Below are positions 1 through 64,000 of a DNA stretch of 64,000 bases, in pieces. Under the pieces are notes generated by a model. That model searched no databases. It saw only the letters and a program-made list of their open reading frames with translations, and was not told the DNA's origin. Origin of the DNA: Bacteroidales bacterium (GTDB lineage Bacteria; Bacteroidota; Bacteroidia; Bacteroidales; G3-4614); NCBI GenBank assembly GCA_017521245.1, contig JAFXDI010000009.1, positions 1-64,000 on the forward strand, read 5' to 3'. Position 1 is the stretch's first letter, and the number at the start of each line of letters is the position of its first letter. Position numbers and translations under genes: made by a program.

Positions 1-1035
1 AAAGTATTACCGTCAGGCACAGGCAACGTAACCATCGACGGAAGTACTACCACCCCCAAATACGTAGTGCCCGGCACCAACGTCACCTATGTAGCCACCG
101 CAAAAAGCGGATACAAATTCAAAGGTTGGAATATGGAAGGAATAGAGATAAGCACTTCAAACACGCTTATACTTCCCATAAATTCAAATACTGAGATAAC
201 TGCAGTATTCCAAAATATACCCAATTATAGCGTAACAGTAGTAAGCAGTGGCAATGGAACAGTAAGTAGCAGTTCAAGCAGTGTACAAGAGGGCGGCAGT
301 GTAACCTTAACCGCTACCCCCAATAGTGGCTATGTATTTAAGAATTGGACCTTAAACGGCAACGTCGTAAGCACCCAAAACCCCTATACAGCCATCGTAA
401 CAGCCAATAGCGTATATGTAGCAAACTTTATAGATAAATATAACGGACACGAATACGTTGACCTCGGCTTAAGTGTCAAATGGGCAACCTGCAACGTAGG
501 CGCAACAACGCCGGAGGAATATGGTAATTACTATGCGTGGGGCGAAACCACACCAAAAACAACTTCCTACGATTGGATTACCTATAAATGGTGTAATGGA
601 GATAAGTATTCAATGACCAAATACTGTACAAGTTCAAATTATGGCACAGTAGATAATAAAACCACATTAGAACTCACAGACGATGCAGCTCATGTAAATT
701 GGGGTGGAAGTTGGCGTATGCCAACATACGAGGAACTAGAAGAATTAATGGATACAAATAACTGTACATGGAATTGGACAACTCAAAACGGAGTAAGAGG
801 TTATAAAGTAACAAGTAAGAAGAACGGCAACAGTATATTTCTCCCGGCGGCTGGCTATCGCAGCAATAGCAATCTTAACTCTGCGGGCAGTTACGGTTAC
901 TACTGGTCGAGTTCGCTTTATACGAGCAGTAGCAGTAGTAGCTTCGCTTACTACTTGGACTTCATTTCGGGCAATGTGGATTGGGACTACTTCTACCGTT
1001 ACTACGGGCGCTCTGTCCGCGCAGTTTGCGAGTAG
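1..1035 (+). CDS. Surface protein, 3' part: InlB-type B-repeats plus C-terminal FISUMP domain; probable DGR variable protein
   Basis: The frame is open at base 1 and ends at TAG 1033-1035, so the N-terminus and any signal peptide lie outside the window. Residues 1 to about 145 contain two divergent InlB B-repeats (GxGxV, then GYxFKxW, then a YxAxF end), which usually build an extracellular stalk. Residues about 146-344 are a FISUMP (Fibrobacter succinogenes major paralogous) domain, recognisable from VDLGLSVKWATCNVGA, WGGSWRMPT and the final SVRAV. The last 65 codons are A-poor and dominated by NNY codons, unlike the A-rich codons just before them; see the variable-region entry. The gene at 40037-40942 is a non-diversified relative. 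Role inferred: surface-exposed ligand binding. Confidence is high for the domains and lower for the function. Confidence 0.85.
   Translation, partial: KVLPSGTGNVTIDGSTTTPKYVVPGTNVTYVATAKSGYKFKGWNMEGIEISTSNTLILPINSNTEITAVFQNIPNYSVTVVSSGNGTVSSSSSSVQEGGSVTLTATPNSGYVFKNWTLNGNVVSTQNPYTAIVTANSVYVANFIDKYNGHEYVDLGLSVKWATCNVGATTPEEYGNYYAWGETTPKTTSYDWITYKWCNGDKYSMTKYCTSSNYGTVDNKTTLELTDDAAHVNWGGSWRMPTYEELEELMDTNNCTWNWTTQNGVRGYKVTSKKNGNSIFLPAAGYRSNSNLNSAGSYGYYWSSSLYTSSSSSSFAYYLDFISGNVDWDYFYRYYGRSVRAVCE
841..1035 (+). other. Candidate DGR variable region (VR) at the 3' end of the FISUMP gene
   Basis: In DGRs a reverse transcriptase copies a template repeat and mutates adenines, so AAY codons become NNY codons in a C-type-lectin-like target. 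Here runs such as gac tac ttc tac cgt tac tac and agc agt agc agt agt agc are what AAC/AAT codons give when one or both adenines change. They encode D, Y, F and S in a row, while invariant residues (YWSSS, GRSVRAV) keep their codons. The 3' end is G/C-rich, as an initiation-of-mutagenic-homing site would be, and a hairpin follows the stop codon. No template repeat or reverse transcriptase is visible in the window, so they would have to lie upstream or act in trans. Confidence 0.6.
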
Positions 1036-1037
1036 AA

Positions 1038-1057
1038 TTAAACGCCACAGCGTTTAA
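1038..1057 (+). other. 8-bp stem / 4-nt loop hairpin just after the variable region
   Basis: TTAAACGC (1038-1045), loop CACA, GCGTTTAA (1050-1057), starting 2 bases after the stop codon. The DGR of phage BPP-1 needs an 8-bp stem, 4-nt loop hairpin/cruciform a few bases 3' of its variable region, and this matches in size and place. It is followed by a T-rich stretch, so it could instead be a simple terminator. Confidence 0.55.
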
Positions 1058-1090
1058 ATTTAGTTTTTAGAATAACACTCAATAATAAGC

Positions 1091-1128
1091 AAGAGGTTGT
1101 AACGTAATAGTACGCGTTGCAACCTCTT
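1091..1128 (+). terminator. Strong hairpin, probable terminator of the FISUMP gene
   Basis: A 14-bp stem (AAGAGGTTGTAACG at 1091-1104 with CGTTGCAACCTCTT at 1115-1128, one G-T wobble) with a 10-nt loop, followed by GTTGTATTT. The T-tract is weak, so a terminator role is likely but not certain. Confidence 0.5.
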
Positions 1129-1130
1129 GT

Positions 1131-1585
1131 TGTATTTCCCCGATTTTGGTTGTTTTTTCGGAAAAGATACACAGAGTTTGCAACCGGCCAAGTAGGGACA
1201 CACCATGGTGTGTCCGCTAAAAAGAGTATCAATGTATTTCCCCGATTTTGGTTGTTTTTTCGGACGTACCATGGTACGTCCCTACATTAAGACATTGATA
1301 ATCATATAAGTTAAGGTGCAAAATTCTGCAACCAGACAAGTAGGGACACACCACGGTGTGTCCGCCGAAAAGGGTATCAAAAGTTATCAGTTTTCAGCTA
1401 TTAGATGTCAGTTTTTAGAATAAGAATTTATAACAAATAAAGTAGGGACACAGCATGCTGTGTCCGCCGAAAAGAGTATCAATGTATTTCCCCGATTTTG
1501 GTTGTTTTTTCGGAAAATATACACAGAGTTTGCAACCAAGCAAGTAGGGACACACGATCGTGTGTCCGCTGAGAATAGTATTACA
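1131..1585. repeat. REP/BIME cluster A (5 palindromes)
   Basis: This fills most of the gap 1036-1663. It contains 20-bp palindromes at 1196-1215, 1262-1281, 1344-1363, 1446-1465 and 1548-1567, of the form GGACACACCATGGTGTGTCC, GGACACAGCATGCTGTGTCC or GGACGTACCATGGTACGTCC. Those read on the plus strand are preceded directly by GTAG; the one at 1262 is followed by CTAC, so its GTAG is on the minus strand. Linkers are shared, for example CCCCGATTTTGGTTGTTTTT and ACACAGAGTTTGCAACC. GTAG at the foot of a hairpin is the mark of REP elements handled by RAYT transposases, and such a gene follows. Confidence 0.85.
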
Positions 1586-1663
1586 AAATATAAAAAACAT
1601 CTTTTGAAATTATTTATATATAACATATATTTGTTGTAGCATAAGTAAATAATTTTAACTGTA

Positions 1664-2197
1664 ATGAAAAAACTCCCACAACGAAAAACACCTCGAGCGC
1701 AATGGATAGAATATAATACCGGATTATATTTTATAACAGTCTGTACTGATAATTGGATTCATTATTTTGGGGAAATAAAAAAAGGAGAGATTGAGCTAAG
1801 TGAAGTAGGTAAATATTTGTATGAAATATTGAATAATAGTAACACCCACCATTCATATATAAAAGTATTGCAATCAGTAGTAATGCCAAATCACTTTCAT
1901 GCAATAGTTGAGGTTTGTGAAGGAGATAATTTTTCGGACACAGCATGCTGTGTCCCTACATCAGAGTATCGTATCTCGGAAGGAATAAACCTAACGAAAC
2001 GCCCTTTATTATCAATATTTGTAGGCTCTATAAAATCATCAGTAACACGATATGCCAATAAAAGAAATATAAAATTTAAATGGCAGAGTCGCTATCATGA
2101 CCATTTAATACGAGGAGTTGAAGATTGTAATAATATATCGCAATATATTGAAAACAACATCTTAAAATGGGAACAGGATTGTTATAATAAGTTGTAA
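1664..2197 (+). CDS. REP-associated tyrosine transposase (RAYT, Y1/HUH family)
   Basis: A 177-aa single-domain Y1 nuclease of the TnpA-REP type, a domesticated relative of IS200/IS605 TnpA. The HUH metal-binding motif is H77-F78-H79 in MPNHFHAIVEV, and the likely catalytic tyrosine is Y161 in ISQYIENNILKW. The family cuts single-stranded REP hairpins that carry a 5' GTAG, and GTAG-flanked REPs surround this gene on both sides. Codons 91-99 (SDTACCVPT) are written by a REP palindrome inserted in frame between the HUH strand and the helix leading to the tyrosine. The frame is otherwise intact. No IS ends or second ORF accompany it, which argues for a RAYT rather than an active IS200. Confidence 0.85.
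   Translation: MKKLPQRKTPRAQWIEYNTGLYFITVCTDNWIHYFGEIKKGEIELSEVGKYLYEILNNSNTHHSYIKVLQSVVMPNHFHAIVEVCEGDNFSDTACCVPTSEYRISEGINLTKRPLLSIFVGSIKSSVTRYANKRNIKFKWQSRYHDHLIRGVEDCNNISQYIENNILKWEQDCYNKL
1936..1955 (-). repeat. REP palindrome inside the RAYT coding sequence
   Basis: GGACACAGCATGCTGTGTCC, followed by CTAC (GTAG on the minus strand), identical to the intergenic REPs at 1446 and 4781. It keeps the reading frame open. Confidence 0.9.
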
Positions 2198-2234
2198 GCT
2201 AATTGGAATATACAAGAAGTAACCATGCAAGTAG

Positions 2235-2338
2235 GGACACACGCAAGCAAGGTAATTACTTTGTAATTAGAATTGACTAAATGTCAATTCGTGCCGAAGG
2301 TTGGAGAGCACAGTGCTCTGTGCGACGGGGGTGTGTCC
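2235..2338 (+). repeat. Composite REP with multi-hairpin insertion, type I copy 1
   Basis: GGACACAC (2235-2242) and GTGTGTCC (2331-2338) are the split arms of a REP. The 88 bp between them hold three hairpins: TAATTAC/GTAATTA (2253-2269, loop TTT), AATTGAC/GTCAATT (2271-2289) and GCACAG/CTGTGC (2308-2323), then GACGG. Copy 2 at 2769-2872 is nearly identical but has loop AAA in the first hairpin. Confidence 0.8.
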
Positions 2339-2466
2339 GCTAAAAAGAGTATCAATGTATTTCCCCGATTTTGGTTATTTTTTCGGACGTACCATGGTAC
2401 GTCCCTACATTAAGGCATTGATAATCAGATAAGCTGAGGTGCAAAATTCTGCAACCAAGCAAGTAG

Positions 2467-2572
2467 GGACACAGCATGCATACAAGGTATTTGTGAAACA
2501 AATAGGATTAACTGAATGTTAATCCGACCGCAGTATGGGGAGTGCAGTGCTCTGCACGACGGAGTTGTGTCC
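2467..2572 (+). repeat. Composite REP with multi-hairpin insertion, type II
   Basis: The REP is cut exactly between GGACACAGCATGC and TGTGTCC with no base lost. The insert has an outer CATAC/GTATG stem enclosing two hairpins (TATTTGT/ACAAATA and GGATTAAC/GTTAATCC), then GTGCAG/CTGCAC with loop TGCT and GACGGAG. The fold plan matches type I although the primary sequence differs. Confidence 0.75.
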
Positions 2573-2768
2573 GTCAAAAAAAATGCTCTCTCCGCAGTTG
2601 TTACTTTTTAGTTGTACGGTGTTACCCACGCACCTTAGTTATTAGCAATAAAGGCTCTAACATCTATTTATTATTCCTTATTTTTTCGGACGTACCATGG
2701 TACGTCCCTACATTAAGATGTTGATAATCAGATAAGCTAAGGTGCAAAATTCTGTACCATGCAAGTAG

Positions 2769-2872
2769 GGACACACGCAAGCAAGGTAATTACAAAGTAA
2801 TTAGAATTGACTAAATGTCAATTCGTGCCGAAGGTTGGAGAGCACAGTGCTCTGTGCGACGGGGGTGTGTCC
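2769..2872 (+). repeat. Composite REP with multi-hairpin insertion, type I copy 2
   Basis: Same layout and length as 2235-2338. The visible difference is the loop of the first hairpin, AAA in place of TTT, as expected if that hairpin had inverted. Confidence 0.8.
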
Positions 2873-3050
2873 GCTAAAAAGAGTATCAATGTATTTCCCT
2901 GATTTTGGTTGTTTTTTCGGACGTACCATGGTACGTCCCTACATTAAGACGTTTATAATCATATAAGTTAAGGTGCAAAATTCTGTAACCAGACAAGTAG
3001 GGACACACCACGGTGTGTCCGTCTAAAATACAAATATATCTGTTATCTTT

Positions 3051-4289
3051 TTAATTCAGAAGGTAATCAAAGATATTCATCATGATAATGCCGTTTGGCA
3101 TGGTATGTGTTGGTATATTATCTGTTGTAATAATTATTTTTGTAAAATAGTCGTTAGTAAGGGTAAGAGAACGTTGTTCTTGGTTCTTTTTCTCCTCATT
3201 TGGTAACGAATATGCAGATTGTATATATAATCTTTCACTGCCTTTGTTACAAACAAAGTCAATTTCAAGAGTAATTCTAATAGTTTTATCTTCATCATTT
3301 TTCTGATAGAATGTAACACTTCCTACATCTACTTTATAACCATTACCGACAAGATGGTTATATATGATGTTCTCCATGATATGAGTTGGCTCTACTTGAC
3401 GGAAATTCAAAAGAGCATTACGCAATCCAAGGTCAGCAAAATAATATTTGTATGGAGTGTCAATATACTTCTTCCCTTTAATATCATAGCGAACTGCTTT
3501 CTCAATGAGGAATGAGTCTATAAAGTAATCTATATAGGTTTTTATTGTATTGTGACTTATTTTTACCTTTTTCTCACTAACGAATGTATCTGTGAGTTTG
3601 TTGGGATTAGTTAATGCTCCTATATTTGATGCCAAGAGACAAAATAATTCTTCTAATTCAGCATCATTTTTTATTCTATTACGGTTTATGATATCACTTA
3701 AATATGTCTCTTTAAGCAGCTCTTGAAGAATTTCTGCTTTTCGTGCTTTATCCTTCTCAATGACAACCATTGGCAGCCCCCCATAATAAATGTAATCTCG
3801 CCACAATGAAGAAGTATCTTCATCTGACATTTCTTTTATTTCTTTAAACGAAAGTGGTTGAAGATGGATTTGAACTCCGCGTCCTCTGAATTCTGTAACT
3901 ATATCTGAAGAGAGGAATTTAGCATTACTTCCTGTTACATATACATCAAGATTCTCAATATGTAAGAACCCATTAAGAACATCAACAAAACTTTCTAACA
4001 TCTGAACTTCATCAATTAACACATAATACATTTGTGAATCTTGCTTTGTCAAATTCTCTACATATTCATATAAAGTTTCTGCTTTGCGATATTTTCGGTG
4101 TACAAATGAGTCAAGTTGTATTTCAATAATATGCTCGGCATCAACACCATTGTTCAAAAGATGTTGCTTATAAAGATTGAATAGCAGATACGACTTGCCA
4201 ACGCGTCGTAACCCTGTAACAATCTTTATCAAATGATTGTGCTTGCTGCTTATCAACTTTCTGATGTATTCTGCTCTTTTAAATCTCAT
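3051..4289 (-). CDS. AAA_14 / DUF4143 ATPase (accessory)
   Basis: A 412-aa ATPase of the AAA_14 plus DUF4143 type. Walker A is in VTGLRRVGKSYLL (about residues 24-36) and Walker B is YYVLIDEVQ (about 88-96). A sensor-like TGSNAKFLSS and an EFRGRG stretch follow, and the C-terminal DUF4143 part resembles a PD-(D/E)XK nuclease fold (LEIDFVCNK). These proteins are abundant and strain-variable in Bacteroidota, and their role is not well established; a defence or mobile-element link is often suspected. The gene stands alone within the REP arrays, with its own promoter at 4329-4336. A second family member lies at 42015-43373. Confidence 0.85.
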   Translation of the reverse strand: MRFKRAEYIRKLISSKHNHLIKIVTGLRRVGKSYLLFNLYKQHLLNNGVDAEHIIEIQLDSFVHRKYRKAETLYEYVENLTKQDSQMYYVLIDEVQMLESFVDVLNGFLHIENLDVYVTGSNAKFLSSDIVTEFRGRGVQIHLQPLSFKEIKEMSDEDTSSLWRDYIYYGGLPMVVIEKDKARKAEILQELLKETYLSDIINRNRIKNDAELEELFCLLASNIGALTNPNKLTDTFVSEKKVKISHNTIKTYIDYFIDSFLIEKAVRYDIKGKKYIDTPYKYYFADLGLRNALLNFRQVEPTHIMENIIYNHLVGNGYKVDVGSVTFYQKNDEDKTIRITLEIDFVCNKGSERLYIQSAYSLPNEEKKNQEQRSLTLTNDYFTKIIITTDNIPTHTMPNGIIMMNIFDYLLN

Positions 4290-4303
4290 ATAAGTATAGT
4301 TTT

Positions 4304-4336
4304 TGTGTATTTACACAGTTTTCGTCTGCAAAGATA
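4304..4336 (-). promoter_or_regulatory. Promoter and inverted repeat of the DUF4143 gene
   Basis: The minus strand reads TATCTTTG at 4336-4329, a perfect TAnnTTTG -7 box 40 bp before the start codon; no clear TTTG -33 is seen. The inverted repeat TGTGTA/TACACA (4304-4317) falls just inside the predicted transcript and could be an operator. Confidence 0.55.
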
Positions 4337-4379
4337 GTGATTTAATTAAAAAATAGGAATTTTGTCTCTATTATTTCCC

Positions 4380-5115
4380 CGATTTTGGTTGTTTTTTCGG
4401 AAAAGATACACAGAGTTTGCAACCATACAAGTAGGGACACAGCATGCATACAAGGTATTTGTGAAACAAATAGGATTAACTGAATGTTAATCCGACCGCA
4501 GTATGGGGCATTTTTAGGTAATTACATTGTAATTAAAATTGACTAAATGTCAATTTGTGCCTAAAAATGGGGAGTGCAGTGCTCTGCACGACGGAGGTAT
4601 TAACTCCTATGCGACGGAGGAAATCAGTGCTCTGCACGACGGAGTCACGTCCGCCGAAAAGAGTATCAATGTATTTCCCCGATTTTGGTTGTTTTTTCGG
4701 ACGTACCATGGTACGTCCCTACATTAAGGCATTGATAATCATATAAGTTAAGGTGCAAAACTCTGCAACCATGCAAGTAGGGACACAGCATGCTGTGTCC
4801 GCAGTTGTCAGTTTTTAGTTGTACGGTGCTACATACACCTTAGTTATTAGCAATAAAGGCTCTAATAACTATTTATTATTCTTTGTTTTTTCGGACGTAC
4901 CATGGTACGTCCCTACATTAAGATATTGATAATCAGATAAATCGAGGTGCAAAATTCTGTAACCAAGCAAGTAGGGACACACCACGGTGTGTCCGTCAAA
5001 AAGAGTATCAATGTATTTCCCCGATTTTGGTTGTTTTTTTCGGACGTACCATGGTACGTCCCTACATTAAAATGTTTATAATCAGATAAGTTAGGGATAA
5101 AATTCTGTAACCATG
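4380..5115. repeat. REP/BIME cluster C (6 units, one compound)
   Basis: Units: a compound element at 4435-4652, then palindromes at 4699-4718 (minus), 4781-4800 (plus), 4893-4912 (minus), 4975-4994 (plus) and 5042-5061 (minus). Plus units carry GTAG on the 5' side and minus units CTAC on the 3' side. Linkers match clusters A and B, so the DUF4143 gene sits between two halves of one array. Confidence 0.85.
4435..4652 (+). repeat. Compound REP with nested insertions (type II plus type III)
   Basis: It starts as the type II element at 2467. The type II unit is then interrupted at 4509-4572 by a further element with inverted ends CATTTTTAGG / CCTAAAAATG and two inner hairpins (TAATTAC/GTAATTA and AATTGAC/GTCAATT) like those of type I. 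The unit ...AGTGCTCTGCACGACGGAG then appears twice (ending near 4597 and 4644). The right REP arm is diverged (ACGTCC). Confidence 0.7.
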
Positions 5116-5118
5116 CAA

Positions 5119-5160
5119 GTAGGAGGCTGCGCCAAAAAATACATTTTGACACAGCCCCCT
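5119..5160 (+). repeat. GTAG followed by an IS-end-like hairpin
   Basis: At the right edge of cluster C, GTAG (5119-5122) is followed not by GGACAC but by GAGGCTGCGCCAAAA...TTTTGACACAGCCCCCT. This imperfect inverted repeat resembles the GGCTGTGTCAAAA termini common in Bacteroidota insertion sequences. It may be a solo IS-end relic or a terminator. Confidence 0.4.
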
Positions 5161-5461
5161 ATTTTGTTATTGTTTTGAAAGATTATTTAGTTTTATTAAT
5201 CTAAAAACTACCCCGAAGGGGCAACAAAGTTGACAACTAAAAACTAACAACTGAACCTATCCATTCCCTTGAAAAAGTGTAACAATATCTTGCATATTCG
5301 TTGGAAAAAGTGTAAATCACTAATATATTTTGATTTGTGAAAGAGTAGTATTTGAATTATTTCTTTGGATTTTTACGATTTTCGTTAAATTATTTCTTTG
5401 GAAAATTTTGATTTACTATTTTTATGCATGTAAATAAAACGTGGGATTGAAAAAAAGAGAT
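5161..5461 (+). promoter_or_regulatory. Intergenic region upstream of the RNA methyltransferase with 33-bp-spaced repeats
   Basis: This stretch has no gene. It contains a CCCC-GAA-GGGG hairpin (about 5211-5222), two copies of GAAAAAGTGTAA starting at 5271 and 5304, and two copies of AATTATTTCTTTGGA starting at 5355 and 5388. Both pairs are exactly 33 bp apart. The same spacing occurs upstream of the DUF4143 gene at 42015, so this may be a relic operator array. Confidence 0.4.
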
Positions 5462-5989
5462 ATGAAAAAGTTATCGGTTATTGAGTTGGATAGAGTATCA
5501 AAGGAGGAGTTTAAACAAATTGATAAGACTCCTTTGGTTGTGGTACTTGATAATATAAGAAGTTTAAATAATGTAGGTTCGGTTTTCCGTAGTTCTGATG
5601 CTTTTAAACTTGAGAAGATATATTTATGTGGTGTAACTGCTACACCTCCTAATGCCGAAATTCATAAAACCGCTTTAGGTGCTGAGGATAGTATGGAGTG
5701 GGAGTATGAGGAGGATACCAAAGCAGTTGTTGCAAAACTTAAACAAGAGGGATATAAGATATTTGCTGTTGAGCAGGTTCAAAATAGTATAATGCTCGAT
5801 AGGGTTGAGCTTGATAAAACCAATAAATATGTTCTTATATTGGGCAACGAGGTTAAGGGCGTTCAGCAAGAGGTTGTTGATATGTGCGATTTTGCTGTTG
5901 AAATTCCTCAATTTGGCACTAAACACTCCCTCAATGTATCGGTTGCCGCAGGTATAGTTATTTGGGAATTCTTTAAGAAGTTGCAGTAA
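5462..5989 (+). CDS. TrmH/SpoU-family RNA 2'-O-methyltransferase
   Basis: 175 aa from ATG 5462; an in-frame GTG at 5441 would add seven residues but has no better support. It is a SPOUT-fold enzyme that transfers a methyl group from SAM to a ribose 2'-OH in tRNA or rRNA. Motif 1 is LDNIRSLNNVGSVFRSSDAF (about residues 30-49), motif 2 is LGNEVKGVQQEV, and motif 3 is IPQFGTKHSLNVSVAAGIVIWE. The length fits a minimal TrmH-like protein without an extra RNA-binding domain. The target cannot be told from sequence. It stands alone and ends at a hairpin (5998-6032). Confidence 0.85.
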   Translation: MKKLSVIELDRVSKEEFKQIDKTPLVVVLDNIRSLNNVGSVFRSSDAFKLEKIYLCGVTATPPNAEIHKTALGAEDSMEWEYEEDTKAVVAKLKQEGYKIFAVEQVQNSIMLDRVELDKTNKYVLILGNEVKGVQQEVVDMCDFAVEIPQFGTKHSLNVSVAAGIVIWEFFKKLQ

Positions 5990-5997
5990 AAATAAAA

Positions 5998-6032
5998 TAG
6001 ACCAATTGGACTAAATTAGCCTAATTGGTCTA
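5998..6032. terminator. Hairpin after the RNA methyltransferase
   Basis: TAGACCAATT (5998-6007) pairs with AATTGGTCTA (6023-6032) around a 15-nt loop; it is AT-rich with no T-tract. A second small hairpin, GGCAC-GGA-GTGCC at 6107-6119, flanked by repeats of TTCCTAATT, lies before the next convergent gene. Confidence 0.4.
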
Positions 6033-6144
6033 ATATTTAAAAATAAGTACATTGCTAAAGCAAATGCCTTATGTGTGCTTAATAGTAAAATTCCTAATTC
6101 CTAATTGGCACGGAGTGCCGAACTAATTCCTAATTCAAAAAATT

Positions 6145-6780
6145 CTATTCGTTTATTAGAAATTTAATAGGGAGTCTTTTTATAGCGTACCCTTCGGCAA
6201 GTAACCACTCTATCACTTTTGGTAGAGCCTCTTTAAGGTTACGTTGGGCTTTTATTGAGTCGTGGAAAACAATAATAGAGCCGTTACGGGTATATTTCTT
6301 TACAATCTCCACAACCTCATCGGGAGTTAAGTTTTTACTATAATCTCTACTAACAACGTCCCACATTATTATATGATAACCCGCCTTTTGGAGAGCAACC
6401 TTCTGCCTAAAACGCATATGTCCGTGCGGAGGTCTGAATAGTGGACTGTTTATTAAAGTATTGGCAGCCTCAACATTTTTAAGATAGTTTTTTGTTCTGA
6501 ACTTCATACCCTGTATATGGTTTTGGGTATGGTTGCCAGTTAAATGACCTCTGTTCAGCACCTCTTGATACAACTCTTTATGTCGGGCAACATTATCTCC
6601 AACGCAAAAGAAGGTGGCTTTAATGTTATAGTGGTCTAAAATATTCAGTACCCAAGGTGTAACCTCAGGTACTGGACCATCATCAAAAGTCAGATATACT
6701 GTTTTGTTTTTTCGTGGTATTCGCCATATAGTTTCAGGATACAACATCCTGTACATATATGGCGGTTGCTCTATTAACAT
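6145..6780 (-). CDS. Polysaccharide deacetylase family protein (NodB domain)
   Basis: A 211-aa carbohydrate esterase 4 protein, probably a metal-dependent deacetylase of N-acetylated glycans such as peptidoglycan. The NodB motifs are clear: motif 1 TFDDGP (about residues 31-36), motif 2 GNHTQNH (H-x3-H metal ligands), motif 3 FRPPHGHMR, and late motifs IMWDVVSRDY and IIVFHDS. No signal peptide is visible, and the N-terminus is short (MLIEQPPYMYRML). It is the last gene of an operon with the DUF2723 glycosyltransferase (10-bp gap) and miaB, which suggests work on an envelope glycan. The substrate is unknown. Confidence 0.85.
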   Translation of the reverse strand: MLIEQPPYMYRMLYPETIWRIPRKNKTVYLTFDDGPVPEVTPWVLNILDHYNIKATFFCVGDNVARHKELYQEVLNRGHLTGNHTQNHIQGMKFRTKNYLKNVEAANTLINSPLFRPPHGHMRFRQKVALQKAGYHIIMWDVVSRDYSKNLTPDEVVEIVKKYTRNGSIIVFHDSIKAQRNLKEALPKVIEWLLAEGYAIKRLPIKFLINE

Positions 6781-6790
6781 ATCTCTTCTA

Positions 6791-9700
6791 TTATGACTCT
6801 TTAAACAAGTTGTAACCTAAATCACTGAGAGCGTAAAGATACTTCTCTGCACTCTCCTCATCGCCTTGTTGTATAAAGAATTGAATAATTGTTTTTAATG
6901 TGTATTCTTGTCTTAAATACTCTTGAGATATTGATCTAAGTTTATTGTATTCCAATGTTCTGAACCAACTCATATACTCCATTGAGTTATCGGCAATTTC
7001 AGTTAGCAGGGCTTTACCCTTTTCAGTTTCGCCCAAACTGTAATATGCCATTGCAGGTTGAATTGATAGGTAATCGTGTTTTGTTGCCGATGCAGGTATC
7101 TTCTCCATCATCTTATCAAGAACATTCAAAGCCATATCGTACTTCTCTTCCATTATCAATGCCTCAGCAAGGTCAATAAACAACATACGCATAGTATATG
7201 TCATTTTGCGAACGGTCTCATCTAAATATACATTAGGATTATCGACACCGCCCCACTCAAATTTGTTCATCATATTATCGTACATTGTCTCGGTATCAAC
7301 CAATCCGTCACTCTCTGTATCGTTGTTTACAACAGGAAGTATTCTGTATGCCAAACCAACCTTAACAAAGTGTTTGTCCAAATTCAGATACATATCAGGG
7401 CCAACAGTTACTGCATAGTAGATAGGTCTTTCCCAGTTATCCCTTGCAATAGAGTTAAGCATACTCAATACCGATAATTGATTTAGCATCAGAGCATCGT
7501 TATTTGCCAACTTTATATCAATTCTGTCGGTAGCATACCCTTTTAAGTCGGCAGGAATTTTATCTGCTACTGCTGCTGAATCAACATCAATATAGAGGTT
7601 ACTGTTAGGTATATGGTCAATAGATATACCATATTCAGGGATATATTTATTATCCTTATCCTCTGATATAAGGTAATTCATTGCTTTGTCAAGTTCCATA
7701 TCGTAACCATAGCCTCTGTCAAGAACGTATGCGTATGAGAGTTTACCGTTACCATATCTGCTTCTATCCATCTCAATAGGTAGAGGAGTAGATTCGTATG
7801 CTTGGCTCTTCATTTGGTCAATATACCAATCAGTTTGAAGATAACTCAAGTTACAAACTCTCACGTCTGTTCTGTAACCCTCAGTCTCTTGAACATACCA
7901 CAATGGGAATGTATCGTTATCGCCATTTGTGAATATAATACCGTTCTCCTCAACACAACTCAAATAGTTCTTACCAAAATCACGTGCGGCATAGCGTCCC
8001 GAGCGGTCGTGGTCATCCCAGTTTTGTGCTGCCATCTGAACAGGAACAAACAAGCATAGAATAGCAGTTGCAAGAGCAACAATAGAGTTATCTCTATCTT
8101 TAAGAAGGTATCTCTTAATTAAACTATATATACCTAATACTCCCATACCAATCCATATAGCAAAGGCATAGAAAGAGCCTGCGTAGGCATAATCTCTCTC
8201 TCTTGGTTGGTAAGGTGTTTGGTTAAGGTAAATAACAATAGCCAAACCAGTCATAAAGAACAGGAAGAATGTTACCCAGAAACTCTCAATACCTTTTTGT
8301 CCCGAGAAAGCCTGATAGAACAGACCAATCAATCCAAGTAGTAGAGGTAACATATAATATACGTTTCTACCCTTGTTGTTCATCAAGTCCGAAGGCAAGT
8401 TTTCTCCTTCAATATGTTTATCAATAAAACTAAAACCGGTAATCCAGTTACCTTTGTGTAATTCACCATGACCTTGAATATCGTTTTGGCGTCCTGCAAA
8501 GTTCCACATAAAGTAACGCCAATACATATAGTTTACTTGATAACTCAAGAAGAATCTTATATTCTCAGCAAATGTAGGTTTCTCTACATATCTGATACCA
8601 CTATTAGTTTTAACCTTAACCTTATTTGTTTTATTGCCATCTTTGCTCCACTCTTTGTATGCCTCAACATGATGTGATTGGTTGCTATACATACGAGGGA
8701 ATAACATATTCAACTCAGGTTGATATGTATAATCCTTTTTGTGGTCAGTTACAACATATTTATCAGGTTCGTTCTCATTGTTTTTAATAACACGTTTCCA
8801 GATAGCTTTGCCCTCTTTTATTTCGGGATTACCATTTGCATCTCTAACAATATCCGAGGTGTATGTATATCCATACAATAGAGGTCTCTCGCCATACTGT
8901 TCGCGGTTAAGATAACTCGATAGAGCAAATACATCCTCAGGTGAATTTTGATCCATTGGAGTATTAGCAGTAGAGCGTAACAAGATAATAGCATACGATG
9001 AGTATCCTATAAATATCACCATTATACAAGTTAAAACTGTATTAAGCAATCTTATGTTTACCTTCTTGCTTGCAAAGGTTACAACAATTAGAGCTGCAAC
9101 AATTAGCAACGACAATAATATACTTTCGCTAACAAAAGGAAGTCCTACCATTATCAAACTCACAATGAACGACAATTTAAGTCTGTTCAAATTCTTTTGA
9201 GTAAAGGTCTCATACAATCCCCAACATATTGATGCAATAACCAAGAAGAAGTATGCAATAACACCTGTGTTATAAGGTGCTCCAAAAACATTTACAAATA
9301 GGAGTTCAGCCCATCCGGCAACCTTTATAAATCCGGGAACCAATCCGTAAAGAATAAAGAATATAAGGGCAAACGAAACCAATATAGCAATTATAGAGCC
9401 TTTTGCCGATGGCTCTTTCCATTTCTTATAGTAATAGATAAGAACAATAGCAGGGATACACAATAAGTTCAACAAGTGAACAGCAATTGAGATACCTATA
9501 ATGTATGCAATTAAAATAATATATCTGTTGGCGTGGGGTTCATCAGCGTGGTTCTCCCATTTAAGTATAAGCCACACAACAAGTGCTGTACAGAACGAAG
9601 AGTATGCATAAACCTCTCCCTCAACAGCCGAAAACCAGAATGTATCGCTGAAAGTGTATGCTAAAGCACCAACAGCACCAGCACCCATTATGGCAATAGT

Positions 9701-10045
9701 GTTTGTTAAAGAGTAGTTATCACCCTTGATAACAATTTTACGAGCAAGAGCAGTAATTGTCCAGAATAGCAACAAAATAGTTGCAGCACTGAACATTGCC
9801 GACATAAAGTTTATGCACCATGCCACTTGTGATGGGTCAGATGCAAAGTTGGCAAAAAACCTACCAGTAAGCATAAAAATAGGGTTACCGGGTGGGTGTC
9901 CAACCTCTAATTTGTATGCCGATGATATAAACTCTCCGCAATCCCAGAAACTTGCGGTTGGCTCTAAAGTAAGGGTATAGACAATTCCTGCAATTAAGAA
10001 CATTGCCCATCCCATCACGTTATTCAATTTTTTATACAATTCCAT
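6791..10045 (-). CDS. DUF2723 membrane protein, predicted GT-C protein O-glycosyltransferase
   Basis: 1084 aa. The N-terminal DUF2723 domain includes EPTASFWDCGEFISSAYKL and VGHPPGNPIF in the first ~60 residues; the acidic DCGEF loop after the first membrane helix is the usual catalytic place in GT-C enzymes. About a dozen membrane helices fill residues 10-620, followed by a soluble C-terminal part of ~430 residues that ends in TPR-like helices. DUF2723 includes TMEM260, a eukaryotic protein O-mannosyltransferase, and bacterial members are common in Bacteroidota, where general O-glycosylation of periplasmic proteins exists. It lies between miaB (47-bp gap) and a polysaccharide deacetylase. 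The donor and acceptor are inferred, not shown. Confidence 0.85.
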   Translation of the reverse strand: MELYKKLNNVMGWAMFLIAGIVYTLTLEPTASFWDCGEFISSAYKLEVGHPPGNPIFMLTGRFFANFASDPSQVAWCINFMSAMFSAATILLLFWTITALARKIVIKGDNYSLTNTIAIMGAGAVGALAYTFSDTFWFSAVEGEVYAYSSFCTALVVWLILKWENHADEPHANRYIILIAYIIGISIAVHLLNLLCIPAIVLIYYYKKWKEPSAKGSIIAILVSFALIFFILYGLVPGFIKVAGWAELLFVNVFGAPYNTGVIAYFFLVIASICWGLYETFTQKNLNRLKLSFIVSLIMVGLPFVSESILLSLLIVAALIVVTFASKKVNIRLLNTVLTCIMVIFIGYSSYAIILLRSTANTPMDQNSPEDVFALSSYLNREQYGERPLLYGYTYTSDIVRDANGNPEIKEGKAIWKRVIKNNENEPDKYVVTDHKKDYTYQPELNMLFPRMYSNQSHHVEAYKEWSKDGNKTNKVKVKTNSGIRYVEKPTFAENIRFFLSYQVNYMYWRYFMWNFAGRQNDIQGHGELHKGNWITGFSFIDKHIEGENLPSDLMNNKGRNVYYMLPLLLGLIGLFYQAFSGQKGIESFWVTFFLFFMTGLAIVIYLNQTPYQPRERDYAYAGSFYAFAIWIGMGVLGIYSLIKRYLLKDRDNSIVALATAILCLFVPVQMAAQNWDDHDRSGRYAARDFGKNYLSCVEENGIIFTNGDNDTFPLWYVQETEGYRTDVRVCNLSYLQTDWYIDQMKSQAYESTPLPIEMDRSRYGNGKLSYAYVLDRGYGYDMELDKAMNYLISEDKDNKYIPEYGISIDHIPNSNLYIDVDSAAVADKIPADLKGYATDRIDIKLANNDALMLNQLSVLSMLNSIARDNWERPIYYAVTVGPDMYLNLDKHFVKVGLAYRILPVVNNDTESDGLVDTETMYDNMMNKFEWGGVDNPNVYLDETVRKMTYTMRMLFIDLAEALIMEEKYDMALNVLDKMMEKIPASATKHDYLSIQPAMAYYSLGETEKGKALLTEIADNSMEYMSWFRTLEYNKLRSISQEYLRQEYTLKTIIQFFIQQGDEESAEKYLYALSDLGYNLFKES

Positions 10046-10092
10046 ATTTTGAATATGCTAAATCTAACAACTAAAAACTAACAACTAACAAT

Positions 10093-11424
10093 TCAATCAA
10101 CTGTTTTTCCCAAGAGCGTAGCCGATGATGAGTCGTAAATTTCAACCATCACTCTATCACCAATGTGGTAGTTACCTTTGTCAAACACAACAGTTTTATT
10201 TTGAGGTGTTCTTCCACAAAGTTGTTCGCGAGAGCGTTTTGAGAATCCCTCTACCAAAACCTCAAAGCGTTTTCCAATATCGCGGCGGTTACTCTCTGCC
10301 GATAATTCGTTTTGTAACTCAATCATACGTTGAAGCCTTGCAATCTTAACCTCCTCGCTAATGTTGTCGGGCAATCTCTTTGATGCAAAAGTTCCGGGAC
10401 GCTCAGAGTATTTAAACATAAATGAAGAGTCGAAACCAACCTCACGCATAAGCGACAAAGTCTCTTCAAACTCCTCCTCAGTTTCAGAGTGAAAACCGCT
10501 GAACATATCGGTTGATATACCGCAGTCGGGAATATATCTTCTGATTGCGGCAATTCTCTCTAAATACCATTCGCGAGTATATTTGCGATTCATCAGAGCC
10601 AAAATTCTGTTAGAACCCGATTGAACAGGCAGATGAATATGGTTACAAATATTATCGCACTCAGCAATGGTTTTTAAAATCTCATCGCTCATATCTTTGG
10701 GGTGAGAAGTTGTAAAACGCACCCTTATACCATCTCCAGCCTCAGTTGAGACCATACGAAGAAGTGCAGGGAAATCGGTTTTATTACCATTCTCATCTTC
10801 AAACATATAAGAGTTAACGTTTTGACCTAAAAGAGTAATCTCCTTAATGCCATTATTTTTAAGTTCGTTCAACTCATTAAGAATACTTTGAGGTGGACGG
10901 CTTCTCTCTCTACCGCGAGTATATGGAACAATACAATAAGAGCAAAAGTTATTGCAACCACGCATAATAGATATAAATCCCGAAATTGATTTACCAATCT
11001 TTCGAGGAAGAATATCTTTGTATGTCTCAACAGTTGAGAGTTCAATATTAATAGCCTTCTCGCCGCACTCTACAGCACCTACAAGGTTGGGAAGGTCGTT
11101 ATAAGCATCGGGACCAGCAACAAGGTCAACACCGTAGTTGTTTATAAGGTCCTCCTTAACCCTCTCAGCCATACATCCAATAACACCCACAATAAGTTTA
11201 CCCTTCTTATGGCGTAAACTATTCATAAATTGCAAGCGTCCCAAGACCTTCTGTTCGGCATTATCTCTAATAGAGCAGGTGTTTAGGAATACAGCATCGG
11301 CATCGTTAATATCTTCGCATAATGAGTAGCCGCAAGTAGCCATAATAGAGGCAACTACTTCGCTATCTGCCACGTTCATCTGACACCCGTATGTTTCAAT
11401 AAAAAGTTTTTTATCCTCCGACAT
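10093..11424 (-). CDS. miaB: tRNA-2-methylthio-N6-dimethylallyladenosine synthase MiaB
   Basis: A 443-aa radical-SAM methylthiotransferase that adds the 2-methylthio group to i6A37 of tRNAs. The N-terminal UPF0004 domain carries cluster ligands C14 (ETYGCQMN), C50 and C84. The radical-SAM motif is C157-x3-C161-x2-C164 (RGCNNFCSYC), followed by YTRGRERSRP, typical of MiaB rather than MtaB or RimO. The TRAM domain is at the C-terminus. Length matches the family. First gene of a probable three-gene operon and divergent from the CoA-transferase gene; the shared 144-bp gap holds a promoter and a dispersed palindrome. Confidence 0.95.
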   Translation of the reverse strand: MSEDKKLFIETYGCQMNVADSEVVASIMATCGYSLCEDINDADAVFLNTCSIRDNAEQKVLGRLQFMNSLRHKKGKLIVGVIGCMAERVKEDLINNYGVDLVAGPDAYNDLPNLVGAVECGEKAINIELSTVETYKDILPRKIGKSISGFISIMRGCNNFCSYCIVPYTRGRERSRPPQSILNELNELKNNGIKEITLLGQNVNSYMFEDENGNKTDFPALLRMVSTEAGDGIRVRFTTSHPKDMSDEILKTIAECDNICNHIHLPVQSGSNRILALMNRKYTREWYLERIAAIRRYIPDCGISTDMFSGFHSETEEEFEETLSLMREVGFDSSFMFKYSERPGTFASKRLPDNISEEVKIARLQRMIELQNELSAESNRRDIGKRFEVLVEGFSKRSREQLCGRTPQNKTVVFDKGNYHIGDRVMVEIYDSSSATLLGKTVD

Positions 11425-11484
11425 ATTTTATTTATCAGAATAATTTGTAAATTTGACACAAAAATAATGATTAGAGAGCAAAAT

Positions 11485-11507
11485 AATATCAAGTTTAGTT
11501 GAATATT
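11485..11507. repeat. Dispersed 23-bp palindrome, copy a (one mismatch)
   Basis: The core contains ATATCAAGTTTAGTTGAATA. It differs at one base from the identical copies at 41200, 41365 and 62390. It ends 16 bp before the -7 box of the CoA-transferase gene. Confidence 0.7.
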
Positions 11508-11523
11508 TTACAGCGAGCGAAAG

Positions 11524-11531
11524 TATTTTTG
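11524..11531 (+). promoter_or_regulatory. -7 box of the CoA-transferase promoter
   Basis: TATTTTTG fits TAnnTTTG, 38 bp before the ATG at 11569. The -33 region (GTTG near 11498) overlaps the right arm of the palindrome at 11485-11507. Confidence 0.55.
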
Positions 11532-11568
11532 CAAAAAAGCAGATAAAAATATAAAAACAATATAGATT

Positions 11569-13047
11569 ATGGCATTTAAAGTAATAACAGCCCAAGAGGC
11601 AGCATCGCATATCGGAAACGGTGCGAAAATAGGATTTGGTGGATTTACTGCATCAGGAACACCAAAAGTAGTTTCAGCCGCATTGGCAGAGAAAGCAGAG
11701 GCTGAACACGAAGCAGGAAGAGAGTTTAAAGTATCGTTATATACAGGAGCATCATCGGGCGATATGCTTGACGGAGCATTGGCTCGTGCAAAAGCAATAG
11801 ATGCACGCACACCATACCAATCAAACAAATCATCACGCGAAGGCATCAATAAGAACGAGATACAATACTTTGATATGCACCTTTCGCATTTGGCACAAAA
11901 CCTGCGTTACGGATTTTATGGTAAGTTAGATTTTGCCATTGTTGAGGCTTGTAAAGTATATGATGATGGTCGCATAATACCATGTATGGGAGTAGGTATT
12001 GCACCAACAGTATGCGATTTGGCAGAGAAGGTTATCATTGAGTTGAATCATCACACACCTGAGGCAATAGAGGGCTTCCACGATATATATCAACCCGCCG
12101 ATCCTCCATATCGTAAAGAGATACCCATTTATACACCATCCGATAGAGTAGGAGTACCATATATACAAATTGATCCCTCAAAAATCATAGGTATAGTTGA
12201 GAGTAACTTACCCGATGGCGTAGCACCCTTTACACCAGCCGATGAAACAACCAATAAGATTGGCGAGAATGTATGTAATTTCTTGGTATCAGAGTTAAAA
12301 GCAGGACGTATTCCTTCATCGTTCCTACCCATACAATCAGGAGTAGGAAACATAGCAAATGCAGTCTTAGGCTCACTTGGTACAAACCCAGATATTCCAC
12401 CATTTGAGATGTACACCGAGGTTGTGCAAGACTCGGTTGTTGGTTTGATGAAGAGCGGAAAATGTAAATTTGCAAGTGGATGTTCACTAACTGTCAGTGA
12501 TGCAGTAATGGAAGAGATAATATCAGATGTAGATTTCTTCCGCGATAAGATAGTTTTACGTCCACAGGAGTTATCAAACAATCCGGAGGTAGTTCGCCGT
12601 ATGGGACTTATTACCATAAACACAGCACTTGAGGCAGATATATTCGGTAATATCAACTCAACACACGTTACCGGAACAAAAATGATGAATGGAATAGGAG
12701 GTTCGGGCGACTTTACTCGTAACGCATACCTATCAATATTCACATGTCCATCAGTAGCAAAAGGAGGTAAAATTAGTGCCATAGTACCTATGGTATCGCA
12801 TCTTGACCACAGTGAACACTCTGTATCAATCCTTATCACAGAGCAAGGAGTTGCCGACCTTCGTGGTAAATCACCTCGCCAAAGAGCAGAGGCAATAATT
12901 GAGAACTGTGCTCACCCAATGTATCGCCCATTACTTCGCAAGTACCTTGAAATGGGAGCAGGACACACTCCTCACACTCTATCTGCTGCCTTTGCAATGC
13001 ACACAGCATTTAACGAAACAGGTGATATGAGTACAGCAGAGTTTTAA
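11569..13047 (+). CDS. Acetyl-CoA hydrolase/transferase family protein, probable succinate CoA-transferase
   Basis: A 492-aa class I CoA-transferase of the Cat1/Ach1 type. The N-terminal CoA-binding part has IGFGGFTASGTPK (about residues 21-33). The catalytic glutamate that forms the CoA thioester is probably E284 in EMYTEVVQDS, preceded by the QSGVGNIANAVL loop. Late signatures are GIGGSGDF and ITEQGVADLRG. In Bacteroidota such enzymes move CoA between succinate and propionate or acetate at the end of fermentation. The exact acid pair cannot be read from sequence. It is a single-gene unit with its own promoter and a strong terminator at 13073-13112. Confidence 0.85.
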   Translation: MAFKVITAQEAASHIGNGAKIGFGGFTASGTPKVVSAALAEKAEAEHEAGREFKVSLYTGASSGDMLDGALARAKAIDARTPYQSNKSSREGINKNEIQYFDMHLSHLAQNLRYGFYGKLDFAIVEACKVYDDGRIIPCMGVGIAPTVCDLAEKVIIELNHHTPEAIEGFHDIYQPADPPYRKEIPIYTPSDRVGVPYIQIDPSKIIGIVESNLPDGVAPFTPADETTNKIGENVCNFLVSELKAGRIPSSFLPIQSGVGNIANAVLGSLGTNPDIPPFEMYTEVVQDSVVGLMKSGKCKFASGCSLTVSDAVMEEIISDVDFFRDKIVLRPQELSNNPEVVRRMGLITINTALEADIFGNINSTHVTGTKMMNGIGGSGDFTRNAYLSIFTCPSVAKGGKISAIVPMVSHLDHSEHSVSILITEQGVADLRGKSPRQRAEAIIENCAHPMYRPLLRKYLEMGAGHTPHTLSAAFAMHTAFNETGDMSTAEF

Positions 13048-13072
13048 TATTGCACAGATAATAAAGTATATA

Positions 13073-13112
13073 AAATAAGAGGGTTCACTTCATCAGTGCA
13101 ACCCTCTTATTT
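13073..13112. terminator. Bidirectional terminator between convergent genes
   Basis: AAATAAGAGGGTT pairs with AACCCTCTTATTT (13 bp), with an inner ACT/AGT extension and A/T tracts on both sides. It serves the CoA-transferase gene on plus and the DUF2807 gene on minus. Confidence 0.8.
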
Positions 13113-13138
13113 GTTTGAAATGTATATATGAATATTAT

Positions 13139-13873
13139 CTACTCTTCTGCTTTTGTAGGCATTTCACGAATTTTTTTGTTCTTGCCCGAGATTTTTAAAT
13201 CTCCTTTGCAGTAAGCCGCACCTTTCCCCCAACTGCGGACAGAGATGTCTTTATTCACGTGGCAACCAACGTCACCTTTTCCAAGAATCTTACAAGTGAC
13301 CTCCTCTGCAACTAAATTATCGGCATCAATCTCTCCACTACCAATGATAGAGTATGTTGCCTTTCTTGCTTTGCCCGATAGAAGAATATCCCCTCTACCT
13401 AAACCGCGTTTTACAACCACTTCATCGTAAACAATATTTTTACAACGAATTAAACTCTTGTTTAAGACCTTTAGTTTAAGTTTACTGCCCGATACAATAC
13501 CCTCTGCTGTAAAGTTGGCACCAACCGAACAATCAACTTGAGTAAGTTCTTTTGAATATACATAAACCATTATAACACCAAAGTTTCTGTTATAGCCTCT
13601 ACCATATCTGATGCTAAGTAATCCGTTTTTAGATGTTATAGATACAACATCATCCCCTTCGGGTGCATATATTCTTACCTTTCCGGCCTTGCTCTCACTT
13701 TGAGTATATACCACGTTAATTCCGTTAAGAATACTTATTTTATTAAAATCGGCAATAGTTGTGTCGCTATACACATAGTTGTATTTCTTAACAGCACCAT
13801 TTTGTGCATTTACCGTAACTGATGCAATAAAAATTGTAATTACTGCAACAAATAGTAATTTAATTCTCTTCAT
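13139..13873 (-). CDS. DUF2807 (GIN domain) exported protein
   Basis: 244 aa from ATG 13873; an in-frame TTG at 13879 is less likely. A signal peptide (MKRIKLLFVAVITIFIASVTVNAQ) is followed by a head-GIN DUF2807 domain with its repeating beta-strand pattern (FNKISILNGINVVYTQSES, then VYVYSKELTQVDCSVGANF and GSGEIDADNL). These proteins are predicted right-handed beta-helices in the periplasm or on the surface; their function is not established. It is the last gene of the purD-led operon, and its start overlaps the end of dusB by 14 bp. Confidence 0.8.
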   Translation of the reverse strand: MKRIKLLFVAVITIFIASVTVNAQNGAVKKYNYVYSDTTIADFNKISILNGINVVYTQSESKAGKVRIYAPEGDDVVSITSKNGLLSIRYGRGYNRNFGVIMVYVYSKELTQVDCSVGANFTAEGIVSGSKLKLKVLNKSLIRCKNIVYDEVVVKRGLGRGDILLSGKARKATYSIIGSGEIDADNLVAEEVTCKILGKGDVGCHVNKDISVRSWGKGAAYCKGDLKISGKNKKIREMPTKAEE

Positions 13874-14867
13874 GATCAATTGAGTTATTTAAATATTTCT
13901 CTTGTATTGTGTCAAATATTGCGTTTAGTTCATCCTCTTTCTCGGCTCTTAGCATTGCTATCTTTATATCTCTGAAGTTAGGAATACCCTTAAAAAGAGT
14001 AGTTGCAGCAAGGTGTCGGCGAATGTGTAATATACCTCTTCTCTCATCTAAACGAGCAATACTTTCACGCATTTGGCGTCTAAAAACATTCATCTTCTCT
14101 TCCACCGATAGAGGTTTATATGTATCAGGATTTGTCATATAGCCCTTTATGTCGCGGAAAATCCAAGGAGCACCAATAGCACCTCTACCAATCATTATGG
14201 CATCGGTCTTATACTCCTCAAATCTCTCTTTGGCAATTTCGGCAGATGTCACATCGCCATTACCAATAATGGGTATCTTAATTTTAGGGTTTGCCTTAAC
14301 CCTTCCGATATAATCCCAATCGGCAGAGCCTGTGTACATTTGACTACGAGTTCGCCCATGAATTGAGAGTGCTGCAATTCCGCAATCTTGCAACTCTTCG
14401 GCGAGAGTCTCAATTATACGAGAATCGTGATCCCACCCCAATCGGGTTTTTACTGTAACAGGAATATCAACCGCCTCAACAACTGCCTTTGTAATTTTGA
14501 GCATTTGAGGAATGTTTCGTAACATTCCAGCACCGGCACCTTTCCCTGCTACACGTTTAACAGGGCATCCAAAGTTGATATCCAATATATCGGGGTTAGC
14601 CTCTCGGCATATCTTAGCAGCCTCAACCATAGGCTCAATCTCCCTACCATATATCTGAATAACCACAGGGCGTTCCTCATCACTAATAGAGAGTTTAGCC
14701 TCAGTTTTATTAACGTGCCTTATTAAAGCATCGGCCGATACAAACTCGGTGTAAACCATATCGGCACCAAACTCTTTACACATAAGACGGAACGAAGCAT
14801 CTGTTACTCCCTCCATAGGTGCAAGGAATAAGGGGAAATCTCCAAAATCAAGTTTACCTATTCTCAT
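13860..14867 (-). CDS. dusB: tRNA-dihydrouridine synthase, DusB type
   Basis: A 335-aa FMN-dependent enzyme that reduces specific uridines in tRNA to dihydrouridine. The TIM-barrel signatures are LAPMEGVTDASFR (about residues 16-28), YTEFVSADAL, DINFGCPVKRVAGKGAGAGML with the catalytic cysteine, TVKTRLGW, IHGRTRSQMYTGSADW and GNGDV. Length and order fit the DusB branch. It sits between the yqaA-like gene and the DUF2807 gene in the operon that starts with purD. Confidence 0.92.
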   Translation of the reverse strand: MRIGKLDFGDFPLFLAPMEGVTDASFRLMCKEFGADMVYTEFVSADALIRHVNKTEAKLSISDEERPVVIQIYGREIEPMVEAAKICREANPDILDINFGCPVKRVAGKGAGAGMLRNIPQMLKITKAVVEAVDIPVTVKTRLGWDHDSRIIETLAEELQDCGIAALSIHGRTRSQMYTGSADWDYIGRVKANPKIKIPIIGNGDVTSAEIAKERFEEYKTDAIMIGRGAIGAPWIFRDIKGYMTNPDTYKPLSVEEKMNVFRRQMRESIARLDERRGILHIRRHLAATTLFKGIPNFRDIKIAMLRAEKEDELNAIFDTIQEKYLNNSIDHEEN

Positions 14868-14895
14868 ACTTTATATCACGCCTTAATAGTTTTTA

Positions 14896-15348
14896 TCATA
14901 TAAAAAATTCAACACCTTTTGCAATGCAAAGATAACGCAAAAATTTACCCAATAGCATAGATATGTTAGTAATCCACCGGTTAGCCCTCATATATCCCAA
15001 TGCCACTATAATAAGTTCGCCACAAAAGGGTAAAAACGAGAGAAAGGCAATTATTGCTCCGGGACCTTTTTGTAGATACGAAATACCTTTTTGTAGCTTC
15101 TCTGGTTTTATTCTAAGATATTTCTCAATCCACTCCAATTTACCCAATCTGCCAATATAGTAACATGTTACGCCACCCAGAAAATTACCGAGAGTTGCAA
15201 CAATCAACGAGGTAGTCATATTAAATCCCGATGCAAGCAGTAAGGTTAAAACTGCTTCGGAACTCAAAGGGAATACCGTTCCTGATATAAAGGCAGAGAG
15301 GAACAATCCAATATACCCCCATCCCGATAGTTGTGCTACAAAATCCAT
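14896..15348 (-). CDS. YqaA family (DedA/VTT) membrane protein
   Basis: A 150-aa inner-membrane protein with four or five hydrophobic segments and a conserved VTT-like pattern: GYIGLFLSAFISGTVFPLSSEAVL near the N-terminus (start of the motif), GNFLGGVTCYYIGRLG in the middle, and FLPFCGELIIVALGYMR near the end. DedA/VTT proteins are lipid scramblases or flippases in known cases, some moving undecaprenyl phosphate. The short YqaA branch is not characterised. Its start overlaps the end of the upstream membrane-protein gene by 13 bp, so the two are translationally coupled. Confidence 0.8.
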   Translation of the reverse strand: MDFVAQLSGWGYIGLFLSAFISGTVFPLSSEAVLTLLLASGFNMTTSLIVATLGNFLGGVTCYYIGRLGKLEWIEKYLRIKPEKLQKGISYLQKGPGAIIAFLSFLPFCGELIIVALGYMRANRWITNISMLLGKFLRYLCIAKGVEFFI

Positions 15349-16343
15349 ACAATATAGCAGGTAATATATATCAGTATTATCAAATATAAGAATCTCAATT
15401 TGCCTTTACTCTTAATAGAGTTAAAATAGTGAGCCGACAAAAGAGCGGCACTGCTATTAAAAATGGGCATATATGAGTTTATGTTTAATGGATTAAACGC
15501 AATAAGCAAAAGAGTAGTCAAGAGAACAGAGTTTAAAAACTGAACATACCTTTTTATTGAAATCTTCTCACGAGAGTCGGCATATAGATTTGTAATATTG
15601 TAAATAGCAACAACAATTAAGATAGGTATCAGATATAGAATATCATATAGCATCTTTCGACTTATAGAGTTATAATCCTCCAATAGGATAACCGATTTAA
15701 TACTCTCCCACGCACTATTAAAATTGAAATATTCCAATCCTAAATATGAAGATGCCCAAAATAAAAAAGATGCTGTTGCTATTGCAAGTAGCGATGCACC
15801 TGCACTCTTTACCGAAAGGATGTTGAGTTGAGCCATACCAATCCAAAAGAGAGGAATAAAAAATATAATCTTATCCCAGAGAACTGCCGTTGCACATAAA
15901 ATAAGAGTAGTATTATATACCATACTCTCCACATGCCTTCTGCCATAATTCTCAAAAAGGTAGTAGGTGGCAACAAGAATAGAGGTAGCACCTATAAGTC
16001 CAATATTAAACGATTGTAGAATAGCTGGTTTACAGCATTGCAACAATATAAAAAACAGCGAAGGGAATAGCGACAATAGAGTAGTAAGAGAGTATTTATT
16101 TGCTATTGAAGAGATAACAAAAGTAAGGAGCATCACAATTACAATATTAACAGTAATTGCCATATTTGATACTAACCACTCCTCTGATATTTGTAAAGGA
16201 ACAATACCTTTAAAATTCTCCACCTCAGGAGCAAAATATATTGAGGCGATGACTACCATAGCCACCGCCACAATTATACATATAATGTGAGATACCAACG
16301 ATGTAGGTACCTTTATTGCTCCGTACTCTCTGCCCGATTCCAC
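15336..16343 (-). CDS. Polytopic membrane protein of unknown function (possibly DUF6427)
   Basis: 335 aa with about nine strongly hydrophobic segments from residue 15 onward and short basic loops. No catalytic motif is visible. Size, composition and the position next to purD fit a Bacteroidota-specific family that I would tentatively call DUF6427. It lies between purD (10-bp gap) and the yqaA-like gene (13-bp overlap). Function unknown; an envelope role is only suggested by its membrane location. Confidence 0.65.
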   Translation of the reverse strand: MESGREYGAIKVPTSLVSHIICIIVAVAMVVIASIYFAPEVENFKGIVPLQISEEWLVSNMAITVNIVIVMLLTFVISSIANKYSLTTLLSLFPSLFFILLQCCKPAILQSFNIGLIGATSILVATYYLFENYGRRHVESMVYNTTLILCATAVLWDKIIFFIPLFWIGMAQLNILSVKSAGASLLAIATASFLFWASSYLGLEYFNFNSAWESIKSVILLEDYNSISRKMLYDILYLIPILIVVAIYNITNLYADSREKISIKRYVQFLNSVLLTTLLLIAFNPLNINSYMPIFNSSAALLSAHYFNSIKSKGKLRFLYLIILIYITCYIVWIL

Positions 16344-16353
16344 CGTTTAAGTT

Positions 16354-17625
16354 CTATTTTAAATCAAAGCCAATATCTCTACGATAATATTTTTTGTCGA
16401 ACTCAATCTTTTGAGCATTCTCAAACGATTTAGCCAAAGCCTCATCTTTACTATTTCCGTATGAACTAACTGCAATTACTCTACCACCCGATGTTACAAC
16501 CTTACCATCTTTAAGGGCAGTTCCTGCATGGAACAATATACTATCTGTAACATTTTCAAGTCCGGTAATCTCTTTACCCTTTTCGTAATCACCGGGATAT
16601 CCTCCCGATACCAACATAACAGTAACTGCGTAACGAGGGTCAATTTCAAGAATCTTCTCATTAAGTTTACCCTCTGCCACACCCTCAAACATATCAACAA
16701 GGTCAGATTTGATGCGAAGCATAACAGCCTCTGTTTCAGGGTCGCCCATTCTTACGTTATACTCAATAACCATAGGCTCGTTGTCAACATTGATAAGACC
16801 TAAGAATATAAAACCTTTATACTCAATACCCTCTTTCTTAAGACCTTCAACTGTTGGGATAACTATACGCTCCTCAACCTTTTTCATAAACACTTCATCG
16901 GCAAAAGAAACAGGCGAAACAGCTCCCATACCACCAGTGTTTAAACCGGTATCACCCTCGCCAATACGTTTATAGTCTTTTGCAACGGGTAATATTTTGT
17001 AGTTCTCTCCATCTGTCAAAACAAATACCGAACACTCTATTCCCGATAAGAACTCTTCAATAACAACAGTGCTACTTGCTTCGCCAAACATACCATCGAG
17101 CATGGCTTTCAACTCCTCTTCAGCCTCTTTAAGGTTGTCGATAATTAATACACCCTTACCGGCAGCCAAGCCATCGGCTTTTAAAACGTATGGAGCTTTT
17201 AAGGTTTTCAAGAACTCAACAGCCTCATCATACTCTTTTGCAGTAAACTCTTTGTATGCGGCAGTAGGAATGTTTTGACGCATCATAAATGCCTTAGCAA
17301 AAGCCTTGCTACCCTCAAGTCTTGCACCCTCTTTTGAAGGTCCAATAACTGGGATGTTTTTCAATTCTGCACTATTTTTAAAATAGTCATAAACACCTTT
17401 TACTAATGGATCTTCAGGACCTACAACAACCATTTTAATATCATTGGCAAGAACAAACTCTTTAATGGCATCAAAATCATCGGCTTTGATAGCAACGTTT
17501 GTTCCTGCGTTTGCAGTACCTGCATTACCTGGAGCGATAAACAACTTATCGCATTTTTCACTCTGAGTTATTTTCCACGCAAGGGCATTCTCTCTTCCGC
17601 CCGAACCTAATAAAAGGATATTCAT
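16354..17625 (-). CDS. purD: Phosphoribosylamine-glycine ligase PurD
   Basis: A 423-aa enzyme for the second step of purine synthesis, joining phosphoribosylamine and glycine with ATP to give GAR. The N-terminal domain begins [18 protein letters not shown] with GPEDPLVKG. The ATP-grasp part has [11 protein letters not shown] and [12 protein letters not shown], and the metal-site region reads [15 protein letters not shown] (about residues 280-295). Length is standard. It leads a five-gene operon with a consensus promoter at 17687-17717. I see no purine riboswitch in the leader. Confidence 0.96.
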
Positions 17626-17686
17626 ATTTTACTATTTAATGATTATACAACTTTAGTATAGGATATCACAAACATATCCTATGTTG

Positions 17687-17717
17687 CAAAGTTAATTTAA
17701 TTGAGTCAAATGACAAA
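17687..17717 (-). promoter_or_regulatory. purD operon promoter
   Basis: The minus strand reads TTTG (17717-17714), a 19-bp spacer, then TAACTTTG (17694-17687). Both boxes and the spacing fit the Bacteroidota sigma-ABfr consensus. The start codon is 61 bp further on. Confidence 0.75.
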
Positions 17718-17856
17718 AAAAAGATAAAATTTAGAGATAAATAAAGGTAATAAATGTTTAATTAACTATTTTGAGAGAGATAAATCTTCCATAAACCATT
17801 ACAACTCATAGGTTTACAAAAATACCCTAAAAAAATAAAAAAAAATCAAATAAAAA

Positions 17857-17888
17857 TTTGGATAATAAAAGTTCTCGTTTTATCTTTG
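17857..17888 (+). promoter_or_regulatory. Promoter of the candidate small RNA
   Basis: TTTG (17857-17860), a 20-bp spacer and TATCTTTG (17881-17888) on the plus strand. This is a full consensus promoter with no protein gene downstream on that strand. Confidence 0.75.
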
Positions 17889-17895
17889 CATCTTG

Positions 17896-18135
17896 TGTAG
17901 TTGCCCCCTATACAAAAGGGGGGGGTATATATGACAGCAGGAGTAAGATATCATTACCTTAACAATTATCAATTGTTCCCAAACTCCTCAAAAACTTTGC
18001 TTCACTTATCCTTTACGGAATTTCCGTAATCGCGTAGTCCAGCAGAACATATTTTTACAGCAAGAACTTTAAATTAGGAGTAATTTAAAGTATCCTTTTG
18101 CCCCCTATTGCGAAGTGTCGCAAATTTGTTTGTTG
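17896..18135 (+). ncRNA. Candidate structured small RNA (possibly 6S / Bacteroidales-1 like)
   Basis: A ~240-nt unit bounded by the promoter at 17857-17888 and an intrinsic terminator at 18108-18135 (TTGCGA-AGTG-TCGCAA then ATTTGTTTGTT). It contains several perfect stems: AGGAGT/ACTCCT (17939-17944 with 17983-17988) enclosing AACAATT/AATTGTT (17961-17977), TTACGGA/TCCGTAA (18013-18029) and CTTTAAATTA/TAATTTAAAG (18067-18090). A run of eight G near 17918 can pair with CCCCC at 18101, closing the ends. TTGCCCCCTA occurs at both ends. The layout resembles that described for Bacteroidales-1 / 6S RNA, but I cannot confirm the family. tmRNA and RNase P signatures are absent. Confidence 0.5.
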
Positions 18136-18527
18136 TATTAAATTTAAATTGTATAAAAAACAGAAAATTAGAATGCTATGAAAACACAACCAACCCACTT
18201 CCCGGAAAAGAATAGCCAACCTTCTTCAACTCAATTTAGACGGCTATAAATATTTTAAATAAATTTTTTAGGTAGATTTTATTAAAAACAAACTCAAACA
18301 AGAAGTTGTCTGGCTATTTTTTTAGACTTTGTATTTCTCTGTTGCGCAAAGTAGATCTTCCCCTCCTTTTAGGGACACCTCCTCGTCCCCTCGGTAGTAG
18401 AGTTAATGTTCTGTTAATCTCCTGCCATTTAGTGCCTTAAATCACTCTGTGATACAACTTCAAGAAGGGCTGCCATAACACATTGGTTGTTTGGTAGTCC
18501 TTCTTATATATAAAACATATTACCACT
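18136..18527. other. Intergenic stretch without a convincing gene
   Basis: It holds a 23-codon ATG frame at 18178-18249 with no visible ribosome site, a long-range stem AATAGCCA (18211-18218) / TGGCTATT (18311-18318) followed by T6, and a weaker AAGAAGG-type stem near 18470-18505 that could end the sigma-factor transcript. Nothing here is strong enough to call a gene. Confidence 0.35.
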
Positions 18528-19037
18528 CTATCTGTAATCTTTAAGAATATTTTGTAATCTTTGCCTAGCAAAAAATATTCTACTCTTTACAGTTCCCAGT
18601 GGTAACTTCATATAAGCCGCAATTTCGTGATATTTGTATCCGGTAATATGCATTGAGAAAGGAATTCGGTATTCAGGAGCAAACGAAGCAATAGCCCTGT
18701 TAATCTCTTTAATTGTATAACTGCCATCGGGTGTATCAAATCCCGATTCTTGTGGCAGGTTCAAATGGAACAAATCTTCGGTTTGGTCAACCATAGTTTG
18801 GTTACGAACAACTCTGCGATAGTTATTAATAAATATATTTCTCATAATAGTAAACAACCACCCTTTAAAGTTGATGTTGTCAATATATTTATCCCTATTA
18901 TCCAGAGCCTTCAAGGTTGTATCTTGTAATAGATCTTTAGCCTCCTCTCTATCAGAGGTAAGCATATAAGCAAAATTGTAGAGATTATCTTGTATCTCTA
19001 ATAATCTCTCTTTAAACAGATCAAACTCTTTGTCCAT
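18528..19037 (-). CDS. ECF-type RNA polymerase sigma factor
   Basis: 169 aa. Sigma-70 region 2 spans about residues 15-80 (LYNFAYMLTSDREEAKDLLQDTTLKAL, then NFKGWLFTIMRNIFINNYRR). Region 4 spans about 105-165, with the helix-turn-helix in KYHEIAAYMKLPLGTVKSRIFFARQRL. There is no region 1 or 3, as expected for ECF factors. No anti-sigma gene follows, which differs from many Bacteroidota ECF pairs; the downstream neighbour on the same strand is purD, after 900 bp. The regulon is unknown. Confidence 0.9.
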   Translation of the reverse strand: MDKEFDLFKERLLEIQDNLYNFAYMLTSDREEAKDLLQDTTLKALDNRDKYIDNINFKGWLFTIMRNIFINNYRRVVRNQTMVDQTEDLFHLNLPQESGFDTPDGSYTIKEINRAIASFAPEYRIPFSMHITGYKYHEIAAYMKLPLGTVKSRIFFARQRLQNILKDYR

Positions 19038-19107
19038 TGTTAAGTTGTTTTTAATTACAAACTAACAACATATAACCTCTTAATATGGTTCAGGAGGATG
19101 AACAAAA

Positions 19108-19142
19108 AAAAGAGTGAACCCAAAATAAAGGGAACACTCTTA
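19108..19142 (-). terminator. Terminator of the rdgB-porZ transcript
   Basis: On the minus strand: AAGAGTG-TT-CCC, an 8-nt loop, GGG-TT-CACTCTT, then a run of T. The T-tract orientation shows that it serves porZ. Confidence 0.75.
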
Positions 19143-19165
19143 TATGAATATTGTAAGCAAAAACT

Positions 19166-21514
19166 TTAATTATTACCCGATATAAAAACTATTTTGGTAA
19201 CAACGCCCTCTTTGCCATCACTTGAAGAAGCCCAAACATAATATACTCCGCTCTTTACTCTTTGCCCATTAGTTGCGTTACCATCCCATACTATCTGACC
19301 ACCTTTAGAGTATGCCTGATATATTAAATTTCCGGTAGTATCGGTAATCTTAACAAGAGAGTTAAACATCAATCCGGTTATTGTAATCTCGCCTGTAAAC
19401 TCAGGGCGAACAGGATTTGGGAATGCATATATATTATCGTAATCTTCTTCTTCCTCAGTAGCCTCTGCCCTAAACGATGCCAAACCTTTATCGGTAGCAA
19501 AATATACCTCACCACTCTCTTGGTTAATAGCAATATCGTATATACAATTTGAGGGTAACAATGAATTTTCAGTTGTAAAGTGGTATATAGTTTCAAGACC
19601 ATCGGGCGAAACTAAAAAAGCACCATTGCTGTAAGTTCCTATCCATTTGCAATTTGCGCCGTCAACTTTTATTGCTCTAATGGCTTCATCATCAAGCAAG
19701 AGGTCTGCATTGTTTGTTCCATCGTTACGAGCAATTTTTACCCTCTGGCATGTAAAGTTTGAGTTCATAAAGTTATCGGGGCGAGATATTATTATAGGAC
19801 CTCTATCAGTACCTATCCACAATTTTCCGTCTCTATCCTCGCTTATACAATAAAAAGCAGTAGCATCAATGGTTTTACCATCTTGGTCGGTAAATGTATT
19901 AAATCTGCGATATTTATCATCAGAGGTCTTTTCAAGAGTATTGTTTATGTTTAAAGCCAAAACAAAGTTTTGTCCGTTATTTGATACAAACCATTTTGTT
20001 TTTGATTGTTTGGGATGTATCATATTGCACATATATTTTTGATCTATCAAATCATTAATATGTTCATAAACCACCCATTTACCATCAGGTTTTAAAATAA
20101 GAACACCTTGCTCTGGGCTATAACTAGTCATCCATAAGTTTTTATCTTTATCAAAAGCTAAACTACTTAATTGATTTGCGTAGTTATTGGCTGCTCCAAC
20201 AATAGGACTATTCATATAGTTCCAATTCTCTTTATATTTCCCCTTTTCAAACTTATAGAGTCCGTCAAACCAAGTACCAACGTATGCAAGCTCATCATTA
20301 TCGGGGTGAATTGCCAGTTTTGACGGCAACATAAATTTATTTATGTTAGAAGGTTTGTCTTTGGGACTTGGAACATTATCGCCATATATATTATGCCATC
20401 TGTAATCTTTTAAATATGATATGTTGTTATAAGCCAATTTTTGGTCTTCATTATCTAAACATATACCAACAGGAACACAGTAGAGCGTACTGCCCGAAAT
20501 AGCAAGAGAGTAGGGAGCAGATACAGCCAATTTATCAATCATTGGAATAGTATCACTTCGTGTAATGTTGCTCTCTTCTGTTTTATACGAGGCAATGCCA
20601 TTTTCATTTAAGAACCAATATAGCGAATTTTTATTATTACATGATATATTTATTGGGGTATAACCAATTTGTGGCAATATCTCTATTTTGTTTTTCTTAG
20701 AGAAGTCGGGTAGAAATATCTCAACAGAACTTTTTGTTATAGAGTAAGCATATATCTCATTTAAAGCATTTTTCTCCAATGATACATATTTACCGTATGA
20801 AATGTTTTTGACGCCTATATCTTTATTATAACCCCAAATCTCACCTAATGTTTGAATCCATAAAGTATCAGATAAATTTAATAAAGTTTGAGGTTTAGTT
20901 GGAAATTTATAAATGCTCTCCCAGTTATTTATGTCATAAGGGATATTATCTTCGGAGCAACTATCCAAATAACGATCCTCATTAACCATAAAATATTTAT
21001 CTTCAAAGTATGTAGCATCCAAAACCTTAACCCCTAATTCAAAACTATTTTTTATCTCAAATTTTTTACTATTTAAGATAACAATACCAAAATCGGTAGA
21101 GAGATATATCTCATCTCTATCGGGTAAGAAGTTAATGTTATTAATTGTTTTGGAGGTTGTCATAATAGCCTCCTTGATGTATGGAATGTTGTAAGTTTTG
21201 TTTTTATATAAAATATCAATATTACCATTAGCGTATGCAACAACCAACATATCTTTAACATTGTCATATTTAATCAGAGAAATTTCTGTATCAGACAATT
21301 TATTATCTCTATTAATCTCGGCAACCTCGTCATACTCTTTATCGTATGAATATAGATACCCTTCGGCTAAAATATATACACACTCTTTCGCTTCTACAAC
21401 CATTTTAGGGTTATCAAAAGCCGAGTAGGTTTGCCATTCAAACATCTCTGATTGCGAAAAAGCTGTTGCAATACAAAAAATAAAATACAGTATAGTAAAT
21501 AAAATTCTTTTCAT
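19166..21514 (-). CDS. porZ: PorZ-like type IX secretion system protein
   Basis: 782 aa with a signal peptide (MKRILFTILYFIFCIATAFS). Residues ~25-690 form two beta-propeller-like blocks with repeated LWIGTDRGPI / KWIGTYSNGAFLV / YFATDKGLASF blades. The C-terminal ~85 residues (from YAFPNPVRPEF to GVVTKIVF) are a sorting-type beta-sandwich with NPV, KITDTTGNLIY and GVYYVWA motifs, as in T9SS cargo. PorZ of Porphyromonas gingivalis is a surface member of the T9SS attachment complex that brings anionic LPS to the sortase. The two-propeller plus CTD layout fits it, though a generic T9SS cargo protein is not excluded. It follows rdgB by 6 bp. Confidence 0.75.
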   Translation of the reverse strand: MKRILFTILYFIFCIATAFSQSEMFEWQTYSAFDNPKMVVEAKECVYILAEGYLYSYDKEYDEVAEINRDNKLSDTEISLIKYDNVKDMLVVAYANGNIDILYKNKTYNIPYIKEAIMTTSKTINNINFLPDRDEIYLSTDFGIVILNSKKFEIKNSFELGVKVLDATYFEDKYFMVNEDRYLDSCSEDNIPYDINNWESIYKFPTKPQTLLNLSDTLWIQTLGEIWGYNKDIGVKNISYGKYVSLEKNALNEIYAYSITKSSVEIFLPDFSKKNKIEILPQIGYTPINISCNNKNSLYWFLNENGIASYKTEESNITRSDTIPMIDKLAVSAPYSLAISGSTLYCVPVGICLDNEDQKLAYNNISYLKDYRWHNIYGDNVPSPKDKPSNINKFMLPSKLAIHPDNDELAYVGTWFDGLYKFEKGKYKENWNYMNSPIVGAANNYANQLSSLAFDKDKNLWMTSYSPEQGVLILKPDGKWVVYEHINDLIDQKYMCNMIHPKQSKTKWFVSNNGQNFVLALNINNTLEKTSDDKYRRFNTFTDQDGKTIDATAFYCISEDRDGKLWIGTDRGPIIISRPDNFMNSNFTCQRVKIARNDGTNNADLLLDDEAIRAIKVDGANCKWIGTYSNGAFLVSPDGLETIYHFTTENSLLPSNCIYDIAINQESGEVYFATDKGLASFRAEATEEEEDYDNIYAFPNPVRPEFTGEITITGLMFNSLVKITDTTGNLIYQAYSKGGQIVWDGNATNGQRVKSGVYYVWASSSDGKEGVVTKIVFISGNN

Positions 21515-21520
21515 ATAAAG

Positions 21521-22105
21521 TTAATCAATAAGATTATTTAAGAACTGAGCCAGTTTATACATAGCCTTTGCACGATGACTAATTTTGTTTTTAACATCAT
21601 CGCCGAGTTCGGCAAAAGTCTCATCGTAACCAAAAGGTTTAAAAATAGGATCATACCCAAAACCGGCATTGCCACGAGCCTCTTTTGTGATTACACCAGC
21701 AATCTCGCCCATAAAAATATGTTCGCTACCTCTTAATGTTATGGCAACACAAGTTACAAAAGCAGCACCTCTCTGCTCAATGCCATCTAATTCGTTGAGC
21801 AGTTTCTCCATATTTTTTTGAGGGTTACACTCCTCGCCGGCATAACGAGCCGAATATACTCCGGGTGCCCCATCAAGAGCATCAACCAACAAACCGGTAT
21901 CATCGGCAAAGCAATCATAACCGTAATGCTCTTTTATATATCGAGCCTTTATCAAGGCATTGCCCTCTAATGTAGTAGCAGTCTCGGGAATATCATCGTT
22001 ACACCCAATCTCGGCAAGAGAAAGAATTTCAACCATCCCCTCTAAAATCTTACGAGCCTCCTCTAATTTATGTTTATTGTTAGTGGCAAAAACCAATTTT
22101 CTCAT
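21521..22105 (-). CDS. rdgB: Non-canonical purine NTP pyrophosphatase (RdgB/HAM1)
   Basis: A 194-aa house-cleaning enzyme that hydrolyses dITP, ITP and XTP to monophosphates. Signatures are [16 protein letters not shown] at residues 5-20, [26 protein letters not shown] (metal-binding acids DD), [10 protein letters not shown] and the late ISHRAKAM. Length is standard. First gene of a two-gene operon with porZ. Its leader holds a GAGCAAC/GTTGCTC hairpin at 22145-22160. Confidence 0.95.
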
Positions 22106-22144
22106 AATATTTACAACTTATTGTTTATACTATATATAATTAAC

Positions 22145-22179
22145 GAGCAACACGTTGCTCTATTGCATAAGCAAAATTA
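22145..22179 (-). promoter_or_regulatory. rdgB -7 box and leader hairpin
   Basis: The minus strand has TAATTTTG (22179-22172), fitting TAnnTTTG; the -33 box is poor. The near-palindrome GAGCAACACGTTGCTC (22145-22160) falls within the first transcribed bases. Confidence 0.45.
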
Positions 22180-22329
22180 AAAAATATTTTTACAAAAAAG
22201 TTTGATGTTAAGCAAATCGTAAAAAATATATCTAAAAAATCGCTCCATAACTTTTTTTATATCTCAACTAATTGATAATTTTCAAATTTATTTTTTACTT
22301 TGTAGTAGAAAATTTAAACTATAAAGGTT

Positions 22330-24480
22330 ATGGCAAAAAGTAAAAAGGGTAAAGGATCAGGAAACCAAAGAATGACAAGAGAGGAGATGATTAAACGCAT
22401 CGAAAAATTCTTTAAAGAGCGTCCTTCTCAAATATATAATTATAAGCAGGTTGCACGAGGTATTGGAGCAAATAGTGAACCTGCAAGAATTGATGTTGCC
22501 CACCTTCTTAACCAGATGAAAAATGATATGTTCTTGGTTGAGACCGATCCTGGACGTTTCCGCCGTAATCCAAAAAGAGATCTTCGCGAAGGAGTATTCC
22601 AACGCAAACAGAGCGGACACGTTATTATCCCTGATGGAGGAGGCGAGCCTCTTGCTGTTAAGGAGGAGGATTCGTTACATGCACTATCGGGTGATAGGGT
22701 AAAATACTCTCTATTAACCAAGCGTCGCCGTCACGATTTGGAGGCAAGAGTTCAAGAGATTATAGAGCGAGCCGATAATTCCTATGTAGGAATCTTAGAG
22801 GTAAAGAAACATTACGCTTTTTTAACCCCTAATACACGTACACTTGAGTATGATATATATATACCCTTAGATAAACTTGGCGAAGGAAAAGATGGCGATA
22901 AGGCAATAGTAAAGATTGTATCGTGGGATCCTTTAGCATCTAATCCCGAAGGCGAGGTAGTGGATATACTAGGAGTACCCGGCGAGAACAATACTGAGAT
23001 GCACGCCATTCTTGCGGAGTTTGGTTTGCCATACAAATATCCCGAGAATGTAGAGGCCGCAGCCGATAATATTTCAGAAGAGATACCACAAGAGGAGATA
23101 GAACGAAGAGAGGATTTCAGAGGAGTAAATACCTTTACAATCGACCCCAAAGATGCAAAAGATTTTGATGATGCCCTATCAATAAGAACACTATCCAATG
23201 GCAATTATGAGGTTGGAGTACATATTGCTGATGTAACTTACTATGTATTACCTGGTTCAGTAATTGACAAAGAGGCATTTAATCGGGCAACATCAGTATA
23301 TTTGGTTGATAGAACCATTCCTATGCTTCCTGAGAGGTTGTGTAATAACCTATGCTCTTTACGACCAAACGAAGATAAACTTGCATTTTCAGCAATATTT
23401 GAACTAAACGAAGCGGCTGAGGTCAAATCCTCACGCATTGTTCGCACAGTTATTCGTTCAGTACGTCGCTATGCTTATGAGGAGGCACAAATGATAATTG
23501 ATACAGGCGAGGGAGAGTACAAAGAGGAGATTTTGAAACTTAACGAACTTGCACAAAAACTTAGAGACAAACGATTTAAAGATGGCTCAATTGACTTTGA
23601 CCGTTGTGAGGTACGCTTTGATATTGATGATAAAGGTAAACCCATAGGAGTATATTTCAAACAGAGCAAAGAGGCAAATAAACTTATTGAGGAGTTTATG
23701 TTACTTGCCAACCGCACTGTTGCCGAAAAGATAGGAAAAGTGGAGCGAGGCAAATCGGCAAAATCGTTTGTATATCGTGTACACGACTTGCCCGATAGTG
23801 TAAAGATGGCAGATGTAGCAAAATTTGTACGCCGATTAGGATATACGCTCAAAGCAGATGGAACAAGAGGGCAATTAACAAACTCAATAAAAGGGATGCT
23901 TGCCGAAGCAAAAACACGCCCAGAGGCAAACCTCATTGAGACCATAACCATAAGGGCAATGGCAAAAGCCATATACACTACAAAAAATATAGGGCACTAT
24001 GGTTTGGCATTCAACTATTACACACACTTTACATCCCCCATACGCCGTTATCCCGATATGATGGTACACCGTCTTTTGGAACGATACTTGGATGGAGGTC
24101 GTAGTGTAAGCGAAGGACGTTTAGAGGAGGCATGTAAACACTCTTCTGATATGGAACTGACAGCAGCAAATGCCGAAAGAGCCTCAATAAAATACAAACA
24201 AGCCGAGTATCTTGGCGATAGAATAGGCGAAGTTTATGATGGAACCATTTCGGGGATAAACAAGTTTGGAATATACGTAGAGATTGATGAGAATAAATGC
24301 GAGGGAATGGTTCCTTTCAGAGACTTTGAAGATGACTACTATGAGTTTGATGAAAAGAACTATTGTGCAAGAGGTCGCTCATTCCATAAAGTTTACCGAT
24401 TAGGAGATAAGATGAAAATCACTGTTGCTCGAGTGAATATGGAGCGTAGGCAAGTAGATTTTAACATTGTAGAGGAGTAA
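22330..24480 (+). CDS. rnr: Ribonuclease R
   Basis: A 716-aa 3'-to-5' exoribonuclease for structured RNA. A basic N-terminus (MAKSKKGKGSGNQRM) precedes a winged-helix region (about 15-75) and cold-shock domains (about 80-230). The RNB catalytic domain (about 260-590) has FTIDPKDAKDFDDALSI with the metal-binding aspartates, VHIADVTYYV, and the late HYTHFTSPIRRYPDMMVHRLL (here with YTHFTSPIRRYPD). An S1 domain closes the protein (about 635-716, YDGTISGINKFGIYVEI). All domains are complete. The PHP phosphatase gene follows after 7 bp. Confidence 0.95.
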   Translation: MAKSKKGKGSGNQRMTREEMIKRIEKFFKERPSQIYNYKQVARGIGANSEPARIDVAHLLNQMKNDMFLVETDPGRFRRNPKRDLREGVFQRKQSGHVIIPDGGGEPLAVKEEDSLHALSGDRVKYSLLTKRRRHDLEARVQEIIERADNSYVGILEVKKHYAFLTPNTRTLEYDIYIPLDKLGEGKDGDKAIVKIVSWDPLASNPEGEVVDILGVPGENNTEMHAILAEFGLPYKYPENVEAAADNISEEIPQEEIERREDFRGVNTFTIDPKDAKDFDDALSIRTLSNGNYEVGVHIADVTYYVLPGSVIDKEAFNRATSVYLVDRTIPMLPERLCNNLCSLRPNEDKLAFSAIFELNEAAEVKSSRIVRTVIRSVRRYAYEEAQMIIDTGEGEYKEEILKLNELAQKLRDKRFKDGSIDFDRCEVRFDIDDKGKPIGVYFKQSKEANKLIEEFMLLANRTVAEKIGKVERGKSAKSFVYRVHDLPDSVKMADVAKFVRRLGYTLKADGTRGQLTNSIKGMLAEAKTRPEANLIETITIRAMAKAIYTTKNIGHYGLAFNYYTHFTSPIRRYPDMMVHRLLERYLDGGRSVSEGRLEEACKHSSDMELTAANAERASIKYKQAEYLGDRIGEVYDGTISGINKFGIYVEIDENKCEGMVPFRDFEDDYYEFDEKNYCARGRSFHKVYRLGDKMKITVARVNMERRQVDFNIVEE

Positions 24481-24487
24481 TCTTTAT

Positions 24488-25321
24488 ATGAATCTCACAA
24501 ACTATCACTCCCATACGCCATATTGCGATGGACGTTGTAATATTGAGGAGTTTATCGTAACCGCCATTTTTTGGGGATTTACCTCATACGGAGTATCGCC
24601 ACACTCTCCAATACCTTACCCCTCGTCTTGTAATATGTTGCACGAAAGGGTAGAGGAGTATATTTCAGAGATGAATCTCTTAAAACAAAAATATGAGGGA
24701 AAGATAGAGTTATACACAGGAATGGAGATTGATTTCTTTGGCGAGGAGTGGAACACAACAATAGAGTATTTCAAAAAAATGCCACTTGACTATCGTATAG
24801 CATCGGTACATTTCATACCAAACCAACAAGGAGAGTACTTTGATATTGACGGTAATGCACATAAGTTTATAAAATTAATAGATACACATTTTGGAGGAGA
24901 TATAAGATATGTGGTAGAGTGCTATTTCGAGAATATGATTAAAATGATTGAAATAGGAGACTACGATTTTATAGGTCATCCCGATAAAATATCAATGAAT
25001 GCCTCAGCATATTCTCCTCATATTACAGATAGTAAATGGTACAAAGATATAGTTCACGACTATTTCAAATTTATAGCAAAAAAAGGGGTTATGTTAGAGG
25101 TAAATACCAAAGCATATACCCCACATTCATATCTCTTTCCTAACGTTCAGCACCTCAAATATTTAAAGAAATTAAATATCCCTCTGGTAGTAAATAGTGA
25201 TGCACACATACCCTCGTTAATGAAGAGTGGATATAAAGAGGCATACACCCTATTAAAAGAGGCAGGATATAAAAATACTATGCAACTCTCTTCGGGTAAA
25301 TGGGTAGAAAATCCTTTTTGA
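24488..25321 (+). CDS. PHP-family phosphatase, probable histidinol-phosphatase
   Basis: A 277-aa PHP (polymerase and histidinol phosphatase) domain protein. Metal ligands appear in NYHSHTPYCDGRC (residues 5-17), GVSPHSPIP, YTGMEIDFF, HFIPNQ, FIGHPDKI and VNSDAHIP near the C-terminus. The HisJ/HisK-type length and pattern suggest L-histidinol phosphate as substrate, but no other his gene is near, so a different phosphoester is possible. It is translated 7 bp after rnr and ends at a 129-bp gap before cysE. Confidence 0.8.
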   Translation: MNLTNYHSHTPYCDGRCNIEEFIVTAIFWGFTSYGVSPHSPIPYPSSCNMLHERVEEYISEMNLLKQKYEGKIELYTGMEIDFFGEEWNTTIEYFKKMPLDYRIASVHFIPNQQGEYFDIDGNAHKFIKLIDTHFGGDIRYVVECYFENMIKMIEIGDYDFIGHPDKISMNASAYSPHITDSKWYKDIVHDYFKFIAKKGVMLEVNTKAYTPHSYLFPNVQHLKYLKKLNIPLVVNSDAHIPSLMKSGYKEAYTLLKEAGYKNTMQLSSGKWVENPF

Positions 25322-25404
25322 GTAACTAAAACGCTCTAAAATTGCTCTACAATTTTTATAACTGAATTTATTTTGCTTTTTTTGCATAATAATTGCTAAA
25401 ATGC

Positions 25405-25436
25405 GGTAATATGATTTTGTCATATCCCATATTACC
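25405..25436 (+). promoter_or_regulatory. Perfect 9-bp hairpin just before cysE
   Basis: GGTAATATG (25405-25413) pairs with CATATTACC (25428-25436), loop 14 nt, ending 14 bp before the ATG at 25451. It lies where it could hide the ribosome site. I recognise no known riboswitch in it. Confidence 0.4.
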
Positions 25437-25450
25437 TATTAACAAAATAG

Positions 25451-26362
25451 ATGATGCGAAAACAAAAACATGCACAATCAATAAGAGAGGCGGTAGAGAA
25501 ACTCTCTAATCAGGAGTCGGTGCGTATCTTGTGCAATCGACAACAAGAGGGAGAACCAATGCCCTCGGCAAAGGAACTTTGCGAGATAATAGATTTATGC
25601 CGTTCATTGATATTTCCCGGATATTTCGGGCACTCACGCATAGATATAGATACACTTCCCTATCACATAGGAGTAAATACCGAAAAACTTTTTAAACTCC
25701 TCATAAGCCAAATTCTAGCAGGAATGTGTAGTGGTAATCCGCAACAGGGCGAGAGTATTGAAACACGCAGAGAGAAGGCAAAAGACCTAGCTGCCGAGTT
25801 TATATCATCACTACCTGAACTGCGCAGAATATTGGCAACCGATGTTATTGCCGCTTATAACGGAGACCCTGCCGCAGAGAGTTATTCAGAGGTAATATTC
25901 TGTTACCCTGCCATAAGAGCCATAAGTAACTATCGTATTGCCCACCGACTTATGCAGTTGGGAGTACCCCTTATCCCACGAATAATATCAGAGATGGCAC
26001 ACTCCGAAACAGGAATAGATATACACCCGGCGGCAACAATAGGCGAGTATTTCACCATTGACCACGGAACAGGAGTAGTAATTGGAGCAACTGCCATATT
26101 AGGAAACAACGTAAAACTATATCAGGGAGTAACACTCGGAGCAAAAAGTTTCCCATTAGATGAAAACGGCAACCCAATAAAAGGCATAGCCCGTCACCCT
26201 ATAATTGGCGATAACGTAATAATATATTCAAATGCAACAATATTGGGCAGAATAACCATTGGCGAGGGGGCAGTAATTGGAGGTAACATCTGGATAACCG
26301 ATAGTGTAGCACCGGGCGAAGTGGTAACACAATCAAAGGCAAAACAAAAGAAAGGAGAGTAA
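25451..26362 (+). CDS. cysE: Serine O-acetyltransferase (CysE/EpsC type)
   Basis: 303 aa, making O-acetylserine for cysteine synthesis from serine and acetyl-CoA. A helical N-terminal half (1-180) is followed by a left-handed beta-helix of hexapeptide repeats from GIDIHPAATIGEYFTIDHGTG (start of motif, about residue 195) through VVIGATAILGNNVKLYQGVTLGA (middle) to GAVIGGNIWITDSV. The DHGTG histidine and the GVTLG loop are the active-site marks. The long N-terminal half fits the EpsC-like branch common in Bacteroidota. It is followed 2 bp later by the RNA methyltransferase gene. Confidence 0.9.
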   Translation: MMRKQKHAQSIREAVEKLSNQESVRILCNRQQEGEPMPSAKELCEIIDLCRSLIFPGYFGHSRIDIDTLPYHIGVNTEKLFKLLISQILAGMCSGNPQQGESIETRREKAKDLAAEFISSLPELRRILATDVIAAYNGDPAAESYSEVIFCYPAIRAISNYRIAHRLMQLGVPLIPRIISEMAHSETGIDIHPAATIGEYFTIDHGTGVVIGATAILGNNVKLYQGVTLGAKSFPLDENGNPIKGIARHPIIGDNVIIYSNATILGRITIGEGAVIGGNIWITDSVAPGEVVTQSKAKQKKGE

Positions 26363-26364
26363 AA

Positions 26365-27867
26365 GTGGAAAACGCTAAATTTAAATTAGTAGCAAAAACT
26401 TTTCAAGGAGTTGAGGAGGAACTTGCAACAGAGATATCGCAACTTGGAGGAGAGGATATAATCATAGGCAAACGAATGGTGTCGTTTGTAGGAGACAAAG
26501 AGTTAATGTACCGAGCAAACTTTTTTTGTCGCACCGCACTACGAATATTAAAACCTATATACACCTTTGAGGTAAACAGTACCGATGAGTTATACGACAA
26601 AATAAAAGGGTATAATTGGGAACAAATACTATCACCAAAGAGTACCTTTACAATAGATTCAGTTGTAAACTCAGATGAATTTAGAAATTCCCGTTTTGTA
26701 ACATACAGGGCAAAAGATGCCATAGTAGATTATTTTACCGACAAAGGAAAAGAGCGTCCATCGGTACGATTAACAAACCCCGACATATATATAAACATAC
26801 ATATCTCACATAATGAGTGTACCATTTCGTTAGACTCATCGGGAGAGAGTCTGCACAAACGCGGTTATCGAGTAGCACAAACCGAAGCGCCTATAAACGA
26901 GGTACTTGCAGCAGCAATGTTGATTAAAGCAGGATGGGACGGAAGTTCCGATTTTGTTGATCCTATGTGTGGCTCTGGAACAATCCTTATTGAGGCTGCA
27001 ATGATTGCCACAAATACACCACCAGGCATCTATCGTCAAGGATACGCATTTGAAAAGTGGAGTGATTTTGATGCCGACCTATTGCACGAAATATACAATG
27101 ATGACTCTGCTGAGCGAGAATTTAATAATAAAATCTATGGAGCAGACATAAATCCTCAAGTGATAGAGGTGGCTGCTAAAAACGTTAAGAGTGCAGGTAT
27201 GGAGCGTTACATATTGCTTGAAACACGCTCAATACAACGCTGGGAAGAGGCACCACAAAACTGTATGGTAGTAACAAACCCACCATACGGAGAGCGTCTG
27301 AAACCAAGAGATTTAGAAGACATATATGCAGCACTTGGCGAAAAATTAAAACACATATTCTTGGGATGCTCTGCTTGGATAATAAGTTCTTCACGCGAGG
27401 GATTTGACAAAATAGGATTAAAACCTTCGCAAAAAATAAAGATGATGAACGGAGCGTTGGAGTGCGAGTTAAGAGAGTATCAAATCTTTGGAGGAACATA
27501 TAGCCAACATAAAAAAGATATAGCCGAAGGCAAGAAAGAGGGTAAGCGAGAAAAGAGAACACCCAAAAAAGAGAATTTCAAAAGAGAGTTTGAGAAGAAG
27601 GATAAAGAGAAAAAGAGTTATCGTTTTGACGATAGAACTGCACCTAAGAAAGAGAAACCCTCAAAACCAAAACGAGAAAAAGTATTCTCAAAAAAGGAAA
27701 ACAAGCCAAAACCAGCACCAGTGCCAACCGAAAATTTTGAACGAGGCAAACGAGAACTGCATGGCGATGAATTTGTATCAAAATTTGTAACCTTCCGTAA
27801 ACCCACAATGATTGATGAGTCGGCAACAGAAAACAAACAATTCCGTAAACGTAAAAAAAAGGAGTAA
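26365..27867 (+). CDS. THUMP-domain class I RNA methyltransferase (RlmL N-terminal/YpsC-like)
   Basis: 500 aa from GTG 26365, with AAAGGAGAG 9-14 bp upstream supporting that start. A THUMP domain (about 45-160, YDKIKGYNWEQIL to INIHISHNECTISLDSSG) binds RNA. The UPF0020 Rossmann methyltransferase part has DPMCGSGTILIEAAMIA (about 192-208) and the N6/N2 catalytic motif TNPPYGER (about 304-311). By homology it makes m2G in 23S rRNA like the first half of RlmL; older annotation as a DNA methylase is misleading. The last ~120 residues are a disordered lysine/glutamate-rich tail, longer than usual, probably nucleic-acid binding. Its stop overlaps the next ATG by 1 bp. Confidence 0.88.
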   Translation: MENAKFKLVAKTFQGVEEELATEISQLGGEDIIIGKRMVSFVGDKELMYRANFFCRTALRILKPIYTFEVNSTDELYDKIKGYNWEQILSPKSTFTIDSVVNSDEFRNSRFVTYRAKDAIVDYFTDKGKERPSVRLTNPDIYINIHISHNECTISLDSSGESLHKRGYRVAQTEAPINEVLAAAMLIKAGWDGSSDFVDPMCGSGTILIEAAMIATNTPPGIYRQGYAFEKWSDFDADLLHEIYNDDSAEREFNNKIYGADINPQVIEVAAKNVKSAGMERYILLETRSIQRWEEAPQNCMVVTNPPYGERLKPRDLEDIYAALGEKLKHIFLGCSAWIISSSREGFDKIGLKPSQKIKMMNGALECELREYQIFGGTYSQHKKDIAEGKKEGKREKRTPKKENFKREFEKKDKEKKSYRFDDRTAPKKEKPSKPKREKVFSKKENKPKPAPVPTENFERGKRELHGDEFVSKFVTFRKPTMIDESATENKQFRKRKKKE

Positions 27868-30032
27868 TGTATAATCTAAGAAGAGTACAGCTACTTGTGG
27901 TAGCACTAACAATATCGTTATTTACAATGGCACAAAACAGAAAAGAGTTAACATTACAACACCTTATGCCGGGTGGAAAAAACTATTCATCAATAGTAGC
28001 CAAGAACATAAAGCAGTTGCAGTTTGCAGGAGATAACTATATTTATGTATCGGGGAATAAAATTATATCAGCATCACTCCCCGATGGTAAAGAGAGTACT
28101 CTTATTACAAAACAAGATATAGACCTTATATTATCATCAGTAAAGGCTGATACACTTAAATCAATTCCTCAAATATTTGCATCAGAGGAGGGGGGAGCAA
28201 TAGCCATACGATTTAATCATAAGGGCAAAGCATACAAGATTGATTGTCAGGCGAAAAAGATATTATCGGAATATACCTTTGTCAGAGGAGATAAACACGC
28301 AGAATATTCTGCTGAAGCAGATGCCTATGTAACAACCGTAGGAAATACACTTCATTTACATTCAGCAGATGGTAAGCGAGTAAAAATGGTAAAAGATGAA
28401 GGAGAAGATATATCACTTGGCTCAAACTATGTACACCGAAACGAGTTTGGCATTGAGAAAGGAATATTTTGGTCGCCACAAGGAGAATCAGTAGCATTCT
28501 ACCGTATGGATGAGAGTCGAGTAAAAGATTACCCATTAGTAAACATCTCGGCACGTCAAGCCCAACTCCAAAGCATAAAATACCCTATGGCGGGAATGAA
28601 CAGCCATACCGTAAAAGTTGGAGTCTATAACATAAAAAAGAAAAAAGCAGTTTACCTGAAAAGCGGTAAAACAGATGAAAGATACTTTACCAATATAAGT
28701 TGGTCTCCCAAAGGAGATAAACTATATATCTTAGAGGTAAATCGAGGACAAGACACTTGTAACTTAGTATGTTACAATGCAAAAAACGGAGCAAAAGAGA
28801 GTGTCCTGTTTACCGAAACAAGCAATAAATACACAGAGCCAGAAAATCCATTGTTGTTTATATCAGACACAGAGTTTATCTATCTGTCACGCAAAGATGG
28901 CTTCCGTCATGCCTATCTCTACAATACAAATGGAGAGGAGATAAAACAACTAACCTCTGGCGAGTGGGAGATAATAGAGGCACAACTCTCTGCTGATGGA
29001 AAATATCTCTATATACTCACAACAGAGGAGTCGCCATTACAACGCACACTATATAAATTAGATATCGCATCGGGCGAAAAAACACGAATAACCCCGGAGG
29101 AGGGAGTACATAAAGTACAACTCTCAGCATCAGGAAAATACTACATAGATAATTATAGTAGCCACAACGTACCACGAGTAGTAAAGGTAGGAAGTTTAGA
29201 GTCTGGAGCAGAAGTAAAAGAGTTGTTACGAGCAAAAAATCCATTCGATAAATTTGATATGCCGGTGGTAATAGAGAGTGGAACAATAACCGCAGCAGAT
29301 GGCGTAACACCACTATATTACAGAATGACACGCCCTGTGGATGTAGATTCAACACAAAAACTACCCGCAATAGTATATGTGTACGGAGGACCACACGCAC
29401 AACAAGTAACCGATGCCTTTATGTGGAACTATCGTGGGTGGGATATATATATGGCACAAAGAGGATATGTAGTCTTTACCCTTGACAATAGAGGCTCAGC
29501 CAACAGAGGATTAGAGTTTGAGAGTGTAACACACCGTCAACTTGGAGTCTCGGAACTTGCTGACCAGTTGAAAGGAGTAGAGTATCTGAAATCGTTACCC
29601 TACATTGACGGAGAGCGTTTAGGCGTTCATGGCTGGAGTTTTGGAGGATTTATGACACTGAATATGATGCTCAATAATCCTGGAATGTTTAAAGCAGGAG
29701 TAGCAGGAGGAGCAGTAACCGATTGGAAATACTACGAAATAATGTATGGCGAACGCTATATGGGAACACCCCAAAACAATCCAGAAGGATATAAAAAGGC
29801 AGATATGAACTCATTATCGGGCAATTTGCAAGACCGTTTACTATTGATACATTGCGATACCGATCCAGTTGTAGTATGGCAACACACCTTACGTTTCTTG
29901 GAGAGCAGTATTGATAACGGAGTATATCCCGATTACTTTGTATATCCAGGACATGGACACAACGTAGTAGGTCCTGAGCGAGTACACCTATACGAAAATA
30001 TAACCCGATACTTTGATGATTTCTTGAAATAA
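27867..30032 (+). CDS. Dipeptidyl peptidase IV / prolyl tripeptidyl peptidase (S9B)
   Basis: 721 aa with a signal peptide (MYNLRRVQLLVVALTISLFTMAQ), so periplasmic or surface-bound. Residues ~40-480 form the eight-bladed beta-propeller of the DPP IV N-terminal domain. The alpha/beta-hydrolase domain (about 490-721) has the catalytic serine in GWSFGGF, the aspartate in HCDTDPVV and the histidine in PGHGHNV. It releases X-Pro dipeptides or tripeptides from peptides, useful in an amino-acid fermenter. It overlaps the upstream methyltransferase gene by 1 bp (TAATG) and ends at a clear terminator. Confidence 0.9.
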   Translation: MYNLRRVQLLVVALTISLFTMAQNRKELTLQHLMPGGKNYSSIVAKNIKQLQFAGDNYIYVSGNKIISASLPDGKESTLITKQDIDLILSSVKADTLKSIPQIFASEEGGAIAIRFNHKGKAYKIDCQAKKILSEYTFVRGDKHAEYSAEADAYVTTVGNTLHLHSADGKRVKMVKDEGEDISLGSNYVHRNEFGIEKGIFWSPQGESVAFYRMDESRVKDYPLVNISARQAQLQSIKYPMAGMNSHTVKVGVYNIKKKKAVYLKSGKTDERYFTNISWSPKGDKLYILEVNRGQDTCNLVCYNAKNGAKESVLFTETSNKYTEPENPLLFISDTEFIYLSRKDGFRHAYLYNTNGEEIKQLTSGEWEIIEAQLSADGKYLYILTTEESPLQRTLYKLDIASGEKTRITPEEGVHKVQLSASGKYYIDNYSSHNVPRVVKVGSLESGAEVKELLRAKNPFDKFDMPVVIESGTITAADGVTPLYYRMTRPVDVDSTQKLPAIVYVYGGPHAQQVTDAFMWNYRGWDIYMAQRGYVVFTLDNRGSANRGLEFESVTHRQLGVSELADQLKGVEYLKSLPYIDGERLGVHGWSFGGFMTLNMMLNNPGMFKAGVAGGAVTDWKYYEIMYGERYMGTPQNNPEGYKKADMNSLSGNLQDRLLLIHCDTDPVVVWQHTLRFLESSIDNGVYPDYFVYPGHGHNVVGPERVHLYENITRYFDDFLK

Positions 30033-30039
30033 AGTTTAA

Positions 30040-30069
30040 TTAGGGATGAGGAATTTTCTTCATCCCTAA
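30040..30069. terminator. Terminator between the peptidase and the AraC regulator
   Basis: TTAGGGATGA pairs with TCATCCCTAA (10 bp) followed by ATTTTCT. It lies between convergent genes. Confidence 0.75.
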
Positions 30070-30110
30070 ATTTTCTCTAACAACAAAAAACTAACAACAG
30101 ATAACTAACC

Positions 30111-30962
30111 TTATCCCCCCATTTCGTTAATAATCTGTTTACGGAAGGTACTGGGCGAGATACCCTCGCAACGCTTAAAAAATCTACCCATATACGATTG
30201 GTCGGGGAATGCCATTTGGTTAGCAATATCTTGCATTGATAGTTGAGTGTTGTGCAACAGCACCTTTATCTCAAGAATAGAGAAACTATCAATAATCTTT
30301 TTTGCCGACACACCTACCACATTATGGCAAATATCTGTAAGGTATTTGTTTGAAATACAGAGTTTGTCGGCATAAAAACTAACTTCGCGTTGAGTAGAGC
30401 AGTTGTGATGAACTAAATCAATAAACCTGTCAAAAATTTTATTTCTTGCACTCTCGTTAATCTTTTCATCGGGGCAATAGAATCGTTGATAGCGGTCGTA
30501 TGTAAAAAGCAGAAAAGCATTCAATGCACTTCTAATAATCTGTTGTCTGTAAAGGTTGTCAATATCATTATATAGCCCTTTGGCAAGAGTCATAAATAGG
30601 TCAATAGCCTTTATCCCCTCAGGCGATAATTTAATACAAGGCGTAGTTCTCAACATTCTAAAAAACGAAGGATTTATATGCACACTAACATCGCGGAAAA
30701 GAGAATCATTTATCTCTAAAACAAATAAAGAGATATCTTTCGATACATTTTTAATTCGAGTAATAGTATTAGGCATAATAATAAATTGAGAATTGCTCTC
30801 AATAGTTATAAGATTAAGATTGATGAGCATATCAATCTTGCCCCTTTGACAAAAACCAATAATCCCGTTCTGGTTCTTGTTGAAAAGTTCATCTTCAAAC
30901 GAATGGTTTATCTCAACCACTCTAAAAGGCTCCGTATTGTTATTTCTTGTGTTGTTACTCAT
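30111..30962 (-). CDS. AraC-family transcriptional regulator, divergent from the RND efflux operon
   Basis: 283 aa from ATG 30962, preceded by TTGGAG; an in-frame ATG at 31010 would add 16 residues and is possible. The N-terminal ~170 residues form a cupin-like sensing part (EINHSFEDELF, then FCQRGKIDMLINLNLITIES). The C-terminal AraC DNA-binding domain has two helix-turn-helices, around VSFYADKLCISNKYLTDIC and SMQDIANQMAFPDQSYMGRFFKR. It is transcribed away from the acrA-like gene, 200 bp off, so it is the likely local regulator of the pump. The inducer is unknown. Confidence 0.85.
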   Translation of the reverse strand: MSNNTRNNNTEPFRVVEINHSFEDELFNKNQNGIIGFCQRGKIDMLINLNLITIESNSQFIIMPNTITRIKNVSKDISLFVLEINDSLFRDVSVHINPSFFRMLRTTPCIKLSPEGIKAIDLFMTLAKGLYNDIDNLYRQQIIRSALNAFLLFTYDRYQRFYCPDEKINESARNKIFDRFIDLVHHNCSTQREVSFYADKLCISNKYLTDICHNVVGVSAKKIIDSFSILEIKVLLHNTQLSMQDIANQMAFPDQSYMGRFFKRCEGISPSTFRKQIINEMGG

Positions 30963-31084
30963 ATACTCCAATATTCTATTCAAAAGGTAAAGATATGTAA
31001 AATTTAGCAATTTTTATCAGTTTTTATTCCAAAAATGAACAATATATAGTAAAATTTGAAATCTGATAGTATAAATTTTAGAAC

Positions 31085-31092
31085 TATCTTTG
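31085..31092 (+). promoter_or_regulatory. -7 box of the RND efflux operon
   Basis: TATCTTTG fits TAnnTTTG exactly, 70 bp before the acrA-like start. A TTTG at 31055 is 26 bp away, longer than the usual 19-21, which suits a promoter needing an activator such as the divergent AraC protein. Confidence 0.55.
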
Positions 31093-31162
31093 CACTTTGA
31101 AAATAGGGCGTAGTTTAGATAGACCTAAAAAGAGAATATAAATACAGATTAAAATTAATATC

Positions 31163-32305
31163 ATGATGAAAAAGATGTTTTATGTAATGCAACTATCATT
31201 CGTAATTAGTTGCTTATTATTGGTAGGATGTAACCAAGCACCCACCCAAATGCCTGCGGCAACTTATGCTTGTTTGGCAGTTTCAAACTCAGACAAAACA
31301 ATAACAAGTGAGTACAGTGCCACAATTAAAGGAAGGCAAGATATTGCAATAATGCCACAAGTAGGAGGTACATTAACAAAACTATGTGTTGAAGAGGGAC
31401 AAAAAGTAAAAAAAGGACAAGTAATGTTTATAATTGACCAAGTTCCTTACAAAGCACAATACGAAACAGCAAAAGCAAATGTTGAGGCAGCAACAGCAGC
31501 ATACGAGACTGCAAACTTAAATTACGAAAGCCGCCAGGAACTATACAAAGAGAATGTAGTTTCGGAGTTCGATTTAAAGACAGCAAAAAACTCAATGCTT
31601 GCAGCAAAAGCACAACTATCACAAGCAAAAGCACAACTAATAAATGCAGAGAACAGTCTATCATATACTGAGGTTAAGAGTCCTGCTGACGGAGTTGTAG
31701 GAACACTACCATATAGAGTAGGAGCATTAGTAGGTCCATCAATGATGCAACCCCTTACAACAGTATCAGACAACTCTGATATGTATGTATATTTCTCAAT
31801 GACAGAGAATCAACTTCTTGCAATGGTAAGAGAGTATGGTTCAAAAGAGGCAGCACTTAAAAATATGCCTGAGATAGAGTTGCGTCTAAACGACAAATCA
31901 TATTACAATCAAAAAGGAAAAATAGAGACAATAAGTGGAGTTATTGATCCAACAACAGGAACAGTAAGCCTACGAGCAATCTTCCCAAATAAAGAGGGAT
32001 TACTTCATTCAGGAGGAGCAGGAAGTGTAATGGTTCCTGTAACATACAAAGATGCAGTAGTAATTCCACAAAGTGCAACATTTGATCTTCAACACATGAA
32101 CTTTGCATATAAAGTAGTTGAAGGAAAAACAGTAGCAACACCCATACAAGTTCTTCGCGTTAACGGCGGAAAAGAGTATATCGTTGAAATGGGATTATAT
32201 CCGGGCGATACAATAGTAGCAGAAGGAGTAGCACTTCTTCGTGAGGGAATGCCAATAATCCCCAAACAAGCACCAGCACCACAACAAGCACAACCTACTA
32301 AATAA
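31163..32305 (+). CDS. RND efflux periplasmic adaptor (membrane fusion protein, AcrA type)
   Basis: 380 aa. It is a lipoprotein: the signal peptide ends at the lipobox LLLVGC (C at about residue 23). The adaptor order is clear: barrel-sandwich half (GRQDIAIMPQVGGTLTKL), alpha-hairpin (about 95-170, KAQYETAKANVEAATAAYET), second half-motif (VKSPADGVVGTLPYRVG), beta-barrel and membrane-proximal domain, and a proline/glutamine-rich tail (KQAPAPQQAQPTK). It links the inner-membrane pump to the outer-membrane channel encoded by the next two genes. The pump gene starts 20 bp later. Confidence 0.93.
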   Translation: MMKKMFYVMQLSFVISCLLLVGCNQAPTQMPAATYACLAVSNSDKTITSEYSATIKGRQDIAIMPQVGGTLTKLCVEEGQKVKKGQVMFIIDQVPYKAQYETAKANVEAATAAYETANLNYESRQELYKENVVSEFDLKTAKNSMLAAKAQLSQAKAQLINAENSLSYTEVKSPADGVVGTLPYRVGALVGPSMMQPLTTVSDNSDMYVYFSMTENQLLAMVREYGSKEAALKNMPEIELRLNDKSYYNQKGKIETISGVIDPTTGTVSLRAIFPNKEGLLHSGGAGSVMVPVTYKDAVVIPQSATFDLQHMNFAYKVVEGKTVATPIQVLRVNGGKEYIVEMGLYPGDTIVAEGVALLREGMPIIPKQAPAPQQAQPTK

Positions 32306-32325
32306 TAAACAGAGGAGGAAGAATA

Positions 32326-35300
32326 ATGAATTTAAAGAGATTTATAGAGAGACCTGTACTTTCAGCAGTAATCTCAATCATAATAGTAATTATGGGATTG
32401 ATAGGTTTGTCAAACCTACCCATAGAGCAATATCCCGATATTGCACCTCCAACAGTAATGGTACATGCCACATACTATGGAGCCAATGCAGAGACCATTC
32501 AAAAAGCGGTAATTGCACCACTTGAGGAGGCAATCAACGGAGTTGAGGATATGACCTATATGACCTCAACAGCCTCAAACTCAGGTTCTGCATCAATAAC
32601 AATATACTTTAAGCAGGGAACAGACCCCGATATGGCGGCAGTCAATGTTCAAAACCGCGTGTCACGAGCAAACGGACGTTTGCCACAAGAGGTAAAACAA
32701 GTTGGTGTAACAACTATGAAACGCCAAACAAGTATGTTGCAGATATTCTCATTACACAGTCCCAGTGGAATGTACAATGAAAACTTCCTTGCAAACTACA
32801 TCAGCATAAACATAAAACCACAAATTCTTCGTATCACAGGAGTAGGAGATATGATGGTTATGGGAGGCGAGTATAGTATGCGTATATGGTTGAAACCCGA
32901 TGTAATGGCAACATACAAGTTGATGCCTTCAGATGTAACAATGGCACTTGCCGAGCAAAATATTGAGGCAGCAACCGGACAATTTGGAGAAAACTCGGGC
33001 GAGACCTTCCAATATACAATGAAGTATAAAGGACGTTTAATGACTCCGGAGGAGTTTGGAAATATAATAATACGTTCAACACCCGATGGCGAGATACTAC
33101 GAGTTAAAGATGTAGCAGATGTAGAGTTGGGTAAAGAGAGCTATTCATATCGAGGAGAGATGAACGGACACCCTGGAGTGATGGCAATGGTATTCCAAAC
33201 CGCTGGGTCAAACGCAACAGCAGTAAATGAAGAGATAGACAAACTTCTTGAAGAGGTTCGTAAAGATTTGCCAAATGGAATAGAACTTGATCAGGTAAAT
33301 AGTTCAAACGACTTCTTGTATGCATCAATTAGCAATGTAATTAGAACACTTATCGAGGCTATCATCCTTGTAATATTGGTAGTATATATATTCTTGCAAG
33401 ACTTCCGCTCAACCCTAATACCATTGGTAGGAATTATAGTATCGTTGGTTGGTACATTTGCATTTATGATGGTAGCAGGATTCAGTCTTAACCTTATCAC
33501 ACTATTTGCATTGGTACTTGTAATTGGTACGGTGGTGGATGATGCCATTATTGTGGTAGAGGCAGTACAAGCAAAATTCGATGCAGGATACCGCTCTTCT
33601 AAAAAGGCAAGTGTTGATGCAATGAAAGGAATCAGTAATGCCGTTATCACCTCATCACTTGTGTTTATGGTGGTGTTTATCCCCGTATCGTTTATGGGAG
33701 GAACATCAGGAGTATTCTATACACAATTCGGATTAACAATGGCAGTAGCGGTAGGTATATCTGCAATCAATGCCTTAACATTAAGTCCCGCACTTTGTGC
33801 CTTGATCTTAAAACCATATTTGAACGAGGACGGTTCGCAAAAGAATAACTTTGCAGCACGCTTCCGTAAAGCATTTAATGCCGCATTCGGAACAATGGCA
33901 GAGAAGTATCGCAAGATTGTAATGTTATTTGTAAAACGCAAATGGCTTGCATGGGTATTGGTAGTAGTATCAGTAGGATTGTTAGGATACTTTATGAAAA
34001 CAACAAAAACAAGTCTTGTGCCTAACGAAGACTTAGGATTTGTTATTGTAAACGTAAGTGCAGCACCAGGAAGTTCATTAAATCAAACAGATGAGATAAT
34101 GGAGAAAGTACAACAACGCATTCAAATGATACCACAAGTAGAATATCTACAAAAGGTAACAGGATACGGAGTACTTTCAGGACAAGGAAATTCATTTGGA
34201 TTGTTCATGGTACGTTTAAAAGACTGGAGTGAGCGTACAAACGAAGGAGACGATGTTGATTCTGTAATAAAGATGATATATGGCTATACAATGGATATTA
34301 AGGACGCACAGATCTTTGCAGTATCTCCGGGTATGATTCCGGGATACGGAATGGGTAATGCACTTGAAGTACACATGCAAGATCAAGTAGGAGGAGATGT
34401 AACCACATTCTTTACAGAAACTCAAAAATATTTAGGAGCGCTAATGCAACGTCCCGAAATATCAATGGCATACTCAACATTCGATATACGTTATCCACAA
34501 TGGAGTGTAAGTGTAGATGCAGCAAAATGTAAACGAGCAGGCATAACACCAACCTTAGTGCTAAACACATTGTCAGCATACTACGGAGGACAATATGTAT
34601 CAGACTTTAACCGTTTCTCAAAAGTGTATCGAGTAATGATGCAAGCAGATCCAAAATATCGATTGGATGAGAAATCACTCGACAACACATTCGTTATAAC
34701 AGGAACAGGCGAGATGGCACCATTAAGTCAGTTTATATCACTTGAAAGAGTATATGGAGCGGAGACACTATCACGCTTTAATATGTTCAACTCAATACAA
34801 GTGAGCGCAATGCCTAACTCAGGATATAGTACAGGAGAAGCCCTTGCAGCCGTAAAAGAGACAGCAGAACAAGTGTTACCACGTGGATATGGATACGATT
34901 TTGGAGGAATAACACGCGAAGAGAACTCACAATCAAATAATACAATAGTAATATTTGGAATATGTATCCTGATGATGTACCTAATCCTTTCAGCACTGTA
35001 TGAAAGTTTCATAATCCCATTCTCAGTAATTCTAACAATCCCAGCAGGATTGATGGGAAGTTTCGCCTTTGCCAAGATGATGGGACTTGAAAACAACATC
35101 TATCTACAAACAGGATTGATAATGCTTATAGGATTGATAGCAAAAACAGCAATCTTGTTAACAGAGTATGCAGTAGAGCGCAGAAGAGCAGGAATGGGAA
35201 TAACCGAGGCAGCGTTGAGTGCGGCAAAAGCACGTTTACGCCCAATCTTAATGACAGCCCTTACAATGATTGTGGGAATGTTACCATTGATGGCAGCACA

Positions 35301-35526
35301 CGGAGTAGGAGCAAACGGAAACCGTTCTCTTGGATCAGGAGTTGTAGGAGGTATGTTAATAGGAACAATCGCACTATTGTTTATAGTTCCTTCTCTATAT
35401 ATAACATTCCAATGGTTAGATGAGAAGATTAAACCCTTGAAAAAGCACAAGACACAAGACCTTAACATCAAACACGATATAGAAGAGGTTATAAAAGAGA
35501 AGAAAGCAGAAAAAGGAGAAGCATAA
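32326..35526 (+). CDS. RND efflux inner-membrane transporter (AcrB/HAE-1 type)
   Basis: 1066 aa, full length for the HAE1 drug-efflux branch. TM1 is at residues 10-30, followed by the large periplasmic porter loop; TM2-6 lie about 340-490, with the proton-relay acids in VIGTVVDDAIIVVEAV (D-D pair on TM4). A second half repeats this plan from about 540, with TM8-12 at about 875-1035 and the conserved GLIAKTAILLTEYAVERR. A charged cytoplasmic tail ends in KAEKGEA. Substrates cannot be read from sequence; drugs, bile salts or other amphiphiles are typical. It works as a trimer with the flanking gene products. Confidence 0.95.
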   Translation: MNLKRFIERPVLSAVISIIIVIMGLIGLSNLPIEQYPDIAPPTVMVHATYYGANAETIQKAVIAPLEEAINGVEDMTYMTSTASNSGSASITIYFKQGTDPDMAAVNVQNRVSRANGRLPQEVKQVGVTTMKRQTSMLQIFSLHSPSGMYNENFLANYISINIKPQILRITGVGDMMVMGGEYSMRIWLKPDVMATYKLMPSDVTMALAEQNIEAATGQFGENSGETFQYTMKYKGRLMTPEEFGNIIIRSTPDGEILRVKDVADVELGKESYSYRGEMNGHPGVMAMVFQTAGSNATAVNEEIDKLLEEVRKDLPNGIELDQVNSSNDFLYASISNVIRTLIEAIILVILVVYIFLQDFRSTLIPLVGIIVSLVGTFAFMMVAGFSLNLITLFALVLVIGTVVDDAIIVVEAVQAKFDAGYRSSKKASVDAMKGISNAVITSSLVFMVVFIPVSFMGGTSGVFYTQFGLTMAVAVGISAINALTLSPALCALILKPYLNEDGSQKNNFAARFRKAFNAAFGTMAEKYRKIVMLFVKRKWLAWVLVVVSVGLLGYFMKTTKTSLVPNEDLGFVIVNVSAAPGSSLNQTDEIMEKVQQRIQMIPQVEYLQKVTGYGVLSGQGNSFGLFMVRLKDWSERTNEGDDVDSVIKMIYGYTMDIKDAQIFAVSPGMIPGYGMGNALEVHMQDQVGGDVTTFFTETQKYLGALMQRPEISMAYSTFDIRYPQWSVSVDAAKCKRAGITPTLVLNTLSAYYGGQYVSDFNRFSKVYRVMMQADPKYRLDEKSLDNTFVITGTGEMAPLSQFISLERVYGAETLSRFNMFNSIQVSAMPNSGYSTGEALAAVKETAEQVLPRGYGYDFGGITREENSQSNNTIVIFGICILMMYLILSALYESFIIPFSVILTIPAGLMGSFAFAKMMGLENNIYLQTGLIMLIGLIAKTAILLTEYAVERRRAGMGITEAALSAAKARLRPILMTALTMIVGMLPLMAAHGVGANGNRSLGSGVVGGMLIGTIALLFIVPSLYITFQWLDEKIKPLKKHKTQDLNIKHDIEEVIKEKKAEKGEA

Positions 35527-35531
35527 ATCAA

Positions 35532-36911
35532 ATGAAAATTATGATGAAAAAATTAATAATACTTACCGTAGTAACTGCTCTTATGAGCAGCTGCGGCTTG
35601 TATGGAAAATACAAACCACAACAGGAAGTACCCGAAAATCTATATGGCGAAGAGGTGCTGACAACAGATAGTAGCAGTTTGGCAGACCTCTCATGGAGAG
35701 AGATGTTTACCGATCCTCAATTGCAAGCACTAATAGACACAGCCTTAGTACGCAATGTAGATTTAAAAACCATACAATTAAATGTAGAGCAAGCAGAGGC
35801 AGCAATGATACCAGCAAAACTGGCATATCTCCCATCAATAGCAGTAGCACCCCAAGGAGGATATAACTACGTAGCAATGAATGGCGGTATGACAACAAAA
35901 ACATATACTGCCCCAGCATCAGCATCTTGGGAGATTGACATCTTTGGAAAACTAACCAGTGCAAAACGCAAATCACAAGCAACATTAGAGCAAACCCGCG
36001 ACTATGAGCAAGTAGTAAAAACACAACTCATAGCAGGAGTAGCAACAACCTATTACAGTTTGTTAATGCTCGACAGACAGTTGGAGATAGCCGAGCAGAC
36101 CGAAGAAAACTGGGAACAAACTGTAAAAACCGCACAAGCAATGAAAAAAGCGGGAATGATGAACGAAGCGGGATTGGCACAAACAGAGGCAACATACTAT
36201 AACATTTGTACAACAGTGCTATCACTAAAAGAGGCGGTAAACGAGGCACAAAACACTCTATGCTTGTTGTTAGCACAAACACCACAAGAGATAGAGCGAG
36301 GCTCGTTAGATGCAGCAGTATTGCCCGAGAATATCTCTCTTGGAGTACCCGTAAGCGTACTATCACGCCGTCCTGACGTAAGAGCGGCAGAACATGAACT
36401 TGAGGGAGCATTCTATGACACAAACAAAGCAAGAGCATCGTTCTACCCTCAAATATCGTTGAGTGGAACAGCAGGATGGACAAACAGCGTAGGATCAGCA
36501 ATCCTAAACCCGGGAAAGTTCATAGGCTCAGCATTACTATCAATCCTACAACCAATCTTCAATAAAGGAGCATTAGTAGCCAACCTAAAAATAATGAAGG
36601 CAAATCAAGAGATTGCACTACTTAACTTCCAACAATCAATTCTTAAAGCAGGAAGCGAAGTAAACTTGGCATTAGACAAATATCAAACAGCCAAAGCAAA
36701 ATCAGACTACTATGCAAAACAAGTAAGCACATTGGAGGTAGCAGAAAAGAGTACAAAACTATTAATGAAATATGGCAATACCACATACTTAGAGGTATTA
36801 ACAGCACAAGCCACACTATTAAATGCCCAACTAAATCAAGTATCAAACAAATTTGTAGAGATACAATCAATGATTGAGTTGTACCGAGCATTAGGAGGAG
36901 GTCAAGACTAA
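35532..36911 (+). CDS. Outer-membrane efflux lipoprotein (TolC/OprM, NodT family)
   Basis: 459 aa; the lipobox is ALMSSC, giving a lipid-anchored N-terminus as in OprM. The first of several close in-frame ATGs (35532, 35541, 35544) is used here. Two OEP repeats (about 55-230 and 265-455) contain the long coiled-coil helices of the periplasmic tunnel, with VNLALDKYQTAKAKSDYYAK typical of the second (about residues 375-394). Third gene of the pump operon, 5 bp after the transporter. The last codons plus terminator (36903-36974) are duplicated at 41091-41163. Confidence 0.93.
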   Translation: MKIMMKKLIILTVVTALMSSCGLYGKYKPQQEVPENLYGEEVLTTDSSSLADLSWREMFTDPQLQALIDTALVRNVDLKTIQLNVEQAEAAMIPAKLAYLPSIAVAPQGGYNYVAMNGGMTTKTYTAPASASWEIDIFGKLTSAKRKSQATLEQTRDYEQVVKTQLIAGVATTYYSLLMLDRQLEIAEQTEENWEQTVKTAQAMKKAGMMNEAGLAQTEATYYNICTTVLSLKEAVNEAQNTLCLLLAQTPQEIERGSLDAAVLPENISLGVPVSVLSRRPDVRAAEHELEGAFYDTNKARASFYPQISLSGTAGWTNSVGSAILNPGKFIGSALLSILQPIFNKGALVANLKIMKANQEIALLNFQQSILKAGSEVNLALDKYQTAKAKSDYYAKQVSTLEVAEKSTKLLMKYGNTTYLEVLTAQATLLNAQLNQVSNKFVEIQSMIELYRALGGGQD

Positions 36912-36974
36912 TAGCGGAAATACAATTATAAAAGAGATAACGGGTTGCCAAAAGCAGCCCGTTATTTTGTTATA
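36903..36974 (+). repeat. 72-bp direct repeat, copy 1: tolC-like 3' end plus terminator
   Basis: It runs from the last two codons of the efflux gene through AATAGCGGAAATACAATTAT to the terminator AACGGGTTGC-CAAAA-GCAGCCCGTT with tail ATTTTGTT (about 36939-36968). Copy 2 at 41091-41163 differs by one substitution and one extra T. The terminator itself is convincing. Confidence 0.9.
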
Positions 36975-37055
36975 AAAGCAAATTTAAATCATTGCGATTT
37001 TTATATGCTATATAAATAATTTAGGTATAAAATAACTGATTTTAAAAAGTTTTTA

Positions 37056-37063
37056 TATCTTTG
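37056..37063 (+). promoter_or_regulatory. -7 box of the lipoprotein module
   Basis: TATCTTTG, a perfect TAnnTTTG; no clear -33 TTTG is seen. Transcription would start near 37070 and include the structured leader. Confidence 0.5.
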
Positions 37064-37067
37064 TGGC

Positions 37068-37264
37068 GTGTTAGGAATTCTAACACTACATATTTTAATG
37101 GCATTTAGGCTGTTGTTCTGTTAAGAAAAACGACCAATTTTTATTACAGACGAACAATAAGCACTCTCTAAATGTCCACGCTATATAGCGTGGATGTGCT
37201 TATGTCTGTATAGGTGCTTGGTCGTACCTTCTTAACAATAAGCATCATCCACGTTTCTTTTTTG
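37068..37264 (+). promoter_or_regulatory. Structured leader RNA with mutually exclusive antiterminator and terminator folds
   Basis: After a GTGTTAG/CTAACAC hairpin (37068-37086), fold A nests TGTTAAGAA/TTCTTAACA (37119-37127 with 37229-37237), ACGACCAA/TTGGTCGT (37130 with 37218), ACAGAC+ATAAGCAC/GTGCTTATGTCTGT (37146-37164 with 37196-37209) and the palindrome TCCACGCTATATAGCGTGGA (37175-37194). Fold B pairs CGTGGATGTGCTTAT (37189-37203) with ATAAGCATCATCCACG (37238-37253), directly followed by TTTCTTTTTT, an intrinsic terminator. Both folds need 37189-37203, so only one can form. The lipoprotein ATG is 63 bp beyond. No known riboswitch class is recognised. Confidence 0.6.
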
Positions 37265-37326
37265 AGATTCTGGTTGCCATTAAGGTTTATAGGCAATATT
37301 GCAATAATATATAAATTACAAACCTT

Positions 37327-39960
37327 ATGAAAACCAAAATTTTATCTTTAATGCTCATAGTTTCGAGCATATTTCTTTTCTCTTGTAAAGAGGATGATAA
37401 TTTCACAGATGGGAAGTTAAAGAAAACTAATCTGACCCTAAACGTAGGAGAGAGTTCTCAATTAGAGTACACAGGAATGGACTGTACATTTCAGTCTGCA
37501 AATCCATTAATAGCAAGTGTTACTGATGATGGAACAGTAACAGGTGTGCATGTAGGAAAAACAAATATTAGAGCAAACTGGTCTTCTTGCGAAGTGGAAG
37601 TTAAATCAAAGAGTAATTTTTATGTTGATCCAATAATAAATGGTTTCGATTTATATACAAATAATTTAACCTCATATTTTAGTTCTCAGGTATCATATTC
37701 AAAAAATGGTAAATTATCGTATATATTAAATGCAGATCCCTTTGAGTTAAATAAATCATTAAAGGATAAATTTAATATTTATGATGCAAATGTCAATGAT
37801 CCATCTGACGCTTCAAAAACTATAAACGTAAACTTCTATACTGAATTATCTCCCGAAAAAGATAAAGAGGTAAAGGATGCTTCTATAAAATCTGTATTGA
37901 GATATGTATATATGTATAATAAAAATTCAAAAAAGATAGAGGCGATAGGTTTAGTAACTGACTACTCAAATGCGGATTTCCTTTATGACTATTTATGTGA
38001 CAGATATATGATAGTCTCTGATAGTGAAACTGATAAAAAAGAATTTAAAAGTATAGATGATAATCTTTTTATTCAAACTGATTTTATTGATGAACGAGGA
38101 AGAGATGAAAACTACAACTATACCACTTTTGTTGAGAAAGCATTTGCCATAGCAATGATTGTTCCTAACGGAGCAGACAAAGAGACATTAATAACAGAAT
38201 TGAAAAATGGCATTATTGAGTCTTATCTTCGTAAGTCATATACCGTCACTTTATTAACATCTGAAAATGGAATAGCCTCTGCAAAGAACATTAAAGGAAA
38301 AGAGTTGACAGAGGGAAAGATGATACAATATGGAAAAGTTATATTATCGGCAACAGCAAACCCGGATTATAAATTTGCAGGATGGGGAGTAGAAAAAGAC
38401 GGCAAAGTATCTGTAACCTCATATCAAAGAATTGATACAGTAACCATTGTAGATAACATTAGATATATCCCATTATTTGAGAAACCATTTAATATTAAGG
38501 TATCTGCAACAGAAGGAGGAACTGCCAATATCTCTTCTGCAACAGAGTCAAACAAAGAAACTTTAAATGTAACTAAGTATGATGAAATTATATTTAAAGC
38601 CGAACCTGTAGAAGGGTACCAATTTAAAAATTGGACAGATGCCGATGGAAATGAGATAAGCAAATCAGCAACATATAAAGCAACCTTTACAGAGGAAGTA
38701 GAATACATTGCAAACTTTGAGGTTGCAAAATATAATATTACAGTAAAACTTGAAGGAGAGGGAATAATAGCAGGAGAAATAGTAGAAGGAGAGACTAATA
38801 CTCCTATGGAATTTGCAGAGTCAACTCTTAAAGGAGTAGTCAAATACGGTCAAGAGGTAAAAGTTAAGGCAACAGAGAATGAGACATCAGATTATATCTT
38901 TGCAGGTTGGCAATGTGGTAAAAAGATTGTTTCTACTGAAAAAAATTATTCATTTACAGCGACACAAGATTCTGTATTTACAGCACTCTTCCAAAAGAAA
39001 CAATTTAAGGTAACTGTAGAAGCAGGAGAGGGAGGAACAGTAACACCTACAACTAAGAATGTTGAAGTTGGATCGCTTCTAAAAATAGAAGCGAAACCTA
39101 AAAAAGGATATAAATTTGATAAGTGGGTTTCAAAAGAAGGAGAACTTATCTCAACAGAGAACCCTTATGAACCTACAATTACTGAAGAGTCGTACTTTAA
39201 AGCCCTATTCTCAAAAATGAATTACGATGTTACAGTATCAGTTAAAGGCGAGGGAGAGATAAGTGCATTTGTAGTTGAAGATGCTGTTGAATCAGCAATA
39301 CAAATAGGAGAAACTACACCTATAACTTACGGTAAAACAATAAAATTAAAGGTAACCAATATTAATGAGTCTTCATTGTTCGTAGGTTGGCAGTTAGGAG
39401 ATAAAATTGTATCAAAAGATATAGAATTTATAACAACAGTGTCTGAAAATTCTGTATATACAGCACTATTTGAAAAGAAAGCATATTATATCAAAGTATC
39501 AGCAAGTGAAGGAGGCGAAATAGTAGGAAATGATCACCCAAGAGTTGAATATGGCAATACCCTAACTCTAACAGCCAATGCAAAAGTTGGATATGTACTT
39601 GTAAATTGGACAGCAAACGGAAATGTGATAACCGATGCTGACAATAATATAATAACATCAACAACATTTACAACTGAGCCAATATATCAGAATATTAATT
39701 ATCAAGCAAACTTTGAAAAGATAAAATATGAAGTAAAAGTTGAGGCAGGCGAAGGAGGAACAGTAACACCCGCTACCAATGAAGATAACAAATTAATGAT
39801 AACAGCAGGAGAGCAAACAACAATCCAAGCAACTCCTAATGAGGGATACAAATTTGTAAATTGGACAGTCGGTGGAGTAGAAGTAAGTACAAGTAACCCA
39901 TATACTACTGCACCAATTGATAAGGAAAAAACATATCAAGCAAACTTTGAAAAGATTTAA
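37327..39960 (+). CDS. Surface lipoprotein with Big_2-like domain and seven InlB-type B-repeats
   Basis: 877 aa. The signal peptide ends at lipobox FLFSC (C at about residue 20), followed by KEDDN; an acidic stretch after the cysteine is a surface-export signal in Bacteroidota. A Big_2-like Ig domain (about 35-90, LNVGESSQLEY to GKTNIRANW) precedes a unique domain of ~200 residues (about 95-300) that I do not recognise. Seven divergent InlB B-repeats follow (about 300-877), each with a GxGxxxxx / GYxFxxW / YxAxFEK pattern. It ends without a binding domain. It probably forms a stalk or adhesin with the protein from the next gene, 76 bp on. Confidence 0.8.
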   Translation: MKTKILSLMLIVSSIFLFSCKEDDNFTDGKLKKTNLTLNVGESSQLEYTGMDCTFQSANPLIASVTDDGTVTGVHVGKTNIRANWSSCEVEVKSKSNFYVDPIINGFDLYTNNLTSYFSSQVSYSKNGKLSYILNADPFELNKSLKDKFNIYDANVNDPSDASKTINVNFYTELSPEKDKEVKDASIKSVLRYVYMYNKNSKKIEAIGLVTDYSNADFLYDYLCDRYMIVSDSETDKKEFKSIDDNLFIQTDFIDERGRDENYNYTTFVEKAFAIAMIVPNGADKETLITELKNGIIESYLRKSYTVTLLTSENGIASAKNIKGKELTEGKMIQYGKVILSATANPDYKFAGWGVEKDGKVSVTSYQRIDTVTIVDNIRYIPLFEKPFNIKVSATEGGTANISSATESNKETLNVTKYDEIIFKAEPVEGYQFKNWTDADGNEISKSATYKATFTEEVEYIANFEVAKYNITVKLEGEGIIAGEIVEGETNTPMEFAESTLKGVVKYGQEVKVKATENETSDYIFAGWQCGKKIVSTEKNYSFTATQDSVFTALFQKKQFKVTVEAGEGGTVTPTTKNVEVGSLLKIEAKPKKGYKFDKWVSKEGELISTENPYEPTITEESYFKALFSKMNYDVTVSVKGEGEISAFVVEDAVESAIQIGETTPITYGKTIKLKVTNINESSLFVGWQLGDKIVSKDIEFITTVSENSVYTALFEKKAYYIKVSASEGGEIVGNDHPRVEYGNTLTLTANAKVGYVLVNWTANGNVITDADNNIITSTTFTTEPIYQNINYQANFEKIKYEVKVEAGEGGTVTPATNEDNKLMITAGEQTTIQATPNEGYKFVNWTVGGVEVSTSNPYTTAPIDKEKTYQANFEKI

Positions 39961-39982
39961 AGATAAGATTTGTAAAATATAA

Positions 39983-40021
39983 ATCGATAATGAGAGAGGG
40001 ATTCCCTCCCTCATTATCGAT
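39983..40021. terminator. Long perfect-type hairpin between the two lipoprotein genes
   Basis: ATCGATAATGAG...GAGGG pairs with CCCTC...CTCATTATCGAT, about 18 bp with one A/C mismatch and a 2-3-nt loop. No T-tract follows, and the next ATG is 15 bp away, so it may act as an mRNA processing or stability element rather than a terminator. Confidence 0.5.
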
Positions 40022-40036
40022 AATATAAATATATAA

Positions 40037-40942
40037 ATGCTAAGAAAATATTTACATCAAATTATATATATTATTACACTTATTGTTCTCTTTTCGTGTG
40101 AGGGAAATATATATGATAATGGAGTAGATAAAGAAGTAGTTCCATGTCAAATTAAGGTAAAAACCAATGGATATGGAAGAGTAACTCCTGATAAATTTAT
40201 TGTTACTGCGGGAGAGACTTTTACTATTAAGGCACAAGCAAATAGAGGATATATATTTAAATATTGGGCTTCTGGTGATAGAATTGTCAGTATAAACAAT
40301 ATTTATAAAACAGAAGTTTATAAAGATACAGAGTTTGAAGCATATTTTCAGAACGAAGAGGTAGATATAAAAGCTGTAGATTTAGGGCTAAGTGTAAAAT
40401 GGGCAGATTGTAATATTGGAGCCTCTTTGCCTCATGAGTATGGAGATTTTTTTGCATGGGGAGAGACCTCTCCTAAAAGTTCAATAGATTTTTTTTGGGA
40501 AAGATATATTTTATGTGAAGGAACTTATAGTTCATTGACTAAATATAATTCAATTGCAGAGTTTGGAAGAATTGACAATAGAAACATAATAACCAAATAT
40601 GATGATGCAGCATATTCTATTATGGGAGAGAATTGGCGTTTGCCCTCAAAAAACGAATTTATAGAACTATATGAAAAATGCAAATGGGAGTGGACTGAGC
40701 AAAAAGGAACTTATGGTTATAAAATAAAAGGTCCAAACGGAAATACAATATTTCTTCCGTTAACAGGATATTTTGTTGGTACACATCATAACCTTATAGA
40801 CTTTGGATATTATTGGAGTAATATAAATAGTGAAATAAGTCCAAATGATGCCTATGCTTTAACATTCACTCAAGATAATATAGAAATAAAGACTGTATCA
40901 CGAAAAAACGGATTACCCATACGAGCAGTGTGGAGAGAATAA
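40037..40942 (+). CDS. FISUMP-domain surface lipoprotein
   Basis: 301 aa. Lipobox VLFSC (C at about residue 22) with EGN following. One InlB-type B-repeat (about 40-110, IKVKTNGYGRVTP to FEAYFQN) leads into a FISUMP domain (about 115-301, VDLGLSVKWADCNIGA, GENWRLPSKNEF, then PIRAVWRE). It has the same layout as the protein at 1-1035, but its last codons are ordinary A-rich ones, so it is not a diversified target. It follows the 877-aa lipoprotein gene and ends at a long-loop terminator (40954-41035). Role inferred: surface binding or adhesion. Confidence 0.8.
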   Translation: MLRKYLHQIIYIITLIVLFSCEGNIYDNGVDKEVVPCQIKVKTNGYGRVTPDKFIVTAGETFTIKAQANRGYIFKYWASGDRIVSINNIYKTEVYKDTEFEAYFQNEEVDIKAVDLGLSVKWADCNIGASLPHEYGDFFAWGETSPKSSIDFFWERYILCEGTYSSLTKYNSIAEFGRIDNRNIITKYDDAAYSIMGENWRLPSKNEFIELYEKCKWEWTEQKGTYGYKIKGPNGNTIFLPLTGYFVGTHHNLIDFGYYWSNINSEISPNDAYALTFTQDNIEIKTVSRKNGLPIRAVWRE

Positions 40943-40953
40943 GGTTGTAATAT

Positions 40954-41035
40954 AAGGCAAAGGTATAGATTCCGCTTAAGTTTTTTCATTTCTTTTCTCA
41001 AAGCTTATGTTAATCAGTCCTTTGCCTTTTTTATT
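40954..41035 (+). terminator. Long-loop terminator after the FISUMP lipoprotein gene
   Basis: AAGGCAAAGG (40954-40963) pairs with CCTTTGCCTT (41019-41028) across a 55-nt loop, followed by TTTTATTT. Confidence 0.55.
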
Positions 41036-41090
41036 TATATATTTAATATTACTCTATTTACTTGTCTGTAATTTTAAGCATAAAAGCGGA

Positions 41091-41163
41091 CAAGACTAAT
41101 AGCGGAAATACAATTATAAAAGAGATGACGGGTTGCCAAAAGCAGCCCGTTATTTTTGTTATA
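41091..41163 (+). repeat. 72-bp direct repeat, copy 2 (duplicated efflux terminator)
   Basis: Near-identical to 36903-36974, including the CAAGACTAATAG gene tail and the ACGGGTTGC/GCAGCCCGT terminator. Together the copies bracket the 4.1-kb lipoprotein module. Confidence 0.9.
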
Positions 41164-41184
41164 TTGACGAAATCTCCAATATTT

Positions 41185-41413
41185 TTGCGTTCGCTTAGAA
41201 ATATTCAAGTAAACTTGATATTATTTCGCTCACTTAATCGTATATTTAAATAAATCTTTGAATATACTCACGTTCGCAGTAAAATATTAAAACAAGTTTT
41301 ATATTTTGCTCACTTAATCGTATATTTAAAATAAAAATTCTGAATATACTCACGTTCGCTTAGAAATATTCAAGTAAACTTGATATTATTTCGCTCACTT
41401 AATCGTATATTTG
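41185..41413 (+). promoter_or_regulatory. Triplicated promoter/palindrome block upstream of ybeY
   Basis: Three tandem units share GCTCACTTAATCGTATATTT. Units 1 and 3 carry an identical 23-bp palindrome (41200-41222 and 41365-41387); unit 2 has a decayed one. Units 1 and 2 end in TATATTTA (41241 and 41321); only unit 3 has the consensus TATATTTG (41406-41413), 48 bp before the ybeY ATG. This region and copy 2 of the terminator repeat account for the gap 40943-41461. Confidence 0.6.
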
Positions 41414-41461
41414 CGGAGAAGAACTACCATCACTATGTAGTCTTAAAAAGGGAACAAAATA

Positions 41462-41881
41462 ATGGCAATAAACTACTATAACGAGGGAATAGAGATGCCC
41501 TCAATAAACAAAACCCAAATAACAAAATGGGTAAAAGAGGTCGCCGCAACATACCAAAAACGCTGTGGCGAAATATCATATATCTTTTGCGATGATGAAA
41601 AAATACTTGAAGTAAACAGACAATACCTTCAGCACGACTACTATACCGATATAATCACCTTTGACTATTCATCACCCACCACCATCTCGGGCGACCTCTT
41701 CATAAGCCTCGACACCGTTCGCACCAATGCCCAACAATTTGGCGAAGAGTATGAGCGAGAACTACACCGAGTAATAATACATGGCATCCTTCACCTATGT
41801 GGCATAAACGACAAAGGCGAAGGCGAACGCGAGATAATGGAAGCAGCCGAAAACAAAGCCCTCTCACTAATCTTTGAGTAA
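41462..41881 (+). CDS. ybeY: Endoribonuclease YbeY, 16S rRNA maturation factor
   Basis: A 139-aa metal-dependent RNase used in 16S rRNA 3' processing and ribosome quality control. The hallmark is VIIHGILHLCGINDK (about residues 109-123). Two histidines of the H-x3-H-x5-H zinc site are present; the third position is aspartate, as I recall for Bacteroidota members (HLCGYKDK type). Upstream, YYTDIITFDY and GDLFISLDTV are also family marks. It stands alone behind a triplicated promoter block. Confidence 0.93.
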   Translation: MAINYYNEGIEMPSINKTQITKWVKEVAATYQKRCGEISYIFCDDEKILEVNRQYLQHDYYTDIITFDYSSPTTISGDLFISLDTVRTNAQQFGEEYERELHRVIIHGILHLCGINDKGEGEREIMEAAENKALSLIFE

Positions 41882-41890
41882 TACTCCGTA

Positions 41891-41994
41891 GGAAAACGCA
41901 CCTTTTTAGGGGCTAAAATTTACTGAAAACGCACCTTTTTGATATGCTTTTTTATAGGAAAACGCACCTAAATTAAAAAAATATACTATATTTG
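41891..41994 (+). promoter_or_regulatory. Three 33-bp-spaced operator-like repeats and promoter of the second DUF4143 gene
   Basis: GAAAACGCACCT occurs at 41892, 41925 and 41958, exactly 33 bp apart (about three helical turns). The last copy covers the -33 position of the -7 box TATATTTG (41987-41994), 20 bp before the ATG. The spacing points to a protein that binds side by side on one DNA face. Confidence 0.6.
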
Positions 41995-42014
41995 TGCCTG
42001 TAAATAAGTAGAAT

Positions 42015-43373
42015 ATGCTATACAGAAAAATAACAAAAAGGATCGAAGAGTATCTATTGTCAGATTCCAATAGAATGTTATTAATTGATGGAGCACGTCA
42101 AATAGGTAAATCATATATAATTCGTTGGGTAGGGCAAAAGAAGTTTTCTAACTATATTGAGATCAATATGGAAGAAGACAAGTTGGGAGATAGAATATTT
42201 GCCGATGCCAAAACCACCAAAGACTTTTATATGGCGATGAGTATGGTTGCTGGAGATAAAATGGGAGATAAGTCCAATACCCTTGTCTTTATTGATGAAA
42301 TACAAGCGTATGATCATCTTCTAACGCTGGTGAAGTTCCTAATGACTGAAAATAAATTCACATATATAGCCAGTGGCTCTTTGCTCGGAGTAACATTAAA
42401 AAATACACAATCAGTACCTATCGGAAGTTTAGAGATACAACACATGTATCCGATGGATTTTGAAGAATTCCTTTATGCCAATGGAGTTGGTGAAGTTGTC
42501 ATTGAAGCAATGAGAGAAAGTTTCGATAAACAACAACCATTATCAGATACAATGCATGATAAGATGATAGACCTCTTCAAAAAATATTTATTAGTAGGAG
42601 GTTTACCCAAGGCTGTTGAAACATTTATCGAAAGCCGTAATGTAGTAGAATTTAGGTCTATACAAAAAGGAACTCACGATTTATACGGAATAGATGCATC
42701 TAAATACGAAGCAGAGAACAACAAAAAATTGAAGATACGCCGTATCTATGATATGATACCCTCAAATCTTGAGAACAAGAAAAAAAGAGTAATAATTAAG
42801 GATATAGAAGATAAAGATTGGAAACGATCAAGCGATTATTTAGATGAATTTGAGTATTTGATATCAGCAGGAATAGCACTCGAAGTAAAAGCAATTAGTA
42901 AGCCATCATATCCATTAGCCGAGAATAGTGGGAAAAATCTACTAAAACTTTATTTGAACGATGTAGGAATACTTTCAGGTATATTCTATCGTAACAATAT
43001 AAAGGCAGTAATGTCCGATATTCGTAGCATAAACCTAGGTTCAATCTATGAAACAGTAGTAGCACAAGAACTAAAGGCTCATGGATACGAACTATATTAT
43101 TACGACAATAAGAAAAATGGCGAAGTAGATTATTTAATAGATGATACAGATAATCTATCAAACATCCCAATCGAAGTAAAGTCAGGTAAAGATTATACAA
43201 TTCATAGCGCATTAGATAAATTCATATCAAATAAAGAATACAATATCAAACGAGCCTATGTGCTATCTAACGAACAAAGAGTTTACACAGAAAATGGAAT
43301 AACATATATACCCATATATTATATAATGTTCTTCCAGAATGACTCTAACGTAGTAGAACAATTTTTAGATTAA
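42015..43373 (+). CDS. AAA_14 / DUF4143 ATPase (second copy type)
   Basis: 452 aa. Walker A lies in IDGARQIGKSYIIR (about residues 24-37) and Walker B in TLVFIDEIQAY (about 88-98). A sensor-1-like ASGSLLGV follows. The C-terminal DUF4143 part contains EVDYLIDD...NIPIEVKSG, a PD-(D/E)XK-like D-x(n)-E-x-K signature. It is only distantly similar to the ATPase at 3051-4289. The gene lies upstream of the WYL/kinase/receiver genes on the same strand (32-bp gap to the WYL gene) and may be part of the same accessory block. Function not established for the family. Confidence 0.85.
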   Translation: MLYRKITKRIEEYLLSDSNRMLLIDGARQIGKSYIIRWVGQKKFSNYIEINMEEDKLGDRIFADAKTTKDFYMAMSMVAGDKMGDKSNTLVFIDEIQAYDHLLTLVKFLMTENKFTYIASGSLLGVTLKNTQSVPIGSLEIQHMYPMDFEEFLYANGVGEVVIEAMRESFDKQQPLSDTMHDKMIDLFKKYLLVGGLPKAVETFIESRNVVEFRSIQKGTHDLYGIDASKYEAENNKKLKIRRIYDMIPSNLENKKKRVIIKDIEDKDWKRSSDYLDEFEYLISAGIALEVKAISKPSYPLAENSGKNLLKLYLNDVGILSGIFYRNNIKAVMSDIRSINLGSIYETVVAQELKAHGYELYYYDNKKNGEVDYLIDDTDNLSNIPIEVKSGKDYTIHSALDKFISNKEYNIKRAYVLSNEQRVYTENGITYIPIYYIMFFQNDSNVVEQFLD

Positions 43374-43405
43374 ATACCTATTTTACCTTATAATAAACCC
43401 ACTAT

Positions 43406-44458
43406 ATGCCAATAACATCACATCCACTTGTAAGATACTTTGCACTTGATAATTGCTTTAGCAATTTCTATCGCAAATACTATATCGAAGACCTTATACA
43501 AGCATGTAATGAGGCATTATATGAATATACAGGAGGGAGCAGATATTCCAATCCACTAAGTCCAGGGATAAGCCGCAGGCAGATATTTGAGGACATAAAA
43601 TTTATGGAAAGCTCCTCAAGTTGGGAGATACCCTTAAAAAAAATAAAAGAGGGCAAGAGAGTATATTACCGCTACTCTGACAAAGACTATTCAATCAAAA
43701 AACAACCCGTAACGAGCGAAGAAGTATCGCAAATTCGCGAAATGACCTTCCTGTTAAACCGCTTTAAAGGATTGCCCCAATGCGAATGGATTGAAGAATT
43801 AACCACTAACCTCGAAGATAAGTTAGGAATAAAAGGCACAACCAAGAGCGTAATCTCAATGGAGGCAAACGCCTATATCGAGGGAGTGAAATACCTATCG
43901 CCCATATTCAACGCAATAGTCAATAAACAAGTATTACATATTATCTATACCCCATTTAACAAACCCGAATGTGAGTGGGATATTCACCCCTATTACATAA
44001 AACAATATAACAACCGCTGGTTTTTGATGGGATTGAACAATGAGGAACAGAGAATATCACATATAGCATTAGACCGAATAAAAACAATAGAAGCATCTGC
44101 AATACCCTATACCGAAGATAACATTATAGAAGATATAGACGAATACTTCTCCGATGTAATAGGAGTAACCATCCCGCACAACAAAGAGGTGGTGCGAGTA
44201 AAACTACAATTCTCGCCCAATAGATACCCCTATATAATCTCCAAGCCACTGCACGAATCGATGCGAAAAGTGGATAACGAAAATAGGATAGTAGCCATAG
44301 ATGTAATCCCAAACAGAGAATTAGAATCATTAATCCTCTCCTTTGGTGCCGATGTAGAAGTACTTGAGCCACAAGAACTAAGAGAGCAAATAGCAAAAAA
44401 GATAGAAGAAAATTATAATAAATATTTTCCTATGCAGCAAAACTGCACAGAATGGTAG
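43406..44458 (+). CDS. WYL-domain transcriptional regulator
   Basis: 350 aa. A helical N-terminal part (about 1-95, with SPGISRRQIFEDIKFMES like a winged helix) is followed by a linker and a WYL domain (about 175-240): VLHIIYTPF...DIHPYYIKQYNNRWFLMGLN, where W-F-L replaces W-Y-L. A C-terminal WCX-like part follows (about 270-340). WYL proteins bind nucleotide or nucleic-acid ligands, and several (BrxR, CapW) repress phage-defence operons and sit directly upstream of them. Here the next gene is a kinase-like protein 54 bp away, with an inverted repeat across the junction. Confidence 0.85.
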   Translation: MPITSHPLVRYFALDNCFSNFYRKYYIEDLIQACNEALYEYTGGSRYSNPLSPGISRRQIFEDIKFMESSSSWEIPLKKIKEGKRVYYRYSDKDYSIKKQPVTSEEVSQIREMTFLLNRFKGLPQCEWIEELTTNLEDKLGIKGTTKSVISMEANAYIEGVKYLSPIFNAIVNKQVLHIIYTPFNKPECEWDIHPYYIKQYNNRWFLMGLNNEEQRISHIALDRIKTIEASAIPYTEDNIIEDIDEYFSDVIGVTIPHNKEVVRVKLQFSPNRYPYIISKPLHESMRKVDNENRIVAIDVIPNRELESLILSFGADVEVLEPQELREQIAKKIEENYNKYFPMQQNCTEW

Positions 44459-44467
44459 TAGTTTTGC
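44437..44467 (+). promoter_or_regulatory. Inverted repeat over a -7 box before the kinase-like gene (candidate WYL operator)
   Basis: GCAAAACTGC (44437-44446) and GTAGTTTTGC (44458-44467) match in 9 of 10 positions, with an 11-bp spacer. The right arm contains TAGTTTTG (44459-44466), a TAnnTTTG box. The site begins within the end of the WYL gene. Confidence 0.5.
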
Positions 44468-44512
44468 ACTCAGAAACCTAAAATTAATGTCTAATCTAAA
44501 TTTATGTAGGCT

Positions 44513-46528
44513 ATGTCAGAACAAATAAAAAACAATCTTTGGAGTATAGTTGAAAATAGTAAATATTATTCATTCGGAGAGAATCCTTTTCCTATATTTC
44601 ATGAGATATTATCTTTTTATATTTTTGATTTTATTATAGATGGTAAAAGTCTTGACGAGATAGAACAGACAAATAAGGAATATTTCAGTAAATGTTTAGA
44701 CCTACATAAAAAAACTAGATTAAAATGTGAAGATACGACAGATGAAATATCTTTACTACTTGATAATTTCTCAAAGGAACTTGTAAATGGTGTAGGAAAA
44801 GATCAAAAACTTCTAGCTGAGATTATGGAGTTTTTTGTTGAAAAATATGTTTTGGTAGAAAAAAATAGTAATCTTTGCCCTATATTGTCTGATGAACTAG
44901 AAAGTTTGATATATTGGTGTGCTGCAGGAGAGGACGCTGATATTGAAGGAATGGCAATCTTCAATCCTTTTGCAGGGGTTTCTTCTTTTTGTAAGAAACA
45001 CATTGATATGCTTGAAAATAGGGTTGATGAGGCTATTGAAGGAGGAGAGTGTTCTACTCTTGAAGAAATAAGAGCAAGAAGGGTTGCTGCTCAGGAAAAT
45101 AGCTGGTATTCTGGTTTAGAATCTAATGAAACATTTCACTTAATAGGAGAATTGCGTCTTTTATTTAATAATTTAAATAATAGTATAGACATTTTCAAGA
45201 ACAAGAATATTTATCATGAAGATTCTATGTCAGCTGATTTCAATGATTATACTGGTGGTTGGAGCATGATATGTACACCACCTATGGAATCGTATAAGGA
45301 TGCTAAAGAATCAGATGCTAAACTTGTTTCAGAGTTAATAAATAAGTTTATATTGGCAGAAGGTATGAGTTGTGCATATATTATTCTTCCTAAAATATTC
45401 TGTTACGATAGTTTATATAAGAGTATTCGTAAAAGGATAGTGAATACAGGAATTCTTGGAGCTATTGTTGAATTACCTCAAGAGGCATTTAAAACAGAAT
45501 CTGACCATATTCTTCTTTATTTGGATAAGTATTCTTCTAATTCAATTGCTAAGGTTATTGATGCAAGTAGCGGTTTGCAAAAAGATAAATTTATTTGGCC
45601 AATATTTAATGATATTGTTTATGCTGAATCATGTGAATATAGCAAAAGAATAGAAGGTTATATATTTGCACAATGTGACTATTGTCTTCTTCCATCAGTA
45701 TATACCGATACATTAGATAATAATACTGATAATAAGTATATACTAAATTGCAAGACTCAATATTTGTTATTTGAAAAATCACGTAGTATATCTGACGAAA
45801 AACGTCTCGCTCACAGAAATATATCTGGACAACTTTCTCATATGTTGGGAACAACATACCATAAGATGTTTGATGCTATATCTGAATTGAAGTATGTTGA
45901 AGGGTTAGAGGAGACATATTATATGTTGTATGACAATTTTGAATATATGCGTAGACTTATCAATAGCATTGATGATGATTTTTCATCTCAACATATGAAT
46001 TTAGAAGAAAAATCTATCAATGAGTTTCTGCAGAAATATTGTAAGGCATGGGAAAACTATGCTAAAAAGGATTTTTTTGTAAGTTTGGATACTAAACTTA
46101 ATGATGATACTACTTTCAAAATCGATGAAGTATTTATGAAGGTTCTGTTGGATGCTGTTCTTGAAAATGCGAATAGGCATGGATTTGATGGAGTTGATAT
46201 AGAGGATCCACAAATCCAAATATCAACCTCATATACCGTAGTCAATAATCTTCCATGTGTCTTAATAAGTATTGCTAATAATGGAGCATCTTTCCCTAAA
46301 GATTTTACTATTGAAAAGTATATAAGAGAGGGGGAGTTTGGAGGAGCAAACGGAAATACAGGAAGAGGTGGATTTCATATATATCAAATTACAAAACGGC
46401 ATCATGGATATATAAGTTTAAGTAATGACGATATTTGGAATGTAAAAATAAATATTATGATTCCTCTTGAATATTATGAGGAAAGTGAAATAGAAAAATT
46501 TTCAACATATGAAGAAGAATATATGTAA
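44513..46528 (+). CDS. Fusion of a degenerate HsdM-like methyltransferase fold and a histidine-kinase core
   Basis: 671 aa with no membrane segment. Residues ~100-350 follow the N6-adenine methyltransferase plan of HsdM: IFNPFAGVSSF (149-159) aligns with DPxxGSGGF, GLESN (201-205) with the G-x-E-x-N acidic loop, HEDSM (235-239), ICTPPM (253-258) with the NPPY site, and LPKIFCY...LYKSIRKRIV...GAIVELP with the HsdM core. The catalytic NPPY is TPPM and the glycine loop has lost two glycines, so it may bind rather than methylate. A DHp-like H443 (QLSHMLGT) precedes a GHKL ATPase with N-box ENANRH (551-556), G1 IANNG and G2 GNTGRGG. The partner receiver gene overlaps by 20 bp. Confidence 0.7.
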   Translation: MSEQIKNNLWSIVENSKYYSFGENPFPIFHEILSFYIFDFIIDGKSLDEIEQTNKEYFSKCLDLHKKTRLKCEDTTDEISLLLDNFSKELVNGVGKDQKLLAEIMEFFVEKYVLVEKNSNLCPILSDELESLIYWCAAGEDADIEGMAIFNPFAGVSSFCKKHIDMLENRVDEAIEGGECSTLEEIRARRVAAQENSWYSGLESNETFHLIGELRLLFNNLNNSIDIFKNKNIYHEDSMSADFNDYTGGWSMICTPPMESYKDAKESDAKLVSELINKFILAEGMSCAYIILPKIFCYDSLYKSIRKRIVNTGILGAIVELPQEAFKTESDHILLYLDKYSSNSIAKVIDASSGLQKDKFIWPIFNDIVYAESCEYSKRIEGYIFAQCDYCLLPSVYTDTLDNNTDNKYILNCKTQYLLFEKSRSISDEKRLAHRNISGQLSHMLGTTYHKMFDAISELKYVEGLEETYYMLYDNFEYMRRLINSIDDDFSSQHMNLEEKSINEFLQKYCKAWENYAKKDFFVSLDTKLNDDTTFKIDEVFMKVLLDAVLENANRHGFDGVDIEDPQIQISTSYTVVNNLPCVLISIANNGASFPKDFTIEKYIREGEFGGANGNTGRGGFHIYQITKRHHGYISLSNDDIWNVKINIMIPLEYYEESEIEKFSTYEEEYM

Positions 46529-47756
46529 TATTATATGGGTAGATGATGATATTTACAATATATGTCCTGAAATAGGTTTGGGTGGTTTAAAGCGTGAGCT
46601 TAGGAAAACAGGTATTGAGGTAATTGGTAAAGCTCGTTCTTTCTATGAGTTTGAGGAAATAATGCGTAAATTTTATGATATAGTTGATGCAGTTATAACG
46701 GATGCCAATTTTAATAAAACATCTCTTGCTCCTGCAAAGGAAAATGACTTTACTGGTTTGATACAGATAAGTAGGATTATGGATTCATACAATCAAAAAC
46801 GTGTGATCCCATTTTATCTATACACTGGTAAGAAGAGATATTTTAATACTTTTCAAAATGGAGAATTTGACGATTTTATTCAAACAGGACGGTTCTTTGA
46901 GAAAGGTTGCGATATTGAGAAGATGTTTCAAAAAATAAAAGAGGATGTTGAACATATTAATTCGTCTTCATTCCGTATTAGAAAAAAGTTTGCAAAAGAG
47001 CTTGAAGCAGCATCTTTGATTGATGGTAATCAAGAGTCTCTTTTTAATGCTCTTTTATATGAATATTCCGATGATTGGAAAAGTACAGAAGACTATTTCA
47101 ATCCTATGAGAAAGATAGTTGAATCAATATTCGCTGAATGCAAGAAACTTAAAATTATACCGAGGATTGAACGTTTGGGGGAAATAAGTCGCTTCTTATC
47201 CAACAAACAACATGAAAAGTACAAAATATTAGATGGCGAGGAAATTATGCCAAAACCTCTTACTCGTAGTTTATGGCTTTTTCTTGATATTACACAAGAG
47301 GGGTCTCATAAAAAAGATGATGTTCCATTAGGTGTTGAGAAATATGTTAGAGAAACAAAGAATATAAATTTATTCCGAGCAATATTGTATATTGCTATGG
47401 ATATATGCCTATGGTTTAAGTCTTGTGTAGAGGAAACTAAATTGCCAGGATTCTTCCCAAAATGGGAGGAGATAAAATCCGAGGTTAAAGATACAATATC
47501 TTTCAAAGTACAAGAAAAAGAAAAAAATACAGAGATAGAAGTTAGTAATGAAACTAAGAATGCTAAATCAAAATATGAGGGAAAGATATATATCCCTGAG
47601 CAAGATGAAAATGGAGTATGGCATTGTGAAGAGTGTGTGGTAGGTATAACACATTGGGATTCAGGAAAGATGTTGCTAAAAGAAGTTTCTAATAATACTA
47701 ATACAAAAACTAATAGCAAATATCCATTGTATGCTAAATACGATAAGGTAGAATAA
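46509..47756 (+). CDS. Receiver-domain protein with an uncharacterised helical C-terminal domain
   Basis: 415 aa. The N-terminal receiver domain (about 5-150) has acids D12-D14 (IIWVDDDIYN), phospho-acceptor D65 (AVITDANF), T106 (FYLYTGKK) and K132 (FFEKG). The C-terminal part is not a known DNA-binding output domain. It is mostly helical (about 155-345); NPMRKIVESIFAECKKL and DITQEGSHKKDD recall, weakly, HEPN-like (DUF4145-type) domains. The end has a CxxC (WHCEEC). It overlaps the kinase-like gene by 20 bp, so the pair is coupled. Role inferred: effector or adaptor switched by phosphorylation. No terminator is seen in the 40 bp before the convergent flippase gene. Confidence 0.7.
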   Translation: MKKNICNIIWVDDDIYNICPEIGLGGLKRELRKTGIEVIGKARSFYEFEEIMRKFYDIVDAVITDANFNKTSLAPAKENDFTGLIQISRIMDSYNQKRVIPFYLYTGKKRYFNTFQNGEFDDFIQTGRFFEKGCDIEKMFQKIKEDVEHINSSSFRIRKKFAKELEAASLIDGNQESLFNALLYEYSDDWKSTEDYFNPMRKIVESIFAECKKLKIIPRIERLGEISRFLSNKQHEKYKILDGEEIMPKPLTRSLWLFLDITQEGSHKKDDVPLGVEKYVRETKNINLFRAILYIAMDICLWFKSCVEETKLPGFFPKWEEIKSEVKDTISFKVQEKEKNTEIEVSNETKNAKSKYEGKIYIPEQDENGVWHCEECVVGITHWDSGKMLLKEVSNNTNTKTNSKYPLYAKYDKVE

Positions 47757-47796
47757 TATAAATATTATAGAGTATTTTATATATAATCTATCCCTC

Positions 47797-49269
47797 TTAC
47801 CCCCTCCTCGCTTTAAGCATAGGCATAGCAACTGCAACTAAATATATCATAAGCAGGGCGGTGCGAAGGGTGTATTTAAGTATTGTATTTTCGATAGGGG
47901 TGTACATTCCCGCCACATAAAGTATGGCAGCAAGGAGAGTGTATGCACCTATCTCTTTTAGTGGGTATTTTATTGGGTAGTAGTGTTGCCCAATAATGTA
48001 TGATGCAACCATCATAGCAAAGTAGCAGGCAAACGATGCCCATGCACAGGCTACATATCCATATTGGGGAACAAAGAGAATGTTTACAGTTGCAAGTATT
48101 ACAAAACCAAATATTGACAGGTATGCACCCCATTGAGTGCGGTCGGTCAGTTTATACCACAACGACAGGTTAAAGATTACGCCAAAGAACACCTCTGCTG
48201 CCATTATCACAGGCACAATATGTATGCCTTTGAAGTAGGCTGGGGGCATTAAAAACGATACTATATCAATGTAATACATCACGCCCAAGAATATGAGTAA
48301 CGATGTTATGATAAAATATTTCATCGTTAGGGCGTATGTAGTTTTAGCATCGCCTTGCTCGTTCTTGTTTTTTGCAAAAATGAATGGCTCGTAAGCAAAG
48401 CGGAATGCTTGTGTGAACATAACCATTACTATGGCAATTTTAAATACTGCTCCGTATATTCCTAACTCCTCCATATATGCGGGGCGATTTGCTGCAAGGA
48501 TAGGGTAGAACATCTTATCAAAGGTCTGATTCATTATCCCTGCTATCCCCAGTACAAGTATTGGCAAGGAGTAGCGGAGCATAGTACACCATAGTTTCTT
48601 GTCAAAGGTGTATTTAAATCCTCTGAGTTGAGGCAGTAGCATCAGCAGTGTTGCAACCGAACTTATCAGGTTAGATACAAAGATGTAATATACCAACTTG
48701 TCGTAACTGAAAAACCACGATACCGCTTCGGGGTTACGCTCATATATGTATGGGCATAGCAAAAAGAAGAATAGGTTCAGAGCAATGTTAAGTGCTATGT
48801 TTATTAGTTTTAGCGAAGCAAATCTAATGGCTCTCTTTTGGTATCGCAGATAGGCAAAGGGTATAGATATAAAGGCATCAATTGCTATTATTATAGCCAA
48901 CATCATCACGCACTCTTGCCCATTGGGGTAGCCCATTATGGTTGATATGGGGTTAAGGAAGAGTGCAACTATTGCAATAAACAGAGCCGATGTAGTGGCT
49001 ATGGATATAAGCGTGGTGCTATATACCCTCATAGGATTGTTGTTCTCTTTGTCATTGGCAAAGCGGAAGAAGCCTGTCTCCATTCCGTAGGTAAGTATTA
49101 TCAGTAACAGAGCCATATAGGCGTATAGGTTTGTTACTATTCCGTAGTCCGAAGTGGAACGTAATACGTTTATATACAGAAACACAAAGCACCAATTCAG
49201 GAATTTACCTAATATGCTGCTTAGTCCGTATATTGCGGTATCTTTTGCCAATGATTTTAATCCTGCCAT
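47797..49269 (-). CDS. Polysaccharide flippase (Wzx/MATE-like, MOP superfamily)
   Basis: 490 aa from ATG 49269; a TTG four codons upstream would overlap ruvB and is less likely. About 12-14 membrane helices are spread along its length, and the N-terminus MAGLKSLAKDTAIYGLSSILGK (start of motif) is typical of Bacteroidota oligosaccharide flippases. It moves lipid-linked glycans across the inner membrane. It is the last gene of a run DUF4254 / glycosyltransferase 9 / LPS-kinase-like / ruvB, so the glycan genes are interleaved with a repair gene. The transported glycan is unknown. Confidence 0.85.
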   Translation of the reverse strand: MAGLKSLAKDTAIYGLSSILGKFLNWCFVFLYINVLRSTSDYGIVTNLYAYMALLLIILTYGMETGFFRFANDKENNNPMRVYSTTLISIATTSALFIAIVALFLNPISTIMGYPNGQECVMMLAIIIAIDAFISIPFAYLRYQKRAIRFASLKLINIALNIALNLFFFLLCPYIYERNPEAVSWFFSYDKLVYYIFVSNLISSVATLLMLLPQLRGFKYTFDKKLWCTMLRYSLPILVLGIAGIMNQTFDKMFYPILAANRPAYMEELGIYGAVFKIAIVMVMFTQAFRFAYEPFIFAKNKNEQGDAKTTYALTMKYFIITSLLIFLGVMYYIDIVSFLMPPAYFKGIHIVPVIMAAEVFFGVIFNLSLWYKLTDRTQWGAYLSIFGFVILATVNILFVPQYGYVACAWASFACYFAMMVASYIIGQHYYPIKYPLKEIGAYTLLAAILYVAGMYTPIENTILKYTLRTALLMIYLVAVAMPMLKARRG

Positions 49270-49270
49270 C

Positions 49271-50293
49271 TTATAAATCAAATAGAGTGCCTTGAGGAGT
49301 TGCTGGTGTGCGTCCCAAATGTTTGTATGCGAGTTCGGTTACCTCTCTTCCGCGAGGAGTACGTTTTATAAAACCCTCTTTTATTAAGAAAGGCTCATAT
49401 ACCTCCTCAAGAGTTCCAGAGTCCTCGCCCAACGCAGTTGCTATGGTATTTACACCCACAGGGCCACCTTTAAATTTATCAATAATTATAGATAGTATCT
49501 TGTTGTCTATCTCATCCAATCCAAATTTATCAATGTTTAGAGCCTCTAACGAGAAACGTGCAATGTCGAGAGTAATCTTGCCACTACCCTTTATCTGAGC
49601 AAAGTCTCTGACTCGGCGAAGCAGAGCGTTGGCTATACGTGGAGTACCCCTACTTCGTAACGAAATCTCAGTTGCAGCCTCTTCGGTACAAGGCACTTTT
49701 AGTATGGTTGCCGAACGTTTAATAATGTTGGCAAGAGTCTTGTGGTCGTAATACTCCAAGTGGCTGTTAATACCAAATCTGGCTCTTAGGGGGCTTGTGA
49801 GTAGTCCGCTTCGGGTTGTAGCACCAACAAGAGTAAAGGGGTTTAACGATAGTTGTATTGAACGTGCACTTGGCCCTTTATCTATCATTATATCAATCCT
49901 GAAATCCTCCATTGCCGAGTATAGATACTCCTCTACTATTGGGCTTAGGCGATGTATCTCATCAATGAACAACACATCGTTTGGCTCAAGCGAAGTGAGT
50001 AATCCTGCAAGGTCGCCGGGTTTATCTAACACAGGTCCCGAAGTTACCTTAAATCCCACTCCAAGTTCATTAGCTACAATGTTGGCAAGAGTTGTTTTGC
50101 CAAGTCCTGGAGGGCCGTGCAAAAGTAGGTGGTCAAGCGACTCACCACGTAGTTTTGCTGCCGCTACGAACACCTTTAAGTTCTCAATGATTTTCTCTTG
50201 TCCGCTAAAATCATCAAAGTTCAAAGGTCGCAACACTTTGTCGGTATCGCGTTCATCGTAACTGTTTATGTTTCTTATATCAAAATCTTCCAT
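49271..50293 (-). CDS. ruvB: Holliday junction branch-migration helicase RuvB
   Basis: A 340-aa AAA+ motor that, with RuvA, moves Holliday junctions during recombination repair. The N-terminal region has [15 protein letters not shown]. Walker A is [11 protein letters not shown] (about residues 64-74), Walker B is [11 protein letters not shown], sensor 1 is GATTRSGLL, and the arginine-finger region is LRARFGI. A winged-helix domain (about 260-335) has [17 protein letters not shown]. Full length. ruvA and ruvC are not nearby. It starts 14 bp after the kinase-like gene on the same strand. Confidence 0.97.
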
Positions 50294-50307
50294 CTTTTGT
50301 TGTATGG

Positions 50308-51069
50308 TTATCTTTTACGTCTTTCATTACGACGTCGTTTATATTCGTTTCTCTTATCAGTTTTTTCCCAAAATTGGTTGCTATACACTGTTGCTTCTTT
50401 AATAGCCTCATCTTCGTTCCAGCCACAAAGGCGAGCGTACTCTCCAACGAGTATAGCAAGAGACTCTTTGCAACGGAACATTCTCCTGAAGTTGTATAGT
50501 CGTTCTTTGCGAGTTAGTTCTTTCCCGAACCTCATTCTGTTGAGGTCAAGAAGTGAAAACTTTACCACTCCATCCTCACCCTTCTCATATATAATGTTCC
50601 CGGGAGAGTAGTCAATATGGAGAATCTTTTTGTCATGCACCATCTTTGTAAAGGCTGCAAATTGCTTTAGAACATCTTCACCCCCGTTTGCACTATCAAC
50701 AAACTCTCGCATTATATTTTTAGTAGGGTTATTTATGCAGCCAAAATAGCCTTGATGAAATAGACCATCTTTTTTAACAGTTATGTAAAACACAGGCTTT
50801 GGAGTTGGTATCCCCAACGATAGTAACTTTTCGGCATTCTCGTAAGCTCTACGAGCTTTACACTTTCTGAAGAACTGGTATACAACTTTGTTTATAAAAA
50901 TGGGAATTGCATATTTCTTTACCACCACCTCTTCACCATTTGGCAGTTGCATCTTTTTTAGAGTATTACGTGCCTGATAAACTATCTCTCCAATATTATC
51001 AAAGGTCTGAGGGAGTTGCTCAACCCACTCTTTTATGTTGCTATATTGATTGTTTATGATAACTTTCAT
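50308..51069 (-). CDS. Lipopolysaccharide kinase-like protein (Kdo/WaaP family)
   Basis: 253 aa with a eukaryote-like kinase core: the ATP-binding lysine lies around VVKKYAIP (about 48-55), the catalytic loop is [12 protein letters not shown] (H-x-D-x4-N, about 158-169), and LLDLNRM stands in the place of the DFG motif. The WaaP/KdkA family phosphorylates sugars of the LPS core or Kdo. The tail is strongly basic ([15 protein letters not shown]). It follows the glycosyltransferase 9 gene by 5 bp, which supports an LPS-core role. Confidence 0.8.
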
Positions 51070-51074
51070 CTGCT

Positions 51075-52118
51075 CTATTCCCCCACTGAAATCTCTTTTA
51101 TTTTCTCTATAACCTTTTCAGGGGCTATATCCATACATCTATAATCGCCATACTTGCAAGGTCTGTTTCCAAATACCGAACAAGGTCGGCACTCAAGGTC
51201 GTTACGTTCAATAACACTCTCTTTGTTCAATCCCCAGCCCAAGAAACCCGTATATCGGTGAGTGGCACCCCAAACAGAAATAACAGGCGTTCCCACAAGA
51301 CGGGCAATGTGCATATTGGAAGAGTCCATCGAAACAACAACTACAAGTTGTTTCATAAGAGCCATTTCGTTTCTAAAACCCAATTTATGGTTACACAACG
51401 AAATTATATACCCCTCTTTATCTTGCCAACTGTCAAGCAACTTACCATCCGATGGAGAGCCAAAAATAAATATCTTATACTGCTTGGTTTGAGCAAGCCT
51501 CTCCACAACCTCTCTCATTCTCTCCAAAGGGTAGTTCTTCCCTTTGTGAAGAGAGATAGGAGCAACACCAATCCATTTTGTTTTATCAGTAGTATTGCGT
51601 TGTAACCATTCGGGTATAGGAGTTGAAACATTGAGCGGTTTAAAATCCTGCTTTGCCACCAGTTCTAACTCTTTAAAAACATCGGCGTAGCGTTCAAACG
51701 ATGTTTTAAGTTGCTTCAATGAGCCACTCTTATCAGGTGATGTTATATTACGTTTTTCGTTACGCCCTTTGTTGATAGTTGCAACCTTTACACCGCTTAT
51801 CTTAAAGAGTAACGATAAAATCTTTGAGCGTAGCACATCATGCAGGTCAGCAACAGCATCAAATCGTTCTCTCTTTAACTCTCCAAATAGTTTAAATATA
51901 CCCTTTAAGCCCTTATAATCTTTTTTAGTATCAACACTCTTTACAATAAGGTTTTCGGGCGTATCAACGTATAGTTGAGCAGCCATAGGCGAGGTTAAAA
52001 GAGTAAACTCCTTTTGTGGATATTCTCGACAAATAGGATATAGCACAGGAATAACCATAGCTACATCACCCAATGCCGATAGTCGTATTACAAGAATTTT
52101 ATCGCATGTTTTGCTCAT
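51075..52118 (-). CDS. Glycosyltransferase family 9 (heptosyltransferase-like)
   Basis: A 347-aa GT-B enzyme of the ADP-heptose:LPS heptosyltransferase family. The N-terminal domain begins ILVIRLSALGDVAMVIPVLY (about residues 8-27) with the family's S-x-L-G-D. The C-terminal nucleotide-sugar site has SLHKGKNYPLERM and the hallmark VSMDSSNMHIARLVGTPVIS (start at about 265). A cysteine-rich stretch near the end (ECRPCSVFGNRPCKYG) is usual. It probably adds a core sugar in LPS assembly. It lies between the DUF4254 and the LPS-kinase-like genes. Confidence 0.88.
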   Translation of the reverse strand: MSKTCDKILVIRLSALGDVAMVIPVLYPICREYPQKEFTLLTSPMAAQLYVDTPENLIVKSVDTKKDYKGLKGIFKLFGELKRERFDAVADLHDVLRSKILSLLFKISGVKVATINKGRNEKRNITSPDKSGSLKQLKTSFERYADVFKELELVAKQDFKPLNVSTPIPEWLQRNTTDKTKWIGVAPISLHKGKNYPLERMREVVERLAQTKQYKIFIFGSPSDGKLLDSWQDKEGYIISLCNHKLGFRNEMALMKQLVVVVSMDSSNMHIARLVGTPVISVWGATHRYTGFLGWGLNKESVIERNDLECRPCSVFGNRPCKYGDYRCMDIAPEKVIEKIKEISVGE

Positions 52119-52126
52119 ATCCCTTT

Positions 52127-52732
<606 letters not shown>

Positions 52733-52866
52733 AACTATTGGTAAAATTATCTATTATATTTTGCAAAGTAAACAAATGTTTTACAAAGTTGCAATTTTAA
52801 ACAGGTTATTCGTACAATATCTGACATAAATCTTTATAACTATACCGGTGTTAAATAATTATTGAT

Positions 52867-52874
52867 TACTTTTG
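52867..52874 (+). promoter_or_regulatory. -7 box of pdxB
   Basis: TACTTTTG fits TAnnTTTG, 27 bp before the ATG at 52901. The -33 box is not clear. Confidence 0.45.
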
Positions 52875-52900
52875 TTCTGCAATAGATAACACAAAAAGAG

Positions 52901-54001
52901 ATGAAAATAGTAGTTGATGGCCATATCCCCTATTTGCGAGGAGTACTAGATGCCTATGCCAATGTAGAGTATGTACCAGCCGAGAATATAGACAACAGTG
53001 CAATTAAGGATGCAGATGTTTTAATAATCCGCACCCCGACAAAATGCACCCCTGCTTTACTGAGTGGTAGTAAATGTAAATTTATAATGACAGCAAGCAT
53101 AGGTATTGACCACATTGATACCGATTATTGTCAGCAACATGGCATTATGTGGCGTAACTCTCCGGGATGTAATGCCTACTCAGTTGCACAATACGTATTA
53201 GCGTCGCTACTTCTCTATTGCGATAAAAAAGCTCTTACCCCCTCAGAGGTAACAGTAGGAGTAGTAGGAGTAGGAAACGTAGGCAAGGCAGTATGCGATT
53301 ACCTCTCAAAAGTTGGCTTCAAACTCTTGCTAAATGATCCACCACGAGCAGAGAGGGAGGGGAACGAAGGATTTGTCACTCTTAAAGAGATAGCCGAGCA
53401 ATGCGATGTTATAACAATGCACACCCCTCTGATTAAAGCAGGAGAGCACCCCACAAAACATTTAGCAGACAGCAACTTCTTTAACTCACTAACCAGAAAA
53501 CCATTCTTTATCAATAGTGCAAGAGGAGGAGTAGTAGATGATAAAGCACTATATAAAGCAAAGCAAGATGGTAAAATCTCAGACTTTGTAGTTGATACAT
53601 GGGAGAATGAACCCAATGGAATATATACCCCATTAATAGATGAAGCATTTATTGCCACTTCGCACATAGCAGGATATTCCGATGATGGCAAATTTAATGG
53701 CTCTCGCACTTCAGTTGAAGAGGTAGCAAAGTTCTTAGGTGTTGATATTGAGTTTACACCCAATAGAGCAACCCCTAAAAACGATATAATAGATTTAAGC
53801 AAATCAAAAAATATTATACTCGATGCAGTACTTGCAACATATAATCCACTTGAGGATTTTGAACGTTTAAAACAAAATCCTGCAAATTTTGAGAAACTGA
53901 GAGTAGAATATCCCTTCCGTCGCGAATTTGGAGCATATAGAGTAACAGGGGTAGATGAACGCTATTTACCTATACTTAAAAATTTAGGATTCAAGGAATA
54001 A
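52901..54001 (+). CDS. pdxB: Erythronate-4-phosphate dehydrogenase PdxB
   Basis: A 366-aa D-2-hydroxyacid dehydrogenase for the second step of DXP-dependent pyridoxal phosphate synthesis. It begins MKIVVDGHIPYLRGVLD. The NAD site is VGVVGVGNVGKAV (about residues 118-130), and the catalytic Arg/Glu/His are in NSARGGVVDD, ENEPNG and TSHIAGYS. A C-terminal PdxB dimerisation part (DUF3410-like, about 290-366) separates it from other dehydrogenases. Monocistronic, with its own promoter; a fatty-acid operon follows after 176 bp. Confidence 0.92.
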   Translation: MKIVVDGHIPYLRGVLDAYANVEYVPAENIDNSAIKDADVLIIRTPTKCTPALLSGSKCKFIMTASIGIDHIDTDYCQQHGIMWRNSPGCNAYSVAQYVLASLLLYCDKKALTPSEVTVGVVGVGNVGKAVCDYLSKVGFKLLLNDPPRAEREGNEGFVTLKEIAEQCDVITMHTPLIKAGEHPTKHLADSNFFNSLTRKPFFINSARGGVVDDKALYKAKQDGKISDFVVDTWENEPNGIYTPLIDEAFIATSHIAGYSDDGKFNGSRTSVEEVAKFLGVDIEFTPNRATPKNDIIDLSKSKNIILDAVLATYNPLEDFERLKQNPANFEKLRVEYPFRREFGAYRVTGVDERYLPILKNLGFKE

Positions 54002-54125
54002 TACATAAAATTAACATATATTAACACGATAACTAAACCCTTTATAAATTGCACATTAGGTATTTAGATGTGCAATTTCTTTAATTTTAATGCCCAAATA
54101 TTTTTTTAGGAACTATAAAAAGAGT

Positions 54126-54133
54126 TATCTTTG
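54126..54133 (+). promoter_or_regulatory. -7 box of the acpP-fabF operon
   Basis: TATCTTTG, a perfect TAnnTTTG, 44 bp before the acpP ATG; the -33 position reads TTTT. Confidence 0.6.
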
Positions 54134-54177
54134 CAGTCGATTAGATATTTTATTTTATTAACTTAAATCTTAAAATT

Positions 54178-54414
54178 ATGTCTGAGATTTCTGAAAAAGT
54201 AAAAGCAATTATTGTAGACAAACTTAGTGTTGATGAGTCAGAGGTAACTCCAGAGGCAAGCTTCACAAACGACCTTGGTGCTGATTCTCTTGATACAGTA
54301 GAGTTGATCATGGAGTTCGAGAAAGTATTTGATATTACTATTCCCGAGGATCAATCAGAGTCAATCTCAACTGTAGGTGACGCAATCAAATTTATCGAGT
54401 CTAAACTACAGTAA
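54178..54414 (+). CDS. acpP: Acyl carrier protein
   Basis: A 78-aa acidic four-helix carrier for fatty-acid synthesis. The 4'-phosphopantetheine serine is S41 in [14 protein letters not shown] (a motif at about residues 36-49). Codon choice (ctt, gag, gta) and a strong upstream promoter fit high expression. It is followed by fabF after 21 bp, the usual Bacteroidota order. Confidence 0.97.
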
Positions 54415-54435
54415 TCAGATTACTTTTATAATCTT

Positions 54436-55698
54436 ATGGAATTAAAAAGAATTGTAGTAACAGGTTTGGGAGCGGTTACTCCGTTAGGTAACGATGTAGA
54501 AACCACATGGAATGCTCTTATTAACGGGGTAAGCGGTGCCGGACCTATTACTCTTTTCGATGCCTCATTATTTAAGACACAATTTGCATGCGAAGTTAAA
54601 AACTTCGATCCAATACAATATATCGAGCGTCGTGATGCTCGAAGACTTGACCGTTATACTCAATTAGCAATTGCTTCGGCAGTGCAAGCGGTAGAGGATG
54701 CAAACCTCGATATGGAGACGGTAAATAAAGATCGTGTAGGTGTTGTCTATTCAGCAGGTATCGGAGGTTTGAAATCATTTGAGGATGAAGTTGGAGAGTA
54801 TTTCCTTCACCCTGAAAAAGGTCCAAGATTTAGTCCTTTCTTTATCCCTAAAATTATTCCTGATATAGCAGCAGGACATATATCAATGCGATACGGATTT
54901 AGAGGTCCTAACTACGCAACAGTATCAGCTTGTGCTTCATCAACAAATGCACTTATTGACGCATTCAACCTAATACGTTTAGGGAAAGCAGATATAATTG
55001 TATCAGGAGGAGCAGAAGCAGGAGTTAACATCACAGGAATCGGAGGATTTAATGCAATGCACGCATTATCAACTCGTAACGATTCTCCTCAAACAGCAAG
55101 TCGTCCATTGAGTGCAAGTAGAGACGGATTTGTTCTTGGCGAGGGAGCAGCATGTTTAGTTTTAGAAGAGATGGAACATGCGTTAGCACGTGGAGCAAAG
55201 ATATATGCTGAGGTTATCGGAGGAGGTCTTTCGGCAGATGCACATCACTTAACAGCATCACACCCCGAAGGTTTAGGAGCAAAACTAGTAATCAAAAATG
55301 CTCTTGCCGATGCAGAGATTAACCCTGAAGATGTAGATTATATCAACATTCACGGAACATCAACACCTGTTGGAGATATATCGGAAGTAAAGGCAATAAA
55401 AGAGGTTTTTGGAGAACATGCCAAGAAACTGAACATCAGTTCTACAAAATCTATGACTGGACACCTTTTAGGTGCAGCAGGAGCAATGGAGGCACTTGTT
55501 TGTGTTAAAACAGTGCAAGAAGATATAGTTCCTCCAACAATCAATCACGAAGAGGGTGATGAAGATCCTGAAATAGACTATTCTCTTAACTATACATTTA
55601 ACAAAGCCCAAAAGAGGGTAGTAAATGTAGCGTTATCAAACACCTTCGGTTTCGGAGGTCACAATGCAAGTTTAATAGTTAAAAAATTTGTAAAATAA
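54436..55698 (+). CDS. fabF: 3-oxoacyl-ACP synthase II (FabF)
   Basis: A 420-aa condensing enzyme that elongates acyl-ACP with malonyl-ACP. The catalytic cysteine lies in [16 protein letters not shown] (about residues 161-176), and the two histidines are in [11 protein letters not shown] and [17 protein letters not shown]. The end [16 protein letters not shown] is typical. Full length, in operon with acpP upstream and the rnc frame 2 bp downstream. Confidence 0.97.
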
Positions 55699-55700
55699 CG

Positions 55701-58085
55701 GTGTTAAGCGAACTATATTTTAAGATAAGACTTTTTACTCTTTGGGGTAAGAAGTCTTATTTTTTACTCTATAAATTATTGGGATTTATCCCTGATAATT
55801 TAGAAATTTATAGAGAAGCCCTTTCGCATGCCTCAATTAAGGCAACACGTAAAGATGGCGAGAGGCTAAATAATGAACGCTTAGAGTTTTTGGGCGATAC
55901 CATTTTAGACACTATAGTCAGTGATATATTGTATCACAAATACCCAAACGAGCGAGAGGGGTTCTTGACCAATATGAGGTCGAGCATTGTACAACGTAAA
56001 AGTTTGGACAGAATAGCACAACAGATGAACATCAGCGATATTTTATCTGTTTCATACGATATCACCCTATTAAATAACCATATAGGCGGAAATGCCTTAG
56101 AGGCTCTTATAGGAGCAATATATTTAGACAAAGGATACGATGTATGTCGTAAATTTGTCAAAGATAAAATAGTAACACCATATATTGATATGGACATGTT
56201 GGCACAAACCGAAGAGAATTATAAATCAAGATTAATGGAGTGGTGCCAAAAAAACAGAGTAGATATAGATTATATCCTACTCGACAATCACACCGAAAAA
56301 GGCAACTGTCAAATATTCAAGTTTGAAGTATTTATTGAGGGCATTGCCTGTGGACGAGGTAAAGGACGTTCAAAAAAAGCAGCCCAGCAAGAGGCTGCAC
56401 GTAAGGCCTACAAGTTGATTTTAAATGACGAAGAGGCCAAAAAGCGAATTTTTGATGCACAAAACTATTCAAAGTTAGCAGAAAATAGAGTAACTTCGCA
56501 AAAAATTTCAGAACTGGCATCTGAACATACAGAAAACGAAAGTAATAATAACAACAAAATAATTAACGCTATGAGTAAAAAAGCCCTTTTAATGATTTTG
56601 GATGGTTGGGGAATTGGCAACCACGACAAAGCAGACGTTATCTATAACACACCCACTCCCTATTGGGATTATTTGGTAAGTACATATCCAAACTCACAAC
56701 TTCAAGCAAGTGGCGAGAATGTAGGTTTACCCGATGGACAAATGGGTAACTCTGAGGTAGGACACCTTAACATTGGAGCAGGTCGCGTAGTATATCAAGA
56801 CCTCGTAAAAATTAATAAGGCATGTAAAGAGAATACCATTCTTCAAAACCCCGAAATAGTATCGGCTTTCTCATATGCAAAAGAGAATGGCAAAAACATT
56901 CACTTTATGGGATTAACCTCTGACGGAGGAGTACACAGTTCATTAGAGCATCTTTACAAACTTTGCGATATAGCAAAAGAGTATGCTATTGACAACTGTT
57001 TCATCCACTGTTTTATGGATGGTCGTGATACCGATCCCAAAAGCGGAAAAGGATTTATTGAGGCATTAACAGACCATTGCCAAAAAAGTGCAGGACGAAT
57101 AGCATCAATCATAGGACGCTACTATGCAATGGACCGCGACAAACGTTGGGAGCGTGTAAAAGAGGCGTACGACCTATTGGTAAAAGGAGTAGGTAAAAAA
57201 GCCGAAGATATGGTTGTAGCAATGCAAGAGTCGTATGATGAAGGAGTTACAGATGAGTTTATCAAACCAATTGTAAATAGCGGATTTGATGGAACAATTA
57301 AAGAGGGCGATGTAGTAATATTCTTCAACTATCGTAACGACCGTGCAAAAGAGTTAACAATAGTTCTTACACAACAAGATATGCCTGAGGAGGGAATGAT
57401 GACAATCCCGGGATTACAATACTACTGTATGACACCCTACGATGCATCATTCAAGGGAGTACACATTCTATTTGACAAAGAGAATGTAGTAAACACATTA
57501 GGAGAGTATCTTGCAAGTAAAGGCAAAACACAACTTCATATTGCAGAAACAGAAAAGTATGCACACGTAACATTCTTCTTTAACGGAGGACGTGAAACAC
57601 CATACGACAATGAGGAGCGTATTCTTGTACCATCACCAAAAGTAGCAACATACGACCTTAAACCCGAAATGAGTGCATACGAGGTAAAAGATAAATTGGT
57701 AGAGGCTATAAAATCAGACAAATTTGATTTCATAGTAGTAAACTTTGCTAATGGCGATATGGTAGGTCACACAGGAATATACGAAGCAATAGAGAAAGCA
57801 GTAGTTGCGGTAGATGCTTGTGTAAAAGATGTAATTGAGGCAGCAAAGGCAACAGGATATGAGGCAATAATCATTGCCGACCATGGAAATGCCGACAACG
57901 CAGTAAATAGCGATAATACACCAAACACAGCACACTCATTGAATCCGGTACCATGTGTGTATGTAACAGAGAACAAATCAGCACAAATTGAAAACGGAAT
58001 ATTGGCAGATGTTGCCCCCACTATCTTAAACATAATGGGATTAGAGCAACCAGCCGAAATGAGCGGAAAGAACCTTATAAAATAG
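55701..58085 (+). CDS. Fused frame: ribonuclease III (N-terminal) and 2,3-bisphosphoglycerate-independent phosphoglycerate mutase (C-terminal)
   Basis: 794 codons without a stop. Residues 1-250 are RNase III: signature [14 protein letters not shown] (57-70) with the catalytic acids, then a double-stranded-RNA-binding domain (about 172-242, to [17 protein letters not shown]). Residues 251-290 form a polar linker ending in NNNNKIINA. Residues 291-794 are a complete i[19 protein letters not shown] with a metal aspartate, the phospho-serine in [14 protein letters not shown] and DHGNADN. Met 291 (ATG 56571) is where a free GpmI would start, with an AT-rich leader-like stretch before it. Either a true fusion, or rnc and gpmI joined by a lost stop. 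The GTG start at 55701 follows fabF by 2 bp. Confidence 0.85.
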
Positions 58086-58093
58086 TCTGAAAG

Positions 58094-58681
58094 GTGATAA
58101 AGATAGGGGATACTCTGGTAAGTCTCGATGTAATCGAATGTTACTTCTGTTGTAATCTTGACGATTGCAAAGGGGCTTGCTGTATAGAGGGAGATGCAGG
58201 AGCTCCAATAACCAAAGAGGAAGAGGAGGCATTAAACGAGGCTCTCCCTGCTGTAATAGATCAGTTACCCAAAGAGGCACGAGAGGTTATAAAAAAACAA
58301 GGAGTATCGTATGTTGATGAGGAGGGCGATTTAGTCACCTCAATAATAGGAAACAAAGATTGCGTTTTCTGCACATACGATAAAAAAGGAGTATGTCTGT
58401 GTGCGTTGGAGATAGGGTATAACAGAGGCGAATGTAAGTTTAAAAAACCGGTATCGTGTCACCTATATCCCATACGCTTAACAGAATATCCAACATTCAC
58501 AGCAGTGAATTATGATGAGAGGAAAATATGCAGAGGAGCGGTAAAACTCGGAAAAGAGAAAGGAATAAGAGTTTACCAGTTTCTTGAAGGACCTCTTGTA
58601 AGACACTTTGGCGAGGAGTGGTACCAAGAGTTAAAACAAGTTGCCGAAGAGTATCTACGCCAACAAGGCGAGAGTGTTTAA
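58094..58681 (+). CDS. DUF3109 cysteine-rich protein
   Basis: 195 aa from GTG 58094, the start that gives the family's usual N-terminus (IKIGDTLVSLDVIE). Four clusters hold cysteines that probably bind metal or an Fe-S cluster: CYFCCNLDDCKGACC (about residues 16-30), KDCVFCTYDKKGVCLCALE, GECKFKKPVSCHLYPIR and RKICRGA. DUF3109 is related to the YkgJ zinc/iron-chelating group; its function is unknown. It sits between the rnc-gpmI frame (8-bp gap) and topA (16-bp gap). Confidence 0.82.
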   Translation: MIKIGDTLVSLDVIECYFCCNLDDCKGACCIEGDAGAPITKEEEEALNEALPAVIDQLPKEAREVIKKQGVSYVDEEGDLVTSIIGNKDCVFCTYDKKGVCLCALEIGYNRGECKFKKPVSCHLYPIRLTEYPTFTAVNYDERKICRGAVKLGKEKGIRVYQFLEGPLVRHFGEEWYQELKQVAEEYLRQQGESV

Positions 58682-58697
58682 AGCAAAAAGGAAGAGT

Positions 58698-61031
58698 ATG
58701 CAGTCAAATTTAGTTATAGTTGAGTCTCCCGCCAAAGCAAAGACAATAGAGAAGTTTTTAGGGAAGGAGTATAAGGTTTTGTCGAGTTACGGACACATAA
58801 GAGACTTGAAGAAAAAGGATTTCAGTATTAATGTAGAAAAGGGATTCTTACCCATATATGAAATACCTTCAGACAAAAAACAAGTTGTAGATACCCTAAA
58901 AAAAGCAGCAAAAGCGGCAGATATTGTATGGTTAGCATCCGATGAAGACCGTGAGGGAGAGGCAATAGCATGGCACCTATATGAAGTGCTTGGGTTAACA
59001 CCTGAGAAGACACGCCGTATAGTATTCCATGAGATAACAAAAGATGCTATACTGTCGGCAATAGAGAATCCACGAGAGATAGACATAAACCTTGTAAATG
59101 CACAACAAGCACGACGAGTTTTAGATAGAATTGTAGGATTTGAACTATCTCCAATACTTTGGCGAAAGATAAAACCTGCACTATCAGCAGGGCGAGTACA
59201 ATCAGTAGCAGTACGCTTGATTGTAGAAAGAGAGCGAGAGATAGAGAATTTCACACCCGAAGCATCATTTAAAATAACAGCAATCTTTAAAGATGCCGAA
59301 GGAAACAAACTAAAAGGCGAATTACAATTCCGTCCGGCAAACGAAAGAGATGCCGAGGCACTATTGCAAAAACTCTCAACCGAGGAGTTTGAGGTAAACG
59401 ATATAACCGTTAAACCATTAAAAAAATATCCAGCACCACCTTTTACAACATCAACCTTACAACAAGAGGCAGCACGTAAATTAGGTTTTACCGTATCGCA
59501 AACAATGCGAGTGGCACAACACCTATACGAGGCAGGACTTATAACATATATGCGTACCGACTCGGTAAACTTGTCATCTTTAGCAATAAACACCGCAAAA
59601 GAGACAATAATCGAGAAGTTTGGAAAAGAGTACTCATACCCACATAATTTCCATACAAGTTCAAAAGGGGCACAAGAGGCACACGAGGCAATTCGCCCAA
59701 CCTACATAGCAAATAGCGAGATAGAGGGTAACTCTCAAGAGAAACGCCTATACGACCTGATATGGAAACGTACCGTAGCATCTCAAATGACACCGGCACA
59801 AACTAAAAAAACCACAATAAGTGTTCAGACAGTTAATGGCGAAGAGAAGTTTGTGATAATAGGAGAGGTTGTGAAGTTTGACGGATTCTTACGCCTATAT
59901 GTTGAGACAACCGATGAAGATGGCGAGAAAGAGAGCGAAACATCGGTATTGCCTCCTATTCAAATGGGAGACAAATTAACTCTAAACTCAGGAGAGGCTG
60001 TTGAACGTTTCACTATGGCTCCACTTCGCTACTCAGAGGCAAGTTTGGTACACAAACTCGAAGAGTTGGGAATAGGACGTCCATCAACATACGCCCCCAC
60101 AATATCAACAATACAGCAACGCGAATATGTTGAACGAGGAACAAAAAGCGGAGTAAAGAGAGAGTATAAGATAATTACACTAAAAAAAGGAAAGACAACA
60201 TCAACCATTAAAACCGAAAATGTAGGAAGCGAAAAAGGAAAACTAATACCTACCGATATAGGAATAGTGGTTAATGATTATCTAACTGAGAACTTCCCCG
60301 ACATATTAAACTACAACTTTACAGCAAAAGTAGAAGAGGAGTTTGATAGTATAGCAGACGGAGAGAATACATGGAACGGAGCAATAGCAACATTCTATGA
60401 AACATTCCATCCGGAGGTAGAGTCTGCATCATCGCAACACTCAGGCAATAAAGTAGGAGAGCGAGTATTGGGAACCGATCCTGCAACAGGACGCAGAGTA
60501 TCAGTAAAAATAGGACGTTTTGGACCAGTAGTACAATTGGGAACAGCCGAAGAGGAGGAGAAACCAATATTTGCCTCATTAATGGAGGGACAAACACTAA
60601 GCAACATAACCTTGGAACAAGCCCTAAAACTATTTGCATTACCCCGTACATTGGGAACTTTTGAAGAGAAAGAGATAGTTATAGGAGTAGGAAAGTTTGG
60701 TCCCTATATCCGCCACGATGGTAAATTTACATCATTACCCAAAGAGTATAAACCATTAGAGATAACACTCGAAGAGGCAATTCAACTAATAGAGGCAAAG
60801 CGCAGTGAGGAGCAAAGCCGAATATTAAAAACCTTTGAAGAGGAGCCGGAGTTGCAAATAATAAACGGTCGTTACGGAGCCTATATAGCATATAAGAAAA
60901 GCAACTATAAACTACCCAAAGGAGCAGTTGCCGAGGATTTAACAATAGAGGATTGCAAAAAAATTATTGCAGAACAAGGCGAAAAGCCTACAAAAAAGAC
61001 AACAAAAAAATCTAAAGCAAAAAAGAGTTGA
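58698..61031 (+). CDS. topA: DNA topoisomerase I
   Basis: 777 aa from ATG 58698, chosen because AAAAAGGAAGAG lies just upstream and the protein then starts MQSNLVIVESPAKAKTIEKF, the normal TOPRIM start; a frame open from 58641 would overlap DUF3109. TOPRIM acids are in SDEDREGEAIAWHL. The catalytic tyrosine is in YEAGLITYMRTDSV (here LITYMRTDS). The C-terminus has three Topo-C repeats (GRRVSVKIGRFGPVVQLG, FGPYIRHDG, NGRYGAYIAYK) in place of zinc fingers, plus a lysine-rich tail. It relaxes negative supercoils. Confidence 0.95.
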   Translation: MQSNLVIVESPAKAKTIEKFLGKEYKVLSSYGHIRDLKKKDFSINVEKGFLPIYEIPSDKKQVVDTLKKAAKAADIVWLASDEDREGEAIAWHLYEVLGLTPEKTRRIVFHEITKDAILSAIENPREIDINLVNAQQARRVLDRIVGFELSPILWRKIKPALSAGRVQSVAVRLIVEREREIENFTPEASFKITAIFKDAEGNKLKGELQFRPANERDAEALLQKLSTEEFEVNDITVKPLKKYPAPPFTTSTLQQEAARKLGFTVSQTMRVAQHLYEAGLITYMRTDSVNLSSLAINTAKETIIEKFGKEYSYPHNFHTSSKGAQEAHEAIRPTYIANSEIEGNSQEKRLYDLIWKRTVASQMTPAQTKKTTISVQTVNGEEKFVIIGEVVKFDGFLRLYVETTDEDGEKESETSVLPPIQMGDKLTLNSGEAVERFTMAPLRYSEASLVHKLEELGIGRPSTYAPTISTIQQREYVERGTKSGVKREYKIITLKKGKTTSTIKTENVGSEKGKLIPTDIGIVVNDYLTENFPDILNYNFTAKVEEEFDSIADGENTWNGAIATFYETFHPEVESASSQHSGNKVGERVLGTDPATGRRVSVKIGRFGPVVQLGTAEEEEKPIFASLMEGQTLSNITLEQALKLFALPRTLGTFEEKEIVIGVGKFGPYIRHDGKFTSLPKEYKPLEITLEEAIQLIEAKRSEEQSRILKTFEEEPELQIINGRYGAYIAYKKSNYKLPKGAVAEDLTIEDCKKIIAEQGEKPTKKTTKKSKAKKS

Positions 61032-61059
61032 AAATTAAAAATAGATAAAGTTATAATAT

Positions 61060-61100
61060 AAGAGAAGGAGGTTCATGTTTGAAGAGAGCCCCCTTCTCTT
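61060..61100. terminator. Terminator between topA and the DUF2851 gene
   Basis: AAGAGAAGG (61060-61068) pairs with CCTTCTCTT (61092-61100), followed by GTTTATACTT; it lies between convergent genes. Confidence 0.65.
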
Positions 61101-61108
61101 GTTTATAC

Positions 61109-62338
61109 TTATAATCTCTTCTTAACCTCATCCCTAAAAATTTTATAACCAATCTTGCACCTGATACAGTTACGAGGATTGCAGTAGTTATTATTTAGAG
61201 CAATGAAAGCCTGAGAAGCTAAAGCCGATTTACACTCAATACCACCATTAACATATTTACGAACAATATAGTTATTCTCAGCCTTACATCCCTCCAAAAA
61301 AGATATAGCCCTGTCGGCAAACTTCTCGTTTCCTATATACTCCGAGTAGGCATACAAAAGAGGAGCAACAGAATTTATTATAATAAGGTCAATTGCCGCC
61401 TTACCAAAACATTTCCTAAGAGGAGGCGTTTCAGAAGTAAAGTTATAGTGAGTATCCCAAAAATCACTCGGATATATATCAAAAACCTTTCGTAAATCAT
61501 CATCACTCTCCGCATCAACAAACTTAGCAAACATAGGCATTGATGAGTGAATTAAGGCTGCAAGTAAAGCAATTCTCTGATGAGGAAAGTTAGAAGGTCT
61601 AATACCTGAGAACTTCCACAACTTAATATCATTTACAGGTAAAGCAAACTTGTTTTTCAGAAAAGCAAACTCATTTGACAACCTTTTGTAATAAGCAATA
61701 TCACTCAAACTACTATCATCAAGAAGTCCTGCAACACCAAACAACATTGCTTCAAGTTGAAAAAGCGAGTCGGAGTGTTTTTGAAGAAATCTTAAAGGCA
61801 GAGCCTTAGCCAGTGCCTCAAAAGCATTACCATTAACACCAAACCCTAATGAACGAGCAACAGAGATATAACAAACCTCTTCCCAATCTCCATTATAAGA
61901 GTTATGCCACTCTTTAATCCTCTCGCTTTTATTTTGCAATCTCTCTATTGCCAACGAAGTAATAAGGTCGGTAACAAAAATTGAGGGCATATCCTTAATA
62001 TGTTCGCTACAAGGCAGTTCCTCAAACTTTGATATTAATTTCTTTCTCAGAATCTCTACCTCATTCAAAAAGTTGATAACAAGCATAGGAGTTCCCTCAA
62101 TAGAAGATTCCACTCTATCGGTAACATAAATATCACAACCTTTGTATGAGGCAGGAGCAACCGCTACACGAAGTTTTTGTGTGTTATCCTCTATTCGCAA
62201 AAGAGCATCCGAGAAGATTAAATCTCCGTTGCAATCCATACCAGATGATATAATCTCCGCCTTTTCACCATTTGAGAGAGTAAACCTACCACCCTTCAAC
62301 AAATTATATCTCCATACAAAAGAGAGTATATTTTCCAT
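61109..62338 (-). CDS. DUF2851 family protein
   Basis: 409 aa from ATG 62338; the frame stays open to 62527 but that extension would overlap dapB and has no family support. It starts MENILSFVWRYNLLKGGRF. Later marks are GDWEEVCYISVARSLGFGVNG (start at about residue 155) and GIRPSNFPHQRIALLAAL. The C-terminus has four cysteines (CNPRNCIRCKIG), a probable metal site. The family is Bacteroidota-wide; its function is unknown. It is divergent from dapB, with promoters on both sides of a dispersed palindrome. Confidence 0.82.
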   Translation of the reverse strand: MENILSFVWRYNLLKGGRFTLSNGEKAEIISSGMDCNGDLIFSDALLRIEDNTQKLRVAVAPASYKGCDIYVTDRVESSIEGTPMLVINFLNEVEILRKKLISKFEELPCSEHIKDMPSIFVTDLITSLAIERLQNKSERIKEWHNSYNGDWEEVCYISVARSLGFGVNGNAFEALAKALPLRFLQKHSDSLFQLEAMLFGVAGLLDDSSLSDIAYYKRLSNEFAFLKNKFALPVNDIKLWKFSGIRPSNFPHQRIALLAALIHSSMPMFAKFVDAESDDDLRKVFDIYPSDFWDTHYNFTSETPPLRKCFGKAAIDLIIINSVAPLLYAYSEYIGNEKFADRAISFLEGCKAENNYIVRKYVNGGIECKSALASQAFIALNNNYCNPRNCIRCKIGYKIFRDEVKKRL

Positions 62339-62364
62339 AAAAATTTGTATCTTCGCAAATGTTA

Positions 62365-62439
62365 CAAATATAGTTACAAACAAGCGAGAAATATCAAGTT
62401 TACTTGAATATTTATCAAAGCGAGTGCAGACTATATTCG
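62365..62439. promoter_or_regulatory. Divergent promoter region of the DUF2851 gene and dapB with central 23-bp palindrome
   Basis: Minus strand TATATTTG (62372-62365) fits TAnnTTTG for the DUF2851 gene. Plus strand TATATTCG (62432-62439) is one base off for dapB. Between them lies the 23-bp palindrome 62390-62412 (ATATCAAGTTTACTTGAATA core), identical to the copies at 41200 and 41365 in inverted orientation. Confidence 0.55.
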
Positions 62440-62468
62440 TTGTTTTCAACAAATATAAAGAAAAAAAT

Positions 62469-63182
62469 ATGAAGATAGCACTAATAGGATATGGCAAAAT
62501 GGGTAAGACCATTGAGCAGATTGCCATAGCAAGAGGTCACGAAATAGTGGCACGTATAGATATAAATAATCAAGATGATTTTAACTCACCCGAGTTTAAG
62601 AGTGCCGATGTGGCAATAGAGTTCTCACAACCTCAGTCGGCAATAAACAACTATCGCAGAGCCTTTGCGGCAGGAGTAAAAGTAGTATCGGGAACAACAG
62701 GTTGGTTAGAAAATATGCCCGAAGTAAAAGAGGCGTGTGAAAACGGAAGTACATTCTTTCACTCATCAAACTTCAGTCTTGGAGTAAATATATTCTTTGC
62801 CATAAACAGATATTTGGCAAAGATAATGAACGGATTTACCAACTATGAAGTATCAATGGAGGAGACGCACCACATACACAAGTTGGATGCCCCAAGTGGA
62901 ACAGCAATAACACTTGCCGAAGGGATAATTGAGAACATCACACGCAAGGATACATGGGTAGAGGGAGCAGAGCCAAAATCATCAGAGATAGGAATAACCT
63001 CAATCCGCCGAGATGAAGTACCCGGTATTCACACTATAAAATATGAGTCAGAAGTTGATACCATAACAATAACACACGATGCAAAGAGCAGAGCAGGATT
63101 TGCACTTGGAGCAGTAGTGGCGGCAGAGTTTATAAAAGATAAAACAGGCTTTATCACAATGCAAGATATGTTGAAATTTTAA
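62469..63182 (+). CDS. dapB: 4-hydroxy-tetrahydrodipicolinate reductase DapB
   Basis: 237 aa from ATG 62469; a longer open frame back to 62142 runs antisense through the DUF2851 gene and is not used. It is an NAD(P)H-dependent enzyme of lysine/diaminopimelate synthesis. The nucleotide site is ALIGYGKMGKTIE (about residues 4-16), followed by SGTTGW, and the substrate/catalytic loop is ETHHIHKLDAPSGTA (about 133-147). The last part, GALVV-like FALGAVVAAEFI, is also typical. lepB follows after 45 bp on the same strand, so they may share a transcript. Confidence 0.95.
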   Translation: MKIALIGYGKMGKTIEQIAIARGHEIVARIDINNQDDFNSPEFKSADVAIEFSQPQSAINNYRRAFAAGVKVVSGTTGWLENMPEVKEACENGSTFFHSSNFSLGVNIFFAINRYLAKIMNGFTNYEVSMEETHHIHKLDAPSGTAITLAEGIIENITRKDTWVEGAEPKSSEIGITSIRRDEVPGIHTIKYESEVDTITITHDAKSRAGFALGAVVAAEFIKDKTGFITMQDMLKF

Positions 63183-63227
63183 AAATATATTTTGAAAATA
63201 AATAGTAACAAAAACAAATTAAAATAG

Positions 63228-64000
63228 ATGTCGGAACAAGAAAAAAAGAGTAGATTTTCAGGCATAAAAAAATCGCGTTGGATACGCTTTACATTAGCCT
63301 CATTACTACTAACAGGTTTTACAATATGGTCGGGCAATTACCTCTTATTGTTATTGCTCATACTATTTGTAGATATATATCTAACTGAATATATACCATG
63401 GAGAGCATGGCGAAAAATCAAAAACCCAGCACTTCGCAAAGTATTTGAGTGGATTGATGCCATATTGTATGCTTTGGTAGCAGTATATTTGATAAACTCA
63501 TTTATATTTCAGAACTACAAGATTCCATCATCATCACTTGAGAAATCGTTGTTAGTAGGAGATTATTTGCTTGTAAGCAAATTAAGTTATGGACCGCGAG
63601 TACCCATGACACCCTTATCGTTCCCATTGGCACAACACACCTTGCCAGTACTAAATTGTAAATCGTACATTGACAACCCACAATTAGATTACAAACGATT
63701 AAAAGGAACAGGCGAGATAAAACGCGGAGATATAGTGGTATTTAACTTCCCTGCAGGAGATACAGTCTTGAGTAAGGTCTCAAATCCCGATTACTACACA
63801 CTCTCTCACATATATGGCAAGGAGAATATCAAAAATAACCAACGAGTATACGGAGAGATACTCTATCGCCCCGTAGATAGAAGAGAGAACTATGTAAAAC
63901 GATGCGTAGGAATGCCAGGAGATACATTTGAGATACGTAATAATCAGATATATATCAACTCTGTTGCAGTCAAAAATCCCAAACATTTGCAGTATAACTA
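63228..64000 (+). CDS. lepB: Signal peptidase I, 5' part
   Basis: 257 codons are visible; the frame runs off the window end. It starts MSEQEKKSRFSG. Two hydrophobic segments near residues 22-45 and 75-92 anchor the enzyme. The catalytic serine lies in YKIPSSSLEKSLLVGD (about residues 96-111), where the last S of IPSSS-type motifs acts, and the general-base lysine in NYVKRCVGMPGD (about 225-236). It cleaves signal peptides of exported proteins. A ~100-residue insert between the two motifs is usual for Bacteroidota LepB. Confidence 0.92.
   Translation, partial: MSEQEKKSRFSGIKKSRWIRFTLASLLLTGFTIWSGNYLLLLLLILFVDIYLTEYIPWRAWRKIKNPALRKVFEWIDAILYALVAVYLINSFIFQNYKIPSSSLEKSLLVGDYLLVSKLSYGPRVPMTPLSFPLAQHTLPVLNCKSYIDNPQLDYKRLKGTGEIKRGDIVVFNFPAGDTVLSKVSNPDYYTLSHIYGKENIKNNQRVYGEILYRPVDRRENYVKRCVGMPGDTFEIRNNQIYINSVAVKNPKHLQYN

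Follow-up and report, generated by a model that had tools for sequence, protein, structure and literature searches.

The end of a FISUMP gene in a Bacteroidales genome is a DGR-written variable region, recognised from the template repeat of a sister species

Positions 838-1032 of the window, i.e. the whole 64,000-nucleotide stretch of Bacteroidales DNA analysed here, are a DGR-written variable region (VR), and the comparison of its adenine and non-adenine sites with the template repeat (TR) of a same-genus genome, G002, is decisive on this point. Almost certainly, this VR belongs to a target served remotely (in trans) by a Bacteroidales DGR whose template is near-identical to the G002 TR, the target being orphaned of its own machinery or that machinery being unassembled or unbinned. 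In such a system, the DGR reverse transcriptase (RT) would copy the TR RNA while misreading its adenines, the cDNA would replace the 3' end of gene 1-1035, and this replacement would randomise AAY codons of a C-type-lectin-like domain that is presumably located at the cell surface and involved in ligand binding. The features concerned are the following:

1-1035, + strand: DGR target gene (ORF), 5' end absent at the contig start; two InlB-type (Flg_new_2) repeats, then a C-terminal FISUMP/Lcl-type domain predicted to be C-type-lectin-like
439-1032, + strand: FISUMP domain, the whole stretch apparently being replaced at the orthologous locus of G006, between flanks of 97-100% identity
838-1032, + strand: VR, with the written tract within about 847-1019 and adenine-site changes at about 863-1011
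1038-1057, + strand: hairpin with an 8-bp stem and a CACA loop, 2 bp after the TAG stop (DNA folding z = -6.96, 0 of 200 shuffles as good)
1089-1130, + strand: second, larger inverted repeat with a stem of about 17 bp, common to the downstream region of the C12b target (DNA fold -14.6 kcal/mol, z -6.96)

The source assembly (2.09 Mb, 54 contigs, 99.7% complete) is not closed, and its contig C9 begins with the window, base 1 of which is also base 1 of the contig, so that ORF 1-1035 is still open there. Profile matches of this gene in Pfam are PF18998 (2.8e-28) and, below the cut-off, PF07603 (8e-6). The first-pass annotation had described its last ~65 codons as A-depleted and rich in NNY codons, and both descriptions agree with our counts: A represents 18.8% of codons 841-1032 versus 37.4% of the rest of the gene, and 78% of these codons end in C or T versus 54% elsewhere in the gene. 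Of the 1069 stretches obtained by sliding a 64-codon frame along the window ORFs, 0.6% are as A-poor, 0.1% are as NNY-rich, and none is both. The related domain encoded at 40037-40942 was correctly presented as normally A-rich, with 38.0% A over its last 64 codons as against the 18.8% given above. Downstream of the target gene, palindromic-repeat debris (gtagggacacaccatggtgtgtccgc and similar) is dense between 1060 and 3000, and a REP-associated-transposase-like ORF at 1664-2197 carries one copy of the palindromic repeat within itself.

When the VR was used as a query, many copies were found in same-genus genomes, and an RVT_1 match adjoins a copy in two of them. Contig C5 of G002 carries a complete DGR on one strand, in the order FISUMP target with its VR, accessory gene resembling MutS domain I, TR and RT. 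The same order is observed on contig C92 of G006, which ends within the RT. The TRs are rich in AAC/AAT and sit between accessory and RT, outside the target gene. In the DGR RT (P0001), the motif reads LPIGNLTSQ, with IGNLTSQ in place of QGxxxSP, and DGR RTs typically have the SQ form. Relatives of this RT were found at 17 gut-MAG loci, nearly all from Bacteroidales, and on 8 viral contigs; at 18 of the 24 loci scanned, TR and VR form a pair that differs almost exclusively at TR adenines. All 18 of these loci have an accessory of about 170-205 aa in the VR-TR interval. It matches MutS domain I (Pfam MutS_I) in 8 of 17 members and its top Foldseek matches are all MutS; it would thereby fit the one named MSL in PMC10053308. 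At locus L067 (G005:C43), positions 494-1721 form a DGR remnant from which about 860 bp have been deleted (accessory end, TR and RT start), fusing accessory and RT, and its RT match holds an internal TAA stop. G004 contains 15 VR-like matches, and no RT was found in it.

Compared with the G002 TR, the window VR is changed at 21 of 54 adenine sites and at 5 of the 135 other sites (or 4/135, depending on the aligner), giving a Fisher p of 3e-9 that, like all such values here, presumes independent sites. Four of the five non-adenine mismatches fall at one end or the other, which is where a written tract should leave them, and the written core has 1/108; the VR also contains one 6-base in-frame insertion. 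This core fidelity equals that of the two remote VRs of G002 itself, which differ from their own TR at 22/54 and 23/54 adenines and at 1/135 non-adenine sites each. The cis VRs behave in the same way relative to their own TRs, with 20/54 adenine and 0/135 non-adenine changes in G002, and 29/57 and 0/132 in G006. As a control, the adjoining 156 bases of the same domain outside the VR show no adenine bias (11/62 A versus 15/91 non-A), and their changes fall mostly at codon position 3 (17/51), whereas this order is reversed in the VR (12, 7 and 6 of 63). Thus, a near-identical template from which the VR differs essentially only at template adenines exists in the sister genome, and the sequence that served as writing template was almost certainly a near match of the TR that G002 carries today. 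The proposal, initially made from composition and hairpin, that the gene end is a DGR target is upheld by this comparison.

The encoded domain was modelled with AlphaFold from 433-1032 (pLDDT 81, pTM 0.82). The 12 chains that align best with this model come from the Lcl C-terminal domain of Legionella and from C-type lectins, with Z 5.8-7.9 and rmsd 2.5-3.4 over 89-109 residues. Since Foldseek taken by itself is not significant (best E 0.48), the fold assignment relies on the second aligner and on the consistency of its list. According to the model, the target domain is C-type-lectin-like with the VR at its C-terminus. No convincing match was obtained when the PDB was searched by sequence with the profile of the domain, and the TIGR02145 model missed most of these FISUMP domains.

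The 8-bp/4-nt hairpin reported 2 bp past the stop is indeed present at 1038-1057, whereas a perfect hairpin of 8 bp with a 3-5-nt loop is expected 0.005 times per 10-bp interval of the window. A hairpin is found at the stop in three of the five VRs of the own genome (the window VR and two of the four others), with different stems in which pairing is kept. It is a plausible candidate for a DGR recognition element, but there is an even chance that it represents instead the 3' end of the mRNA or a recombination footprint. This alternative is suggested by the six G002 and G006 VRs that best match their own TR (0-2 non-adenine mismatches), all devoid of the hairpin, while the three hairpin-type G006 VRs have 4, 14 and 25 such mismatches, a complete separation of 3 from 6 (1 in 84), and by the identical ends, hairpin included, of the VRs G000:C18 (own genome) and G006:C1. 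A recognition role is favoured by the window VR and G006:C94, which combine the hairpin with a well-matched core (1/108 and 2/108), by the absence of a T run after the stem, and by the requirement for a similar hairpin after the VR in the BPP-1 DGR (PMC3240598). In all three G002 VRs and in the G006 VRs closest to their TR, which have no hairpin at the stop, a larger inverted repeat follows some 45 bp downstream, and the best-matched VRs of these two genomes end in GTGTGCG...TTTACC, resembling the TR flank. That the stop hairpin is a genome-wide repeat was ruled out: TTAAAC-N(0-10)-GTTTAA occurs 11 times versus 14 for the control, and 3 of the 11 occurrences sit exactly at VR stops. Downstream of the VR at L003 and L004, a second hairpin follows the first (AACAAACATTCGTTTGTT; in G004, GAGAGATATTCATCTCTC), its arms being changed and still pairing.

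Four further VR copies are present in the own genome (one on C14, one on C18 and two on C12), all inside FISUMP genes. Between any two of the five own VRs, 12-24 of 130 non-adenine sites are different, compared to 1-2 for the VRs of G002, and only the window VR is close to a known TR; this divergence indicates that the four others were not recently rewritten from the G002 TR. No TR was found in the own assembly with the VR as query (E up to 10), only five long matches being obtained, and the four that lie outside the window were ruled out as TR because all are in FISUMP reading frames. The RT and accessory queries, which do find G002, G005 and G006, gave no match in the own assembly to either the G002-type DGR RT or the accessory, and the 64-kb window contains no RT; two components of a complete DGR are therefore absent from this non-closed assembly. 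The only RT there, at G000:C14:13778-14350 (L001 1309-2646), is of the retron type, with LPQGSPLSP as its motif and the NCBIfam TIR-domain antiphage retron and Ec67 models as its closest profiles. On these grounds it was ruled out as the DGR RT, being unrelated to the DGR, and the nearest VR-like copy is more than 12 kb away, inside a reading frame.

The first-pass annotation had placed TR and RT to the left of the window or in trans. Action in trans agrees with a window free of RT; the leftward position is not supported, since the order VR-accessory-TR-RT would put the machinery to the right of the VR, and none is there. A second copy differing essentially only at adenines, which had been expected within the genome, exists in G002 and not in the own assembly. 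The lack of both TR and DGR RT, which had been considered sufficient to refute the proposal, is literally what the own assembly displays, yet the identity of the VR is settled anyway by the TR of the sister species. Our claim is nevertheless limited to past writing, because the own assembly contains no TR or DGR RT.

The window VR is a trans target, and its machinery either disappeared recently or sits on a piece that was not assembled or not binned. We consider it an even bet that TR, accessory and RT were lost from the lineage after writing of the window VR, the VRs now being frozen. This would account for an assembly 99.7% complete without any of the three, for own VRs divergent at non-adenine sites, and for an own tig locus at which the flank shared with G002 is immediately preceded by a FISUMP target and not by the DGR that G002 has there. 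The decay observed in G005, with its deletion and its stop in the RT match, and the 15 VR-like matches without RT in G004 point in the same direction, and there is a precedent in Treponema denticola, where some strains are devoid of TR and RT yet keep target genes that differ from TRs mainly at adenines (PMC4891356). What weighs against a loss is the core of the window VR, with 1/108 non-adenine differences from the G002 TR, from which we infer that any loss must be recent. The tig locus was rejected as proof of DGR loss: it is polymorphic between species, with three FISUMP genes in G003 and none in others, and can be read as loss or as gain.

The second possibility, to which we give a little less weight, is that the DGR resides in an assembly gap, or on a mobile piece left unbinned, and continues to write the window VR in trans. 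It is consistent with the 54 contigs of the assembly and the contig end that cuts the window gene itself, with the G006 DGR being cut inside its RT by a contig end, with a window VR core as faithful to the TR as the remote VRs of G002, and with the RT relatives carried by viral contigs. However, not a fragment of cis target, accessory, TR or RT is present in the own assembly, and the four other own VRs are not homogenised.

G006:C1 is the same locus as the window gene. Relative to it, window positions 204-400 have 0-3 mismatches per 50 bases (~94-100% identity), positions 401-840, upstream of the VR, are about 10-24% mismatched (8-24% for the FISUMP domain outside the VR), the VR stretch 851-1000 about 30-38% (32-38% for the VR itself), and positions 1051-1150 have 0 mismatches in 100. 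As the sequence upstream of the VR differs too, DGR action alone cannot explain this difference, and the simplest reading is that the whole FISUMP domain would have been replaced between the two loci. The flank at 3021-4397, an AAA-ATPase locus, is 99.1% identical to G006:C1, against ~86-88% at the tig locus of the same two genomes, and was likely exchanged horizontally with the G006 lineage in recent times. The window locus likewise appears recently exchanged with that lineage, so writing of the VR may have occurred in another host. It is conceivable, though we consider it improbable, that these lectins are diversified at two levels, the last 64 codons by DGR hypermutation and entire FISUMP domains by exchange across dispersed loci and species, with the stop hairpin as boundary or landing site; a genome deprived of its DGR could then still keep and reshuffle hypermutated modules. 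An ordinary lectin domain that evolves fast, through diversifying selection or gene conversion, with a fortuitous codon bias and no DGR, although whole FISUMP domains do get swapped and paralogues are many, is very hard to believe given mismatches confined to the adenines of a non-coding template beside a DGR-type RT and an adjoining part of the domain without such bias.

A DGR-written VR at 838-1032 shows that the template of a sister species can prove a VR when the machinery is missing. Several species of this single uncultured gut genus have a DGR core that is lost, broken or unassembled, yet many of their hypermutated targets remain. Surveys that start from the RT and search for an adjacent VR overlook such remote or orphan targets. 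The domain swap at one locus is also a hint of recombination spreading hypermutated lectin modules.

The window VR is genuine, yet it is not categorically new, since orphaned DGR targets have precedent. As in the T. denticola DGR (PMC4891356), several dispersed targets per genome and orphaned targets are found; the phylum and the target proteins are different, and here the accessory of the system is MutS-like and whole lectin domains are also exchanged at a locus. Fib_succ_major and DUF1566 domains are known DGR targets in the human microbiome (PMC4159848) and represent the same class of target domain, but no assembled machinery lies near the window target. With Bordetella phage BPP-1, it shares an adenine-specific VR at the 3' end of a lectin-fold gene and an 8-bp hairpin just past the stop; unlike BPP-1, which has a GRNA loop and Avd, it has an AT-rich stem, a CACA loop and an MSL-like accessory, and the system is chromosomal and acts in trans. 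Finally, the DGR accessory MSL, with the Pfam MutS domain I, was named in PMC10053308, and the VR-TR accessory of the relatives resembles it by matching MutS_I in both profile and fold, a likeness drawn through this domain.
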